Positions 1 through 64,000 of a stretch of 64,000 nucleotides of DNA are shown here, one piece after another (position 1 is the stretch's first letter; each line of letters starts with the position of its first letter). The position numbers were made by a program, and so were the translations under genes. Under the pieces are notes generated by a model. That model had not been told where the DNA came from and made no database searches. It was given only the letters and a program-made list of their open reading frames with translations. Source of the DNA: Phaeodactylum tricornutum CCAP 1055/1 (Eukaryota; Bacillariophyta; Bacillariophyceae; Surirellales; Neidiaceae); assembly GCF_000150955.2 (NCBI RefSeq), contig NC_011688.1, positions 1 to 64,000 on the forward strand, given 5' to 3'.

Positions 1-279
1 CCTAACCCTAACCCTAACCCTAACCCTAACCCTAACCCTAACCCTAACCCTAACCCTAACCCTAACCCTAACCCTAACCCTAACCCTAACCCTAACCCTA
101 ACCCTAACCCTAACCCTAACCCTAACCCTAACCCTAACCCTAACCCTAACCCTAACCCTAACCCTAACCCTAACCCTAACCCTAACCCTAACCCTAACCC
201 TAACCCTAACCCTAACCCTAACCCTAACCCTAACCCTAACCCTAACCCTAACCCTAACCCTAACCCTAACCCTAACCCT
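1..279. repeat. Telomere (CCCTAA)n, left chromosome end
   Basis: About 46 uninterrupted copies of CCCTAA run from the first base to about 279, with no variant unit. The C-rich strand reads 5' to 3' from the end, as expected for the left end of a linear chromosome. The TTAGGG type is known from diatoms and many other eukaryotes. It shows that the window starts at a true chromosome end and that everything up to about 25 kb is subtelomeric. Confidence 0.98.
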
Positions 280-284
280 TTACA

Positions 285-1380
285 TCGTCTTCCTCCTTCC
301 GGGAAGTCACACAGCAGCGGGCGAGTCTGTTGCAAATGAAGTACAAGATTTCGTAAAACGCTCCGAATTTCGCTCCAAATCAGCAACCTACATCATCACT
401 AGTTTTGTCCGGTGGTAGTCAGGTATACCCGCAAAAGATGTCCGCGGTCGATGGAATTCTCATGCTGCATCGTAGCTGCAAGCATGATGCCGTCCGTGTA
501 AACAGTATAGAAAAATTCGACGAAAAAATCCTGTAGAAGCTGTATCGACAGCAAGTTTTGTACTCCAGAGTCAGAAAACGGCTGTACGTATGGCCGACAA
601 AGCCACGCAACGTAACGTGCTGACGCAAACGCAATTCGCAAAGAACAACAGAAAGCTGTATGCCGGACGTCGGCAAGTTAGGTATCCCAGAGGAGTAGCT
701 CTAACCCTATTTGATATCCCAGAGGGAATACTTGATATCCCAGAGGAAGGATATGATATCCCAGAGGGAATACACGACACAAACAATTCGCGGAAGAACA
801 GCTGACTGTGAATGTGAAAGCTGTATGCCGGACGTCAGCAAGTTAGGTATCCCAGAGGAGTAGCTCTAACCCTATTTGATATCCCAGAGGGAATACTTGA
901 TATCCCAGAGGAAGGATATGATATCCCAGAGGGAATACACGACACAAACAATTCGCGGAAGAACAGCTGACTGTGAACGTGAAAGCTGTACGCTGGACGT
1001 CAGCAAGTTAGGTATCCCAGAGGAGTAGCTCTAACCCTATTTGATATCCCAGAGGGAATACTTGATATCCCAGAGGAAGGATATGATATCCCAGAGGGAA
1101 TACACGACACAAACAATTCGCGGAAGAACAGCTGACTGTGAAGGCTGTATGCTGGATGTCAGCAAGTTAGGTATCCCAGAGTAGTAGCTTTAACCTTATT
1201 TGATATCCCAGAGGGAAACCCTGATATCTCAGAGCAAAACCCTGCTATCCCAGAGGGATTACTTAGACATCCCAGAGGGAAACCCTGCTATCCCAGAGGA
1301 ATTACTTAGGAAGAGTTTTTGGAAAAATTTATACAGCAAGGTATATAGTTACTACTCTGGGATACCCCTCCCCTTAGGGT
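285..1380. repeat. Subtelomeric block, copy 1
   Basis: Bases about 300-480 are similar by eye to 3112-3315 (for example the shared stretch TTTCGTAAAACGCTCCGAAT). The following tandem array resembles 3410-3560. Both copies end in TACTACTCTGGG followed by a C-rich stretch and CCTTAG (about 1353-1376 here). The unit looks like a duplicated subtelomeric module of about 0.8-1.1 kb. The short open frames in it are made of the repeat and I do not regard them as genes. Confidence 0.75.
632..1310. repeat. 165-bp subtelomeric tandem array
   Basis: The anchor GGTATCCCAGAG begins at 681, 846, 1011 and 1170, giving spacings of 165, 165 and 159 bp, about 3.5 to 4 copies in all. Each unit holds several GATATCCCAGAGGGAA-like submotifs and a single telomere-like CTAACCCTA. 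The first three units also carry CTGACTGTGA (802-811, 967-976, 1132-1141). The submotif TATCCCAGAG recurs inverted as CTCTGGGATA just after the array (about 1355-1365). The last unit is more diverged and dissolves into short CCCAGAG repeats. Confidence 0.9.
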
Positions 1381-1382
1381 GA

Positions 1383-1477
1383 GAGAAGCGTGTGCGGCCA
1401 ACATCATTCGGATTGCTCATGAGAGTACCAAAACAAACTTAGCGGATTTGCTAACGAAGAATTTGGATGGTCATTGA
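1383..1477 (+). mobile_element. Ty1/copia fragment: end of RNase H domain
   Basis: A short open stretch ending in a stop at 1475-1477 translates to the typical copia RNase H C-terminus (REACAANIIRIAHE, then NLADLLTKNLDGH). In copia polyproteins this stretch follows the HxVREA motif. Only this tail is visible, abutting subtelomeric block 1, so it is an old, heavily truncated fossil. The next few hundred bases may be its 3' untranslated or LTR region, but I could not match them to a second LTR. Confidence 0.7.
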
Positions 1478-3104
1478 ATTCAAGAATTAGTTTCGAGGAT
1501 CTTGTATTGACTTTATTTGGGTCCCTTGCTTCGGAAGAAGCATCATACCTCCCACCATGCGGAATTGCATTACAAGAGTGGGTTTCTGTGAGCGTTGTTA
1601 CAACGTGGATATGATTTTTATATTTGTTTTTAAAGACGGTTGTTGATTTGGTTGTTGATCATGGATTTGGTCGTGATCCCAGGAGCTGGACGGATTGTTT
1701 GGTCACCTTATCATTCTGAGTTACGAATAATAATGTGAGGGGACTGAGCAAATCTAGTGGTAGTGGATCTGGTGATGTGACATCGGTAGTATGTCGCAAC
1801 CCCTATAATTTAACCTTGTGTTGCGTATCATCACGTCCTGTATGGAATGTACTGTAAATATGGACCTACGTATCCACTACGGTGAGATTAACAGAATTGG
1901 ACGTGAATAAGCCAGAAAATTTCAACAGAAACTAAACATCCACATATGCTGCGTACAATGGAAGGCAAATTGAAGATAACACCTGAAAAATTCACGACGC
2001 GAACAAGCCGTTTTTACCCGCAAGATTTTTTTCATGGTACGCAGTTGCAATGGTCAAAACAGAAGATGATGGTATGACCAAAACCACGTCCTAAAAATAT
2101 TAACTGCGGGAACCGTGATCAATATTGTCCGGCTGGGAAGCAATTGGCTGTGTTTGTTTTGACATTGGTTGGGATGGTTGAGTTGGTGCTGTCTGTGGTG
2201 ACAACAAGAACTGCAGTGATGACAACGAAAACAGCAGCGACGACAATGACGACGAGAACAGTGGCGACGGCGGCAGCAGCGCCAACAACAAACAACTTTG
2301 ACAACAACAATGGCAAAACCAAATTTGTTGACCTGGGACAAAGTTAACCCTTTGTTGGCTGCAACTGCCCATGTGTGCTGTCAAAAGGCACAATGCAAGC
2401 GTGCCGTTCGGAGCGAACGAAGGGATTTTTAACAATGGAAAAGGCCGTCCTGCAATCGCAATGCAGGAAACGGAAGGCAATGATACCAAAGCCGTATCCT
2501 ACAAATCAAGAATATGAACACTATTGATAGATATCCTTTCAATTGCGAAGGGATGACCGAAGTTGGTGTTGGTAATATTGGATCACTCTATCTGTGACAG
2601 CAGGAAGCCTTGCTTGGCTGCAGTAGCCCATGAGTTCTACTATCCGTCACAAACAACACTTTCCTTCTCTCTACCCATGATGGGAGTGACCAAGAAAGTT
2701 GCAGATGCAGGTAGTGTGGGGGGTTGAACAAGTAATGCCAAATAGAATCCACAATAGAAATTGAAGATAAAATAGACATCAATCAAAATGCAACCAACAT
2801 GTGTTTAGAATGTCTACAGATACTACAAGCAAATTGAGAAAGCGTAACAAATTCTAATTTTAAAGAAGACTACTTGATGTTATTTCTGTAGAGCCCAGGC
2901 TATCAATAGGGCCAGCGCAACTGTTTTGTATCAATCAATTTGGTACGTCGTTTGCTTCTTGCTTGACCGTTGCTTGTTTTGTTTGCTCTCTTTCCTGAAT
3001 ATCCTACAAGGCAGCTAAATCTTGCTGTTGCGCTTCTTTGAACCATGGCCGATATCCTGCTCCCGGTGCGCCGCTTAGGAGTTTCTTGTAGAAGGATTTT
3101 ACAT
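1478..3104. other. Subtelomeric spacer without supported gene
   Basis: No gene is convincing here. Around 2200-2300 there is a low-complexity stretch of GAC/AAC/AGC-type trinucleotides that produces overlapping open frames on both strands. Such frames are a by-product of composition. I could not assign the rest to an element family. Confidence 0.5.
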
Positions 3105-3935
3105 TGTCTGCCCCATTCGGGGAAGCCACAGGAGCCAGCGGATCTGTTGCGAATGAAGCACCGGATTTCGTAAAACGCTCCGAATTACACTCCAAATCAC
3201 CACACTGCATGATCACCAGTCTTCTCTGGTGTTAGCCTATCCTATCCGCAAAAAAGATCCGCGGTCAATGCTGTTTGCATGCTGCATTGTAGATGCACAC
3301 ATGGTGCCGTGAGTGTTTCTTCATCTGCTCGTAGCTTTAGCGACGGCAAGTCCAATTCGGCTGACAATGAGTGTCAGAATACGGTTGTACGTAAGCAACA
3401 CAAAACAGAAACGCAATTTGCGGAAGAACAACTGACTGTGAAAGCTCTTTGCCAGACGTCAGCAAGTTATGTATCCCTGTGCAGTAACTATAACCCTATT
3501 TGATATCCCAGTGCAATTTGTTGATATCCCAGTGCAATTACTTATATAAAATGTGGTATCCCAGTGTAAAGATAAAATATTCATTCACGAACATTTTTAA
3601 TACACCCGGATATCATTTTCCTTAGGGTTTGACAGTAAAAAAGATTTTATTGTATTAGACAAGAACTTTCACCCTCCGGGTTAGCCGAGAATGTTTACTT
3701 ATGTTGTTTGACACTGAACCCAGAGGAATTACTTACAACATCGGACAGTGAACTGGGAGGGAATACTTATATGTCGCACTGTGAACTCAGAGGGAATATT
3801 TATATGTCGCACTGTGAACTCAGAGGGTTAACTTATGAGGAGTTTTTGGATAGATTTTATAAAAGTACTACTCTGGGTTCTCCCTCCCCTTAGTATTGTA
3901 TGATTATACTACTCTGGGATCTCCCTCCCCTTAGG
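3105..3935. repeat. Subtelomeric block, copy 2
   Basis: This is a diverged copy of block 1. It shares the 5' part (3112-3315 against about 300-480) and the GCGGAAGAACAACTGACTGTGA segment (3420-3441). It also shares the GATATCCCAG motifs near 3500-3560 and the closing CTACTCTGGG...CCCTCCCCTTAG, which occurs twice (about 3870-3894 and 3910-3934). Around 3750-3830 a short unit, TATATGTCGCACTGTGAACT, is tandemly repeated. Its 3' half has therefore evolved its own local repeats. Confidence 0.75.
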
Positions 3936-4469
3936 CACGGTGATACATCTGATTGTGATACCAAGGCCTTGAAGGATACAACACAGACCAATGGGGAGTG
4001 TCAAGGTATAGTACCATGTGACATGTCTCCTAATGATGTACGTCCTCTAGACATCAACAGGGTGAACAGCAGTTGAGTGTTCACAAGGGAGAAGTGAGTT
4101 CTATGGAAGTGAACTCGGTCTTATTGCATGGAGCCCCTAGATACAATGATGTATTGTGCGTTGGAGAGAATGCAACTGAACATGTTGTGTTCTGACGGTG
4201 GCAACGGAGTGGGACTGACAATACTTATTGCCTGGCTAACGGATGTAAATGGATGCGCTCCATTTCCCGCGGTATGCATGTTATGAAAGGTATTTCCGGT
4301 TCCACTATAAGTATATGTGAGCGTGCGCCATGGTATAAGGATACTATGGAAAAGAAAAGATATCTGGTTTTGTTTGAGTTTGTTCCTCAGGTTTTGTGGT
4401 TTCTTGGCAAATCAGAGGAGCAACAAGAACTAGTTTATAGCAATAATTCTTCAATAATTGTTTTATAAG

Positions 4470-4640
4470 TTCTTTGATCCATACTGCTAGTTTACGCATA
4501 GGTCCTTGTATCCGCTGCCTAACGCAAGAGGAGCGTTGCCAAAAAGTAGAGTTTTACAGTCCCTAAGTCCCTTAGGTGTATTGCCAGTTGTTTGTAATAA
4601 TGCCCTCTCCTGTTTACCAGGCTCTAACAGCGCTTCTGTC
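4470..4640. repeat. Dispersed repeat, copy a
   Basis: The stretch with CATAGGTCCT, GAGTTTTACAGTCCCTAAG, TTAGGTGTATTGC and TGTTTACCAGGCTCT is repeated in diverged form at about 18625-18785 and in part at about 17405-17470. All copies lie close to copia remains on the same strand, so an LTR or 3'-flank origin is likely. No target duplication was found to define the ends. Confidence 0.6.
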
Positions 4641-4739
4641 CACATGGTGTACATTGGTGTATATTGTAGCAGCGTTGAATGACAAAAGGTTGGTAAATTT
4701 TATCACGGTGGAAATACGGATTGACTTCCTGGATTCCAT

Positions 4740-5345
4740 TGAAAGATATGAAAGAATCAAATCCAGTTGACCTTGCCAAATATGTTGTTGCTAACAAGTT
4801 AGTCTATGAACCAGCTTTTGCCTGGTGGGTACCAGTCATGTTACAAAAATAAGAGAGTATCATTTCAGCGGTAAAGACCAGATATCAGAAAAGGACTCAA
4901 AAATTTGGTATTTGTATGCCAAAATCGGTCAAAGAGGCTCTCGAAATTGATCATGACACTAACCCTTATGTATGATTGGATGCAATCAAAAAGGAAATGA
5001 AGAACAGTATGCCAGCATGTAAAGTTCTCAAGCCCAATGCCCTTAAACTAGTTGGTCACACCTGGGTACCTTGTCATATGATTTTTGATATCAAAATGGA
5101 CTTCACTTGCAAAGCCAGATTCGTCGCCGGGGGACACGTTACACATCTGCCGTGTTCAATTACTTATGCCAGTGTTGTTTCGCGAGACAGTGTTCAAATT
5201 GCTTTACTTATTGCAGCATTAAATGACTTGTCTGAAATAATATGATTGCATTGGCATTTGTGATGTCAATGCTTTTTAAGCTCTTCTTGAAAGAGACTGA
5301 GCACAGGGTATTGCACAGGACAGATAAGCTACCTATGTTGTTACA
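4740..5345 (+). mobile_element. Ty1/copia fragment: start of reverse transcriptase
   Basis: The frame around 4976-5245 shows the first part of a copia reverse transcriptase: DAIKKEMKNSMPA, FDIKMDFTCKARFVAGGHVT, then YASVVSRDSVQIALLIAALN. These are the familiar KxRxVAxG and Y-x-S-V motifs. The catalytic segment and the rest of the polyprotein are absent. It is an old, truncated fossil with several breaks in the surrounding sequence. Confidence 0.8.
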
Positions 5346-5449
5346 GTATTTTAATTGATGTAAGCAGTAACTTGGGTTAGAGTTTAGAGTAACTTTATAC
5401 TGACTCTACATGAACCACGAAAAAATAGAGTTCAGCTAGTACTTTCAAT

Positions 5450-5522
5450 GCGGAGAGTTCAAAACCCTTAATGCGGTTCAATGCGGTATTTGGGTACAAA
5501 ACACCGCATCAAAGGCAGCCTG
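5450..5522. mobile_element. Isolated hAT-like transposon end
   Basis: The sequence holds AATGCGGT-type repeats and ends with ACCGCATCAAAGGCAGCCTG, followed by CTTATGAG. This resembles the right end of the element at 13756-14628, which has GCGGT repeats, a terminus in GGAGGGCTG and the flank GCTATGAG. It may be one end of a related element. I could not find the matching left end or an 8-bp duplication upstream. Confidence 0.4.
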
Positions 5523-6201
5523 CTTATGAGCCATTAATTTCGAATTCAGCTGATGCGCTTACACAGGTTCAATCAGGTCCAATACGACAGAACATAACGC
5601 GTCATATTTTATAGTCATTCATGTCAATGAAGAAAGTGCTTGCCGACTTTCCCGTTCTCAAAAAAGCCAGTTGGGACAAATTGCATTTGCATTTCTATTT
5701 GTCATTGCATGCAATGTCGAAGTTTTATTTATGTGTGTGGATCCCTTTTTTCCCCGTTGGGGTTTTCAATGGCCGCATTTCGCCAAGACTAAGGAGGCCA
5801 TGGTCTCAACGGGAGGGGACTAGGAAAATTCTATAACAAGCTTATGGGGTTCAATATCGCTAATTTGTGGGGCCAAATCTATTGTTTTACGCCTTTGTAT
5901 CTGCCTACAAAAATCTACAATCCTTTGGTTGCATGTTTTAGCTTGTTATCATTGCAGTTTCCTAAATGCACAACCGACACTAAGAAAACAAAATGCAGGC
6001 AAAACTAGACCAAGATTAGACAAGACTGTGTGTTGTTCATGTAGTGCATTTTTTCAGAGTTTGCCTCTACAACATGTGCCAAGTGCTTGTGAGTACTTCC
6101 GGAAAACAACGCAACTTCTGCAGACGGCTTGGATAAGAGATCTTTCCCACAAGAGCAACATGGAAAGAACTTGTGCAACAAACAGTTACAAGCACTGCTA
6201 A
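5523..6201. other. Spacer without supported gene
   Basis: Only short open frames with no recognisable domain are present. The stretch next to 6202 should contain the 3' untranslated region and polyadenylation region of the minus-strand glycosyltransferase gene that follows. Confidence 0.4.
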
Positions 6202-9036
6202 TTACTGCAATTGGATTGGTCCATAGAGAGCATCAACAAGCGAAAGGGCGTATTTGGCCCATACTCTACCATGAAACAAATCACTCTTTACAAGCCAAGG
6301 CTTGTTCAAGCCTTGAAAGTGAACAATGCTCCACTCTCTTGTCCGGTTGTGCACATAGTCGTCTGGAGAGTCCATGAATACATTCCAAACTGAGTCAAGG
6401 TTGCCATGGGTCCCATTGCATTGCATATTCAAGGAAATTTGATCATTTCCGCCAATTGAAAAGGACCAGTACGATGCCACCTTTTCTGTGAAGTGGCTGG
6501 CGCGCAATGCATCAAGGTCTAGAAGCATCACTCCAGCATCGAATCCTGGCATGTCTTTGCTGGCTTTCTTCCACAGCTGCTGGGGAGATGTTACATTCAG
6601 GGCTGCCATCATAGATCCCACGTCTGTCTTTGCCAATAAGCTCCTGGCAACTATACCACATTCTGGCATGACCTTCCAGGTGTCCCAAATTGGTCTAAGT
6701 TGCTTTATCACCATGGCATCAACATCAATCCACAAAGTTCGCTGCACACAGGGAAGCATTTGGGGCAAGAGAAGCCGGACTTGAGAGAATGTAGGAACAT
6801 GTTTTATAGGGATGGAAGAAATGTCCACAGATGGCAGCTGTATTGGTATTGTGTAAACCTTTGCATTGGGAAACCATTGAAGCACCATCCATCGGACTAT
6901 ACATCGCTGCTTTTCATTCATTCTGTCTGTAAGGAAATAGAACACAAATGTTTCCGTAGGGTTTGACTTGTACAGTGCATGAACCCAGCTGGGGAGAACA
7001 TGCTTGGAGTCCAACCATAAAGGATTAATTGTAGTTGCAATATGAATAGCATCTTCTGTGTGCAAGTTGCCAATTGTATTCCTGCACACTTTGGTTTCAG
7101 ACGGGTACTCCCATGAAGCTGGAATTGCACCAAATTTTCGTGCCGAGTCGGTCACTTCCCCATGGCACATAGTCAAGACGCGAAGGACGTTACGTTTCTT
7201 TCGGAAAAATATTGGGTTGGGATTGGGTGGTGGATCATCCCAATTGAATAAAGCCAAGGCTGTGGACCCATTTGTAGAGTGTACAGTGTGTACAGCCTGC
7301 TGCAGACCACTGAAGCGATCACCTCCACCCCCAGGCATATCATTGTCAATGATCAAAATCACGGGCGTTCCTGTGGAAGCAGCTGGCAACGCAATGTGCA
7401 GCCGCTGGGTGATGACCAACTTGGCTTTTTGCAAGCGAACCTTCATAGCATGAGCTTCAACGTATCGTGCCACCATGTCATCTATAACATTTGGGTCTTT
7501 AAGCTTTGCTGACAGGGTCACGGCTCTTGACTTGATGTGGTCTGGTAGCAGCTGAAGACCTTCTCTATTCACGTCTACAAGCAACACTTCATCGCTTTGT
7601 TCCATCAAAGCACGTTGCTCACTCCAAGTTGGCAAAAGAGTCATTGTCATGCACGCCGTAAAAACTGAGTGGATACCGATGGACTGAAAAAAATCGTGCG
7701 TCTTTGAGTCTCGTGCTCCAATAGGCCAATTTTGGTTGAGATATCCTTTTGATCTCTTTACGTCATCTTTGTTTTTGTTATTGTTGAGATGCATTGAGAC
7801 AAAGATAGGCTCAAGCTTTTCAGGTGGCGGCCAGACCCAATTTGGAATCCCCCACCAAGCATTTAGAAACAGTGTTGTTTGTGTCAAAGCAGGTTGAGAC
7901 GGGGATTGAGGGGTGACTTCACCTGTGGCGGAAAAGTCGGCGGAGTCAATCAATTTCACCACGTCAAGCCGGTCTCTGTCCACAAAAGCGTCGAGGCGCG
8001 GAAGAAATTGCAAACCCGCCAACCCTTGCATCTCGTCGCCTTGATTCATGCTAGGGTATGCCTTTGTCCCATGTCTTCTTGCCTGGTAGCTCAGTGTTCC
8101 AAAGTGTCTCTTAGGATGATGCTCCACTGTAGACTCATTTCCTGTTCTTATTCCTATATCTTGTAGGGGTCGCTGAGCAGCAAGACAGCTACTCTGTCGT
8201 GCACACAGGATGTCCCATTGGCTTCGTACCGGCCAGTCCGATGCAACGTAATTTGGCCATTTGTACATTACTAGCATCTCCTCCATAAGAGACTTGATCA
8301 TTGCATCTTTCGGTGGCGCCGCTACTGCATAGAGACCCCCGCCAACTCCTGGCTTGACTAGGCCCATGTCAGCAGCCGTCATGAGTGTGGCGCCATCTTT
8401 AGCCGTCAGTTCGAGCATAGAGGGAAACGCCACGTTGAACCCCGGCAAGAGCACCATACCACCATATTTCCAGATCACAGTCAGCTGCATCACAACTTGA
8501 AGGGTCTGTTCAAAGTAAATTGCCGACAAGAGCTTTGCCAAGACATGATCTCCAATCCATTCTTCAAATGGTGAGTCTTCGGCCAACTGGGGGGCAATTA
8601 TGTACTGGATGCTGATACAGGATGACATCAACGTCGCCTGTGGTGGGAGTTCAAGGACAGCCTTGTGTGCTGCCGAAACACATGCGGTTGAGCCACAGTA
8701 TATAACTACTCGAATACCCGACAACCCTGATGTAAGCCCATCTATTGTGGTCTTCATGGCGTGAAACAAGGGTGGATCATTCCATGCCCAAACGAGACTA
8801 ACTGGACCACCGTTGGCTAGCGAGCGGCATTCGCCTTGGAAAGATGCTGACTTGGCCATTTGGCGTGGTGACGATAGTACCTCACTGGTAGATATGGCTG
8901 GCACCGTCACGGCCTTCTGTGCTTCCAAGCAAAAGTCGTTGTGATAGTCAAAAGCGTAGAATGAATAGAAAATGGAGAACACGGAAGCAGCAACCAAAGG
9001 AATGCCGTACAAACAAAAATTTCGTGGTCTTGGCAT
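6202..9036 (-). CDS. Golgi-type fusion: GT-like, polysaccharide pyruvyl transferase, GT8
   Basis: An intronless frame of 944 residues. I chose the ATG at 9034-9036 because it is followed at once by a type II signal anchor (about residues 8-28); the open frame upstream lacks an in-frame ATG that fits better. Residues about 78-350 resemble a degenerate sugar-binding GT domain with WKYGGMVLLPG in place of the usual WxxGGxYxDxD. Residues about 400-620 look like a polysaccharide pyruvyl transferase fold (NQNWPIGARDSKTHDFFQSI, ITQRLHIALPA). Residues about 640-944 are a GT8 glycogenin-like domain with LWIDVDAMVI (DxD), FDAGVMLLDLDALR, GNDQISLN and HFQGLNKPW. It probably builds or decorates a glycan in the Golgi. 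Donor and acceptor are unknown. It is intact although surrounded by repeats, which suggests selection. Confidence 0.8.
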   Translation of the reverse strand: MPRPRNFCLYGIPLVAASVFSIFYSFYAFDYHNDFCLEAQKAVTVPAISTSEVLSSPRQMAKSASFQGECRSLANGGPVSLVWAWNDPPLFHAMKTTIDGLTSGLSGIRVVIYCGSTACVSAAHKAVLELPPQATLMSSCISIQYIIAPQLAEDSPFEEWIGDHVLAKLLSAIYFEQTLQVVMQLTVIWKYGGMVLLPGFNVAFPSMLELTAKDGATLMTAADMGLVKPGVGGGLYAVAAPPKDAMIKSLMEEMLVMYKWPNYVASDWPVRSQWDILCARQSSCLAAQRPLQDIGIRTGNESTVEHHPKRHFGTLSYQARRHGTKAYPSMNQGDEMQGLAGLQFLPRLDAFVDRDRLDVVKLIDSADFSATGEVTPQSPSQPALTQTTLFLNAWWGIPNWVWPPPEKLEPIFVSMHLNNNKNKDDVKRSKGYLNQNWPIGARDSKTHDFFQSIGIHSVFTACMTMTLLPTWSEQRALMEQSDEVLLVDVNREGLQLLPDHIKSRAVTLSAKLKDPNVIDDMVARYVEAHAMKVRLQKAKLVITQRLHIALPAASTGTPVILIIDNDMPGGGGDRFSGLQQAVHTVHSTNGSTALALFNWDDPPPNPNPIFFRKKRNVLRVLTMCHGEVTDSARKFGAIPASWEYPSETKVCRNTIGNLHTEDAIHIATTINPLWLDSKHVLPSWVHALYKSNPTETFVFYFLTDRMNEKQRCIVRWMVLQWFPNAKVYTIPIQLPSVDISSIPIKHVPTFSQVRLLLPQMLPCVQRTLWIDVDAMVIKQLRPIWDTWKVMPECGIVARSLLAKTDVGSMMAALNVTSPQQLWKKASKDMPGFDAGVMLLDLDALRASHFTEKVASYWSFSIGGNDQISLNMQCNGTHGNLDSVWNVFMDSPDDYVHNRTREWSIVHFQGLNKPWLVKSDLFHGRVWAKYALSLVDALYGPIQLQ

Positions 9037-9590
9037 CGTGGTCAGATGTGTACAATTGTCAATTGATGAATGTTGACTGTGAATAGCCAACTCACCGAGT
9101 ACCAAGCAATTAGGCTCTGCAACACTTCGACTGATTATAACAGAAACGAGACAGTTTGACTGTAAGAAGTGAAATACAATCTGAAGAAAGCTGGAATGGC
9201 TACGCGCTCCTTGAAATTTTTTGTCCTTCATGCATGGTTTGGCTAGCATATGGCAAGCTTCACTGTCCACTGTTGCACGATCATCATTTGTAGAATTCTA
9301 ACGACTGAGGATTTCTTAAGTAAAATTGCAGTCGACTGCCCTTTGGGAACGCGGAATATTTCGCTCCGTTCGTAACGCCTAATTGCTATTGACTCTACGG
9401 TGGACTGGCCCTGGCCAAGCCAGAAGCACTTGCCTGGCATATTTATAGTTTATTTGCTAGGGGAAATATGAGAAGAGCGAATGCTGCTTTTTAGAGACCA
9501 AATATCGTTGCTTACAATAAAAGAAAATCTTTAATAGATATAGACGCTCTTGATGTAGGGTTTTTCTGTAAAAGCAAACATGTGCAGGTC
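9037..9590. promoter_or_regulatory. Upstream region of the glycosyltransferase fusion
   Basis: No gene is supported. The region holds an exact TTGACTGTGA at 9073-9082, 37 bp upstream of the chosen start codon. This is one of eight exact copies of that 10-mer in the window. An AT-rich stretch lies at about 9440-9540. Confidence 0.4.
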
Positions 9591-11310
9591 AATGATTGTC
9601 CCCGAATTTTTTCGGAAAACCCCACAGATTTGTCACATTTAATTTATTTTCCGAAGGAGGATATCAAATTGGCTTTGCAATTAGATGGTATGATTTCATA
9701 TTTGTCAGTCTGCAAGCCGTCTGCGGAGGAATCTCACCTGTGAAAAATTTGGGATCCGTATTTGACGAATTTTCCTTGTCAGGAGGAGAAGCATACCGAT
9801 GGCAAAGATGCTTTGGTATCGAGTCAATCCGGTCACGCAAACATTCAAGTAGTTTTGTTGCACTAAAGCACAGTATAAGTTGTGTTGTCTATTATTTCGA
9901 TTTCATTTGAAGAGCAACATTTTGTCGATGCACTTGAAAAGACCGGTATTGTGAGTGTTGCTCACTTGTCAAATTTCAGGTACAGAGTTACCCCAGAGGA
10001 GATGGCTAAGCATTGGAGTTTTGGTTTATCTGCTGCGAAACAAACTTTATTGGCTACACCTCAAAGAGGAATGAAGGATGTAGCCAGTTGCACCCTAGCA
10101 AAGAGAGTCAAACCAACTACCAGTCAGCTCAGATAATGTCATCTTTGTACAAGTTTGTATACAGATGCAATGTTTTCTAGTGTGACGTCTTTGCACAGAA
10201 ATACTTGTGCCTTAACAATCTCAATTGGACACGTGTTTATGCTATGAAGTCGAAGCGTGAAGCTCATGAGACATTGGATTTGTTGCTTCATTGAGAAGAT
10301 GTTCCAGCCGAGATTATCTCCAAAGGTGCAAAAGAATTGGTAAAGGGTGAATTTAGACGGAAGGTTTGTGCTGCAGGTGCTCATGCTAGACAGATTGAAC
10401 CTTACTCACCAAGGTTGAATTGAGCTGAGACTGCAATCAAAGCATTGAAAAGCATGACTAACATGGCTATGTCAAAGTCAAATGCCCCATTAAAATTATG
10501 GGATATTTGCCTGGAATTACAAAGTTTAATCCAATTGTTGATTGCCCATAATATCTACGCATTGAATGACAATGTCCCAAATACAGTTATGGGATATTTG
10601 CCTGGAATTACAAAGTTTAATCCAATTGTTGATTGCCCATAACATCTATGCATTGAATGACAATGTCCCAAATACAGCAGTGTCAGGCAATACTATGGAT
10701 ATAAGTCACTTGCGTGAATTTGCTTGGTATGATTGGGTATGGTATTTGGACCCAGTCGACTTTTTGGAGGACAAACGGAAACTTGGTCGCTGGATTGGTC
10801 CTGCGCATGATGTTGGTAATGTCATGTGTGCACGCATACTTGTCAAAACTGGTCAAATAGTATCTCAAACTTCTTACTCTCCACTGTTTACAGCTGATCT
10901 TAATCACAGGGTTGTACAATTGAAGAAATCCTTGTTTGACGGATCATTGAATCACTATAAAGATGAAAAGGCCATTTCTCCGGTGTTTCCTGAAGGGTCA
11001 AATGTGTTCAGCACTTGTTCAGACAATTGGAAAGATGAAAAGGCCATTTCTCCGGTGTTTCCTGAAGGGTCAAATGTGTTCAGCACTTGTTCAGACAATT
11101 GGATAGGGGATAAGCCGACAATGCCTCAGGCAGACAAGTTAGACCATGAAGCGTTTGATCAGTATATTAACGCCAAAGTTGCGTTACCATACTAGAACAT
11201 TGCTACCACTGGTACAGTCATTGCAAGTAAGAATGACCGTGATGGTAATGTGGTCGGGAAATCGCATCCCAATCATGTGTTGGACACAAGAGTTTTGGAA
11301 GTTGCAGAAT
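9590..11310 (+). mobile_element. Ty1/copia fossil B: integrase region and spacer
   Basis: The recognisable parts are, in order, a pre-integrase segment (about 9980-10135, RVTPEEMAKHWSFGLSAAKQ), integrase-core similarity (about 10240-10740) and the integrase C-terminal part (about 10700-10930, WYDWVWYLDP). Then comes the linker typical of diatom copia elements, ending near 11305 (NDRDGNVVGKSHPNHVLDTR). It carries two short internal tandem duplications. It is old and broken many times. No LTR was identified, and it runs directly into the next copia element. Confidence 0.8.
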
Positions 11311-13755
11311 TTTGTTTTTGGCGTGTTCAACAGTATTTTGTTGACCCCTTGTGGGCATGCAATCCTCCACAAGCATGTGGATGAATTGGATGCTCAGTTG
11401 GTTTACTGCCACCTTGTCGCCTTTTATGGTAAAGGTATTTATGCGCAGATCACAGCTACGTCCATTGAAACCAAACTCACTTTGTATTCATTTGCGACAG
11501 CAAGACCTGTGTTGCCTTTTTGAAGACTTATCGCAATTTGATTTACGATCTCGAACAGTTTAACAAGTTCCCCTTGCCGGATCACCAGAAGAGCGTACAA
11601 CTGAAGTCAGCTGTCCGTTCCCATCCGCAATTGAAACTTTACCTCAGCAATGTGCAGCTTAACTCTTGTACCCATGTGGGTAGAGTGCCAATGACTCGGA
11701 TTTGGATTATGTCTATGATTTGATGCTTGACCATGCAACCAATATTGACCAGACCAATCTGGGGGACCGCAGTAACAACCGTGGTGGCCGTTCAGCAAAC
11801 AACATGAAGTCTCAGTCTTCTTCTGAGGAGAAAACTAACAAACCAATTGGTAAGAAGCATAAGAATTATGTGCAACATGAGAAGTGGAATGCTCTCTCTC
11901 GCGAAGAGTAGCGGACCATTATGGACCAACAAGGACCTTGCCCTGCTCCAGCTCCCGCCCCTATCTTATTGGTGAACGCCGCTGCCACTCAGCCTCCTCC
12001 TACGGTATATGTAAGCAACTCAACGGCTGTTGACAACCAAAGCCTTGCTTTGATTCACATCCCGCCTGCAGCTGGACCCGGTCAACTGCTTTGTTCGCCC
12101 ATTTCAAATTCGGCTGCCCGCCAGCACTCTGCTCCGTTGAATGGCGCAACGTCCGACTCTTTTTCGGTCAATGGGACCACCTATTGCCACAAAGTGAACC
12201 GTGCTTCTGTCCAGTACCGTTTCTCCACTCACAATATTTTGTTGAATAAGGACTCTTTGATTGATGGTGGAGCCAACAGTGGCCTTAGCGGCTCCAATGT
12301 AACCGTTACTTCGCAATCCCTGTTGGAGGCAACTGTCTCTGGAATTGGAAATTTGGAACTGACCAACCTCCGTTTGTCAACGGTGGCCGGACTTGTTCAC
12401 ATGATGGATTGCCCCATTATTGGTGTGTTTCACCAGTATGCTCATCTAGGTACTGGTAATACCATTCATGCGCTCCTGGGGAGTCATGGTTGACAACATC
12501 CCTCGTACTTTTGGTGGCAAACAGCGTATTGTCATGTCCGATGGCCGTTTTGTCATCCTGCTTTCAATTTCTGGCGGACTCACATATTTGTCTATGCAGG
12601 CCCCTACCGAGGAGGACCTGGACACTTTTGAATGGGTGCCTTTTACCGCAGATAACGAATGGGACCCAAATGGTGTATCTTCTCCTGCCGCTACCAACGA
12701 TGACCTCAGTTTGCAGCTTCCTGCCGGCCATGTCCCGTTCCGTGATGAACGCATCAATAACTTTGGTCCCCTTGCGCATTCCGCGGCTGTCAGTCGATCC
12801 CCTTTGAATGCCAATGCTGTTCAACCTGATTTTGGATGGGTTCCCAGTGCTTGTATCTCTCGCATGTTTGAGAATACCACGCAATTCGCTCGTGCCGATG
12901 CCCGTTTGCCCCTGCGCAAGCACTTCAAATCGCGTTTCCCTGCTGCCAATGTATCTTGTTTGAACGAAATTGTGGCAACCGATACCTTTTTCTCGGATAC
13001 CCCTGCGGCCGATGACGGCATTTTCAACCCTGGGGGGGGGGGGGGGCTACAATGGCCCAATGTTTCGTGGGAAAAAGTTCGCAAATTACCTCTGTCTTCC
13101 CAATGAAGCGCAAATCTCAGTTTGCCCATACTTTCGAGGACTTTGTTTGTACCCATGGTGCTCCCAATGCCCTCCTCAGCGACAATGCTTGTGCTCAGAT
13201 CGGTAAGCAGGCGCTTCAAATTTTGCGAATGTATGCAATCGACAATATGCAGTGCAAGCCGCACCATCAGCACCAAAATTACCCGGAACGCCGCATTGAA
13301 GATGTGAAAAAGATGGTGAACACAATCATGGATTGTACAAACACTCCTCCGGAATATTGGTTGCTCTGCTTATTTTATGTGACCTACTTGCTCAATCACC
13401 TTGCTGTTGAAAGCTTGAATTGGCGTACCCTGCTTCAGGTTGCCCATGGACAGCGTCCTGATATTTCTGCCTTGCTCCTTTTCCGTTGGTTTGAACCCGT
13501 TTATTATTACAACCCTGACCATGCGTCTTTCCCATCGGCTTCTCGCGAGAAAACTGGTCGTTGGGTTGGTGTTGCTGAACACAAAGGTGATGCGCTGACT
13601 TATTGGATTTTGACCGAAAAAACTCACCAAGCCATTGCTTGTTCTGTTGTTTGTTCAGGCAATGTCAATACTGGTTTGAAAAAGCACCGTGCTGCAAATT
13701 ACTCTCCCGATGGAGGTGAGCCTTCGAATCCTAAGCCTATTGTCTTGGCTATGAG

Positions 13756-14628
13756 CAGGCCTCCTTAAATGCGGTATTACCGCAAATAACCGCAAATAGC
13801 TTGTTTGCGGTGAATTTCAAACCATGTTTGCGGCTTTTTGCGGTATTCCTGACCCTACAGCGATATACTTAATAAGTGTTTGTCATATCTATGTCCAGTA
13901 GTTTATAATATTTATATGAAAGGTCTCTTCACTTTGTGTTGACGGCTGTATCTTAGTTTTAATGTAGTTTTACTCCATGATGAGAGTGGAGAGAGTCCTT
14001 AAATCACTTTAGCAAGATGTCCAACAGGAAAAGTCAGCAGGATCATATCAACAGGGACCTGTCTCCCAGTTGATAATGGAGAAATTCGATTCAACAGTTG
14101 TGATTTTGGGGGAAGCAGATGTCAACCCATTTCAGAAATTCTGAACAAGCGGGCTCAGAGAGCCTGGTATTTGACCCAAGCTTCTACATCCTATTACTGT
14201 AGGTGAAACTTGTACTTGTTGGCTCGAAAAGTCGAAGAGTACTTCACATTCACTCTACACCACAACTTGTTTCCAACCAATTCTTCCCCCCCTAAGACAA
14301 TACAAAATCACCAAGCAACTCTGATGATGTAACTACGACTGGGATGACATGCAAAAACCTTCAGGCCATAACAAACACTATTGCTTGTCTAGAAAGTCAT
14401 CTTGGCATTGGTTTGCATAGTGATGGAGTCCAGAATGCAGTCAATTACCTCCTTGTAGGCAGGGTGGGGCTCGCTATCAATTGCTCGAGTTTTTTGGGTT
14501 TGTACTGATTCTACGTAAAACACAGTTAATTCGAGTTAACCTAGTACCCTTATTTGCGGTGAGCTTCAAATCTTATTTGCGGATATTTGCGGTGTTTTGG
14601 ACCAAAACACTGCATTTAAGGAGGGCTG
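13756..14628. mobile_element. Non-autonomous hAT-like transposon, 873 bp
   Basis: The element starts CAGGCCTCCTTAAATGC and ends GCATTTAAGGAGGGCTG, an inverted repeat of about 17 bp with one mismatch. It is flanked on both sides by GCTATGAG (13748-13755 and 14629-14636). An 8-bp duplication plus CAG...CTG ends is the hAT signature. Subterminal copies of TTTGCGG and its complement CCGCAAA cluster at both ends (13771-13845 and 14552-14595), as expected for transposase binding sites. No transposase frame is present, so it must have been mobilised from elsewhere. It sits inside copia fossil C. Confidence 0.85.
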
Positions 14629-14786
14629 GCTATGAGTGACCTACGCCATGATGCTACGGTCAATCCATTGTTTAAGAAATCCCCTGCATTCTCTCCTGAC
14701 GAATTATTGGCAGATATTAATTCCATGTAGCCCCTGACGGCCAGAGCCATCGAGCCCTTGTTGCTTGTAAAATTATTGATGCCGAC
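14558..14786. repeat. 229-bp segment duplicated at 22020-22248
   Basis: The segment begins in the right subterminal part of the hAT-like element. It crosses the element's end and right-hand target duplication and continues about 150 bp into copia fossil C. A same-length copy lies at 22020-22248, inside the young copia element on the other strand. I saw two base differences over 229 bp. Here it is in its native context. Confidence 0.92.
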
Positions 14787-17390
14787 TCTGACAACCATCA
14801 GGCAATCCGCTTCTTGGTGCAAATAGATGAAAAGGGTGCCAATGAGATCATTTTGTATACTGAACTCTCCGATTTGATGGAAGCCCAGCAATCCAAGCCC
14901 GCTACAAATGGAAATATTGAAGACCATTTCAAATTTACTTGTATTGTTGGACATCAAGGACCGTTGCAACCAACCTGTGCTGGCTACAAGGGATCCTCTT
15001 GGAATGTTTTGGTGCAATGGGAAGATGGTTCCCAGATGTACAAAACTCTAATTGAAACTGCTTAGGGCAATCCAGTCACACTTGCCATGTATGCTTCCGA
15101 TAACAATCTTCTTAATGTGCCCTGATGGCGCCGCTTCAATTGTCTGCTTTGCAAACGTGACAGCGTCAATTGATCCGTTTTGTTAGTGAAACAGCATGAG
15201 AGAGATCCCATTTTCAAGTTTGGTGTTCTTATACCTTGCAATTCTCGTGAAGCTCTGAAATTTGATGGCAATGTCTGGCAATACTTGTTGGGCTGATGCC
15301 ATGGCACTTGAATTGGCCCAGCACTGCAAGTATAAAACGTACAAAGACCTTGGTAAGGGCGAAGCCAAACCTGGCCCTGCATACCAGCGCATCAATGTCC
15401 ATTTTGTGTTTGATGTGAAGCAGTCATTCAAATACAAGGCCCAGCTTGTTGCTGGTGGCCACAAGACGGCGCCTCCAAAGGACAGTGTTTATTCTGGTGA
15501 TGTCTCTCTTTGGTCCATTTGTCTTGCTCTCCTTACTGGTGAGATCAATGGACTGGAAACTTGGGTTGGTGACATTGCAGTTGCCTATTTAGAGGCATAC
15601 ACGAAGGAACTGGTGTATTTTGTTGCTGGTACCAAGTTTGGGGAGCTTTATGGGCATACCCTGCTCATTGACAAGGCCTTGTATGGCCTACATTCTAGTG
15701 GAGCCCGCTTCTATGAGCGTCTTTTGGATTCCCTTTGTGCAACAAAATATTGTTCCTTGTAAAGCGGACCCCAATCTCTGGATGCGTGACTGCAATGACC
15801 ATTGGGAGTGTGTGTGTATATGTTGAAGATATTGTGTGCATCTCACAAAATCCCAAGGCCTTTTTTGATGCCCTTGTTTCAGACCATCATTACACTTTGA
15901 AAGATGTGGGTCCTCTGACTTATTTCCTTGGTGGTGACTTTGCTCACAATAGTATAGATAACACTCTCGCAGTTAGCGCAAAAATGCACATCAAACGTAT
16001 CATTTGAACTACAAGATCTCCTTTGGTACGGAGCCCAAGTTGTACTCATCCCCTCTCAAGAAGGGTGACCATCCGGAAGGCAATGCTTTGCAACTCTTTG
16101 ATTTCGGTTTGATTAAACTGCATCAGTCCCTCATTGGTACCCTCCAGCGGGCCATCACTCTTGGGCGTTTTGACATCCAGTGTGCCGTCATGACAATGCG
16201 CTTTTGTGCTGCCCGGTGGGACATTTGAACCGCGTCCACGTATTATTGGATATATTTGTCATTATCCTGATGCCACTATTCGCTTTCATACTGGGACTCC
16301 CAACCATGAGGCTTGGGGAGACATCCTTCAACACAACTGGATGTATTTGGTGTACGGTAATTTGTCTGATGAGGACTCTCCGGCAGACATGCCTCCTGCT
16401 TGTGGTAAGTCCATGCTAATTACTACCTTTGTGGACGCTAACTTGTACCATGATTTGACTATAGGCCGTTCTACAACTGGTGTCCTGCATTTGGTCAATC
16501 AGACTCCTGTGTCTTGGTTTTCTAAATAACTGTCTACCGTTGAAACGGCTACATACAGTTCTGCCTTTGTTGCTGCTCAATTGGCTACGGAGTAAATTAT
16601 TGACATGCATCTTACATTATGTATGATGGGCATTCCTTTGGATGGGCCTGCTTGGCTCCTTGGTGACAATCAGAGCATTGTTACCAGCTCCACTCTGCCT
16701 CATTTGGTTCTTTCTAAGCAACACAATGCCCTTGTATTCCACCGCGTCCGCAAGGCAATTGCTTTGGGAATCATGCATTTATTGTGGATTGAGGGTAAGG
16801 ACAATGCTAGCAATGTGTTGACCAAACCTCTCAGTCATGCAGTTGCTTGGCCTTTGATTCAGCCTTTGTTCTTTTGGAAATGTCAGACAATATCTCCTAC
16901 TCATTCTGTTTCAAGTACCTCACAGTGGGGAGTGTCAACTCCCATGTTAGTTTTGAGTACCGGTTCGCGCAATGGCGCGCACTACTTGAGTCATGACACC
17001 CAAGGCAAGCCTGTCAAAACTAATCTTGTGTGTTTGCCCACAAATCCTGACACGGATGGTTTCGGACAGGTGCAATCCCAGTTGAGTATTCAGAAACATG
17101 ATGTGACTGTTTTGGGACTCAATTGTTGCCATGCTAAGGAGCATGGTAACTATGATGAATGTGCCCACAGTGCCGTGTATAACACCGTGGAGACTAATGA
17201 AATGGACCACAATGGCGCTTGGCAGATTGTGGGGCCAAAATGGAAAGTGAACAGATTTGCTTTACTTTAGAGCTTATAAATCTTAACAACATTGTGTGAA
17301 AACCATATTTCTTAGTTTGTATCTCTTTGTTAGGAACCAGACAAGTCTTGATCACCTCATGCTGTCTTCAGAAGCCAGGAGATACTTGAC

Positions 17391-17520
17391 ATTGACAGTA
17401 TTGAAGGCTTTTCATAATACTGCCCACTTCTGTTTACCAGACTCTGTTCCTTACAGTGTTCTGTCCACACTGTGCCCTTTGGGAGACTCCATGACACAGG
17501 AGTTGCCTTTTTGAGTTTGA
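17391..17520. repeat. Dispersed repeat, copy b (partial)
   Basis: Contains CATAATACTGCCCACTTCTG, TGTTTACCAGACTCTGTTCC and TTCTGTCCACACTGTG, matching part of the copies at about 4470-4640 and 18590-18786. It lies about 120 bp after the end of the copia C coding remains, so it may belong to that element's 3' flank. Confidence 0.5.
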
Positions 17521-17684
17521 AGACTAGCCTACTCTTCAATTTGACTATCTTCAACAATCTCTGAAGGTTGCTTCTGGATATTTGATTAATGCATTGGAGG
17601 GAGGGGGGATGGTCAATTGCGGCTACATGAATTACAAAGGCACACACACGTAGTTTGTAAAAAATTGATTCTTGTCTTCAATAA

Positions 17685-17967
17685 TCTACACATACGCGGG
17701 ACCTGTTGAAATTCGAAAACATGCCATATCTATCCCACTAAACAAAAAATACACTGAATGCAATGGAAATAACAGCAAGCGAGCATTGATTATGTTACAG
17801 TACACCACCTTGCGGCATGTCCCAATGTTCTACACATATGCGTGACCTGTTGAAATTCAAAAACATGCCATATCTATCCCACTAAACAAAAAATACGCTG
17901 AATGCAATGGAAATAAAGGCAAGCAAGCATTGATTATGTTATGGTACACCACCTTGCAGCATGTCCC
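17685..17967. repeat. 144-bp tandem duplication
   Basis: The unit starting TCTACACATA (17685-17828) is followed by a second copy starting TCTACACATATGCGTGACC (17829-17967). The two differ at only a few bases. A more diverged partial relative, CTTGCAACATGTCCTGTGGA, follows at about 18105-18125. The array may therefore once have been longer. No coding potential is supported. Confidence 0.85.
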
Positions 17968-18589
17968 TTGGACAGATTTCACATAGTAAGGGAAATGTAA
18001 GTCTGAGTTGATCCGATGGACGCAGCATTTACATGTCCCATACGGAGTTTGCGTTGGCCTTATTGCGCAAATCTTTCGTATTTGAGTTAAGCTGTTGTGG
18101 TCTACCTTCTTGCAACATGTCCTGTGGAAATCATTCACTAAACATGGACATTGCAAGTGTGAATCAAAACTATGCACATGGAGTTTAGGAGGCACGTGCA
18201 GAAATGATGCCACAGCCTTATTTTGTGGCCACATGGACTCACAACAATTGAAGCATTTGTACAATTGCTATGTTTTTGGAGGCGCATGTGGTGAGTCTCT
18301 ACTTGTCAGTTTACAAGACCAAGGTGAGTTGGGATACAAGTGGATACTAAGGAGATACAACTGGAACATAAAAAGTACAACTGAGACAACATAGGGGCTA
18401 TCACAAGACACATGGTGGGATTGGACTAGATCCTCTACTCAGCATAGGTATCATGCATGGGACTTATGGTTCCAAAGGTATATATACATGTGAAAGAAAG
18501 GTTGTCTATTGAGATTATGGAAGTTGTGGAAGATCTATGATGAGCTGGCAATTTGTGGGAATGTTCACTGGACTGGACAACAGATTGAC

Positions 18590-18786
18590 TAGTTTGTAGC
18601 ATGTAATCTTCCATTCTTTGTTTTAGAAATTCTTTAATCCAAATGTTGCATAATAACATAGGTCCTCACATCTGCTGTCTAACCTGAGGGAAGCATTGTC
18701 AGCAAGTGAGTTTTACAGTCCCTAAGCTTGCTTAGGTGTATTGCAGGTTGTTTGTCATAATGCCCACCTTTGTTTACCACACACTG
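18590..18786. repeat. Dispersed repeat, copy c
   Basis: Contains TTCTTTAATCC, ACATAGGTCCTC, GAGTTTTACAGTCCCTAAG, TTAGGTGTATTGCAGG and TTTGTTTACCA, in the same order as copy a (about 4470-4640). It stops just before the end of the decayed glycosyltransferase-like gene at 18787. Confidence 0.6.
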
Positions 18787-20049
18787 TCATAACAGGAATC
18801 CATCCTTGGTTGTGCTTTGGTAGTACTCTGTAACAGATATGACAGCTTTTTTATGTTTGCTTTGGTTGAAATTTGGAACTGTATGGCTGTGAGAAGCCCA
18901 AAAGGTGCGTCTTTGCTCTTCTAAGAGCCTTAGCTCTTCTGGGGTTTTAATTGGAGGTAGCGTGACAGAATAAAAGTCAGGATATTCCTTTTCATAAAAT
19001 GATCCGCAAGGATGAGGCACTCAAATATACTTTGCTTTGTCTGATGTGAACCAGCACTTGTGCAGCATGTTGAGAAGAGATTGGTCCCATTGGTGCTTGA
19101 CAAAAGAAGGATTGTTGGGTACCAAAGATTTTTCATCTGAAATTGCATGGTAGTCTTCAGTTGCTCTCTGCCATTCTTCAATGAACTGCTTTACACGCAC
19201 AGTGGGGCGGAATATATGCACCCCGGCTTCCCATTGCGGAGATTCTAGGAGGGTCTTTGTTGGTTTCCCACAGTATGCTTCAAAAATGTCCTGTTTGCTA
19301 CAGGCACTCTCCATTCCATGACGCCACCAAGTCAAAGCCCAGTCAATTTCCGGATTCGTAATCATATAATCAATTAAATCCGCTAGAGCTGGCCACCACA
19401 CCGTTTGGTCATAGTCGCTAAAAACCAACACATCATTTGGCGACAGCTCCTTTAGAGCATCTAGTATCAAAGGCGGCTTCCAAAGCCACCAGTCACCACC
19501 AATAGAAGATTCATGTGTCGGATCTTTTAAAAACTGCGTGTGTTATTTATACGGCTCATGCTTCCGCCAATGCTTGGGTACTTCATAGTGGAATATGGCA
19601 TCGGATTCATTTCGAAGCCAGTGAAGTTTCTCAGTTGCCTCCCTTTGCCGTTTTTCAATGTTCTCTTTAAAGCCATTGTTGTGACCCATCTTTCCTGACA
19701 AATAAACAATGCGGTGGCTTTCTCAAAGGCGGAGATCACAATATCGATCCTTGCTTTCACAGTATGGCTTATTGTCGGATGACCTGGTGAGATTGGATGC
19801 AAATTGAAATCCATAAAAGACTGAATCAGGATGCACAGGATGATGTCAAGGCTTGCGGAGTAGCTGTCCGAATACTCTATTGTGAGTGTTGTCATATTGC
19901 AGGGGCTGAACGAATTTTTCGAAGCTTGTCTGATCTAGGCACTGAAACGCTCGAAAGCCTCTAAACAAAAGGATGACGCAGGAACTTCCAGCGAAGACAA
20001 GAACGGCTCTAGGACCTGTTGCGTTGCCAAGGATCCCTTTTTTAGCCAT
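18787..20049 (-). pseudogene. Decayed host glycosyltransferase-like type II membrane protein gene
   Basis: An ATG at 20047-20049 opens a frame with an N-terminal anchor (about residues 14-31: AVLVFAGSSCVILLFRGF). Coding-like sequence then continues in shifted frames: KARIDIVISAFEKA near 19760, EKLHWLRNESDAIFHYEVPK near 19600, and GGDWWLWKPPLILDALKELS near 19490. The last matches the WxWKPxxIxxAL motif of a poorly characterised glycosyltransferase family. VFSDYDQT and HIFRPTVRVKQFIEEWQ follow. An in-frame TGA at 19021-19023 interrupts a frame that clearly runs on to 18787 (PCGSFYEKEYPDFYSVTLPP). At least three frame changes plus this stop argue for a pseudogene. Introns could explain some frame changes but not the TGA. 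The young copia element lies 81 bp upstream of the start. Confidence 0.6.
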
Positions 20050-20130
20050 GGTGTGTAAATTGATTTGTATAAGCAAAGGATATCGAAATACTAGTTGTAT
20101 GATTAGTCTTGTAAGGAAATCATGTGATAG

Positions 20131-20336
20131 TATTGAAGAACACAAAACGACGATGGAGATCACAGTTGAGGAAAACGATGAACTACGAAGATTATGAGTC
20201 TACATTGTACTCTTGGATATTCGTAGGGACTGTGGGGCTGTGATTCGTTGTGTGTGGGACGGAAGCGACTTGTCTTTTAGCAGTAGGCGATTGAACTTCT
20301 GGTGAGACGTTGTCCTTACCAGGAGTTTGATCAACA
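20131..20336 (-). repeat. 3' LTR of copia element D
   Basis: It is 206 bp, from TATTGAAGAACAC to TTTGATCAACA on the plus strand. Read in the element's direction it starts TGTTGATCAAAC and ends TTCTTCAATA. The preceding GATAG matches the base pairs after the other LTR. Confidence 0.93.
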
Positions 20337-22019
20337 CACCCTCGCTGCAAATGAGAAGTTGCTATGTCATTGGTTGATGACTGTTCGAAAAGGTAGTGCG
20401 AGCGCATTTTGCGATGATGTGCGGGAGAATGATGCTTGGAGAAATAGTCGGCCAAATTCGTGAGGCCGGGTCGCCAGTAAATAATAAACTGTTTTTGCTC
20501 GACACGGTCTTTAACCCAGTAGAAACGCATGTCAATGGCTTTAGAACGTCGTTGCTTGATGGTTTCGTTGGCAATGCCGGAGGCACAAGCGTTATCGGTC
20601 TGAATAGGGGTAGGTGGCTGAATGTGGCCAAGCTCGTCGAGAGCGACCCGGAAAGCGGTGGCGTCCTTGGCGTTGTAAAAGAGGGCACCGAGTTCAGCTT
20701 CGGTGGCAGACGAAAGAACAACGGACATGATGGAGCTATGCGTGTGAATGGCGCCATTATTGGGAGGGTCCGGATCAGTCGGAGCGGGAGCAGCATTGGG
20801 ATCTTGGGGTCGACTGCTGAGGAAAAAATGACCTGCAGCACGAGAACGGGCTTTCGACTCGGAAAGGTAGGAAGCGTCAATATGAATGTGTAAACACATG
20901 TCGCTAGCCTGAAAACGTACTGTAGCGTGTGGGTGAGTGGCACAGTAGTCAAGTAAATGTTGGCGGCGTGAAGGGTCGCTTGGGTTGCAGTTGACTGTGC
21001 CGAGGCCAGAGTGCCGAGAGCCACGAGAATGGTCGAGTCGACAGCCCTAGCGTAATAAAGTAGGGTTCCGATGATTTCTTGCAGGTGGGTCTTGTCGGAT
21101 GCATTGAGAGGCTCAGTGGTATCAGGGACTGGTGTGAGTTGAGTTGTAACACCATAAGTTGGAGGGGTCCAAGGGTGAGGCGCATGTTGAGGCGTAAGAG
21201 GGGGCGATCGTTGAAAGCGGGTTAGGGCTTGGTCGATGTAGTCGGGCATGGACATGTCGAGGGTTCGACGCTCATAATCCCAAGCAAGTGTAAGTCCGAG
21301 ATAATGAGTGCTGTCCCAGTCAATGGTGATGGTGTAAAGTGCTTGGAGAGTGTCGATAAGGTGCTGAGCACGTTCAGTGCCAGTGTATTTCACTCCAAAG
21401 TCGTCCACAACTAGGGTAAACTGAATAGGGCGCGTGACGTGTCGAAATAGGCCAGCGGTATGCTTCGTCTTAACGTAGCCGTGCGCAGCAAGGTGTTCAA
21501 CAAGACAATTGTGGGCGAGAATACCGGCTTGGGGAAGGCCGTACATACCTTTGCAAATTTCGACGGTAACAGAGTTGTTGTGAATGAGTGGAGCTAACTG
21601 GTAATGAGCCATGATGGTGGGAGGGATATCGGTAACCGGGATGCGCATGTATTCGTACCAAGCCATGGGGGTGCCAAGATAGAAATCCTTGATGTCAATA
21701 CACATAAACTTGGCGGCGGGCGTGGAGAGGACGCTATTGAAGAGGATCTTGGCCGTGGTGATGTCAGCAGTTGGGGTGTTAACCTTGCCGGGGTACTGAA
21801 CTAAGTTGCCACCAACGGTAAAGCGGATGCGCTTGGGTTCCGATTTTTGAGGGCAAATGCTGGCTACAATGCGCAAGTAGGTTGCCTTGCGACCGGGAGG
21901 AATGGCATTATGCGCGATGAAGTGCATAGTCTGGCTGCCGGTGGTACTGTGGGGCGGGTTACCTTGAGTGAGTCGGCCAATTTCGTTGGCGGCGGCGCGA
22001 ATCCAATCGGGAGCGTCGG

Positions 22020-22248
22020 GGTGAGCTTCAAATCTTATTTGCGGATATTTGCGGTGTTTTGGACCAAAACACTGCATTTAAGGAGGCCTGGCTATGAGTG
22101 ACCTACGCCATGATGCTACGGTCAATCCATTGTTTAAGAAATCCCCTGCATTCTCTCCTGACGAATTATTGGCAGATATTAATTTCATGTAGCCCCTGAC
22201 GGCCAGAGCCATCGAGCCCTTGTTGCTTGTAAAATTATTGATGCCGAC
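22020..22248. mobile_element. 229-bp hAT/copia junction fragment inserted in element D
   Basis: This is a copy of 14558-14786: the right end of the hAT-like element, its GCTATGAG target duplication, and flanking copia C sequence. No short direct repeat flanks it here, so it did not arrive by simple hAT transposition. Its presence means that the hAT insertion into copia C, or into a relative of it, predates this copy. See the matching finding. Confidence 0.9.
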
Positions 22249-24168
22249 CAACCTTCAACAGCATGGGGGGCCCAGGTTTTGCAAGCAGCTGGCTTGACAT
22301 GAACTAAGACACGAGTGCCGGGAGGAGCAAGCGGGGTGCGTTTGTAGTCAAAGGCACCGTGAAGTTGTGCGTGGGCGGACAACTTGGGATTGATGCGGGA
22401 GCGACAAAGAAGATTGAGGGTAATGAGGGCCTGGGGGAGGAGGCGGTCCCAAAGATGCAGGGGGAAATCCGGGTTCGTGGTACAGAGGCCAGCAATAAAG
22501 TGATTCTTGAAGGTGCGTATGGCTCGTTCGGCGGCATTACGACGGTGCAGATGGGGGGGGGGGGGTGCCAGCTGAAAGTCGACGTGTTCCGAGGTCATGA
22601 AGGATTGGAGGGCGGTAGAGGCTTCGTTGTCGAGGCGCTGAAGTTGTGGACGCAGGCCGCGCTGGGTAAACAGAGCGTGAGCACGTTTGTAGGCGGCCAG
22701 AATCTCGGGTCCGGACTTGTTCCTCATGAGTTCGACATGGATGGCGTTGCTATTGTAATCGTAAAGAACAAGCATGTTGTTGTGGCCGGCACTGGAGGGA
22801 GTGAGGAAACGGCCCGGTTGGTCCGTGTAGATCTGACCGGTAACCCTTTGGTGGGCAACAAAGACATGGTGTGTGCATGCGACGGGGGGGGGGGGGGGGT
22901 CGGGAGGGTCAAGGTCAGGCACAGCGGCGGCAGGTGGTTCCGTCGGGATGGGGGAACCGACAGGGGGAAGCTTGGTGGAGCGAAGGTTCGCGCGTTGTTG
23001 GTCAAGGTGGCCCTTGACCATGGCGGGGGAACTAGGTGGATACTTGCGGACCTGGCGGGAGGAAAGTTCTGGAAAAGTCGCAAGATGGCCGGAGTCGAGG
23101 GCCTGGCACCATGGCCAGGGGCCTTGTTCTTGCATGTGGCGCTTGTATGGCGCCGGTTTTTGCTGGTACCATGGGTCCAGCAATAGGTCATGTCCGGCGA
23201 AGAGACAGAAGTCTGGGACACAGAGAGCGCGGAGAAGGAAGGTTGAGAGCGTCGGAGGTTGTGGCAGGAGCGAGAGAGGGGGCAGCAGCAAGCACGTTGG
23301 CATATCCAAGGGAACCGGTGGTTGCCGTGAGGCGCCGGTCTTCGTCGGCCAGGGAAAAGTGCTGCTGGAAATGGGCAAGGGTGTGAGCAGCAGTAGGCAA
23401 TTTGCGCCATTCTTTGCAGTCCAGTGGGAGCAGGCCCAAGTGCGCAATGACTTCGTAGCCTGCGCAAACAGCAGCAGCTTCCGAGATGGGGTCGTTACCG
23501 TCAACGGAGAAAGCGATGGCCTCGTCAAGCTGGAGAAAAACTGATTCAATCGGCTCGGTTGTGTTCCAAGGGGTGTACATGGACTGGAAATTTTTCTGGA
23601 GCTCGGGGGGCTTGATGGTACCGTATTTGGTCCAGAGGTGCAAGAGCAAGTCAAGGCACGTGACGTTGCTAAACTCTAACATGGGATGGGCGAGGGCGCG
23701 GACATAAATGCGGGGAACCGCGTCGAGAAGTTGCTGGCGAAGCGCGTTGTTGACGGCGACATAAAGGTTGTCGATGTCGGCGTCGCGTTGATGAATGCGG
23801 TTGTTTTCGGTGATTTGCGGTTGCGTGGCACCGGGAGGCGGATTGGCCAGAGGGGCGACGGAAATGACGAACGGGACGTCGCTGATGTCGGCGTAGGCAA
23901 GGGCGGTCAGGGTCAAGGCCATGTGGCCGTGGGCGCCACCACCATTGAGTGTGGGAATGGCGGCGGCGTTAGTCATGAGCTGGCGTTGGGCACGCTTGAT
24001 GGTCGCGTAGGTCGGTGGGACGGTGAGGGTGGCAATCGGGTCAAGGACTTTGTGAGGAAAGTCGCTCAGTTTGAAATGAGCCGAGGTCGACATCGGGACC
24101 GAAGAGGTTGCGGATGGGCGGTAGGGCAGGGTTAGGAGCGTAAAGACGGTGGGGTTGCTTCGTAGTTC

Positions 24169-24376
24169 TATTGAAGAACACAAAACGACGATGGAGATCA
24201 CAGTTGAGGAAAACGATGAACTACGAAGATTATGAGTCTACATTGTACTCTTGGATATTCGTAGGGACTGTGGGGCTGTGATTCGTTGTGTGTGGGAGAC
24301 GGAAGCGACTTGTCTTTTAGCAGTAGGCGATTGAACTTCTGGTGAGACGTTGTCCTTACCAGGAGTTTGATCAACA
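24169..24376 (-). repeat. 5' LTR of copia element D
   Basis: It is 208 bp, identical to the other LTR except for two extra bases (GTGTGGGAGACGG against GTGTGGGACGG). GATAG follows at 24377-24381. The element's own promoter would lie here, reading leftward. Confidence 0.93.
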
Positions 24377-25293
24377 GATAGATAGTACATCTTTTGTCGG
24401 AGCTTTTGAACGGATGAAAATACGGTGACCATTACTGTATACTTTGGGATTAGAAAAAATTCCATGGAAAGGTGTTTGTACTGTAGCAAACATATTGACT
24501 GTGCGTTTCATCAACATCATTCTAATCTAAAAAGTTTTATATGTGCAAAAATTTGCCCTTCACGTGAAGCTTCTGATTTTCCTATTTACTAATTGTGCTT
24601 TGATAGTCTCAGAGTTTTTCCGTTAAAAAAATGTTGGAATAGAAATTTCGCGCAAAATATTTCTTTCCATCACGGTAAAAATCGCACATGACAGGCTTTG
24701 TCATCGGGAAGGGAGATTGAAATGTGATAGTTAACATGTAAGCGTAGGATGCCATAGACACGGTCTTACTCATCAACAAGATTAAACTTCTCAATATCCT
24801 GCTGAAAATTTGAAAGAGAGTCCATATGGCACTACCGTTGCTTATTTTACAGTAGCAACTGATGTTAGTTTTGGTTGGAGAATATCATGAGTGGAGAGTA
24901 AGCGCAAGGAAATAGAAAAGAAATGTGCAACAAGAAAGTTCATGCACCCATTGTCGACTTATTTCCCTTTGATTTTGCTATTGGATTGGTATTGCTTTTG
25001 CAGATCTTGTCGCTCTCCTTCACATGTCAAAGTAGTGACCTTGTTTTATTCAACTCGATAGTAACTGCAGTTTTCGAGAAGGCCGGACAAATGCTGAGAC
25101 CATATTTCTCGTGACGTGGCAAGGAGCCGACAGTCGGACGTGACGTGATTACAGGCGTGCCGTCGATCCGTTAGAGATGCGCGGGGGAACAGTGTCTAGA
25201 GGTAAAGTGAAACATGGACTGAGAGTTTCTTTCCATCGACTGTGACAACAAAACAAGTTGCTGCTTCTTTTTTGAAATTACACTAGTATAATA
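24377..25293. promoter_or_regulatory. Transition from repeats to genes; VKOR upstream region
   Basis: No gene is supported. AT-rich stretches with short frames fill 24400-25100. A near-match to the recurrent 10-mer, TCGACTGTGA, is at 25236-25245, about 50 bp before the VKOR start codon. It probably belongs to the VKOR promoter region. Confidence 0.4.
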
Positions 25294-25861
25294 ATGCCAT
25301 CAAGATTGTTTCTATCAACCGCCGGCTTGGTCCTTTCGCTCTATGCTGTGTTCGTCGAATACAAAATGGAGAGTAAACCCGAGGAAGAAGTCTTTACCGC
25401 GTTGTGTGATATCGATGCCATCGGAGCAAGCTGCAGGTACGTTTCGCTCTTCAGCATTGTCTCAACCGCGTCATGTTCGATTGTCGGTAGCACAATATGA
25501 AGATGTATCTCACGTGTTTCGTTCATTCACGGGATTTCTCAGCACGGTATTTACTCTTCCGGTAGGACGACTGCTTTCATATTTTGGCGTCGTTCCGCAC
25601 GGTCATGTTTTAGACATACCCAACGCAGCTTTGGGCGTCATCTACTATACCTGGCATATTCTCCTGTCTGATGTTTCGCAATTGCTCACTAGCGCCATGA
25701 CGATATTGGCTTTCTTGTCTACTGTCTTTCTAGCCTATCAGTTGACTTTTATTTTACACGAGCTGTGCATTTTGTGTTGGTCGACTCATGTCATCAACAC
25801 ATGGCTCATGTATAAAATGGTTCACAGTAGCAATAGAAGCGATAAAACAAAATCGTCATAA
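25294..25861 (+). CDS. VKOR: Vitamin K epoxide reductase (VKOR) family thiol oxidoreductase
   Basis: Exons 25294-25436 and 25543-25861 give 153 residues. The 106-bp intron has GTACGT and TTTCTCAG borders. The splice restores GASCSTVF, the VKOR loop. The cysteines are as in the family: C38 and C47 in the loop, and C123/C126 as the CILC redox centre. Four hydrophobic helices fit the VKOR fold. The enzyme cycles a quinone (vitamin K or phylloquinone type) and passes electrons for disulfide formation in the ER lumen or a plastid compartment. There is no fused thioredoxin domain, unlike plant and cyanobacterial VKORs, so it resembles animal VKORC1. The N-terminus doubles as a signal anchor. Family assignment is firm; location is inferred. 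Confidence 0.88.
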
Positions 25862-25948
25862 ACATATCCATGTTTGTCGTCAGGGATTAAATTGCTTGAA
25901 ATATGAATGTCGGCAAATCGCACTAGTAGGAAGAATGGCAGTTTCCAA

Positions 25949-26581
25949 TTAATTGGGTCCCTCAATTGGTGGTTGTCCATCGTCTTCAAACCAGGGAGCC
26001 TCACCGGCTTCTTCAGGGTCAACGCCCAAACGCTTGGCCTGCCACTGTCCCAAAATTTCGGCTGCGCTCCAATAGGTCCAACCACGTACAGTACCTTGGA
26101 CATAGTAATAATCATCCACGGATCCTGCCCAAATGCGTTTACCAAATATATTTTCCTTACTGATTGACAGAAACTGCGACGCCGCATCGAGATTCCACTT
26201 GCCTTCGGACTTGTCACCCCAAACGGCCAGATTCTTACCATCTTCGGTAATTGCGAGGCGAACCCACGTCTCTTCGATTTTATTTTGGCGGTTCTCCCAA
26301 TTTGTACCAATGAGCCACTCCGATTTTGCAAAATCTTCCTCTCGGAGGATATCATACTCCACATATTCGTACTCATCGCTATCCTCCTTTAAAGCCTGTG
26401 GTGTGCCGGAGGAAATGGAGGCGTCGGAATACAGCGATGTGATCGACGGAATCCACGCTCGCGGGGAGCCAGAACAGCGGGTGTGAAAGCTAGTGTGTGG
26501 AAGCCAAGCGTATACTATCCTTGCTTTCACGAATAGTAATATCAGAACCCATCCGAGTGATGCAGCAAATTGTGGCGACAT
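25949..26581 (-). CDS. Conserved plastid-type protein of unknown function
   Basis: An intronless frame of 210 residues from the ATG at 26579-26581. A GTG-initiated extension of four codons also exists. The N-terminus is a hydrophobic signal peptide (about residues 5-24) ending VYAWLPHTS, followed by a Ser/Arg-rich stretch. This could be a bipartite plastid-targeting sequence, although the classic ASAF motif is not exact. The mature part is rich in Trp and Tyr (WLIGTNWENR, VWGDKSEGKWNLDAASQFLS, KRIWAGSVDDYYYVQGTVRG, EILGQWQAKRLG). I believe I have seen this pattern in uncharacterised plastid proteins of algae and plants. No enzyme motif is visible. It converges with VKOR, 87 bp apart. Confidence 0.75.
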   Translation of the reverse strand: MSPQFAASLGWVLILLFVKARIVYAWLPHTSFHTRCSGSPRAWIPSITSLYSDASISSGTPQALKEDSDEYEYVEYDILREEDFAKSEWLIGTNWENRQNKIEETWVRLAITEDGKNLAVWGDKSEGKWNLDAASQFLSISKENIFGKRIWAGSVDDYYYVQGTVRGWTYWSAAEILGQWQAKRLGVDPEEAGEAPWFEDDGQPPIEGPN

Positions 26582-27198
26582 ATTTTCCTGCACGGAATTA
26601 AAAGCAGTATGTTGTCTTCTTTATAGAGCAATTTCCTTTAGCTGCTCGACGCTGGCGTTAATCGGTTCTTAGCCAAATTACGAGAGAGGAGCTTATGAGG
26701 TGTTCGGCGCAATGAATGTATCGTTCGCAGTCAGCTACTGGGACAGGGACTTACAGTTAACTGTAAATGAGACGATGAAACACCTTTTTAATTTTCCCAT
26801 TCTAGTATTTTGCATTCTATCGACATTCCACGTGTGTCGTAGCATAGATACCAGCTATGAACATCTGTACGTGTGTCAGCTTGTCTGATGCAGAAAGGTT
26901 TTTAGTTTTCTAAACACAAAGACAACGAATTCGCTGGGAGACACCCCCAGCGTCGATGACTCGGAATAGTGCCCTTTATGGGAGTGGTTGATTTATAGCT
27001 CCGACTACCGAAAGTAGAGTACGGCCCAACTTTGGTTTTTGCTTGTCATGCTGCTGCAGACTCCAAACGGCGGGCAAACAGCACCCAGAAAGCCTAGTAG
27101 AGTTGCGGTAGCTGCTAATATTTTTTCAGCTACCGTCGTTCGTAAACGGGAACGCACATCTTCCGTCGTTTCACCTCTTCATCGTTTACATTAATATC
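26582..27198. promoter_or_regulatory. Divergent upstream region between plastid protein and VAP genes
   Basis: 617 bp without a supported gene, between two genes transcribed away from each other. A palindromic TTACAGTTAACTGTAA sits at about 26752-26767. It could be a transcription factor site, but that is inference. Confidence 0.35.
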
Positions 27199-28315
27199 AT
27201 GGCGAGTCTTGAAATTGAACCCGAGAACGAACTACGGTTTAAATTGAGTGAAGAAGAACAGACTCCGCGATGTACCATGACTCTTACCCATCCGGGCGGT
27301 ACAGACGAAGCTCTGGCCTTTAAGGTACGTGAGCTCTCTGTCTATTGTGGAACGCCAAGAAGCGCATCCAGTGTGCCAAGTTTCCCTAGTGCGGATAACG
27401 AGTCTCTTCTCTATTTAGTTATTTACTGTGAACCCACTCCTTCTGTTGTCATTGGTTTGCCGCTCTTAGGTGAAAACCACGCAGCCCAGGCGATACCTGG
27501 TTCGTCCCAATCAAGGTCTGATCAAACCGGGAGGTAGCGAAACCATTCAAATTCTACTCGTCGAAAAAGACAAACAAGCCCTGATGCAATCCTTCCAGCG
27601 TCTAGGTCAATCGGCACTGGATCATTCGAAAGACAAATTTCTCGTGCAGTCTTGCGCGGTATCGCAGCAGTTCGCTTCTCAGTACGATGATGCCGGCACG
27701 GGATACGATGCACTGAGCACTATGTGGACCTCGGTCACCGCTGCCGGTTCGCGCACCACAGTTTCTAACAAAAAGCTTCACGTCAAGCATGTGGTGAGCG
27801 ATGTATCAATCCCTCGATCGAGCACGGCATCGCCCTTACGTCCGCATGAACCTACTTCAGCCCAAACGCTGGAATCCATGTCCCCCGAACAACTTTTGAG
27901 CGAGGTTGCTACCCTCCGTCGCAAGTACGACGAACTTGTTGGATTTTCCGTGAATCTCACTGCTGAACGAGACATTCTCAACAATACTCTGGAACAAGCA
28001 AAGCGAGACTTGGATCGCGAAGTAAAAAAGTCTGCCTTCAGTGACAATAAACGCAACGTGCGACATGGTACAATCTCGGATACGATTCCGAAGCGGTCTC
28101 TGGGATCGTTGGTGCTAGTGGCAATACTTTTCTTCGTGGCCGGTCTCAAGCTAGAGCAAAGCGGAAATTCACGAATTCTTCGTCATGTTCCAGTTGTTGG
28201 CAGAATGCTGGAGGGTGCCACAACTGCCAAAAATGTTGACTCGGTCACACCAGCACCCGAAAGCGTTGTCAAGCCAGTGGCCAGGGCTGAAAATATGGAT
28301 GAAGAGGAGCTTTGA
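27199..28315 (+). CDS. VAP: VAP-like ER membrane protein with MSP domain
   Basis: Exons 27199-27324 and 27470-28315 give 323 residues. The 145-bp intron has GTACGT and CTCTTAG borders. Residues about 5-110 form an MSP domain (LEIEPENELRFKL, TLTHPGG, ALAFKVKTTQPRRYLVRPNQ, LIKPGGSETIQILL). The KVKTTxPxxYxVRPN strand is diagnostic and binds FFAT peptides of lipid-transfer proteins. A coiled coil follows (about residues 185-225), then a membrane segment near residues 250-270 (SLGSLVLVAILFFVAGLKL). Known VAPs end shortly after the anchor. This one carries about 50 further residues that would face the ER lumen, which is unusual. It likely tethers ER to other membranes. Confidence 0.88.
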
Positions 28316-28489
28316 CAACCTAAAAGTTCATGTTGCCAAAGTTAACTTTCTTGTTCGAGACAATGAATACACTTCTGACATAGCAATATTATATGTAAGA
28401 AAGCTGTAGTGGACGTCTACAATAGATGAAATATGTAGGAGGCCACGGAAGAGAAAGAAGTCGGCTACAATTTAGCAAATGCCCCTCAT

Positions 28490-29716
28490 TCACGTCAATT
28501 CCTCCACAACTTTCCATTTTCGCACCACAGCTTGTATCAACAATTCTTTCATGGACTTGTCCGACAAGCCGCTGTTTCGTCTATGTGAGGTGCTGTAAAG
28601 AGAGCTCATGACGTTTTGTGGACTCAAAGGCATTGTTGTCGAATTGACGCCCGGATCTTGTCCCCGGATTGTAACCAATCGCCGTGAGGCGTCAATCCAA
28701 AGACTGATTGGCCACACCCGTCCGTGCTCGCACGTCGGAACTGCAAAAATTTCCCGTCGCTCCTCGCCGTTTAAGACAGCCGATGGCCATGGCCGACTGT
28801 TATTTTCGTCATGTTCTTCAAATAAGCGCGAAGCAACATTCATTGCGGCTGTACACGGTGCTCCACTGTCATGGTAAAGAGGAAGACCCACCAACACAGA
28901 ACTATCGTCTACCCGAACTTGCTCCAGCAAGGCCTTGACGGCCAAGGGGTGGCCAGGAGAACGCAAGGTCAAATACTTTTTCCCGTCTCTACTACTGTAT
29001 AGACCAGAACAATCAGCGTTTTCGTCGACCACAGCTACATGTATGTTGACCGGGCCGGGCCAAATGCGTGTCGCTAGGCGTTGCAGGACTTGTTGTGATT
29101 CCGAGAACGCGTGTACAGAGTTTGCAACACCATCTTTTCCACGCATAGCGTATGGTCTAGGTGGGAGCATTTTTTTTAGAAAGGGAACATCCAACGATGA
29201 TGGCACCAAGACGTGGGGGCAACGGCACAAGTCAGATCCCTGCAACCTTCGTATCCGCTCCGACCACTCCCCCGGATCTGTTGTCGAAAGCCGAAGGTAG
29301 ACTTCGTACGTACATTCGGTTGGAATTGCCACTGTGTCTCCCCGGGTCCATCGGACGGAAATCTCTCGGATCCCTTCGACTGTAGCTTGAATTAACGTTG
29401 GTTTCCGATTCGGCGAAAGTGGACTGGAGGATCCGCAATGTCTAGTGGGCTACAGAAGGGAAGGACATCTCTTAATCAGTACGTTTCTACGAAATAAGTT
29501 CAGTTCCCGCAACCACGAGATACTTACGACGTTCTTCGGAGAATGCGTCCGTCTGACCAAAGCCCGTCGCCTTTTTCGTCTCGCTGCTGCCGCTGCTTCG
29601 GCAGGTGACCGCTTCTTGATGCATTCCTCGTTCTGAGGTGTCGCTGTCAAAGCTCCAGAGGTAGTTAGGAAAGACGCTGGCTCAGGTGATGCTACGGTTT
29701 CCGTCGTAGTAATCAT
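28490..29716 (-). CDS. YrdC/Sua5-like protein (threonylcarbamoyl-AMP synthase family)
   Basis: Exons 29528-29716 and 28490-29449 give 382 residues. The 78-bp intron has GTAAGT and TCTGTAG borders, and both frames fit. The N-terminal 60 residues are Ala/Arg-rich and may be a targeting sequence. The YrdC hallmarks then appear: TVAIPTECTYEVYL (for PTETVYGL), IWPGPVNIHV (for WPGPLTLVL), and LTLRSPGHPLAVKALL (for VRVPxHPxAxxLL). The family makes threonylcarbamoyl-AMP for the t6A37 modification of ANN-decoding tRNAs. The sequence is diverged, so function in t6A synthesis is probable but not certain. Confidence 0.78.
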
Positions 29717-30351
29717 GCTCGATTCGATTGTTGACGAATGCTAAAGGAGGCTCAATCCCGGGTTTGGTAAATTTCCACAAGCCGACGAGAAGAAAACCCG
29801 ACTCACACTCCAGAAGAAGCTGGCCGGGAACTGTTGTCAACAATGAGTAAGAGATGATCCGACAATCGACGAAAGAAATTCTCTCACAGTCAAAGCCGTT
29901 TCTGTCGATCCAGATCGATGTGAGATTTTCTTGGTTGGCTGCGGAGCGGAGTTGGAAACTTTGTCACGCGAGATTTCGGACAAATGTCCAGGATAGGGAT
30001 GAGGTTTACGTTAGAACGGAGGCGTCTGTAGGGGTAGGTAGACCTTGGATTAGAAACATCGCGGCGGTATGGTACGGGAGAAAGAGTAGCTTTTCCCGAA
30101 ATTGGCTAGTCTGGCCTTCTCCCGATTACCTTCATATCCATTGGATTTTGCGCACCGTTTGTTTTCCGGAAACCCGATGCAATCACTCACTGTCAGTCGA
30201 CGAGGACCTTGAGTACGTGTAGAATTGATGTCGGTACCTGTACCAATAGGAACCGTCTACAGCAGATTGGATATTACACAGATCTCGACTCGGAAAGAAT
30301 AAAACAGTGAGCGAGGCAAAGCGACTACAGACACAACTACATTTGATAAAC
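29717..30351. promoter_or_regulatory. Divergent promoter region, YrdC-like and fibrillarin
   Basis: 635 bp separate the two start codons. The recurrent 10-mer occurs exactly as TCACAGTCAA at 29884-29893 and in near form as TCACTGTCAG at 30187-30196. The 122-codon open frame on the plus strand (29854-30222) has no recognisable domain. Confidence 0.45.
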
Positions 30352-31390
30352 ATGAGCGGTTTCGGTGGCAGAGGTCGCGGCCGTGGAGGGGGTCGTTCCC
30401 CTGGGGGGCGCGGACGTGGCGGTGGACGCGGAGGCTTTTCTCCTGGTGGACGTGGTGGATTCGGTGGTAGAGACGGGGGACGCGGGGGCCGTGGAGGTGG
30501 TCGCGGTGGGCGTGGTGGAGGGAGACGCGAGGGAGGTATGCGTCCTGGCGGAATGAAAGGAGGTACCAAAGTTATTGTCGAACCGCATCGCCACGAAGGA
30601 GTCTTCGTCGCCAAGGGCAAAGAAGATGCTCTGGTAACACTGAACAGCACTCCTGGTGTTGCTGTTTATGGAGAAAAGCGAATCAGCGTCGAAGTACCTC
30701 CTGCTACGGGTGAAACAGTTGCCACCAAGGTCGAATATCGAGTCTGGAACCCTTTCCGATCCAAAAGTAAGTCTTGGCTAGGTTCCTCTTGCTCGTCAAT
30801 TGGCCAATATTTGCGATACTTTTTCTCATCGTCAGCATATCTCTTCCTTAGTTGCCGCCGCCATCTTAGGAGGCGTGGAGAATATTTGGATCAAGCCTGG
30901 ATACAAGGTGCTCTATATTGGTGCTGCCGCTGGAACTAGTGTGTCACACGTGTCAGACATTGTTGGACCCACTGGTGCTGTCTACGCTGTTGAATTTAGT
31001 CACCGTCCGGGACGAGACCTCCTGGGAGTTGCTAAACAAAGGACAAACATCATACCTATCATCGAGGATGCTCGGCATCCGCTCAAATACCGGATGTTGA
31101 TCGGGATGGTTGATTCTGTTTTCGCTGATGTTGCCCAACCAGATCAAGCTCGTATTGTTGCTTTGAACTCACACTACTTTTTGAAGAATGGTGGACATGC
31201 AGTGATCGCCATCAAGGCATCTTGCATTGACAGTACTGCCGCACCCGAGGCTGTCTTTCAAAGGGAAGTGGAGAAACTGCGATCGGAAAACTTCAAGCCG
31301 ATTGAACAAGTTACCCTGGAGCCGTATGAACGAGATCATGCTGTTGTTGTTGCAGAATACAGACCTAAGAAAAAGAAGAGCAAAGAGTAG
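30352..31390 (+). CDS. FBL: Fibrillarin, rRNA 2'-O-methyltransferase
   Basis: Exons 30352-30766 and 30852-31390 give 317 residues. The 85-bp intron (GTAAGT, TTCCTTAG) lies exactly in the conserved NPFRSK-IAAAILGG junction. Residues 1-62 are a glycine- and arginine-rich GAR domain. From [14 protein letters not shown] onward the protein follows eukaryotic fibrillarin almost residue for residue: [18 protein letters not shown] (SAM binding), [55 protein letters not shown] and [14 protein letters not shown]. It is the methyltransferase of C/D snoRNPs, acting on pre-rRNA in the nucleolus. It also methylates a histone H2A glutamine in other eukaryotes. Confidence 0.97.
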
Positions 31391-31971
31391 GTGGGAGCCT
31401 GTGAAACTATGTAGTGGTGTAATGTCATAGCCATCTCTTTCCTTTTAAATAATATGCACGATTGTTGGTAAGCATGAGGATGTTGCACTTCTACCTGATT
31501 TTTCTTTTCCTTCAGTGATCCTCCTATTCCTTGTCGGATTGGAGTTATACGTAGTTAACGTATTCTTACATGGTAAGCGTTACAGATACTATTAGACATT
31601 GGATGGTTAGAAGGCCTGTTACTACCGCTTCCTTTATGTTAGTTGACCTGTGCTATATCTTTGTACATAGTCACTGCTTCGTCCCCTGCCGTTGGCTCCC
31701 AAAAAGCGGCCATCATTTCTGTACTTTCCGCGCGACGAAAACACGATACGATTTGACGAGACTTACGGGAATCTCTCGACGTCAAAAAAAGCCACGTGCG
31801 AATCTTCAACGCCGAAGGTAGTCACTATCGACTGACTGTGAGTCGGTGGCAGGAGAATACGATGATCAATCTACTATAGAGCACGGTTCAGGAAACGTGG
31901 GTTCGAATACCACACGATGTCTTCTGTATGAGTTGCCCTAGTTTAGCAAGACTCTTTTGAACCCAACCAGT
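31391..31971. promoter_or_regulatory. Fibrillarin 3' region and phosphate transporter upstream region
   Basis: 581 bp between genes on the same strand, with no supported gene. CTGACTGTGA, a near-match to the recurrent 10-mer, is at 31832-31841, about 130 bp before the next start codon. A GGTTCGAATACC at 31904-31915 looks like a tRNA B box but no tRNA folds around it. Confidence 0.4.
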
Positions 31972-33853
31972 ATGCCGAACGAGATCAAAATGGGCAATAC
32001 AACCAAATCTTCCTACCAGTCCATCGTGATTAGCGATGAATTAAAGACGACAGAGATCCATGCTATAAAACGAAATCAAGAACAGATACGCAACGGAGTT
32101 TTCGACGTGAGCGTAATTGAAAGCGGATACAGCAGTCAGAATCCGTACAGTTCACCGAGTAACGAGCAAGACGATCTACTTACACAGTGCTTCAGGTTGT
32201 TGGGGTTCGATTGCAACCCACTCGTCGTAAATGAAGGCGGAAGAAATTCGGCGTCGGCAGATCTTCGCTTGGCTATGCTGTCAAACTTCTCTACAGCCTA
32301 TAACACTGTAAGCATCAGTCTCGCCTTGGCAATCTTACGGAACGTTCGTCCAGTAACTAAAACGAGCAACCAAGCGTTTTGCTCTTCGGCACTTATTGGA
32401 GGTATGATTGTTGGGCAATTACTTGGCGGCACTATAGGAGATGTAGTGGGACGGCATAGAGCAATGAGTCTTGTCATGCTCCTTCAAATTGTAGCAGCGA
32501 TAGGTTCAGCACTCTCGTGTTCGTTGTTGATGTGTGGTCGTGAAATTGATCTGTATCATACGTTGACGGGTACGTATCGAGTAAAGTTACTCCGTTACAT
32601 AAGTTTACCAATGTAAGGACCCCACACTAACCTCCCTTTACTCGCAAAACGTCAGCCTGGCGTTTCTTGCTTGGAATAGGCTGTGGTGGAGTTTATCCTT
32701 TGGCGGCTACCATGACGGCAGAATCCACCCATTGCTCGCAGAAACGCGCCAAGCTAGTAGCACTAACTTTTTCCATGCAGGGTTTTGGGTACTTGGCTGT
32801 GCCTTTAATAGCGTGGCTACTGGTCGCCGTTCTCGGGGAAGGTTCGAACATTTCTTGGCGGGTCCTACTCGCTCTTGGCTGTGCCCCAGGTATTGTGCTA
32901 TCGATTGCGCGAACGCAGCGAACACATTCTCTACAAAAGAGACCAATAAGAACGAACGATTTCTCATCGACGGCACGTCCACGAACCGCTCCTGTTTCGA
33001 TACAAGATGCAGTTATGAAGGAACCCGATCTGTTCAGGAAACTTCTTGGAACCAGCGGATGCTGGTTTCTTTTTGATGTGATGTTTTACGGCAACACGAT
33101 TTTTCAGCCTGTTGTCTTGTCTGCCGCCTTCGGACCCGCTGAAACTGTATCAAAAGTAGCGCAAGATACACTGTTGATCAATGCCATGGCATTTCCAGGT
33201 TATCTCGCAAGCATTGTTTTGATCGGGCGCCAAAGTCCAAAATTTGTTCAAGCTCAAGGATTTTTGCTAATGGGTTTCATTTACACAGCAATCGGCTCCT
33301 TCTTTGGTGAACTAGCCGGGAATCATTGTCTACTCCTAGGGGGATATGGGGCATCCTTTTTCTTTTCCAATTACGGACCCAACTCAACGGTACGTGTCTT
33401 GCGTCGTTTGAGGAGACAGAAGATCTTTGATAAATTTCTCACCGTATCGCCTCCTCTTGAGAGATACAGACCTACATGCTTCCATCCGTCACGTTCTCCC
33501 AAGCATGTAGATCAACTCTCAACGGTTTTTGCGCTGCTTGTGGTAAGGTTGGTGCACTGTTAGGGGCACTCTGCTTCATCCCGATTTTACATGTCTTTGG
33601 TGAGGCCTGGGTCATGTTTGCTTGTGCCGCAATTGCTTTCACTGGCTTTGTTTTGACGCTTCTTTTCGTAAACGAAGAGACAGATTCGTCCGAATCCCTG
33701 AAAGACACAGCAGATCATCTTTGTTGCTCCACTTTTGAAGACCAGCAAGGAATGGGGAACGAATCAATAGATTTGATTGTGACCCACGATCGCAATTTAC
33801 CTCTGAAAGTCGTGTTCAGCCGGCCCTCGCTCTTTGACTACTACGATGATTGA
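31972..33853 (+). CDS. MFS transporter, phosphate:H+ symporter (PHS) family
   Basis: Exons 31972-32569, 32656-33389 and 33470-33853 give 571 residues. Introns of 86 and 80 bp have GTACGT donors and TCAG/ACAG acceptors. An N-terminal cytosolic part of about 95 residues precedes 11-12 hydrophobic helices. Family marks are GQLLGGTIGDVVGRHRAM (loop 2-3 motif), GIGCGGVYPLAATMTAE (PHS motif GGDYPLSAxxxSE), DVMFYGNTIFQPVV and the C-terminal half LPSVTFSQACRSTLNG. Fungal Pho84 and plant Pht1 import phosphate with protons at the plasma membrane. The first residues of the PHS motif differ here (GGVYPL for GGDYPL), so another substrate is possible. Confidence 0.85.
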
Positions 33854-34158
33854 CAGTGAGCGTGTACATGTACCTATCTCAGCTTCGACCTCCTGGAACG
33901 AGGTACATGAACGATTCAACTTGGCCTCTTCCCATACATGGTTGACTTTCGATGTATAAAAATCTAAGCATGCTATAAAGGTACACGCGTCCATTGTTGA
34001 GATTAGAGAACTGGGAAAGAAGAATTTCTAATCATATGAGGAGAACAAGCTGTATTTTCGTTTATCTACTTGTAGGAATGACGCGAAAGAGTAGCGAATT
34101 GTTCCAACGGTAAACAAGAGTGTTGCTCTCCTCCTTGGTCGCAAGTAGCTCGGAATCT

Positions 34159-34890
34159 TTACAGGCCATAGTTCAACCGAAAGATATCGTTGTGCACATA
34201 GCTGAGAGCAAGAAACGGGTTGGCGTGGAAAGAGGAGAAGATGAGAGTGATCACTTGACAAAAAGCCACGCGAACGACGATGCATGCTCCTGATCGACCG
34301 TTTTCGAAGAACGATGGGCACTTACTATGCACCTGGCGCAGTTGACACGAGTTGAAACATTTCGCAAAAGTGCAGTGGATTGTCTCCGCCGATTTTAATG
34401 CTACCAGTAACGAAAATGAGAATGGCGTTGGGATTGCTTGACGGCTGCACGTCCGTGGACTTGACCGTATGTTGCACCTGCCCGGTTCCTTTCAGCTTGT
34501 TGATGATATTTTCCGGTCCTTGGAACTGTTGTCCTTCAAAAGACATCATCGAAGAAGGTTGCTGTGTATGTTGTTGGCATAGGAAAGGGAGAAACGAGTG
34601 AGAGACCACGAAATCGCACCAAAGGGGGAGCGGAGACGCAACCGAAGCAAACGGTTCGTAAAGCGGCATAGATCCAACTCAAGAGACACCGAAAGCACTT
34701 GATTCTTATCGTAGATGTACGAGAAGCAAACCATTACGTAAAAGATCTAGCACTGCGCATGCATCAAAGGCAAAACAGTGAGAGACCAGCGATCTATACT
34801 CACGAACAGACTAGCAAGGGAATCCACATTGGTGTCGAACGAATTGTAAAAGTGACCCACAAACGCCTGCGCGATTTCTTCAGCAGACAT
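34159..34890 (-). CDS. NTF2: Nuclear transport factor 2 (NTF2)
   Basis: Three exons, 34804-34890, 34326-34561 and 34159-34201, give 121 residues, close to the usual 124-127. Introns are 242 and 124 bp with GTGAGT and GTAAGT donors. The spliced protein follows NTF2 throughout: AEEIAQAFVGHFYNSFDTN, ASLFQPSSMMSFEGQQFQG, NINKL-type helix, VQPSSNPNAILIFVTGSI, and the ending YYVHNDIFRLNYGL. NTF2 carries Ran-GDP into the nucleus through FxFG nucleoporins. The last exon has only 43 nt, so it is easily missed by gene finders. The start ATG at 34888-34890 is the first to give the family N-terminus. Confidence 0.93.
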
Positions 34891-35752
34891 GATTGAATGT
34901 GAGCGGTGTATGGAAGGCAAACAGGTAGCAAAGAGAGTGTGCGCTGCACAGCCCATTAGAAATTTATGCAGTTGTCGACAATGCTGCAAACCACAAGACG
35001 AATCGAAGAGAAAGCGATACTCACTTGTCACAGTCAGTTCCTGGATGTATTTACATTAGCACAGAAGCCTCGTTGTACTGAGGATGCAAAGGAGGCAGCT
35101 TTTTTTCGCCAACAGTAACGGTAAATTGACGGAGAGACACCCGTTAGACGACGGTAAGCACTTGGGTACTCACACACAATACTAGACGTCCATTCAGACA
35201 AACGGGCACCACCAATCTCCCGGTATTTGACTGTGAGCGTGATATTGGACTCATCGAGTCCCGTTGAACCACCACGTGGAAGTTCCACGCAGCGGAAGAT
35301 TGTACAGCGATGTCCCCTGCCACACTGCCTCGTGATTGGTTGAAGTCGATCTTCGCTGGTGTTTGCCAATGGCCGTTACATCGGCAAGACATCCATGGCG
35401 TAAGTGTATCGCTGGCCTTGTGCTTTCAAACCCGTTGTCTATATCTATAGAGTTAATTCAGAAGGTAAGAGTAGTATGCATCGGCTCGTTTCGAAGTGCA
35501 GCTACATGCTGTAGCGCCAAGCGATGAAAGATGCCACGGGACCAAAACATTTTCCGGAGAGACCTGTGGAGTTGGGCTTGAATCGCTTTATTCGAATCGG
35601 CTCGCCAAACGGCTCAACGTCTTTCGGATGTCCATTTCGATGCCATTCGTGTGCATCATGACAACACTTCTGCTTACACAGGGAATCTCTACCACCGTCG
35701 CAGTTGTGCACTCCTCGTTTTGTCCTTTACGCAGTTTCACTATAACACCACA
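34891..35752. promoter_or_regulatory. Divergent region, NTF2 and secreted helical protein
   Basis: 862 bp without a supported coding gene. It has an exact TTGACTGTGA at 35227-35236 and a near-match TCACAGTCAG at 35028-35037. Minus-strand donor-like GTGAGT sites near 35018 and 35168, and an acceptor-like TTTGCAG near 34987, suggest that the NTF2 5' untranslated region is itself spliced. Two overlapping minus-strand frames (35034-35392) look weakly coding but I cannot assign them. Confidence 0.4.
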
Positions 35753-36289
35753 ATGGCAAGGCATATGAATCTGCGCGGCTCACTTCGATGGGTCTTTCTG
35801 ACCCTGGTACTGCTGCAAATTGCGTGTGTGCCGTCAGTTGTGGTAGGAGAAGGTGAACCCACTATGGGAGAAGAGGTTCAGGAACGAATGGAGGAAGCTA
35901 TGGATACGGCCGGAGGGTATGTGGAAGAAGCCTACGAAAGTGTTCAAGAATCAGTAGAAGAAACCATGGAACCTGTCGTAGAAAAGATCGACGAAGTTGT
36001 CGAAGAAACTAAAGCAAAGGTTGAAGAAGTCGTCCCAAAGAAAGAAACAAAAGCCTCCGAGGCGCTTGAGAAGATCAAGACCAAGGTGGCGGCAGCCATC
36101 GGTATTGTGGTCGACAAATCGAAGGAAGTTGCTGATCGCGCCAAATCCATGAGCAAACAGGACGCGAAAAAGGTCGCTGCTGCGGCTTTGGGAGTTTGGG
36201 GTGTTTCCGTTGGTGTCGGATGGCTAGCCCAAACAGTGGCTAAGGATGCACCTCCAGCACCGACCGCTGGCAAGAAGGGCCGAAAATAA
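35753..36289 (+). CDS. Secreted or ER protein with long amphipathic helices
   Basis: 178 residues from ATG 35753-35755. I chose this start because a classic signal peptide follows: MARHMNLRGSLRW, then hydrophobic FLTLVLLQIACVPSVVVG. The body (about residues 38-140) is made of 11-residue-like amphipathic helical repeats rich in Glu, Lys and Val (VQERMEEAMDTAGGYVEEA, VEETMEPVVEKIDEVVEE). It resembles apolipoprotein or LEA-type helices. Near the C-terminus, AAAALGVWGVSVGVGWLAQTVA could insert in a membrane, and the tail is GKKGRK. There is no enzyme motif. A lipid-surface or stress role is only a guess. It converges on condensin subunit 3. Confidence 0.75.
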   Translation: MARHMNLRGSLRWVFLTLVLLQIACVPSVVVGEGEPTMGEEVQERMEEAMDTAGGYVEEAYESVQESVEETMEPVVEKIDEVVEETKAKVEEVVPKKETKASEALEKIKTKVAAAIGIVVDKSKEVADRAKSMSKQDAKKVAAAALGVWGVSVGVGWLAQTVAKDAPPAPTAGKKGRK

Positions 36290-36617
36290 GTGACGTAAAC
36301 GGTTGCTTTTACCAGTAGAAATTGTGTGTACCAGAGAACCCTGCAACAACTCTGAATGTGCTAAACTATAGCCGATTGACAGTCAATGATGAATTTAGCC
36401 ATCTTCTCGAAGTAATTTACTGTTAGGCGCACTTGACCTTATTCAGCCTCAAATCGAGCGAGAAGACGGTCTGCTCATATCCACAGTCAATGTACCTTGT
36501 TTTCAAACTCGGTCCGGTAGATTGATGGTGTTTTATAGTTCTTCCGTGGACAGCGGCGAAAGCAACTCACTCTGACAGACGACTTAAATGTGCTTTCAGA
36601 TACAGTTCCCTTTACTC
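36290..36617. other. Convergent intergenic region
   Basis: 328 bp between two 3' ends. It holds the pseudo-palindrome TTGACAGTCAA at 36376-36386 and CCACAGTCAA at 36481-36490, both relatives of the recurrent 10-mer. Nothing else stands out. Confidence 0.4.
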
Positions 36618-39600
36618 TTAGTTTACGTAAGAAAGGGTAGCTCGATTGTTGGAAGTTACGGGGATTACGGCTGCAGGATCCCCCTTCAATGCGGTACTGT
36701 CCTGCCGAATCGAGTTCTCTTTTCCTACCTGCAGATCGCCCATTGCTTCCGTTAGGGATTCTTCGCCATCCGAGCTTTCTTCGCTATCAGGGATCTCGAC
36801 ACCGGCCAGTTTCTCCGTAAGCAAGTCCAACGCGCGAAGACACGTCGAGTCAGAGACTGCCATGGTCAGGTCTTCGACGGACCCCTTGAGCTTCACCAGT
36901 TCTATTGAACAAACTCGTCTCAAATCTAATTTGATGTTGCCCAAGTATTTGCAAAGCGCTCGTAGACCCGCCGCATTGAGATTGTCGTGACTAGCGTATA
37001 GAAAAGTGGCAATCTGAACTGCGGAAGAAAGTCCGACAGACGTGAGTGCCATGCATTCTTCGTCTTTCGCATTGTCAAGTTCCGTAGCACTTTTTGTCGA
37101 GTCTGCTTTGGCTACTCCTTCCTCTACCAAGGCGCAGACGAAATCAATCATTTTTACAACGGGCAGCGATTTGCCACGTGTTGTTTTTTGCGAGCGAGAG
37201 GAGAAAACCTGCAAGATGTGAGAAATGGAATTCAACAGAGCCTCTTGATAAACAGGACCACGACGAACGTATGCGGGAAAGAACACGCTCTGCAACTGTT
37301 GCCAACGAACGAGGCTCCCAATTTCCTTTGATTCCTCTTCGTGGTACTCTTCCTCCATTTCCCCAGTCGAAAGATTGGGGTCAAAGAATATGACCACAAG
37401 GTTGGCCAACCATGAGCTGTCCACAATTCGTCCCGACCATAAGAGCTTCGTTGCAACCTCTGCAGCTATAAAAGCCAAAGACGTATGATTGCCCGACCCC
37501 TTCGGAAGATTATCGAGCCAATAATGGACAACGTCTGAAATAGACACCATCTTCCCGTCTAACTCTTGAGTTTTTAAGACAACTGGGAATAGCGTAGCCC
37601 AATCCGAGAGGGCAAGCAAGGCTTGAGCGCGTATTTCGTCCGTCTCCACTTCGTTTGACGCCATGCGCAATATTAGTGGGAGGAATTGTTCCGAGATTGT
37701 GTCGACAGGGGTAAACAAACCGAGCTTGCCAAAGCAAGAAACGCCGAGTTGACGGATCAATAGATTCTCACTGGTTACAGCTGGGATAATATGAGTCGCC
37801 CAGGATGTTAAAGCATCGGGATTTGAACCAAATCCGGGAGACACACGTTCCAAGACTAGGCTGAGAATTGCAAGTATGCGCAAGTGATGCTGTTTTTGCA
37901 ACTCCGCGTGCTCTTGGCTCAGACGACTGAGTTCGGCAATTATTTCGCTGGTTGCGTCGACGAGATCTTTTTCGAGGATGCAAACGGAGTGTAGGGCTTG
38001 AACGCAGCCTTCGACAAGGTCGTCCGGTGTAACGACGGAACTGAGCATGCGTTTCATGACGGCAGTAAAGACTCGACGCGATCCTTCTTCCATCGAAGAC
38101 TTTGAAACGCACGTCGCTAGCTGTAAGAGCTGCAAGCAAATTGTGACGAGGCTATCCACCAAGCCGCCGTCCTCATCTTCGTACTGCTCACTAAGCACTG
38201 TCATGAGTTGGGCGGCGTGGTTCTCGACAACAGAGCAAAGAATGGGAACTTCAGGGATGATGAGGGAAAGCATGGCCTCAGCTCGAGAGTTTGATTGCGA
38301 TGTTTTGGTGTGTTGGACAGCTACACGAGCCCACAGTAACGCCTCTGGCGTCAAAACTTGTTCAGCATTTGCAATCACAAGGGAAGACGACGCGTTCACA
38401 TTCTCAACAAACGCACGTACTTCGGGTGGACTCATCGACAACTCTTCCAGGTACGCTGTAGGGTCCTTGGTCGCGTCTAGCAATAGTTTGACAACTTGAG
38501 CTGCCTCCTCTTCAAAATTCACCACGTCCAATCCACGAAGAAGTTCCAGTGGTTCGTATTTGACGGCTTTCATCCAAGCCTGGCAAACCATTTTGACGGT
38601 CGCGTCCCGCGTGGCAGTACAGCTGTAGATTGATGAAGACAAAAGGATGTAGCGGAGGTCAAGTGATTAGTACATAAGCAAGGTACGTCATGATCAGCTT
38701 GCGTGTCTGTCGTAGCACGTACCGCTTGGAAAGACCAGCTCGCACGAGCGCCGCTCGTTCGTGTGATTGCCAAGTGGAAACGGTAGAAAGCTTATGTAAG
38801 GCTGCAACTCGGACTTTAGGTTTCACGTCGGCAATTCGGGCAACAATGATATCCAATGTTTGGCCGTTTAGTGGCAGGCTTTCGAGAGCCTGCAGGCGAT
38901 TAGTAACGGACGGGTCGTGTTGGACACTCCACACCAAGGCAGTCCGCAAATCGGCATCATCAATGGTTCCGGTGAAGAATTGTTTAGCAGCGATAATGGC
39001 CGCGTTCCGAACTGACTGGGTCTTGTCCGTAAAGCGAGGCAGTACAGCCTGTGACGCCTGGTCGAGAAGACCGTGAAAAAGGTGCTGCGCTGAACTCTGC
39101 ATCCAGAATCCGACAAGATTCCCAATCAGTCGACAAGCAACGTTTCTAACGCGTTCTAATAGAACGTTGGAGAACTCAATTGCACGAGTCAACACCGAAA
39201 GTGAGGAAACGAGAGAGGTAGAAGCCAAGCAAGCAATAGCCTCCAACAAGGCGAAAACGGAGTCTTTCGTTGTTGCCGAAAGCTCTGCGGTGGAGACAAC
39301 CGTGTCTACGAAGGATACAAGTATGCATCCCAACTGGCTTTCCACGGAATCCTGATTCTTATCGGACTGGATCATGTCACTGGATGAAGCATCTCGGAAG
39401 CCCATTTTCTCGAGCGATCCCGTCACGACGAGTTCATTGAGCTTATCCCCAAATGAACGAGACAGCCTATCGAGCAACGCATCATTCTCCCCGCGGTTGT
39501 CCACAACAATAGCTTGTTGATAATTGTTCAAGTGCTCAAGAACCAGCTCATAGAGTGATTCGTCCATTATTTTACCAGTGATTACTTTGGGTACTGTCGG

Positions 39601-39627
39601 TGAATTCTGCACCATGGTGAGAATCAT
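36618..39627 (-). CDS. CAPG: Condensin complex subunit 3 (CAP-G/Ycg1)
   Basis: Exons 38723-39627 and 36618-38622 give 969 residues. The 100-bp intron (GTACGT, CTACAG) joins LSKR to CTATRDATVK. The protein is a HEAT-repeat solenoid. The first part holds SVRNAAIIAAKQFF, LRTALVWSVQHDPSVTNRLQ and KPKVRVAALHKLS. The Cnd3-specific part holds TRDATVKMVCQAWMKA, LLRGLDVVNFEEEA, and the C-terminal TDEIRAQALLALSDWATLFP. CAP-G is a HAWK subunit that binds DNA and the kleisin in condensin I or II during mitotic chromosome compaction. Two close ATGs exist (39625-39627 and 39613-39615). I used the first. The N-terminus is shorter than in yeast or human, so an upstream exon is possible. Confidence 0.88.
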
Positions 39628-40319
39628 CTGACTTTCAGTGTACAGAGGGTCAACATTCGATGAAGTCTGTCAACGATTTGAATTTTACTTCCGGGTGCGA
39701 ATAGAAAAGGCAACGGCTCTCCTCCAGAACTCGTGTCCGCTTAGGAGCTTTTATTTGAAAACCGCCGCGATTTAATTAAAGATACTAATCTTAATACAGC
39801 GATTGCTTGAGGAAGAATACATAGTAAATTTGAAAAGGACTACCAACCAAGAAAAAAATGTATTTATCGAGTTTGGTCGCGGTTACTAAAAAATCCCTGT
39901 TTGAATTGTCGTGTTCTCTAGGTTACCGTAGCGGCCGACGCATTTCAATGCGTTAGCAAATCTCTCCTTCCTATATATTCTGTACGACTCCGCCAAAATA
40001 GAAATTTCTTCACAATGCCGCGTAACTAACCGTATTCTGGAATCGCCCATGTCGGACAGGCGGAAGATTCCGGATTGGAGGATTTTCTCTCTTGTGTGCA
40101 AGAGTTGCCGCCGCCATCCTTGTGGGCTATAAACCCGAGTACGATTACCATTGACTTATACCGCGAGTCGGAACTCACATTCAACTCCCATAGTCAGTCA
40201 TTCCTTGCAGTTCCTGTCAATCCAGTCCTCTGGTTGTGAGTCCTTTGCTCGAGACATCACTTGCTTCCGCAAATATCCCTGACTGTTCATTCGCTTTCCA
40301 GTTGTGAACGAGTCTTTCG
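39628..40319. promoter_or_regulatory. Divergent region, condensin subunit 3 and type I membrane protein
   Basis: 692 bp with no supported gene. An AT-rich part spans 39750-39900. Frames on the minus strand at 39886-40101 are short and have no recognisable content. Confidence 0.35.
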
Positions 40320-41445
40320 ATGATGGTGAAAGTTATTAGGTCTCTTGGCCTATCGGTGGCATCGTTGTTTGCTGTACTGTTGTCGAGTAGCAGTCCTAGC
40401 GAGGCTTTTGTCCGCGGTAGCCATGGCGATGTTCCGAGCTCTTCCCATTCGGAACAAGCACGAGGTGAAACGATACCGTCCACTCGGAAGCTGTCATGTA
40501 ACATCGAAATTAACGACAACAGTACCGATGCAGGCAGTACCGGCGATACCACTAGCTTTACCTTTGACTATTACGTATCCGTGGGTGCCCGCGGTCCTGT
40601 ATCGGAGGACCTGGTACAAGCACTACAGCAGGATATCTTTAATGGCGCGCATTTTCAAGTTCTTTTGTGTCAGAACGATGAACCCGAATCAATTGCAACT
40701 ACGCAGAACGATACGACGGATGGTGGTGCTCGTTCGTTGCGGGAACTCGGCGTCAGCGACCTTACTATGGAAAGCTTCGAAATATCGGATTGTAAGTAGG
40801 CTCTCTCACATTGCGCAATACTCAAATGCCGCGGGCATTTGAGTTGTTTGTATTCACCTTTCGTGACCAGTTTCGATTCCGAAAACTTGGTTGACACGAA
40901 TTATGTACGTTTTGCTTCACCTCGTGGCTTGCTCATCAATAATATTTTCTCGTCCTCTATTTGCAGATTTATGTCCGGCCAACTTGCGCAGCATTGTGAA
41001 TCGTACGCTGACAACGGAGTGTGACGTGATGCGCGGCTCGATCCTCGTGACATTGCTAGAAACGGACAGTGTCGAGGATGCTGCGGCTACTATTCGATCT
41101 GGGATCTGGGATGCCGTTTCCCTTGATCTCGTTTTCAGTCGCTACGCTCCGCTCGTTACCTTTGTTGAATATTTAGGTGATTCCGTTAGTGGCGCGTTTC
41201 CCCAACCCGATTCACCCCTTCGTGATTTAGACGACGAAGATGGTCCGATTGTCGCCCTTAACGAGGGAGATCGGTCTGTCAGTGCGGACAGTGGCGGCAA
41301 CAATGGGCTCGCTATTGGTCTGGGTATTGGAATTACCGCCTTGGTCGCACTTGTCGGTTTAGCGGTCTATCACTCCAGACTACAGAAAGACCATGACGAA
41401 AGTACGATGGCGCATGATGCGGATGCGTCGACAGCAGTGGCTTAA
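40320..41445 (+). CDS. Secreted type I membrane protein, unknown function
   Basis: Exons 40320-40791 and 40967-41445 give 316 residues. The 175-bp intron (GTAAGT, TTTGCAG) joins EISD to YLCPANLRS. The architecture is a signal peptide (residues 1-30, SVASLFAVLLSSSSPSEAF), an extracellular part of about 225 residues with few cysteines and many Asp/Ser, a membrane helix (LAIGLGIGITALVALVGLAV), and a cytosolic tail of about 25 residues. The ectodomain has a duplicated theme: FDYYVSVGARGPVSEDLVQA and LVTLLETDSVEDAAATIRSG. No known domain is recognised. It is probably on the cell surface or an endomembrane. The start ATG has a second ATG directly after it. Confidence 0.75.
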
Positions 41446-41761
41446 AATCTTCAATCTAATGTAGCTTTCTTGTCGTGTCTGAATGATTGAAAAGTGAAAC
41501 ATTACATTATGATTTGGTTGTAACGGCACACAAAATTAAATCTTCAGCAGATGACAGTAGCTCTATTGACGAATCTCCCATATAAGTACGACAAAATATG
41601 CACGATCTAATCTTTACTGCTTCCGAGGCCTTTCTATCTTCGATCGTTTTCCAAAAATGACGGTTGGATGTTGTGCAGCCAAAGAAGACGTAGTTGTTCT
41701 CTCTCAATGCCCTGCCAGAGCGAAAACCCAGAGTGAAGGCTACGCTGATACGTAGTGACTG
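41446..41761. other. Convergent intergenic region
   Basis: 316 bp between the 3' ends of two genes. Nothing beyond short incidental frames is visible. Confidence 0.35.
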
Positions 41762-43217
41762 TTACAAAGGCTGATTGCTCTTCTTAGTAAATGGCATGTA
41801 GGAAAAGTCTTCGCCGTCGCTATCTTGCAGCGATGCAATGGTGCGCTTCAAAGAATCATCCGCCGGCAAAGAAATGTGAGGATCATTGAAGCAGGTATCT
41901 GTTGCTTTTTTATAGTTCATGGATGTGATGGATGGCTCCCCGACAATTTCCATGCTCAATCCAAATTCACTTCCACCAAGACGACGGCCACGCCGTCCAA
42001 TACTAGCCGACGCGCTGTCGCGGAAATCGGAAGCTTCTGAATGGAGTGCCGGTAGACGGATTTCGGGCGTGGAAATGACGTTGGAATCTGTACTGGAAAT
42101 TCGATTCTTGTATTGGTTCTTTCCTGTATTGGCATACGGGTTTGTCCGGTGAAAGGCAACCCTTGACGAGAGGCCGGTTGTAGAACGGCAGCCTGTCGTA
42201 GGAGTCACCGCGGCGGATGATTGCTGCGTCTTGGTGGAGTTCGTCGATCGAGATATCAGCTGAACGGTACCTGGTAGATAGAGAGAGATTTAGCGGTTAG
42301 AATTGCAAGCCCAGGGAACAGCCTGGTGTGGATCCCAATGATCCTAAGAATGTCGACTCACTCTTAAGAAGCTCTGGGACTGTCGCGGTCTCTCGAACTC
42401 TAGCGGTCTGCCATTCCAATTCACGCATTTGCGACTCCAAGGCGTCATTGTCTCCTTCGATCCTTCGTAGTTGCTCTTCAAGTCTCGTGCGACGATCACG
42501 GCGAGTGTCGGCATTGGTAAGCTGCTCTTGCCAGGCGATTCGAGCTATTTCACGGTTCTTTTGTGCCAAGTCCAAATCACTCTTCTTTGACTCATACTTT
42601 AAGAACAGTTCGTGAAGCTCTTCGTCGCCCTGGACGACTTCGAGACCCCATGAATCCGGATCCCGAATATCAAATTTGGAGTTCCGATACCGGGACCCGT
42701 ACGTTTGATGTCGTTGGTCGCCCACAAGATCAGTTCCCGATATCGTTTCCCCTTTTGCAGCAATCCATGCCCGGAGAGAGGCGTGTTGGATTCCCATGTG
42801 CTGTGCGCGTAGCTGCAGGCGTCGACAAGAATGACGAAAGTTCCTTGTTCGTTCGAGAAAGGCTTGCTGGGATTCCAACGTATCCTGACGGGCTGCTTCA
42901 AGTCGACGGGCACATACTTGGTTAGTCAACAGCGCTTCGGAATGACCTTTTTCTACCTGAAGTTGAGAATCCAAAGCGTCTTTAGTCCTTTGTTCCAATT
43001 GGATGAGGCTCTTTCCCGCTTCGTCTGTTTTTTCACACATCTTTTCTCGGTCTTCTCCCACATCCACTAGTTGCTGCTGGACCGAGTCTATTTCACGCAG
43101 TACACTGTTTTGTTGCCGACGAATCTCTTCGATGTGATTATTGAGGGCCGCAAATTTTTGCAACAGCGCCATGGCACCGTTGGAAGTGGCGTTGGCACCC
43201 TGCAAAGACGACGACAT
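41762..43217 (-). CDS. Coiled-coil protein, unknown function
   Basis: Exons 42362-43217 and 41762-42270 give 454 residues. The 91-bp intron (GTGAGT, CTACCAG) joins LLKS to TVQLISRS. Start ATG 43215-43217 (MSSSLQGAN). Residues about 15-130 and 205-285 are heptad-rich coiled coils (NSVLREIDSVQQQLVDVGED, RRTRLEEQLRRIEGDNDALE). Between them lies a conserved-looking segment with DIRDPDSWGLEVVQGDEELH. The C-terminal 170 residues are Ser/Thr-rich and probably disordered. The layout resembles ciliary or cytoskeletal CCDC proteins, but pennate diatoms lack flagella and I do not assign a family. Confidence 0.7.
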
Positions 43218-43778
43218 CGTGGGCACTTCAGGGCAATGACTCCAGCCACGATTCCACGAAGTTGTCCAGTGGAGCAATGATGGAGCGTGGAGCTTATTTA
43301 CTCCAATGCAACAAAGCTTCTTGTGAGAGTCACAGTCAATAAAATATGGAAAATCCTGATTTCACTGTTTTCGTCTTTTCCTCCTTTTTACAGTCAACAC
43401 AATTTACTGTTGCAGTTGTCCGTAATTGTCCGAACCAAGGTGATGCCAAAAAGCGGATGTGAAATCCGAAACAATTTGACTGTGAACGTAGACCAATTTA
43501 GGTCTGTGTACTAACGAATATATTTCAACCGGGAGAATCGAAATACACACGACCGGGGTTCATGTGGGTATACCAGCGTCTAATAGAGCAATTGACAGTG
43601 ACGTCTTTCCACTAGCTGTTTAAATCAGAGTCGTTTACAGTTAAGGTTTTGTGGCCACAATTTTCTATTGTATACTTGGTCAAATTTATAGCAAAGGATT
43701 GGCAGCAACTTTGGAAAGACTCGCAAATATCATAGTTCATTGGCAAATCATATTTGGGAAGTCGGCTCATGAGTATGC
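43218..43778. promoter_or_regulatory. Intergenic region with three exact copies of the recurrent 10-mer
   Basis: 561 bp upstream of the coiled-coil gene and downstream of ATE1. TCACAGTCAA occurs at 43330-43339, TTGACTGTGA at 43476-43485 and TTGACAGTGA at 43592-43601. A partial TTTACAGTCAAC lies near 43387. This is the densest cluster of the motif in the window. No gene is supported here. Confidence 0.55.
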
Positions 43779-45701
43779 TCAGCGAAAGTCTACTAAGCAA
43801 TCTACAGCAATTGAAGGACTGGTTTCCAGAATAAACTCTTTCAACAGCGGACCGACAACGTCTTGTCCGCCTTCATGAAGCATACTTAATTTCAAAGGAG
43901 TTCCTGTTCCCACTTCCATTTGTACTAAGGTCAATGCAGTCTCCGCGTTACACGGATTCCGCTTTTCAATCGTGGTCTCTTCATCGGTTTTCTCGATGTC
44001 ACCGTTACTGCTCACAAGATAAAGTTGACAATAGTGATGCAAAGGACTCTCTTCTTGAATTGTTTTCTTAGCTTGTTCAGCGTCCACCCACCTGTACCGA
44101 ACGGGACAAAGCAACTGTGATGGATGATAGTCACCCTTGTACCGCATTTTTGGACAACTTTCAATATAATAACCCAAATAGTAATATGGTAGAGATGGTT
44201 CCTGCTCCCTGATCCAGTCGATTTCCCGCAATATAGCGTACTTGCCCAAGGGCACCAAGTCGTGAGCAAAAGAGGGATTGTAAAAAAGGTAGACGGACGA
44301 AAGTCCTTCAGGTAGAATATCCACAACACCAACTGCGACTAGCAACCCTGCTATGCGATAATGTTGGTGGTACGTTCCAAGCTTACGATTGCGAGGCGAA
44401 ATACGTTCACTTGAAAAAGGATTTTCGACCAAGAACATGTAAAAACTACCAAAAGCATTCAAAATCTGCTCTTTTTTTGACTGAGGTAACTCGTTGTATT
44501 CAAAATCAAGCATTTTGAGCGCCCTCACCTTCCATCCCTTGGGAGCGTGCGAAGCCCAGGGAACGTCATCTCCCTCAGCGAAAGAGTATTCTTCAGCAGA
44601 TAAAGGATGGGGATCACCGTGTACTTCATGCTGATACCGAAAGTACAGGCGGTGGACTTCAGGATCCAAAGCCGACTCGTGGGCGGATAAGGTTTCGATC
44701 TGAAATTTGTAAGTAGCAGGCAATGGCTGCTGGGGACAGTGCTGTATCCACCATGCCGCTAGTTGGTCCTGTGGCTTTTCCATGTTCGTTTCCGTGGGCT
44801 CCCCCATAAAAGAGATCTGGGAAGAATCCGTGGCGTCGACGTTAAAGATAACCATCACATGCCCAGACGCTTCGTGACACTCGATGAGTTTGATGGACAC
44901 TTGTGGTTGTCTTTTGGGCTTTTTATGCACTGTATCCGAGTCTTCTATCCCACATGTATCAGAAGGAGAGATTTGTAAAGGAGACTCTGTCAAAGTTGCC
45001 GTCAGAGCATATTTGAGGCTTCGTGCCAAAGACGACGGCTCGAGAGCGTTTTTGGACCGTCCAGCAATCTGAGCACAGACGCTGGTCACCGCGACGAGTT
45101 CCCCCTGGGATGCTGCGTTACCCTTTTTGTTTTTCTGGAACTGAAGTTTAAACGAAGGTTCCACAGCAATCTCGTCGTAGTATTTGCTCCCCAAAATCTC
45201 GCGCAGCGCCTTGATGGTCCAATCTTGTAAAAAGCCAAGCTTTCCCGAGTCCTCTACCAATTTTTGGTACTGTATCCTTTTCGAGACAATCTGTTTCTGC
45301 CTTTCGTCAGATCCACTCGTTGGCTTTGCTTTGGTAGGCGCTTCCAACAGTGCTTGCATGCGTTTTGTAACTCTGCGTTGTGACTTGGTAGGTACAAAGT
45401 CTTTGACGGGCAGACGAATCGTGATGTTTGGACAGCAGGATGCGGCGTTATCGGGTTTGTACAAGGCCGAGCCCGATCTTCTCCAACCTCGATACACAAG
45501 ACGTTCATAGCAAGCTGGAGTGAGTCGCGCCGTGAGGATTGAATATACCTTACTACTGGCTTTTGGATCTCGATGAACTATCGAAGCTCGCTTGCCTTTG
45601 CAGTAACCACATTCGGACCAAGCGGAACCGCACAACCGAACAACGTTCATCGCCCCATCGGCGCTTCTGCTATTTCTTTGCACCGAAGACGACGGCTCCA
45701 T
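43779..45701 (-). CDS. ATE1: Arginyl-tRNA-protein transferase ATE1
   Basis: An intronless frame of 640 residues from ATG 45699-45701. The N-terminal ATE domain has CGYCKGKRAS, then LVYRGWRRSGSALYKPDNAA and SCCPNITIRLPVKDF, giving the conserved Cys cluster that binds a metal. The C-terminal GNAT-like ATE domain has VENPFSSERI, GTYHQHYRIAGLLVAVGVVD, SSVYLFYNPSFAHDLVPLGK, REIDWI and YYYLGYYIESCPKMRYKGDY. It transfers arginine from Arg-tRNA to N-terminal Asp, Glu or oxidised Cys, marking proteins for the N-degron pathway. At 640 residues it is longer than yeast Ate1 (about 500); the extra length is a middle linker. Confidence 0.95.
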   Translation of the reverse strand: MEPSSSVQRNSRSADGAMNVVRLCGSAWSECGYCKGKRASIVHRDPKASSKVYSILTARLTPACYERLVYRGWRRSGSALYKPDNAASCCPNITIRLPVKDFVPTKSQRRVTKRMQALLEAPTKAKPTSGSDERQKQIVSKRIQYQKLVEDSGKLGFLQDWTIKALREILGSKYYDEIAVEPSFKLQFQKNKKGNAASQGELVAVTSVCAQIAGRSKNALEPSSLARSLKYALTATLTESPLQISPSDTCGIEDSDTVHKKPKRQPQVSIKLIECHEASGHVMVIFNVDATDSSQISFMGEPTETNMEKPQDQLAAWWIQHCPQQPLPATYKFQIETLSAHESALDPEVHRLYFRYQHEVHGDPHPLSAEEYSFAEGDDVPWASHAPKGWKVRALKMLDFEYNELPQSKKEQILNAFGSFYMFLVENPFSSERISPRNRKLGTYHQHYRIAGLLVAVGVVDILPEGLSSVYLFYNPSFAHDLVPLGKYAILREIDWIREQEPSLPYYYLGYYIESCPKMRYKGDYHPSQLLCPVRYRWVDAEQAKKTIQEESPLHHYCQLYLVSSNGDIEKTDEETTIEKRNPCNAETALTLVQMEVGTGTPLKLSMLHEGGQDVVGPLLKEFILETSPSIAVDCLVDFR

Positions 45702-46169
45702 AGCGCAATGAGCCTTAATTGCTATGTGTCTGCGCCTGCAATGAAGACTACGGCGTTGCTTTCCAATGCCTTCCGACCTTGGTTGTTAGTCTTCTGCACT
45801 TGATCGCACCGCGTCAAGTCGTTTTCGAATGTTGTTCGCTTTCGAATCGGAATGACCCCTGGACATTCAAACCCTGAGGACTACCTATATCGTGTCACAT
45901 CCCGAGTCTATACGGAAGGTCGCCAGACGTCCGAGGTATAAAAGGCTTTCCGTGCTAATGTAACTGTAATGTACTTGTAAAGTAACCTGGAGAAAAGTAC
46001 AGTCTCAAAATAGGGAATCGCCTAGTAGAGCGGTACTTTATGATGAACTAGTTCAGAGTCACCAAGTCCGTTTGGAGTCCCTTTTCGGATGGGTAGTGTA
46101 AAACAGACCAGAGCAGGAAGGGGTTTTCCTTATAGACAAGAACTACACAAGTGCGGCTATAAGCTATTC
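45702..46169. promoter_or_regulatory. Divergent region, ATE1 and ubiquitin-like-domain gene
   Basis: 468 bp up to the preferred start at 46170. An alternative in-frame ATG at 46089 would shorten it. No supported gene or clear element is visible. Confidence 0.35.
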
Positions 46170-47932
46170 ATGGCTGCGGTGAGCGCTTGTCGTTGGACGC
46201 TGTGTTTGACGCTGGCTGGTCCGATCTCCCGCCGCGAGATTTTGCACGTGTGTCCTACCGAAACCGTGGAAGAAGTGTTCGATCGAGCAGCCAACGCGTT
46301 CGCACCAAAGTTGATCGAGAGTCTGAGCTTTGGTTTTCCTCCAAAGAAGCTCCATTCGTCGAATCAATCAATACAAGAGGTGGGTATTGGCAATCAAGAA
46401 CTGATTACAATTCGAGTCAGTGAAGCTTCCCCAAAGAAAGTAGGAAACGCGAAGAAGCGCAAGACAGCGGCAGCAGCAGACGCAACAGTACCGATCGAAG
46501 TCCCGAGACAAAAATCCCAACGAGCGGCCGCCGAAAAAGCCAACGCTTCGTTTGCTGATACTATCCAAGCTCAAGATGCCTTGCTTCAACTGGAAAAGAA
46601 AGGAAGACCCTCCCCGGAAAAGACCGTGTCCGGGAAGAGCAGGAAAAATACCACCGTCAGGTTTTCAGCAGACATTACAGAGGGCCGCCGGCTACAAGAT
46701 GGTGCTGTGGTAGCTCCCAAACGTAGTAATCGTCGGTTTCGACCGGAAGCTCCCCGGAATGGATCCAGCGACGAAACAGATCCTTCGCTGGCGCTCTTGG
46801 GGTCGTTGGAAGAGCGATCAACAGCGGCCCGCCTTATGCGCAAGGGTTGGCGAAAAGCTGTCAACGATGCTTTCGAACAAAACCGAGCGGTTGCAAGGGT
46901 CGCGGCGATTCCAGCAAAAGCTATTTTTACCTTTCCAGAAACCATTGCTTCAGAGGTCGACACTGTGGGCAGACGCTGCTCGTCACATACCCGAAAGGTC
47001 TGCAAGGGCGCGGAGACTACGAGGAGCGTGTCGATTATCTTCCTCGCGACGTGCTGGTGTCAGTAATTGCTGCCATTCACCCCGTTAATCCCGACGCATT
47101 GCGGCCTGCCAATTTGGCTCTGCTGTCTCCCCGTGTCTTTTGGTCGGTGGCCTATCATGGCATGGAATACACAAGTATCTCGGAAGCACTCCAAGCCTTG
47201 CAACCGGATCTAGACTGGACATTTCTTCGTCGTAGAAGAGAGACTCTAAGCGCCAAGGCACGAGAAAATTTACGCCAAAAAGAGGAAGTCAGTCAGACTT
47301 CGATCGACAATTGGGAAGCTGCAGCAGCGGCCATAGAATCAGTCGAGCATGCCATGGAGAAGGTTCACGCTTTAGATCGATCGCAGCGGCAAGCACGCAA
47401 TTTACAGGCAATAGAGCGGCGTAGTGTGTGGAAGATTCTCACGCCGGTCGAAGAAGACCTGGATGAATTGACAGCATGTATATCGGGAGGCCCGATTGCC
47501 GGGTATACCGCAGAAGCATTGGCGAAAGGTTTGATTGGACAGTGTATCGTTCACAATTGGAGACAACTGGCGAATGCCAAAACAGAGACTTTAATACAGA
47601 AGCTTGGAGTTTCCGATGATGAGAGCACAAGGGCATTGGTTCAGAATTGGATTGATCGAGCACAGCAGGAGACTTTGGATGAGATCATGGTGGAAATTTG
47701 CGACGGAAATGTTGAGGCCGTTGAGCTTTTACGTGAGTCCGCCAGGAGTGGAACTCCGAAGGATTTGGCTGTTTGGAAATCAATAGCCGAAAGTTTGCAT
47801 TCGGAGCTTCAGTGTAACTCGGCCGCCGCTGCCATACCAGATGTGAATCTCTTACAGAAATGGTGCGACCAAGCGCAACATGCGTTGGAGCAACTTGAGT
47901 GGCTGGCCTGGTACACCACACCTATTGCCTAG
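46170..47932 (+). CDS. Ubiquitin-like N-domain protein with apparent frameshift
   Basis: Two long overlapping frames form one gene. The first (from ATG 46170, or 46089 upstream in frame) starts with a beta-grasp domain like the UBX-L domain of OTU1/YOD1: CRWTLCLTLAGPISRREILH, GFPPKKLHSSNQSIQEVGIG, NQELITIRVSEA. A basic Ala/Lys linker and RLMRKGWRKAVNDAFEQNRA follow. The second frame takes over at about 46945-46975 (GQTLLVTYPKGLQGRGDYEE, RVDYLPRDVLVSVIAAIHPV) and runs to 47932 with helical, Gln-rich sequence. The change needs a one-base shift. A 17-nt GT-AG gap or an intron ending CTTTCCAG near 46938 are other possibilities. The OTU protease motif is absent, so the role is unknown. Confidence 0.65.
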
Positions 47933-48661
47933 GTGGAACCGTTGGGCATGGTGCAAAAGTCAAGCGGATGGTTTTTTTTATTTGTAATCGCTTTCCACTC
48001 CCATGTTTGCAAAGGCTTTTATTACACCGTTTCCGCCAAGTTACGCTAGCTAGCTCTATGGACTTGGAATGCTGCTGTTGGTAGAGATCACCGTCAATTT
48101 GTGGGACATCGGCCATCTATGGCAGCTGTGGTATCCAACTAGCTGAAAGTGAAAAATCCCTTCCTGTTTTGCTATTTGCATGAAAATACATAATGAAATT
48201 CGAATGGTTTTAATTATCGCTATCTTTGTAATGCTTCTGCAACGACAAACTACAATATTGGAAATTGACAAGATGTGAAATTGAGAATAATAGCTGTCGG
48301 TCGATCGATGATCGGGACCGTGCGCAACAGCTGTAGACTTATTCCCTGGGCTGTGGATGAATCGCTACGCTATGGCGAACGGCCAACGAGGACAGCTTTC
48401 ATCCGACAATCTCCTCTCATGCGTCTGCTTTCAGGAACAATCTTCTACTATTAGCATCCAGGTTTACCTTCGTCTGCTTCGTCTTCACGAACAATAGCTG
48501 TGGACAGCTTCCGGTCCAGCAGACCCTTGAGAATAGCGATCCGTTTCGCAGATTCCACCGTTCCGACGAATGCCATTTCAATCCTAGCAGTCCTTGATTG
48601 TTTCTCAGTGTCCCGCTGCCTTGTCATTCGAATCTGTAGTGTTCCGTTTATATTCACAATT
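47933..48661. other. Intergenic region before the sirtuin gene
   Basis: 729 bp between genes on the same strand. The sirtuin frame is open upstream to 48500, but without an ATG before 48662. No other gene or element is supported. Confidence 0.35.
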
Positions 48662-49840
48662 ATGCCGCCAGATGGAAACACAAAGCGCCAAGCAAAGCAA
48701 GTTGCGTCCGAGAGCAAGGGGCCTGTCGAAGTCAGTGACGACACCGCGACGAGGTCAAAAAGGCCGCGAAAGACCTCAAGGTCAGCCGGAAAAACCAGCG
48801 CTTCGAAACGCCGTCGATGTGCACGTGGCGCGGGAGCTTTATTGGAACTTGCCGAGCGGCTCGTAGAGGGTCAAGAAGTTGTCATCATTACCGGTGCTGG
48901 ACTTTCGGTAGCTTCCGGTATTCGCCCGTTTCGATCCACCAACGGAAGTAGCGCAACTTCTGTTCCTACAAAACGAGGAGTTGTTCCTACAGCAGGTTTA
49001 TGGAATGATGTCATTTGGACGACCGCCACCCGCGAAGCCTTTCGCAAAGATCCGAAGCGATGGTACAATGACTTTTGGTTGCCCCACTTTCAAGACGGTA
49101 CCACCTATTATCCCAACGCCGGCCACCTGGCGTTACAGGCCCTGCACGACCGTTACGAGAATCTCCGACAAATTACTCAAAATATCGACGGCCTGCAAGA
49201 GCCCAATAATCATCTTATCGAGGCGCATGGACGCGTCGGTCTCTATAAATGCATTCCGCACGAGGACGAAGAAAGTGACGCAATGGAAGGTGACTCGGAC
49301 GATGATGAAGACCGAGCCGTGCAATTGGGACATCGTCGGCAAGGACGCAAGGTAAGAGAAGCATCCACAAATCCCGAAATTTGTCCCTACCAATACTTGC
49401 AATCGTTGAGTCCTTGTCAGCTGGAGCCGGCAAATGTTCGAAATGCCCTGTGCGAAAGCAAAGGCCAAAACCTTCCGGAGGCTCCGGCTTGCCCAGCTTG
49501 TGGCGGGGACGTTTTACCGCAAGCCCTCCTTTTTGATGAAGGCTACCACGCACACGACTTTTATGATTTTGAGCGAGCGGAGGCTTGGTTAGAGAGTGCG
49601 GAGGCAATCGTTTTTTGTGGAACTTCGTTTGCGGTTCGCATTACTCATGTAGCTCTGGAGCACGCTCGAGTACACAAGGTTCCTGTTTACAATTTCAATC
49701 TACACGATGTACTCGAATCCACAGCGCGATTGAATGTCACAAATATCATTGGGCCGTCCGACGAAACCTTGCCCAAATTAGTGGAGGCCTGTGATGAGGC
49801 TGAAAGTCAGCAGGTCGGGGTAGGAGAAGGGAGTTGTTGA
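48662..49840 (+). CDS. SIR2: Sirtuin (Sir2-family NAD-dependent deacylase)
   Basis: An intronless frame of 392 residues from ATG 48662-48664. The first 60 residues are basic and nuclear-like (KRPRKTSRSAGKTSASKRRR). Sirtuin motifs follow in order: VVIITGAGLSVASGIRPFRS (NAD binding), NAGHLALQALHDRY, ITQNIDGLQ, the catalytic His in EAHGRVGLYKC, CPACGG (zinc), PQALLFDE, AIVFCGTSFAVRITHVAL and VYNFNLHDV. The usual first zinc pair CxxC is incomplete: KCIPHEDEE has one Cys near the expected place, and CPYQY lies after an acidic insert. GIRPFR replaces GIPxFR. Activity is likely, but the zinc site looks unusual. Confidence 0.9.
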   Translation: MPPDGNTKRQAKQVASESKGPVEVSDDTATRSKRPRKTSRSAGKTSASKRRRCARGAGALLELAERLVEGQEVVIITGAGLSVASGIRPFRSTNGSSATSVPTKRGVVPTAGLWNDVIWTTATREAFRKDPKRWYNDFWLPHFQDGTTYYPNAGHLALQALHDRYENLRQITQNIDGLQEPNNHLIEAHGRVGLYKCIPHEDEESDAMEGDSDDDEDRAVQLGHRRQGRKVREASTNPEICPYQYLQSLSPCQLEPANVRNALCESKGQNLPEAPACPACGGDVLPQALLFDEGYHAHDFYDFERAEAWLESAEAIVFCGTSFAVRITHVALEHARVHKVPVYNFNLHDVLESTARLNVTNIIGPSDETLPKLVEACDEAESQQVGVGEGSC

Positions 49841-50553
49841 AGGACACACGCTGTTTACAGTTAGAAACAATCCTATGTAAGCTGTGTTTTGCCCATATTA
49901 ACTCCGTCTTCGCCGCCTCTAAAGGTGCTTCGTCCAAGCGATCTTCAGCATTACGAAGATCCCTTTTGTGTTCGCTTGTAAATGGTTTCTATTTTTCTGT
50001 AACAGCCTTCCTTCGACGTCGCCATTCATGGAAGACATTGCAATAAACCATGATATACGGCGAACTTTGGACCACTCCGCCACCGCAGAGACATTGCCAT
50101 CGATACTACTCCACTGGAAAAGGGCGTTGCTGGAAAAGGACGTTGTTGGGCTGGCCTCAGCACTTGGGGTTTACCACACTCATTGTGTTCTTAAACAGCG
50201 GTCGTATCCTGAGATCGATAGATTTACTCAAACCAGTCAGCGATGAGGGTTTGGCTTCCCGGATTCAGCCGGTACAAAGCAAGCAATATGCAACAGCAGA
50301 CGTTTCCTAAAGCTGGAATCAATTTCAAATGATGGCAAGAAGGATTACGGCGTGATCGGTATTACACAGGACATTTTGCCGTGATTTAAAATCTATTTTA
50401 GCAATCGGTGAGAGACATCAATGCAATCCTAGGGATTGGAGGTGGCCTCTTTCAGCCATAGAGTAACTCGACTTTTGGATGCACATATATCTATGAATGG
50501 AAGGAGAAACAAAATTTCTTCGAAATTCTCGGATAGGAGTACAGCTCAAACTC
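49841..50553. other. Convergent region between sirtuin and prolidase genes
   Basis: 713 bp between two 3' ends, longer than the other convergent spacers except that after the carbamoyl-phosphate synthase gene. It holds one small open frame listed separately and nothing else I can support. Confidence 0.4.
50028..50246 (+). CDS. Small hypothetical open frame, 72 residues
   Basis: ATG 50028-50030 to TGA 50244-50246. The peptide has a balanced composition and a helix-like middle (ETLPSILLHWKRALLEKDVV). No domain is recognised. It lies in the convergent spacer after the sirtuin gene. It could be a real small gene, part of a spliced one, or chance. Confidence 0.25.
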   Translation: MEDIAINHDIRRTLDHSATAETLPSILLHWKRALLEKDVVGLASALGVYHTHCVLKQRSYPEIDRFTQTSQR

Positions 50554-52210
50554 TTAGAGGGAAGGCGGCGAAGGCAGGGGGTTGGGTTCCGTCAGACGGG
50601 CTCGGAACAGCTCTGGTGCGATGTCCTCGGTAGGCGGCCACTTGCCACCCGCCATGACGGATTCCACTTCTTCTATGGTACGAGGGCACAGCGTGTAATT
50701 GATTATACCGTCTGCTGTCACGACAATGACATCTTCCAAGCGTACGCCACCAAACCCTCGGTAGTGGTTCACTTTAGCTTCATTCATATGTACTTTGAGA
50801 AAAGATCCTTCCGCCAGCGCTTCATTTAAGAGGTGATCGATGAAGTAGCAACCTGGTTCAACTGTCAGGGTCATGTTCTCGAGCAATATCCGCGCCGTAC
50901 GTAGAGACTTTAAACCAGGCAACTCGCTTCGTTCTGGATGCCCAGCCAAATAGCCACCGACGTCGTGTGTATCAATACCGATAAAATGACCCAATCCATG
51001 GGGCATAAAGACAGCTCCGAGTCGCATCTCCACCAAATCGTCGATCGTCTTGCCCGCGAGGTTTACAATTCCAACCTCGACCAAAACCTTGAGAATAGCA
51101 GCTTCGGCAGCTTTGTGACAAGCGACATACGAAACGCCAGGCTTGATCATCCTGTACACCGCAATTTGAGCATTTAAGACCGCTTGATATATAGGACGCT
51201 GACGATCATTGAACACACCGTCGATTGGGAAAGAACAAGTTACGTCGGACCCGTAGCCAAAGTACTCCGCGCCCATGTCAAACAGGCAGTTGTCACCTAC
51301 ATTGCTTTGTCGAGCGTTGGGCTCACCCGCATGCCCGTAGTGCAAGACCGCGGCGTCGGGTCCGCATCCACAAATGGGAGTGTAGCCCACCAGTCGACAT
51401 CCATAATTGTAATAACAATAGTGCCGAAAGAGGCTTTCACCTTGATATTCCATCATGCCTGGTTTCATGTTGCGCATCACGTACGCATGGGCAAAAGAAG
51501 TGACTTCCGTGACGAACTGCAACACACCCTGCTCGGCAGCTGTTTTGAAAACGCGGCATTCGGCCAAAATTGGAAACAATAACTCAACATCAACATGAGA
51601 AGATAACTTCTCGTGGTTGACGATAGTGACGGGCGGCTCGTATACTTTGCCAGAATCCGAATTGAGCCCCTTCATAAGCACTACAAAACAAGATAGAAAG
51701 GAGGAGAAAGAGTCAGCCCACACGAACGGGAGAATTTGTCTTTTAGCGCATAAAACACGTACACAGTTTGGACTTTGTGCCATTGCTTCTCTTCTCCAGC
51801 ATCCCCGCCAACGTATCCTCAACGTCGTCAGTGAACAATACTTCTCCCACCTGGTAGTGCTCTTTCCATTCTTCCCGCGTCTTGATTCGTCCCATTATCG
51901 TCGCGTATGAAGCGGGAAGGTTCGGAATGAACAACGTCGCGTGTTGGGTAGCAACGTCGATAGCGATAGCACAATCGGGTTCTTTGACACCAGTTAAGTA
52001 CCAGAAGTATGATTCTTGACGAAAGAGCGGCTCGTGATCTGAATCGAACCGCGTTTCGCTCGGCCCACCGTGCAGATACACGACGAGGTTGCCTTCGGAA
52101 ACAGGTTTTTGCTGCAGAGCTTTGCAAAGCTTGCGACGATTTTGGCCGAATACGTTTTTGAGCGACACATGGTAGGTTTCTTGACCCATTGATAGAAAGG
52201 GAGAGTTCAT
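50554..52210 (-). CDS. PEPD: Xaa-Pro dipeptidase (prolidase, M24B)
   Basis: Exons 51763-52210 and 50554-51680 give 524 residues. The 82-bp intron (GTACGT, TTTTGTAG) joins TKSKL to LLMKGLNSDSG. The aminopeptidase P N-terminal domain (residues about 10-170) has VVYLHGGPSETRFDSDHEPL and FRQESYFWYLTGVKEPDCAI, as in human PEPD. The pita-bread domain has all five metal ligands: Asp in CLFDMGAEY, Asp in YGSDVTCSFP, His in PHGLGHFIGIDTHDVGG, Glu in LTVEPGCYF and Glu in GGVRLEDVIVV. The enzyme releases C-terminal Pro from dipeptides in the cytosol. ATG 52208-52210 is used; MGQETYHV 21 bases further in is an alternative. Confidence 0.95.
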
Positions 52211-52552
52211 GGCGATGATGAGAAGGTAAGACCAGCAGCAGGGATGGAAGAATGTAATGTAAAGCCAGTGAAACTTTGATCATCAAATCCTCCTGCGACG
52301 TTGACGCACCACTCAACGCCACTTATGGCAAATGTGTCGGAATTCGTTGCCGTTCTTTTCAGGGTTGCGTTTTCACCTACTACTGCTGAAACCTAAACCG
52401 AACTACCAAAAGGAGGGAGGAAGAAGATACAAACCTCGAATACGGTGATTATCGTCTCCTTTACAAGAGCAATGTCGATCTGGTCTAGGATTAACATAGC
52501 TGAATACAGAGAGCTATTCAGAATCGGAAGAGCTAATGTAAATGGAAATAGT
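52211..52552. other. Spacer between prolidase and eIF3i genes
   Basis: 342 bp between two minus-strand genes. It contains the prolidase upstream sequence and the eIF3i 3' region. Nothing else is visible. Confidence 0.35.
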
Positions 52553-53919
52553 TTACTGACTAGTGGGCGGTACTTCCTCTGCTTCATCCTCTTCCGGTAC
52601 GGGGTCTTTCATATCTAGATAGTCCTTATCGAACAGATGAAGACGAACATATCCGTCCTCAGCACCGCTAGCATAACTGCGGCCTGTCGGGTTTATATCC
52701 ACTGCGCAACGAAAAAACAAAAGCAACACGGTGAGAAAATCCATGAAAATCAGCAATCGGAAACTATATTGTTGACTGTCATAAGAACCACTTACACGCA
52801 TTGATCGGACCAAAATGCCCCTTGACGCTTCCAAATTCATCCTCATACACCATGTTGAAGAATCGTGTCTCAAACTTCCCGACCTTACCGGAAGTTGTTG
52901 TTACACTCATGGCGTCCTGCCCTCCTCCCACAAGAATGTGGTCTTTTTTATTAGAAATAACTGCGTCATTGACGGGCCTATCCGTCCTATAAGTTTTCAA
53001 GTGCTTGAGATCGACAGGGTCGAATAATTTGGAAGTGAAATCAGCGGAACTCGTGATGAAAAGGGTTTTGTCCCTGTTGAATCGTAGCCGATTGATTTTT
53101 TTATCGTGCGCCTGAATTTCTTCTTTCAAGTCACCTGTTTCTGGGTCGTACAGACGGATCTCACCATTGTCGAATGCTACCAGCAGATCTTCATTGTTGC
53201 CCGTCCACTGGATGTTGGTAGGATTGACACGCTTGCCTCCTATCTTGGGTAGGTCGATTTCCATAACATCGTCGTCGGTAAGGTCACCGTTTTCTGGACA
53301 GTCAAACACTCGAATTTTCGAATTGTGCTCAACGAAGGGATCCGAGATTGTAGCAAATTTCCGAGAGCCTTCCGCCCACGCTACTCCGCGAACGGGACCC
53401 CTGTGATTGAACACGAACAAACATTCACCCGTTTCGCACTTCCACAAGCGGCAAGTGGCATCGGCGGACGCCGTCAACAATCGCGTGGTGAAGCGATCGC
53501 AGTCCAAGTCCCAGACGGTACCCTTGTGTCCGTTGAAGGTACCCAAGCGTTCGCCGTTGTCGGCACGCCAAACCGATGGCACCAGATCCTTCGAAGCCGA
53601 AAACAACAAGTCGCCGTCGTAGTTGAATTTGATCGTCGTAATCGGACGTTCGTGTCCTTGCAAAAGGTAAGGCCTCTAAGAAAGTCGAAGACATATGTGA
53701 GAAAACCAGCAACAAAGTACACTGCAAGCCCAAACGGTTCTGCCTAAAGACCATTGCCACGGTTTGTCTACGCCCGAAGTGCCCACTTGGAAATGGGTCG
53801 GGTTCCATCGAGATTTCCTCCACTTAAGTTGTAATATTCTCTGCCTACATCCGTCGACTCCTAATGCATGAGCATTCCCTAGCCTCTTATTCACAAAACA
53901 CATCGTTAGCACGTACCAT
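52553..53919 (-). CDS. EIF3I: Eukaryotic translation initiation factor 3 subunit I
   Basis: Exons 53917-53919, 52796-53675 and 52553-52701 give 343 residues. Exon 1 codes for the initiator Met alone: ATG is directly followed by GTACGT. A 241-bp intron ends at TTCTTAG, and exon 2 begins AGG, giving [14 protein letters not shown] where human eIF3i reads MKPILLQGHERSIT. WD40 repeats run through the protein ([60 protein letters not shown]). The family core [40 protein letters not shown] and HFGPINA is present. The second intron is 94 bp (GTAAGT, GCGCAG). It forms the 40S-bound eIF3 peripheral module with eIF3b and eIF3g. Confidence 0.95.
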
Positions 53920-55113
53920 GGTTGCTTGAAGGTGTCTCTACTTTTTCTAAAAGTGTTTTAGAAGATTTCATGAGCGGACCACAGTTCGGTCGACAATGGG
54001 GCTCAGGACCAGTTGCTGAAAACGGAAAGTTGGGGGCAAGAACGGGTGATGTACAAACGCATTTGTGGCATTTCTCACTGCTTATACTACCAATGGACAA
54101 CTATGTATAAAACCTAGTTCGGTTTACGTACAATAAGGTAACACAAACAAATAGCACTATGTGATCAGCACTAATGACCGCGAATAGTTTTTTCCCTGTA
54201 AAAAACCTGCTGTCATTTTTTGGGAAGCAATGCCCTTGCCGTGAAGGCTACTTCTATAACTTCACGCCGGGTGGAGAGAAAGCAGAGGATCTACTTCCCA
54301 ATCAACAGAGGAATCTTCATAAAAGTCAAGAGTACTTCATCCCTGGGCATGCCTCTGCTCGTAAGTAGTATCAATGTCCTGCCTGATCTTTTGTTGAGAT
54401 ACGAGGTGTCAGACACCAGATCGCACAGATAAACCCTGAATGTCCTTCCAAGGCTGCCTCATCGGAACACGACAGGAACTCCAAATCAATGTGTTGACCA
54501 CGTTGCAAATGTCGAATCTCCAATAACATCTGTCGTCCAATTCAGCAAGAGCCATGTTACTACAATCACCAATAACACTATATCACAGTATCAGCAATAT
54601 ACTTCGGGAGGTCTGCGGAAGCTCTTCTTCAATTCTACTTCATCGAAAAAAGACATTGAACGAATCTCGAGGCACCTGCAATTTCGTTGTTTCAATTCAG
54701 CGCACGTGCGTGTTCTGCGTTCGCAATATTTGTAGCTACCATAACTTCGGCCCCTTTCCAGTTAATGTTCTGTGCGTCGACGCCAATGTCTTGTCAGCAA
54801 CAATAGCTTCTACTCACGACCAGATTCTAACGTTGGCACAAGTATTAGGAAGACACGATGCCATTCGGTGAACCTGTCTTGCTGCTGGCGGCGTCAATCC
54901 TACTACCAGGCATTTCTGTGGCCGCGAAATGGACGGTTCAATTCCTGAATCGAGAATTATTTGTGGACTCTGGTACTTCCCAAAATCTTCATCGGCAACA
55001 ACACTCCCGTAGAATTCTAAAGCGGCGTTTTGCACTCGATTGTGAAGATTCCTAGATCACTTATTCCAACGCATACCCATTCTCGATTCGTTTGGATGAT
55101 CTTCTAATGACTT
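53920..55113. other. Long upstream region of eIF3i, no supported gene
   Basis: 1194 bp between two minus-strand genes, the longest gene-free stretch in the right part of the window. Several frames of 60-105 codons exist on both strands (for example plus 54554-54871), but none shows a domain or a splice pattern that extends it. A non-coding RNA or a small spliced gene cannot be excluded. Confidence 0.35.
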
Positions 55114-56535
55114 TCAAAAATCGGGACTTGCTTCAAATACGATCGGCATACCAGTGGTGGGATGTTCGCACTGAAGCAGAGCCGCATGCAAGCACATCGC
55201 TTTCTCGTTCGGAACGTATTCGTCTGTCCAAGCTTGCAACATTTGGAGCCCTGGTCGGGACGCTCGAATACGGTGTGCGTCTGTTTCGTAGGCATTTCCC
55301 GAAATGGATACTGGTGCATGTACTAGGCCCCCATACAATGCTGCTTCGCCGTAGAGACCATACGTGGGATCGCCTACGATGGGATAGCCCAGAGCTGCAC
55401 AATGCACTCGTAGTTGATGCGTTCGACCCGTTACGGGAACAAGTTCCATACGTGTAAAGGGGAGGCCGTTCCGGAATGATCGCGCCAACACTCGAAAACT
55501 TGTTTGACTCGGTTTGGGTTTTTTCCGTATCAATTTTTTCCATCCGTGTTGTTGCAAGTCCTTGACAGCTTGTACAGCATCGGCTTCGGAAGTGGGTGTC
55601 GAAATGCGCATAAAGGGTGGATACTCGTGATCCCGTTGGAGAGGTAGGTCGATTGTACCCTTGTCGATGGGAAAGTGCCCCATCAACAATGCTTGGTATG
55701 TCTTGAGCACAAGCCGATCTCGGAAAATAGCTTGCATTCGTTTCGTTATATTCAGTGTTCGTCCAAACAAGACAATGCCACTGGTAGCCATGTCGAGTCG
55801 ATGAACAATCATGTGTGCTTTGTCCTGAACGGCCTCCCCGAAACGATCGTGTACTAGATCCAAAACACAACTCCGACTGTGAATGCCCGGTACGGTCAAG
55901 ACATCGGGCGGTTTATTGACCACCACAATGTCGCTATCGTGGTAGACAATCTGTAGGGCATCCGACGCTAAAGGCAAACTCAACTTTCTTGCTTGCTGAG
56001 CTTTGCGCATTTGACGTTCGTACCGCAAGACCGACTCAGGGATTGTGACCACGGATTCGAGCATTTCGTCTGTTGTCTCAGTGGTTGCTTCGGAGGCAGC
56101 ACGATTGTGTGACACACCTTGGAAAGGTAAAGCGTTGTGTTCATTCCAGGGAATCGACTGCAGCCCAATAGTAGTCGTTGCGGTTGTTGTTGTGTCTGTT
56201 TTCGGCAAAGTGTCTGCATCCTCGGCGTATTCTATCTTCCAATGCAAAGAGACTTGGTTCGGCGATTGGTTGGCGGCGTCTTTTAAAACGGCACTTCCCG
56301 GAACAGTCGACGCCGCTGCCGATGTGGACATGACAGTGAATCGGTTCGACGTAGCAGCGATCGACTGATCTGACGGCGGAGTCGTCGAGAAAGCGAACGA
56401 CCGTAGTAAGCGTGCAAGCACCACAACAGACTCTTTATGCGCTTTCCCAAACCAGCAATGAGCCGAAACACCAATAGCCTTAGGGGCAGGGGTTGTTGCC
56501 GTCACCACAATTCGACGAGCCGCCGTTCGTTTCAT
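55114..56535 (-). CDS. RluA-family pseudouridine synthase, likely organellar
   Basis: An intronless frame of 473 residues from ATG 56533-56535. The frame stays open to a GTG at 56658, but the first ATG gives a plausible mitochondrial presequence (MKRTAARRIVVTATTPAPKA, then LARLLRSFAFST). After a linker of low conservation (about residues 70-175), the catalytic domain starts at LQIVYHDSDIVVVNKPPDVL. It holds the catalytic Asp in IVHRLDMATSGIVLFGRT, and later LKTYQALLMGHF, GRTHQLRVHCAALGYPIVGD and YGLYGEAALYGG. RluA-type enzymes isomerise uridines in rRNA or tRNA. The target RNA is unknown. It is divergent from the carbamoyl-phosphate synthase gene. Confidence 0.88.
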   Translation of the reverse strand: MKRTAARRIVVTATTPAPKAIGVSAHCWFGKAHKESVVVLARLLRSFAFSTTPPSDQSIAATSNRFTVMSTSAAASTVPGSAVLKDAANQSPNQVSLHWKIEYAEDADTLPKTDTTTTATTTIGLQSIPWNEHNALPFQGVSHNRAASEATTETTDEMLESVVTIPESVLRYERQMRKAQQARKLSLPLASDALQIVYHDSDIVVVNKPPDVLTVPGIHSRSCVLDLVHDRFGEAVQDKAHMIVHRLDMATSGIVLFGRTLNITKRMQAIFRDRLVLKTYQALLMGHFPIDKGTIDLPLQRDHEYPPFMRISTPTSEADAVQAVKDLQQHGWKKLIRKKPKPSQTSFRVLARSFRNGLPFTRMELVPVTGRTHQLRVHCAALGYPIVGDPTYGLYGEAALYGGLVHAPVSISGNAYETDAHRIRASRPGLQMLQAWTDEYVPNEKAMCLHAALLQCEHPTTGMPIVFEASPDF

Positions 56536-56827
56536 GCAGGCATAAAGGATGAGGAACACCGTGCCACAGCTATCCTCAATCGGCTTTTTTGGAGGGGAAA
56601 TTATTGGCTTGTAATGCGGTTCATTGTGTAAGCTGCCGCAAAGTCGGAGGTATGGCACGCACTGTAGACGTTTGTTTTGTCAAGGATCCTACGAACTGTA
56701 ACCAGTAACAATTTGTCGAATCTCTCACTGTCAGTTCCTAACATGAGGGGAAAATCAGGTTGGTAGTCAAGTCACTGGTAGTCACTGTCAATCGCCTTTT
56801 CCGTTGGATATAGTAAATGATGGGGTT

Positions 56828-56867
<40 letters not shown>

Positions 56868-57397
56868 GACAGACAGACAGATAGAAAGACGGACAAACCC
56901 AGACAGTGGCAAATCCTTGATTTCCCAACTTGGAAGGGTGGGGAATCTGTCTTCCAGTCCTGATCTAAATTAATTCGCGTGGAATGCGTGGCATCTGTTG
57001 CTGACGTTTGCTTACTTTCCTTTTCATTAAATATGCCTAGAAAGTGACGTGGCTCCAGCGAGATTTCAAATGCACTTAAGATTCAACTCGAGCGCGCAAA
57101 ATAATTATTGGCTCGAAATGTCACGTTATCGAAACACTGGATATCTTTTGGCGCGCGCGCCGGAAGGAATCCAAAGGCCGTTCAGGGCCATCAAAATCTG
57201 GAGCGTTTCCCTCGTTGTCGGTGGGGGGCGTGCCATGTTTGTTTCATGGGCGGCTCTCTCTCCCCATCTCATAATCTGCATTGTGTTGGTCCTAACAACG
57301 CATGTATCTGATCTCGGTGTGGAGTATTTTGTTTCTGTTTACATCACTTCCACGAAAAGAGGTCACCACCAGTAAGAGCAAGAGCATTCGTGTCACG
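56536..57397. promoter_or_regulatory. Divergent region, pseudouridine synthase and carbamoyl-phosphate synthase
   Basis: 862 bp. It holds TCACTGTCAA at 56782-56791 (exact form of the recurrent 10-mer) and TCACTGTCAG at 56725-56734, then a microsatellite. A plus-strand frame at 57118 begins MSRYRNTGYLLARAPEGIQR, which looks like a mitochondrial presequence. I could not join it to the carbamoyl-phosphate synthase exons with consensus splice sites. Confidence 0.4.
56831..56885. repeat. (AC)n and (CAGA)n microsatellite
   Basis: A perfect AC run of about 33 bp is followed by ACAGACAGACAGACAGATAG. It lies between two divergently transcribed genes. Length variation between strains is likely. Confidence 0.95.
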
Positions 57398-60300
57398 ATG
57401 AACGATGGACCTGGAATTTTCGATTGTCTGGATAAGCAGGTGAGGCAAAGACGAACGGAATGGACAAGGACGACGTCCAACCTTGCGGGTTCTATCGCGA
57501 GTCCGTTGTCTCACACACCATCACTTGGACTCGATGTGTGCACTTTGTAGGGCGATCCGACAATCTTGTATCTCGCTGATGGCTCTCAGCCAATCATGGG
57601 ACACGCGTTCGGTGCCAACACGACCGTTTCGGGGGAGGTCGTCTTCAACACGGGTATGGTCGGCTATCCGGAAGCATTGACGGATCCTTCCTACCGTGGA
57701 CAGATCCTCGTCTTGACGTATCCCTTGATTGGCAACTACGGGGTGCCAGATGAGAATATCAAGGATGCGCACGGCTTGCCCAAGTACTTTGAGTCTTCAC
57801 AAATTCACGTTGCCGGTCTCATTGTCAGCAGTTATTCTTGGCAGCATTCCCATTGGGCGGCACAAAAATCTCTCAGCAAGTGGCTGACGGACAACAACGT
57901 ACCCGCCATGTATGGTGTCGATACTCGTGCGCTTACCAAGCGATTGCGAGAACACGGGTCGATCCTGGGACGCATGATTGTGGTACGTTCTCTTGTGACG
58001 GCGACGACACCGCTGGTGAAACGTAAGTATGGAGCACGACAGGAATGATTCTTACACATTGTTGCATCATGGCTTTGTAGAATCCGCCCCGTATCGAAGA
58101 ATCGGTTTCTTCCGAAATGTTTGACGATCCGAATACACGCAATTTGGTCGCGGAGGTCTCGACCAAGAAAGTCGTTGTCTACGGCACGGGAAACTCGCCC
58201 AAGGTCATTGCCTACGATTGCGGAATGAAGTATAACATTATTCGCTACCTCGTCGAGATTCACAAGGTCGAGCTCGCTGTTGTTCCTTACGACTACGATC
58301 TCGAAGCTAATCCCGACAACCTCGAATGGGAAGGCCTCTTTCTTTCCAACGGTCCCGGGAACCCGACCATGTGCGAGCAAACCATCAAGTCGATTCAGTA
58401 CGCCTTGAATCTGGAAGTAGCCAAGCCAATCTTTGGTATTTGTCTCGGTAATCAGCTGCTGGCACTCGCTTCTGGCGCCAAGACCTACAAGCTCAAGTAT
58501 GGAAACCGTGGAATGAATCAGCCTTGTATCGACTTGCGGACGGGACGATGCTACATTACTCCACAGAATCACGGCTTTGCCGTCGACGCAGCGAGTTTGT
58601 GCGAGTTTTGGAAACCACTCTTTCTCAACGCCAACGATCTGACCAACGAAGGTATCGTACACACGAACAAGCCCTTTTTCAGTGTCCAGTTTCACCCGGA
58701 AGCGTGCGGCGGTCCGACCGACACTGCGTTTTTGTTCGACAAATTCGTCGGACACGTAAAGAATGTGCCACAGCCGTTGGTGTTGCAAGATAGTCTCAGC
58801 TACGAGCGCAAGACGTACAAGAAAGTTTTGCTGGTTGGTAGTGGCGGTTTGAGCATCGGACAGGCTGGTGAATTTGATTACTCCGGAAGCCAGTGCATCA
58901 AGGCGCTCAAGGAGGAAGGCATTGAAGTCATCCTGATCAACCCGAACATCGCAACCGTTCAGACCTCACAAGAAAAGGAAGAAAAACAGGCTCGTGCTGC
59001 TGACCGAGTCTACTTTTTGCCCATTCAACCCAATGTTGTCATGGACATCATTCGCAAAGAGCGCCCTGATGGTATCATCGTATCCATGGGTGGACAGACT
59101 GCCTTGAACGTTGGAGTTCAGCTTTGGCGCTCGGGGGAACTTCAGGCTGAAGGTGTGGAAGTTCTCGGTACGCAAATTCCTGTCATTGTAGCTACAGAAG
59201 ACCGCGAGATCTTCAGTGAAAAGCTGAAGGAAATTGATGAGACTATTGCTCTCTCGTATAGCGCTACCAATATTGAGGAGGCGGTCGTAGCCGCGAACAA
59301 GATTGGATACCCCGTGCTGATCCGAGCTGCCTACGCTTTGGGAGGTCTAGGGTCTGGATTCGCGGAGAACGATGCCGAGCTCAAGACAATGGCAGCCAAG
59401 GCCTTTTCGACGAGCGATCAAATTTTGATTGACCAGGACTTGCGTGGTTGGAAGGAACTAGAATATGAAGTTGTCCGTGACAACAGTGACAACTGTATTA
59501 CGGTGTGCAATATGGAGAATTTCGATCCTCTGGGTATTCACACGGGAGACTCCATTGTTGTCGCCCCATCTCAAACTTTGACCAACCGGGAGTACTTTAT
59601 GCTCCGCCGTACTGCTCTGAAGGTGGTTCGCCACTTAGGTATTGTTGGAGAATGCAACATCCAGTACGCCTTGCACCCTGAAAGTGAACGCTATTGTATC
59701 ATTGAGGTGAATGCTCGTCTTTCGCGATCCTCTGCCTTGGCCTCCAAGGCCACTGGTTATCCACTTGCTTACGTCGCAACCAAGCTGTCGCTGGGAAAAA
59801 ATCTTGTTTCGATTCGAAATTCAGTGACGAAGACAACAACGGCTTGTTTCGAGCCCAGTTTGGACTACTGCGTCCTGAAAATGCCTCGCTGGGATCTGAA
59901 GAAGTTTTCCCGTGTCTCCAACAAGCTTGGTTCTTCCATGCTTAGTGTTGGAGAAGTCATGTCGATTGGTCGCTCCTTCGAAGAAGTGATGCAGAAGGCG
60001 TGCCGTATGGTAAACCCGAATCTAGACGGTCTCGAAGGAAACTACTCCGGGCTCGTCGATGAAAGTTTTGACTTGGAAACGCAACTGACTACCCCCACCG
60101 ACACACGCTTATTTGCGGTCCAGACAGCTCTTGAGAACGGCTGGTCCGTAGACAAAGTACACGATTTGACAAAGATTGATCGTTGGTTCCTAAGCAAATT
60201 GAACAATATTGCTACAATGCGAAAGGCCGCAATGGCTGCCGGTTCTCTCGACAACTTAACGAGCAATAATGGACGGGAGCGTATGCGTCAACTGAAAATG

Positions 60301-62247
60301 GCGGGTTTCAGCGACCGACAAATTGCTCGCTACGTTGGTCTTCCAGGTACGCTTGACGGTGAGTCGCGCGTCCGTGACCGTCGAAAGTATCTCGGAGTGA
60401 CCCCTGTTGTCAAACAGATTGATACGCTTGCTGCTGAATTCCCGGCACAGACGAATTACCTCTACGTAACCTACTCGGGAGATGAGGATGACATCGAGCC
60501 ATCATCACACTCATCACAACTCACCCCGTCTTACCGCTATTCTCTTACGGAGAAGTCTCGCTTGGATTCGGGCGAGTTTCGTGCCCGAGCTAGAGCCTTT
60601 TCGGTCGGCCAGGCAGTGGCCAAGAATACTTTGAAGGAGGCAAAAGAACGGGGCGTCATAGTTCTGGGCTGTGGAGCCTATTGTATCGGGTCCAGTGTTG
60701 AGTTCGATTGGTGTGCGGTCTCGTGCATTCGACAGTTGCGCCGCGATGGATTCAAGAGCATCATAATCAATTACAATCCCGAGACTGTAAGTACAGATTA
60801 TGATGAGAGCGACCAGCTCTATTTCGAAGAGCTCAGCACAGAGCGTGTTTTGGATATCTACGAACGCGAAGGAGCTGCTGGTGTTATCGTTTCGGTTGGA
60901 GGACAAATTCCGAATAACCTGGCAGATCCGCTTTCACAGAGTGGCGTTAACATTTTGGGAACAGATTCTAGCGACATTGGCCGTGCCGAGGATCGTCGTC
61001 AATTCTCGGACATGCTTGACACCCTTGGAATCCAACAGCCCGAGTGGTCTGTCCTCAAATCGAAAGACGAAGCGATTTTGTTTGCCGAGAAGGTTGAGTA
61101 CCCAGTTCTAGTTCGTCCCAGTTTCGTGCTCTCTGGCGCTTCGATGAGAGTCGCCGCCGATGAGTTCCAGTTGCGCAACTTTTTGGACTTGGCTGCGGAC
61201 GTTGGTAACGACAAGCCAGTCGTCGTGACCAAATTTATCCTCGGAGCGAAGGAGATCGAGTTTGATGCGGTAGCTAACAAGGGAACAATTCTCAACTACG
61301 CAATTGGTGAGCACTTGGAAAATGCTGGTGTTCACAGCGGAGATGCTACTGTTATCCTTCCGGCCCAAAAATTATACGTCAGTACGATCCGTCAGGTCAA
61401 GCGTTACGCCAGTGCGATTGCGAAGTCTCTTCGCATCACGGGACCATTTAATATCCAGTTCATGGCTAAAGGTAATCATGTGCAGGTCATTGAATGCAAT
61501 CTTCGCGCGAGTCGAACCTTTCCGTTCGTAAGCAAAACGTTGAACAACAATTTTATCTCTCTCGCCACGAAGGCTATGGTTGGACTTGAAGCCGTTCCCT
61601 ACAAGATTTCGTTGCTCGATATTGACTTCATCTGCGTAAAAGCTCCCATCTTTTCATTTACCCGCCTTCGTGGTGCCGACCCGACCTTGGGTGTGGAGAT
61701 GGCGTCGACTGGCGAGGTTGCTTGCTTTGGAGAAGATTCTCATTCCGCGTTCTTGCAGTCAATGCTTTCGACAACGTTCAAGTTACCCAACAAGAATCGA
61801 ACCATTTTGCTTTCAATCGCCAGTGAGGAATACCGACGTGAGTTTGCTGAGGCTGCTGTCATTTTGCACCGTCTGGGCTATAAACTTTTCGGAACTCCTG
61901 GTACGGCAGCGTACTACCAAGACAATCACGGCATTGAGATCAAGTCTGTTTCTAAACCGGATGCTGAAACGGACGATGCTCCGGGAACTGCCTTGCACGA
62001 AATCAAGAACGGAAAGATTGACTTGGTGATTAATGTGAGTGAAGGAGCGACGCGTCGCGAAGAAATCACGTCGGGTTACATTATCCGCCGGGCGGTGGTG
62101 GACTTCGGGGTCAGTCTGGTAACGGATGTTAAGTGTGCCATTAAACTCGCGGAGTGCTTTGACCGCGGAATGGGCGACGGTAAATTCGTTCCACGCCACA
62201 TTGGTGAGTTCTACAAGATCCCGACGATTGGCTGGACGAGTACCTAA
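57398..62247 (+). CDS. Carbamoyl-phosphate synthase, glutamine-dependent, fused (CPS III type)
   Basis: Exons 57398-57439, 57551-57982 and 58081-62247 give 1546 residues. Introns of 111 and 98 bp have GTGAGG/TTTGTAG and GTACGT/TTTGTAG borders. The small CPS domain ([34 protein letters not shown]) is followed by a class I glutamine amidotransferase with the nucleophile C279 in GICLGNQ and [10 protein letters not shown]. The two ATP-grasp halves begin [20 protein letters not shown] and [20 protein letters not shown]. An MGS-like allosteric domain closes the protein. There is no fused ATCase or dihydroorotase. Diatoms are known to use such an enzyme at the head of a urea cycle. The intact Cys shows that it can use glutamine. 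The first exon (14 codons) is my weakest call, because no targeting peptide is in it. A mitochondrial or cytosolic site cannot be decided. Confidence 0.93.
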
Positions 62248-63048
62248 GCGGACGGGACACGGAGAACCCTCTACATATATAAGAACTTTAGGAACCACAG
62301 TGAATACAGACGCCTTTGATTGGCGTTGCGTGTGTACCATAGACACCATAAATACAAACTCAAATAATTCCTCTGTTCATTTTTGTTGTTTTCCGTTTGT
62401 GCTGCTTGCGAGATGCAGAAAAGATCGGAGGTAGAACGTCGCTTTACCAGAGACTCTAGCTCTCGGTGGAGATTGTTTTCGGGTATGTATCTGAGTTCTC
62501 TTCAATTGTGTATATCTAATCTTGATTTGCTGTTACACGTCATGGTGTTTATTACAGAGTTTAGTTTCGGCCCAATCTTTCACGCGGGGCCAAATCCAAA
62601 TATGTAACGTCGGTCAGTGCGCATCAAAGACAGAAAGCTTCGGTGACTTGCAAAGAACGAGTGCGACCGGAAAGACGCCATGAAAAAAAAAGACTTTGGA
62701 TGACACACGCGTAGTCTCACTTGATGTAACAAGATCTAAGTCCAACGGCGGGAATGATGCTACGCACATACAGCGGCCCTCCTCATGTACCTAATGATAC
62801 TCTTGACGTACGAAATAGTGAATGGAAACCAATCCATGTGAACAAAAGTATATTCCGTGCGGAGCGGGGTGGCTATTGGAAGTCATTTGTAGCCTTCCCG
62901 AACAAAAACCACAGTAACCGCAATAAAACGATTTCACAAGCCAAGAATAATGTCTATTATCATTGAACTTTTTAAAACGACAAATGCCAGGACCCACCAA
63001 GTGTCGTAGTGCACCGGGACGGATATTCCTTGCATCGGGTGTGCAACT
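62248..63048. other. Convergent region after carbamoyl-phosphate synthase
   Basis: 801 bp between two 3' ends. Short frames at 62383-62607 and 62754-62966 have no recognisable content. An A-rich run (AAAAAAAAA) is at 62683-62691. Confidence 0.35.
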
Positions 63049-63471
63049 TTACGACGTCGCGCCGGATTGAGCCAGCACATCCACCGGCACCTTGGGACTT
63101 TGCTTGCCATCTTGCCAGGTACTGACCTTATACGCAAAGGCTTCTTGCTCCATGGCTTTTCGTTGTGCGGGTTCCTTGAGGGCTCCACGCATAGAAGTGG
63201 CGGCCTTGTTGACGTACTGCAGAGACAATAATAATGTTAGTTTACAACAAGAAAAAAGAGAGAGATTGCGCGCGTTTTTTTCGTTTGTTGATTCCAGAGG
63301 TGCCACAGCAATGGCAGTATTGATCCGGGCGATTGCAGGGAGGGTCGCTTGGATCACTATTTCCTTGCCGATCCACTTTTTTGATTGATACTCGATGTTC
63401 CCCCGTTTTCTTACCTGCAAATACGACATGCCGGCCATGCGCCAAAAGGTAGTAACAGGCTTTCCGCTCAT
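63049..63471 (-). CDS. ATP15: Mitochondrial F1-ATP synthase subunit epsilon
   Basis: Exons 63415-63471 and 63049-63216 give 74 residues. The 198-bp intron (GTAAGA, CTGCAG) joins GMSYLQ to YVNKAATS. The protein follows the family: TTFWRMAGMSYLQYVNKAAT, SMRGALKEPAQRKAMEQEA, then KVSTWQDGKQ. Mitochondrial epsilon (bacterial-type epsilon is delta in mitochondria) is a single-helix peptide of the central stalk, usually 50-75 residues. The open frame upstream of 63471 is not part of the family protein. The gene is small and split and could be overlooked. Confidence 0.9.
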   Translation of the reverse strand: MSGKPVTTFWRMAGMSYLQVRKRGNIEYQSKKWIGKEIVIQATLPAIARINTAIAVAPLESTNEKNARNLSLFSCCKLTLLLSLQYVNKAATSMRGALKEPAQRKAMEQEAFAYKVSTWQDGKQSPKVPVDVLAQSGATS

Positions 63472-64000
63472 AGTAATGGTGACGACAATGATACGTTCCA
63501 AAGGGTATGCGACGAGAAAGTCTGAAGAGTCGCGTCGAATCCAGAGGTGTTGCGATCTCCGCAGCGGCAGCGCCGAGCCCATGGTCCGGAGACCCGAGGG
63601 GAACCCGAAATTGACGTGACGAAAGCAGTGACGTGCCCGAACGCGATCGGTCGCATGCCAGGCGTCCTACGGTGGACTTACAGACGTACAGAGGAACACG
63701 AGCCCATCTTCCCACTGATTCCGATCCGTACGGCGCACGGCCCATTCTTGCGCGCCGAGAGGTCCGCGCCAGTTTCGTGGCACGCCAGACGTCGGAATCC
63801 CTGGGAGCGTTTGTGTAGACTTGTACGAGAAGAGAAATTCGTACATCGCGCCGGACTGCATTTCGCGGTACCGAGGGGGAGAGTGCGGGGGAGTGGCGCC
63901 AATCCGTACCGCGGCAATTACCGTGTTTTACAGTTTTGTATGTTGTTAGATTAGCTAGAGTAGAGGTAGTAGTAGTGGTAGTTATTACATAGTACGATAT
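63472..64000. promoter_or_regulatory. Upstream region of ATP synthase epsilon
   Basis: 529 bp to the window end. A 135-codon plus-strand frame (63547-63954) is rich in Arg and Pro, has no recognisable domain and is probably incidental. The region should contain the ATP synthase epsilon promoter. Confidence 0.35.

Follow-up and report, generated by a model that had tools for sequence, protein, structure and literature searches.

A 229-bp copy of a hAT/copia junction replaces part of a copia-like element near a chromosome end of Phaeodactylum tricornutum

Templated insertions at deletions, or filler DNA, are well known. For class 2 templated sequence insertions in humans, RNA has been proposed as the template (Onozawa and Aplan, PMC5110952); filler DNA in plants has been ascribed to synthesis-dependent strand annealing (PMC4423477); and transposon-mediated recombination has already been described in P. 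tricornutum (PMC2806351). Among the matches listed in literature searches on templated insertion at double-strand breaks and filler DNA in diatoms, no such event was named, which is not proof of absence. The patch that we describe here, in the copia-like element D, is an ordinary kind of repair scar with unusually clear ends and adds one more case to a kind already described.

The copied segment and its source

The window, that is, the whole stretch of DNA analysed, comprises the first 64 kb of contig 20 (NC_011688.1), and the genome searched comprised 27,450,724 bases in 88 contigs. Coordinates of the features are collected in Table 1. The window opens with perfect CCCTAA telomere repeats (1-279) and a subtelomeric repeat with a shift of ~165 bp and TATCCCAGAGG units (651-1262). 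On the minus strand, an open frame of 1031 codons (6202-9297) gave Pfam matches above cut-off to both Glyco_transf_8 and PS_pyruv_trans, bringing two sugar-modifying domains together close to the chromosome end.

Table 1. Coordinates of the hAT-like element, the source segment, element D and its scars
Feature	Window position	Strand	Remarks
Left 8-bp target duplication of hAT-like element in copia C	13748..13755	+	GCTATGAG
hAT-like element	13756..14628	+	873 bp; terminal inverted repeats CAGGCCTCCTTAAATG / CAGCCCTCCTTAAATG
Source of copied segment	14558..14786	+	71 bp hAT end + 8 bp target duplication + 150 bp copia C
Right 8-bp target duplication of hAT-like element	14629..14636	+	GCTATGAG
Element D, copia-like LTR element	20131..24376	-	flanked by 5-bp repeat GATAG at 20126-20130 and 24377-24381
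D LTR, 3' side of element	20131..20336	-	
Copied 229 bp	22020..22248	+	stands in place of ~635 bp of D; source and D family have GG in common at left end and AC at right end
Second deletion in D	23111..23112	.	loss of ~636 bp when compared with family copies; joined without filler, overlap 1-3 bp
D LTR, 5' side of element	24169..24376	-	

Pairwise comparison within the window showed that source and copy agree at 227 of 229 bases, without gaps and in the same orientation, confirming the two differences noted in a preliminary description of this DNA. These differences (source/copy) are G/C at segment position 68 (window 14625) and C/T at position 166 (window 14723), and the longest perfect run, of 97 bases, is far above chance. 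When the 27.45-Mb genome was searched, the complete segment occurred, among the matches listed, at two places, both inside the window, and at least 31 further rows were partial matches: at least 8 of them, from copia copies, span segment bases 70-229, and at least 23, from hAT-like ends, fall inside bases 1-80. The partial matches, split in this way, show that two elements meet within the segment. The preliminary description had likewise held that it is not a natural element and that it runs from the right end of a hAT-like transposon across its target duplication into an old copia. A third copy lying within a complete transposon was looked for, and among the matches listed the whole segment occurred only in the two window copies; a defined third element as its origin was therefore rejected.

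The hAT-like element has two features of the hAT superfamily, namely short terminal inverted repeats, which agree at 15 of the 16 outer bases, and an 8-bp target duplication, the two window copies of which are alike at 8/8 bases. In relatives for which both ends were found, the target duplications, compared by eye, were alike at 8/8 (L041), 7/8 (L059), 7/8 (L063) and 6/8 (L039) bases. L059 (252-5773; C22:428851-434372) is a 5.5-kb relative with an open frame of 944 codons and no Pfam family. No hAT transposase was found in it by Pfam among the 4 of its 10 open reading frames of at least 100 amino acids that were scanned; three of these gave no family and one gave zf-UBR, below cut-off only. 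The target site was uninterrupted in all eight copia relatives fetched (L031-L038), and therefore the hAT-like element entered copia C. The order of events proposed earlier, copia C, then the hAT insertion, then copying into D, is supported. Copia C itself gave an RVT_2 match on the plus strand, below the Pfam cut-off. Two direct repeats (4429-4619 and 18588-18779; 77% identical) bracket the region of copia C and the hAT-like element and may represent old LTRs or copies of a dispersed repeat. The old copia region also contains short tandem duplications at 10481-10677 (shift ~90 bp) and 10959-11103 (shift ~72 bp, 100% identical).

Replacement of 635 bp within element D

Element D has the LTRs and target duplication of an LTR element, and its LTRs differ from each other by no substitutions and one 2-bp gap. 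It gave an RVT_2 match below the Pfam cut-off and belongs to a family with many copies (a lower bound from genome matches), of which 20 other loci were fetched for comparison. Both flanks of the insert were present in 19 of these 20. The flanks lay 635 bp apart in 12 of the 19 and 634 bp apart in two; spacings of 602, 605, 625 and 410 bp occurred once each, and one locus, with a nested insertion, had 8,373 bp. For these measurements the alignment end was extended by eye to the junction, by 2-5 bp, in five loci. As the flanks are ~635 bp apart in the relatives, we concluded that D lost ~635 bp and that the 229 bp took its place. In the twentieth locus (L024), ~1.4 kb has been lost at the site and the two parts abut without filler.

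The joints of the insert are simple. At the left joint the D family reads GTCGG-GG-CCGG and the source TTTGC-GG-TGAG, with GG in common; at the right joint the source reads GCCG-AC-TCTG and the D family T-AC-CAACC, with AC in common. The chance that two joints each share at least two bases is 0.024 if equal base use is assumed, so that the overlaps are suggestive, not strong, and could have arisen by chance. There was no target duplication, poly(A) or extra base at either joint. As in other templated insertions, the segment was copied from an identifiable place that stays intact, and the insert combines the absence of target duplication and poly(A) with a deletion, here of 635 bp, and short overlaps. 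The statement in the preliminary description that the copy had been inserted into D without a flanking duplication was thus right about the duplication and incomplete about the insertion, since 229 bp replaced ~635 bp, with 2-bp overlaps.

The consequences for the element can be read from a relative, L012, in which SH3_retrovirus and then RVT_2 matches, both below Pfam cut-offs, lie in one open frame of 800 codons. The stretch lost from D corresponds to approximately codons 300-512 of that frame; it overlaps the end of the weak integrase-associated SH3 match (275-320) and precedes the copia reverse transcriptase match (663-780, below cut-off). The upstream reading frame of D (22185-23675) terminates within the insert, and the copied 229 bp are antisense to D. 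The second deletion in D (Table 1) lies 0.86 kb beyond the patched one, and its joint was spanned by none of 32 other matching places among the matches listed. The nearly equal sizes of the two losses (~636 and ~635 bp) are probably a coincidence. G runs of 13-16 occur inside the copia elements at 13032-13046, 22553-22565 and 22884-22899, and are possible trouble spots for replication forks or sequencing.

The insert was found in this copy of D only. Searches allowing up to three mismatches gave a single genome match, exact, to the right junction and one exact match to the left junction together with two sites of three mismatches, both outside the D copies listed; the 229 bp were absent from all 20 of the other family loci that were fetched. 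The preliminary description had proposed searching the D copies to decide whether the insert was spread from a parent element or arose here, and the search came out on the side of an origin here: with no exact match of either junction elsewhere in the genome, spread by retrotransposition was rejected. Nor was a near-identical second copy of D's flanks present in the genome, 19130-20129 having four diverged matches (71-76%) and 24377-25376 none, so that an allelic contig lacking D or its insert was rejected as well. Most copia insertions in alternative-haplotype contigs are reported to be on one haplotype (PMC8147415), and allelic variation at D is therefore likely.

The source and the copy lie 7.2-7.5 kb apart on the same strand. 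By rough, after-the-fact arithmetic, a random site would fall within 7.5 kb with a probability of ~15 kb / 27.45 Mb, or 5e-4, which favours an event that took place where the two copies now stand. The two differences between the copies bear on its timing. The base at 14625 is G in the source; among 12 hAT loci fetched, the right ends of eight could be aligned over it, and these show C, like the copy, in five cases, T in three and G in none. Three loci do not cover the base, and L043, which aligns through its left end only, also has C. The source therefore probably changed after copying, unless the template was the other homologue; the older base is probably the one in the copy, which would then not simply mirror the source as it is today. 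The change at 14723 is not polarised, since the eight copia relatives have C in three cases and T in five. If 4.77e-10 mutations per site arise in each generation, as published (PMC6604790), two differences over 229 bp correspond to ~9 million generations, with a 95% range of 1.1-33 million; the absence of LTR substitutions in D sets an upper bound of 19 million generations. The ages of the patch and of the LTRs agree, both estimates being loose.

Proposed repair of a break and the alternatives to it

We propose, with a probability of roughly 0.7, that a break in D was repaired in place from nearby chromosomal DNA, leaving a deletion of 635 bp and a templated patch of 229 bp. We infer that D had integrated ~5.3 kb downstream of the source segment before the event and that its DNA then broke near 22020 and was degraded. 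One broken end would have paired through a few bases with 14558-14786 on the chromosome, its sister or its homologue, would have been extended by ~229 nucleotides on this DNA template and released, and would finally have been joined to the second broken end, again through a few bases; the enzymes would be those of synthesis-dependent strand annealing or of alternative end-joining, either of which could be the route to such filler DNA. Repair in place is favoured by the distance between the copies, the antisense orientation of the copy, the absence of element ends at its borders and its presence in this copy only, and a chromosomal template accounts jointly for deletion, patch, orientation, closeness and uniqueness. 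Filler copied during break repair was one of the origins named in the preliminary description, and it is the one that the replacement, too, supports. Against it, the 2-bp overlaps are by themselves weak evidence. A length of 229 bp is long for a templated insertion of the polymerase-theta type; of the traits of polymerase-theta end joining, the overlaps are present, and both the length and the distance of 7 kb are long for a process that uses short near templates. A scar of the same form would also be left by a replication fork that stalled in D, switched back ~7.4 kb, copied 229 nucleotides and switched forward past the 635 bp (FoSTeS/MMBIR). The location of source and copy on one strand of one chromosome, the short overlaps at both joints and the second deletion within D are all consistent with such switching, but no feature specifically needs replication, simple break repair gives the same scar, and we regard this origin as unlikely, although a single scar does not tell synthesis-dependent strand annealing apart from template switching in replication. 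It is slightly more doubtful that a single complex round of template switching in this subtelomeric retroelement left both the patched loss and the second loss of ~636 bp as its scars; D would in that case preserve, in a diatom, a clean natural record of repair coupled to replication.

The locus is backed by no other contig, since its flanks have no near-identical second copy, as would be so for an artefact of assembly or cloning or for a chimera joining two haplotypes; the probably older base at 14625 in the copy, absent from the source, speaks against an artefact and is compatible with an allelic chimera, and we consider such an origin improbable. Somewhat more improbable is a patch of RNA or cDNA, in which a transcript across the hAT/copia junction would have been reverse-transcribed into the break. 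Reverse-transcribed RNA has been proposed as the patch in class 2 insertions (PMC5110952), and a section of that review, on the human system, is headed 'TSIs are derived from RNA', which would speak for RNA and against DNA as the template here. LTR elements can supply reverse transcriptase, and minus-strand read-through from D would be expected to cross the source; such a patch nevertheless requires a transcript spanning the junction, the joints are without poly(A), and nearby DNA is the simpler template. LTR elements also recombine during reverse transcription, and a template switch in that process had been among the earlier suggestions; it would have taken place in a particle of D before integration. 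When D was compared with its 20 relatives in six steps of 200 bp, the best-matching relative changed between steps, including on the two sides of the insert, so that D may be a mosaic, which would count for such a switch and against break repair; L011, however, was at most six identical bases below the best in every step, and a mosaic origin may not be needed. The copy is in the sense of copia C on the plus strand, whereas the frames of D are on the minus strand, so that the mRNA of C could not have been the template, and newly made cDNA would be expected to integrate at a random site, yet the copy lies close to its source. Orientation and closeness thus make a switch in the particle highly improbable. 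Least credible of all is the aberrant one-ended hAT transposition also put forward before: the segment does include one hAT end, but it starts 71 bp inside the hAT-like element and finishes 150 bp past the target duplication, so that its borders coincide with no element end and neither is a hAT end. A hAT end together with an 8-bp duplication would be expected from hAT action, whereas the new site has no such duplication and has lost 635 bp.

Comparison with known systems

The scar in D is a well-resolved natural case of intrachromosomal copying to patch a break, in which the source, both joints and the sequence before the event are all legible. Chromosome ends rich in transposons can, as this case shows, gain composite pieces that resemble new elements but arose as repair scars, and such pieces can mislead the annotation of repeats. 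The locus also offers a concrete site for testing break repair in a model diatom.

Like the human class 2 insertions as they are described in the review by Onozawa and Aplan (PMC5110952), the patch was templated from another place and combines a deletion and microhomology at its joints with the lack of target duplication and poly(A). Unlike them, it was copied from a place on its own chromosome, ~7 kb distant, and the deletion amounts to 635 bp instead of a microdeletion; the review favours an RNA template, and the present case is known from one genome. The combination of a deletion with a copied foreign segment resembles the filler DNA reported at plant transposon excision sites (PMC4423477), although the rice fillers given there are 1-123 bp long (mean 13 bp), compared with 229 bp here, and no excised element is evident at the site. 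Short insertions in yeast (PMC11724301) are likewise templated and placed at the joint of a break; in contrast to those, which are described as mostly inverted duplications of 5-34 bp, the patch in D is a direct copy of 229 bp from 7 kb away.
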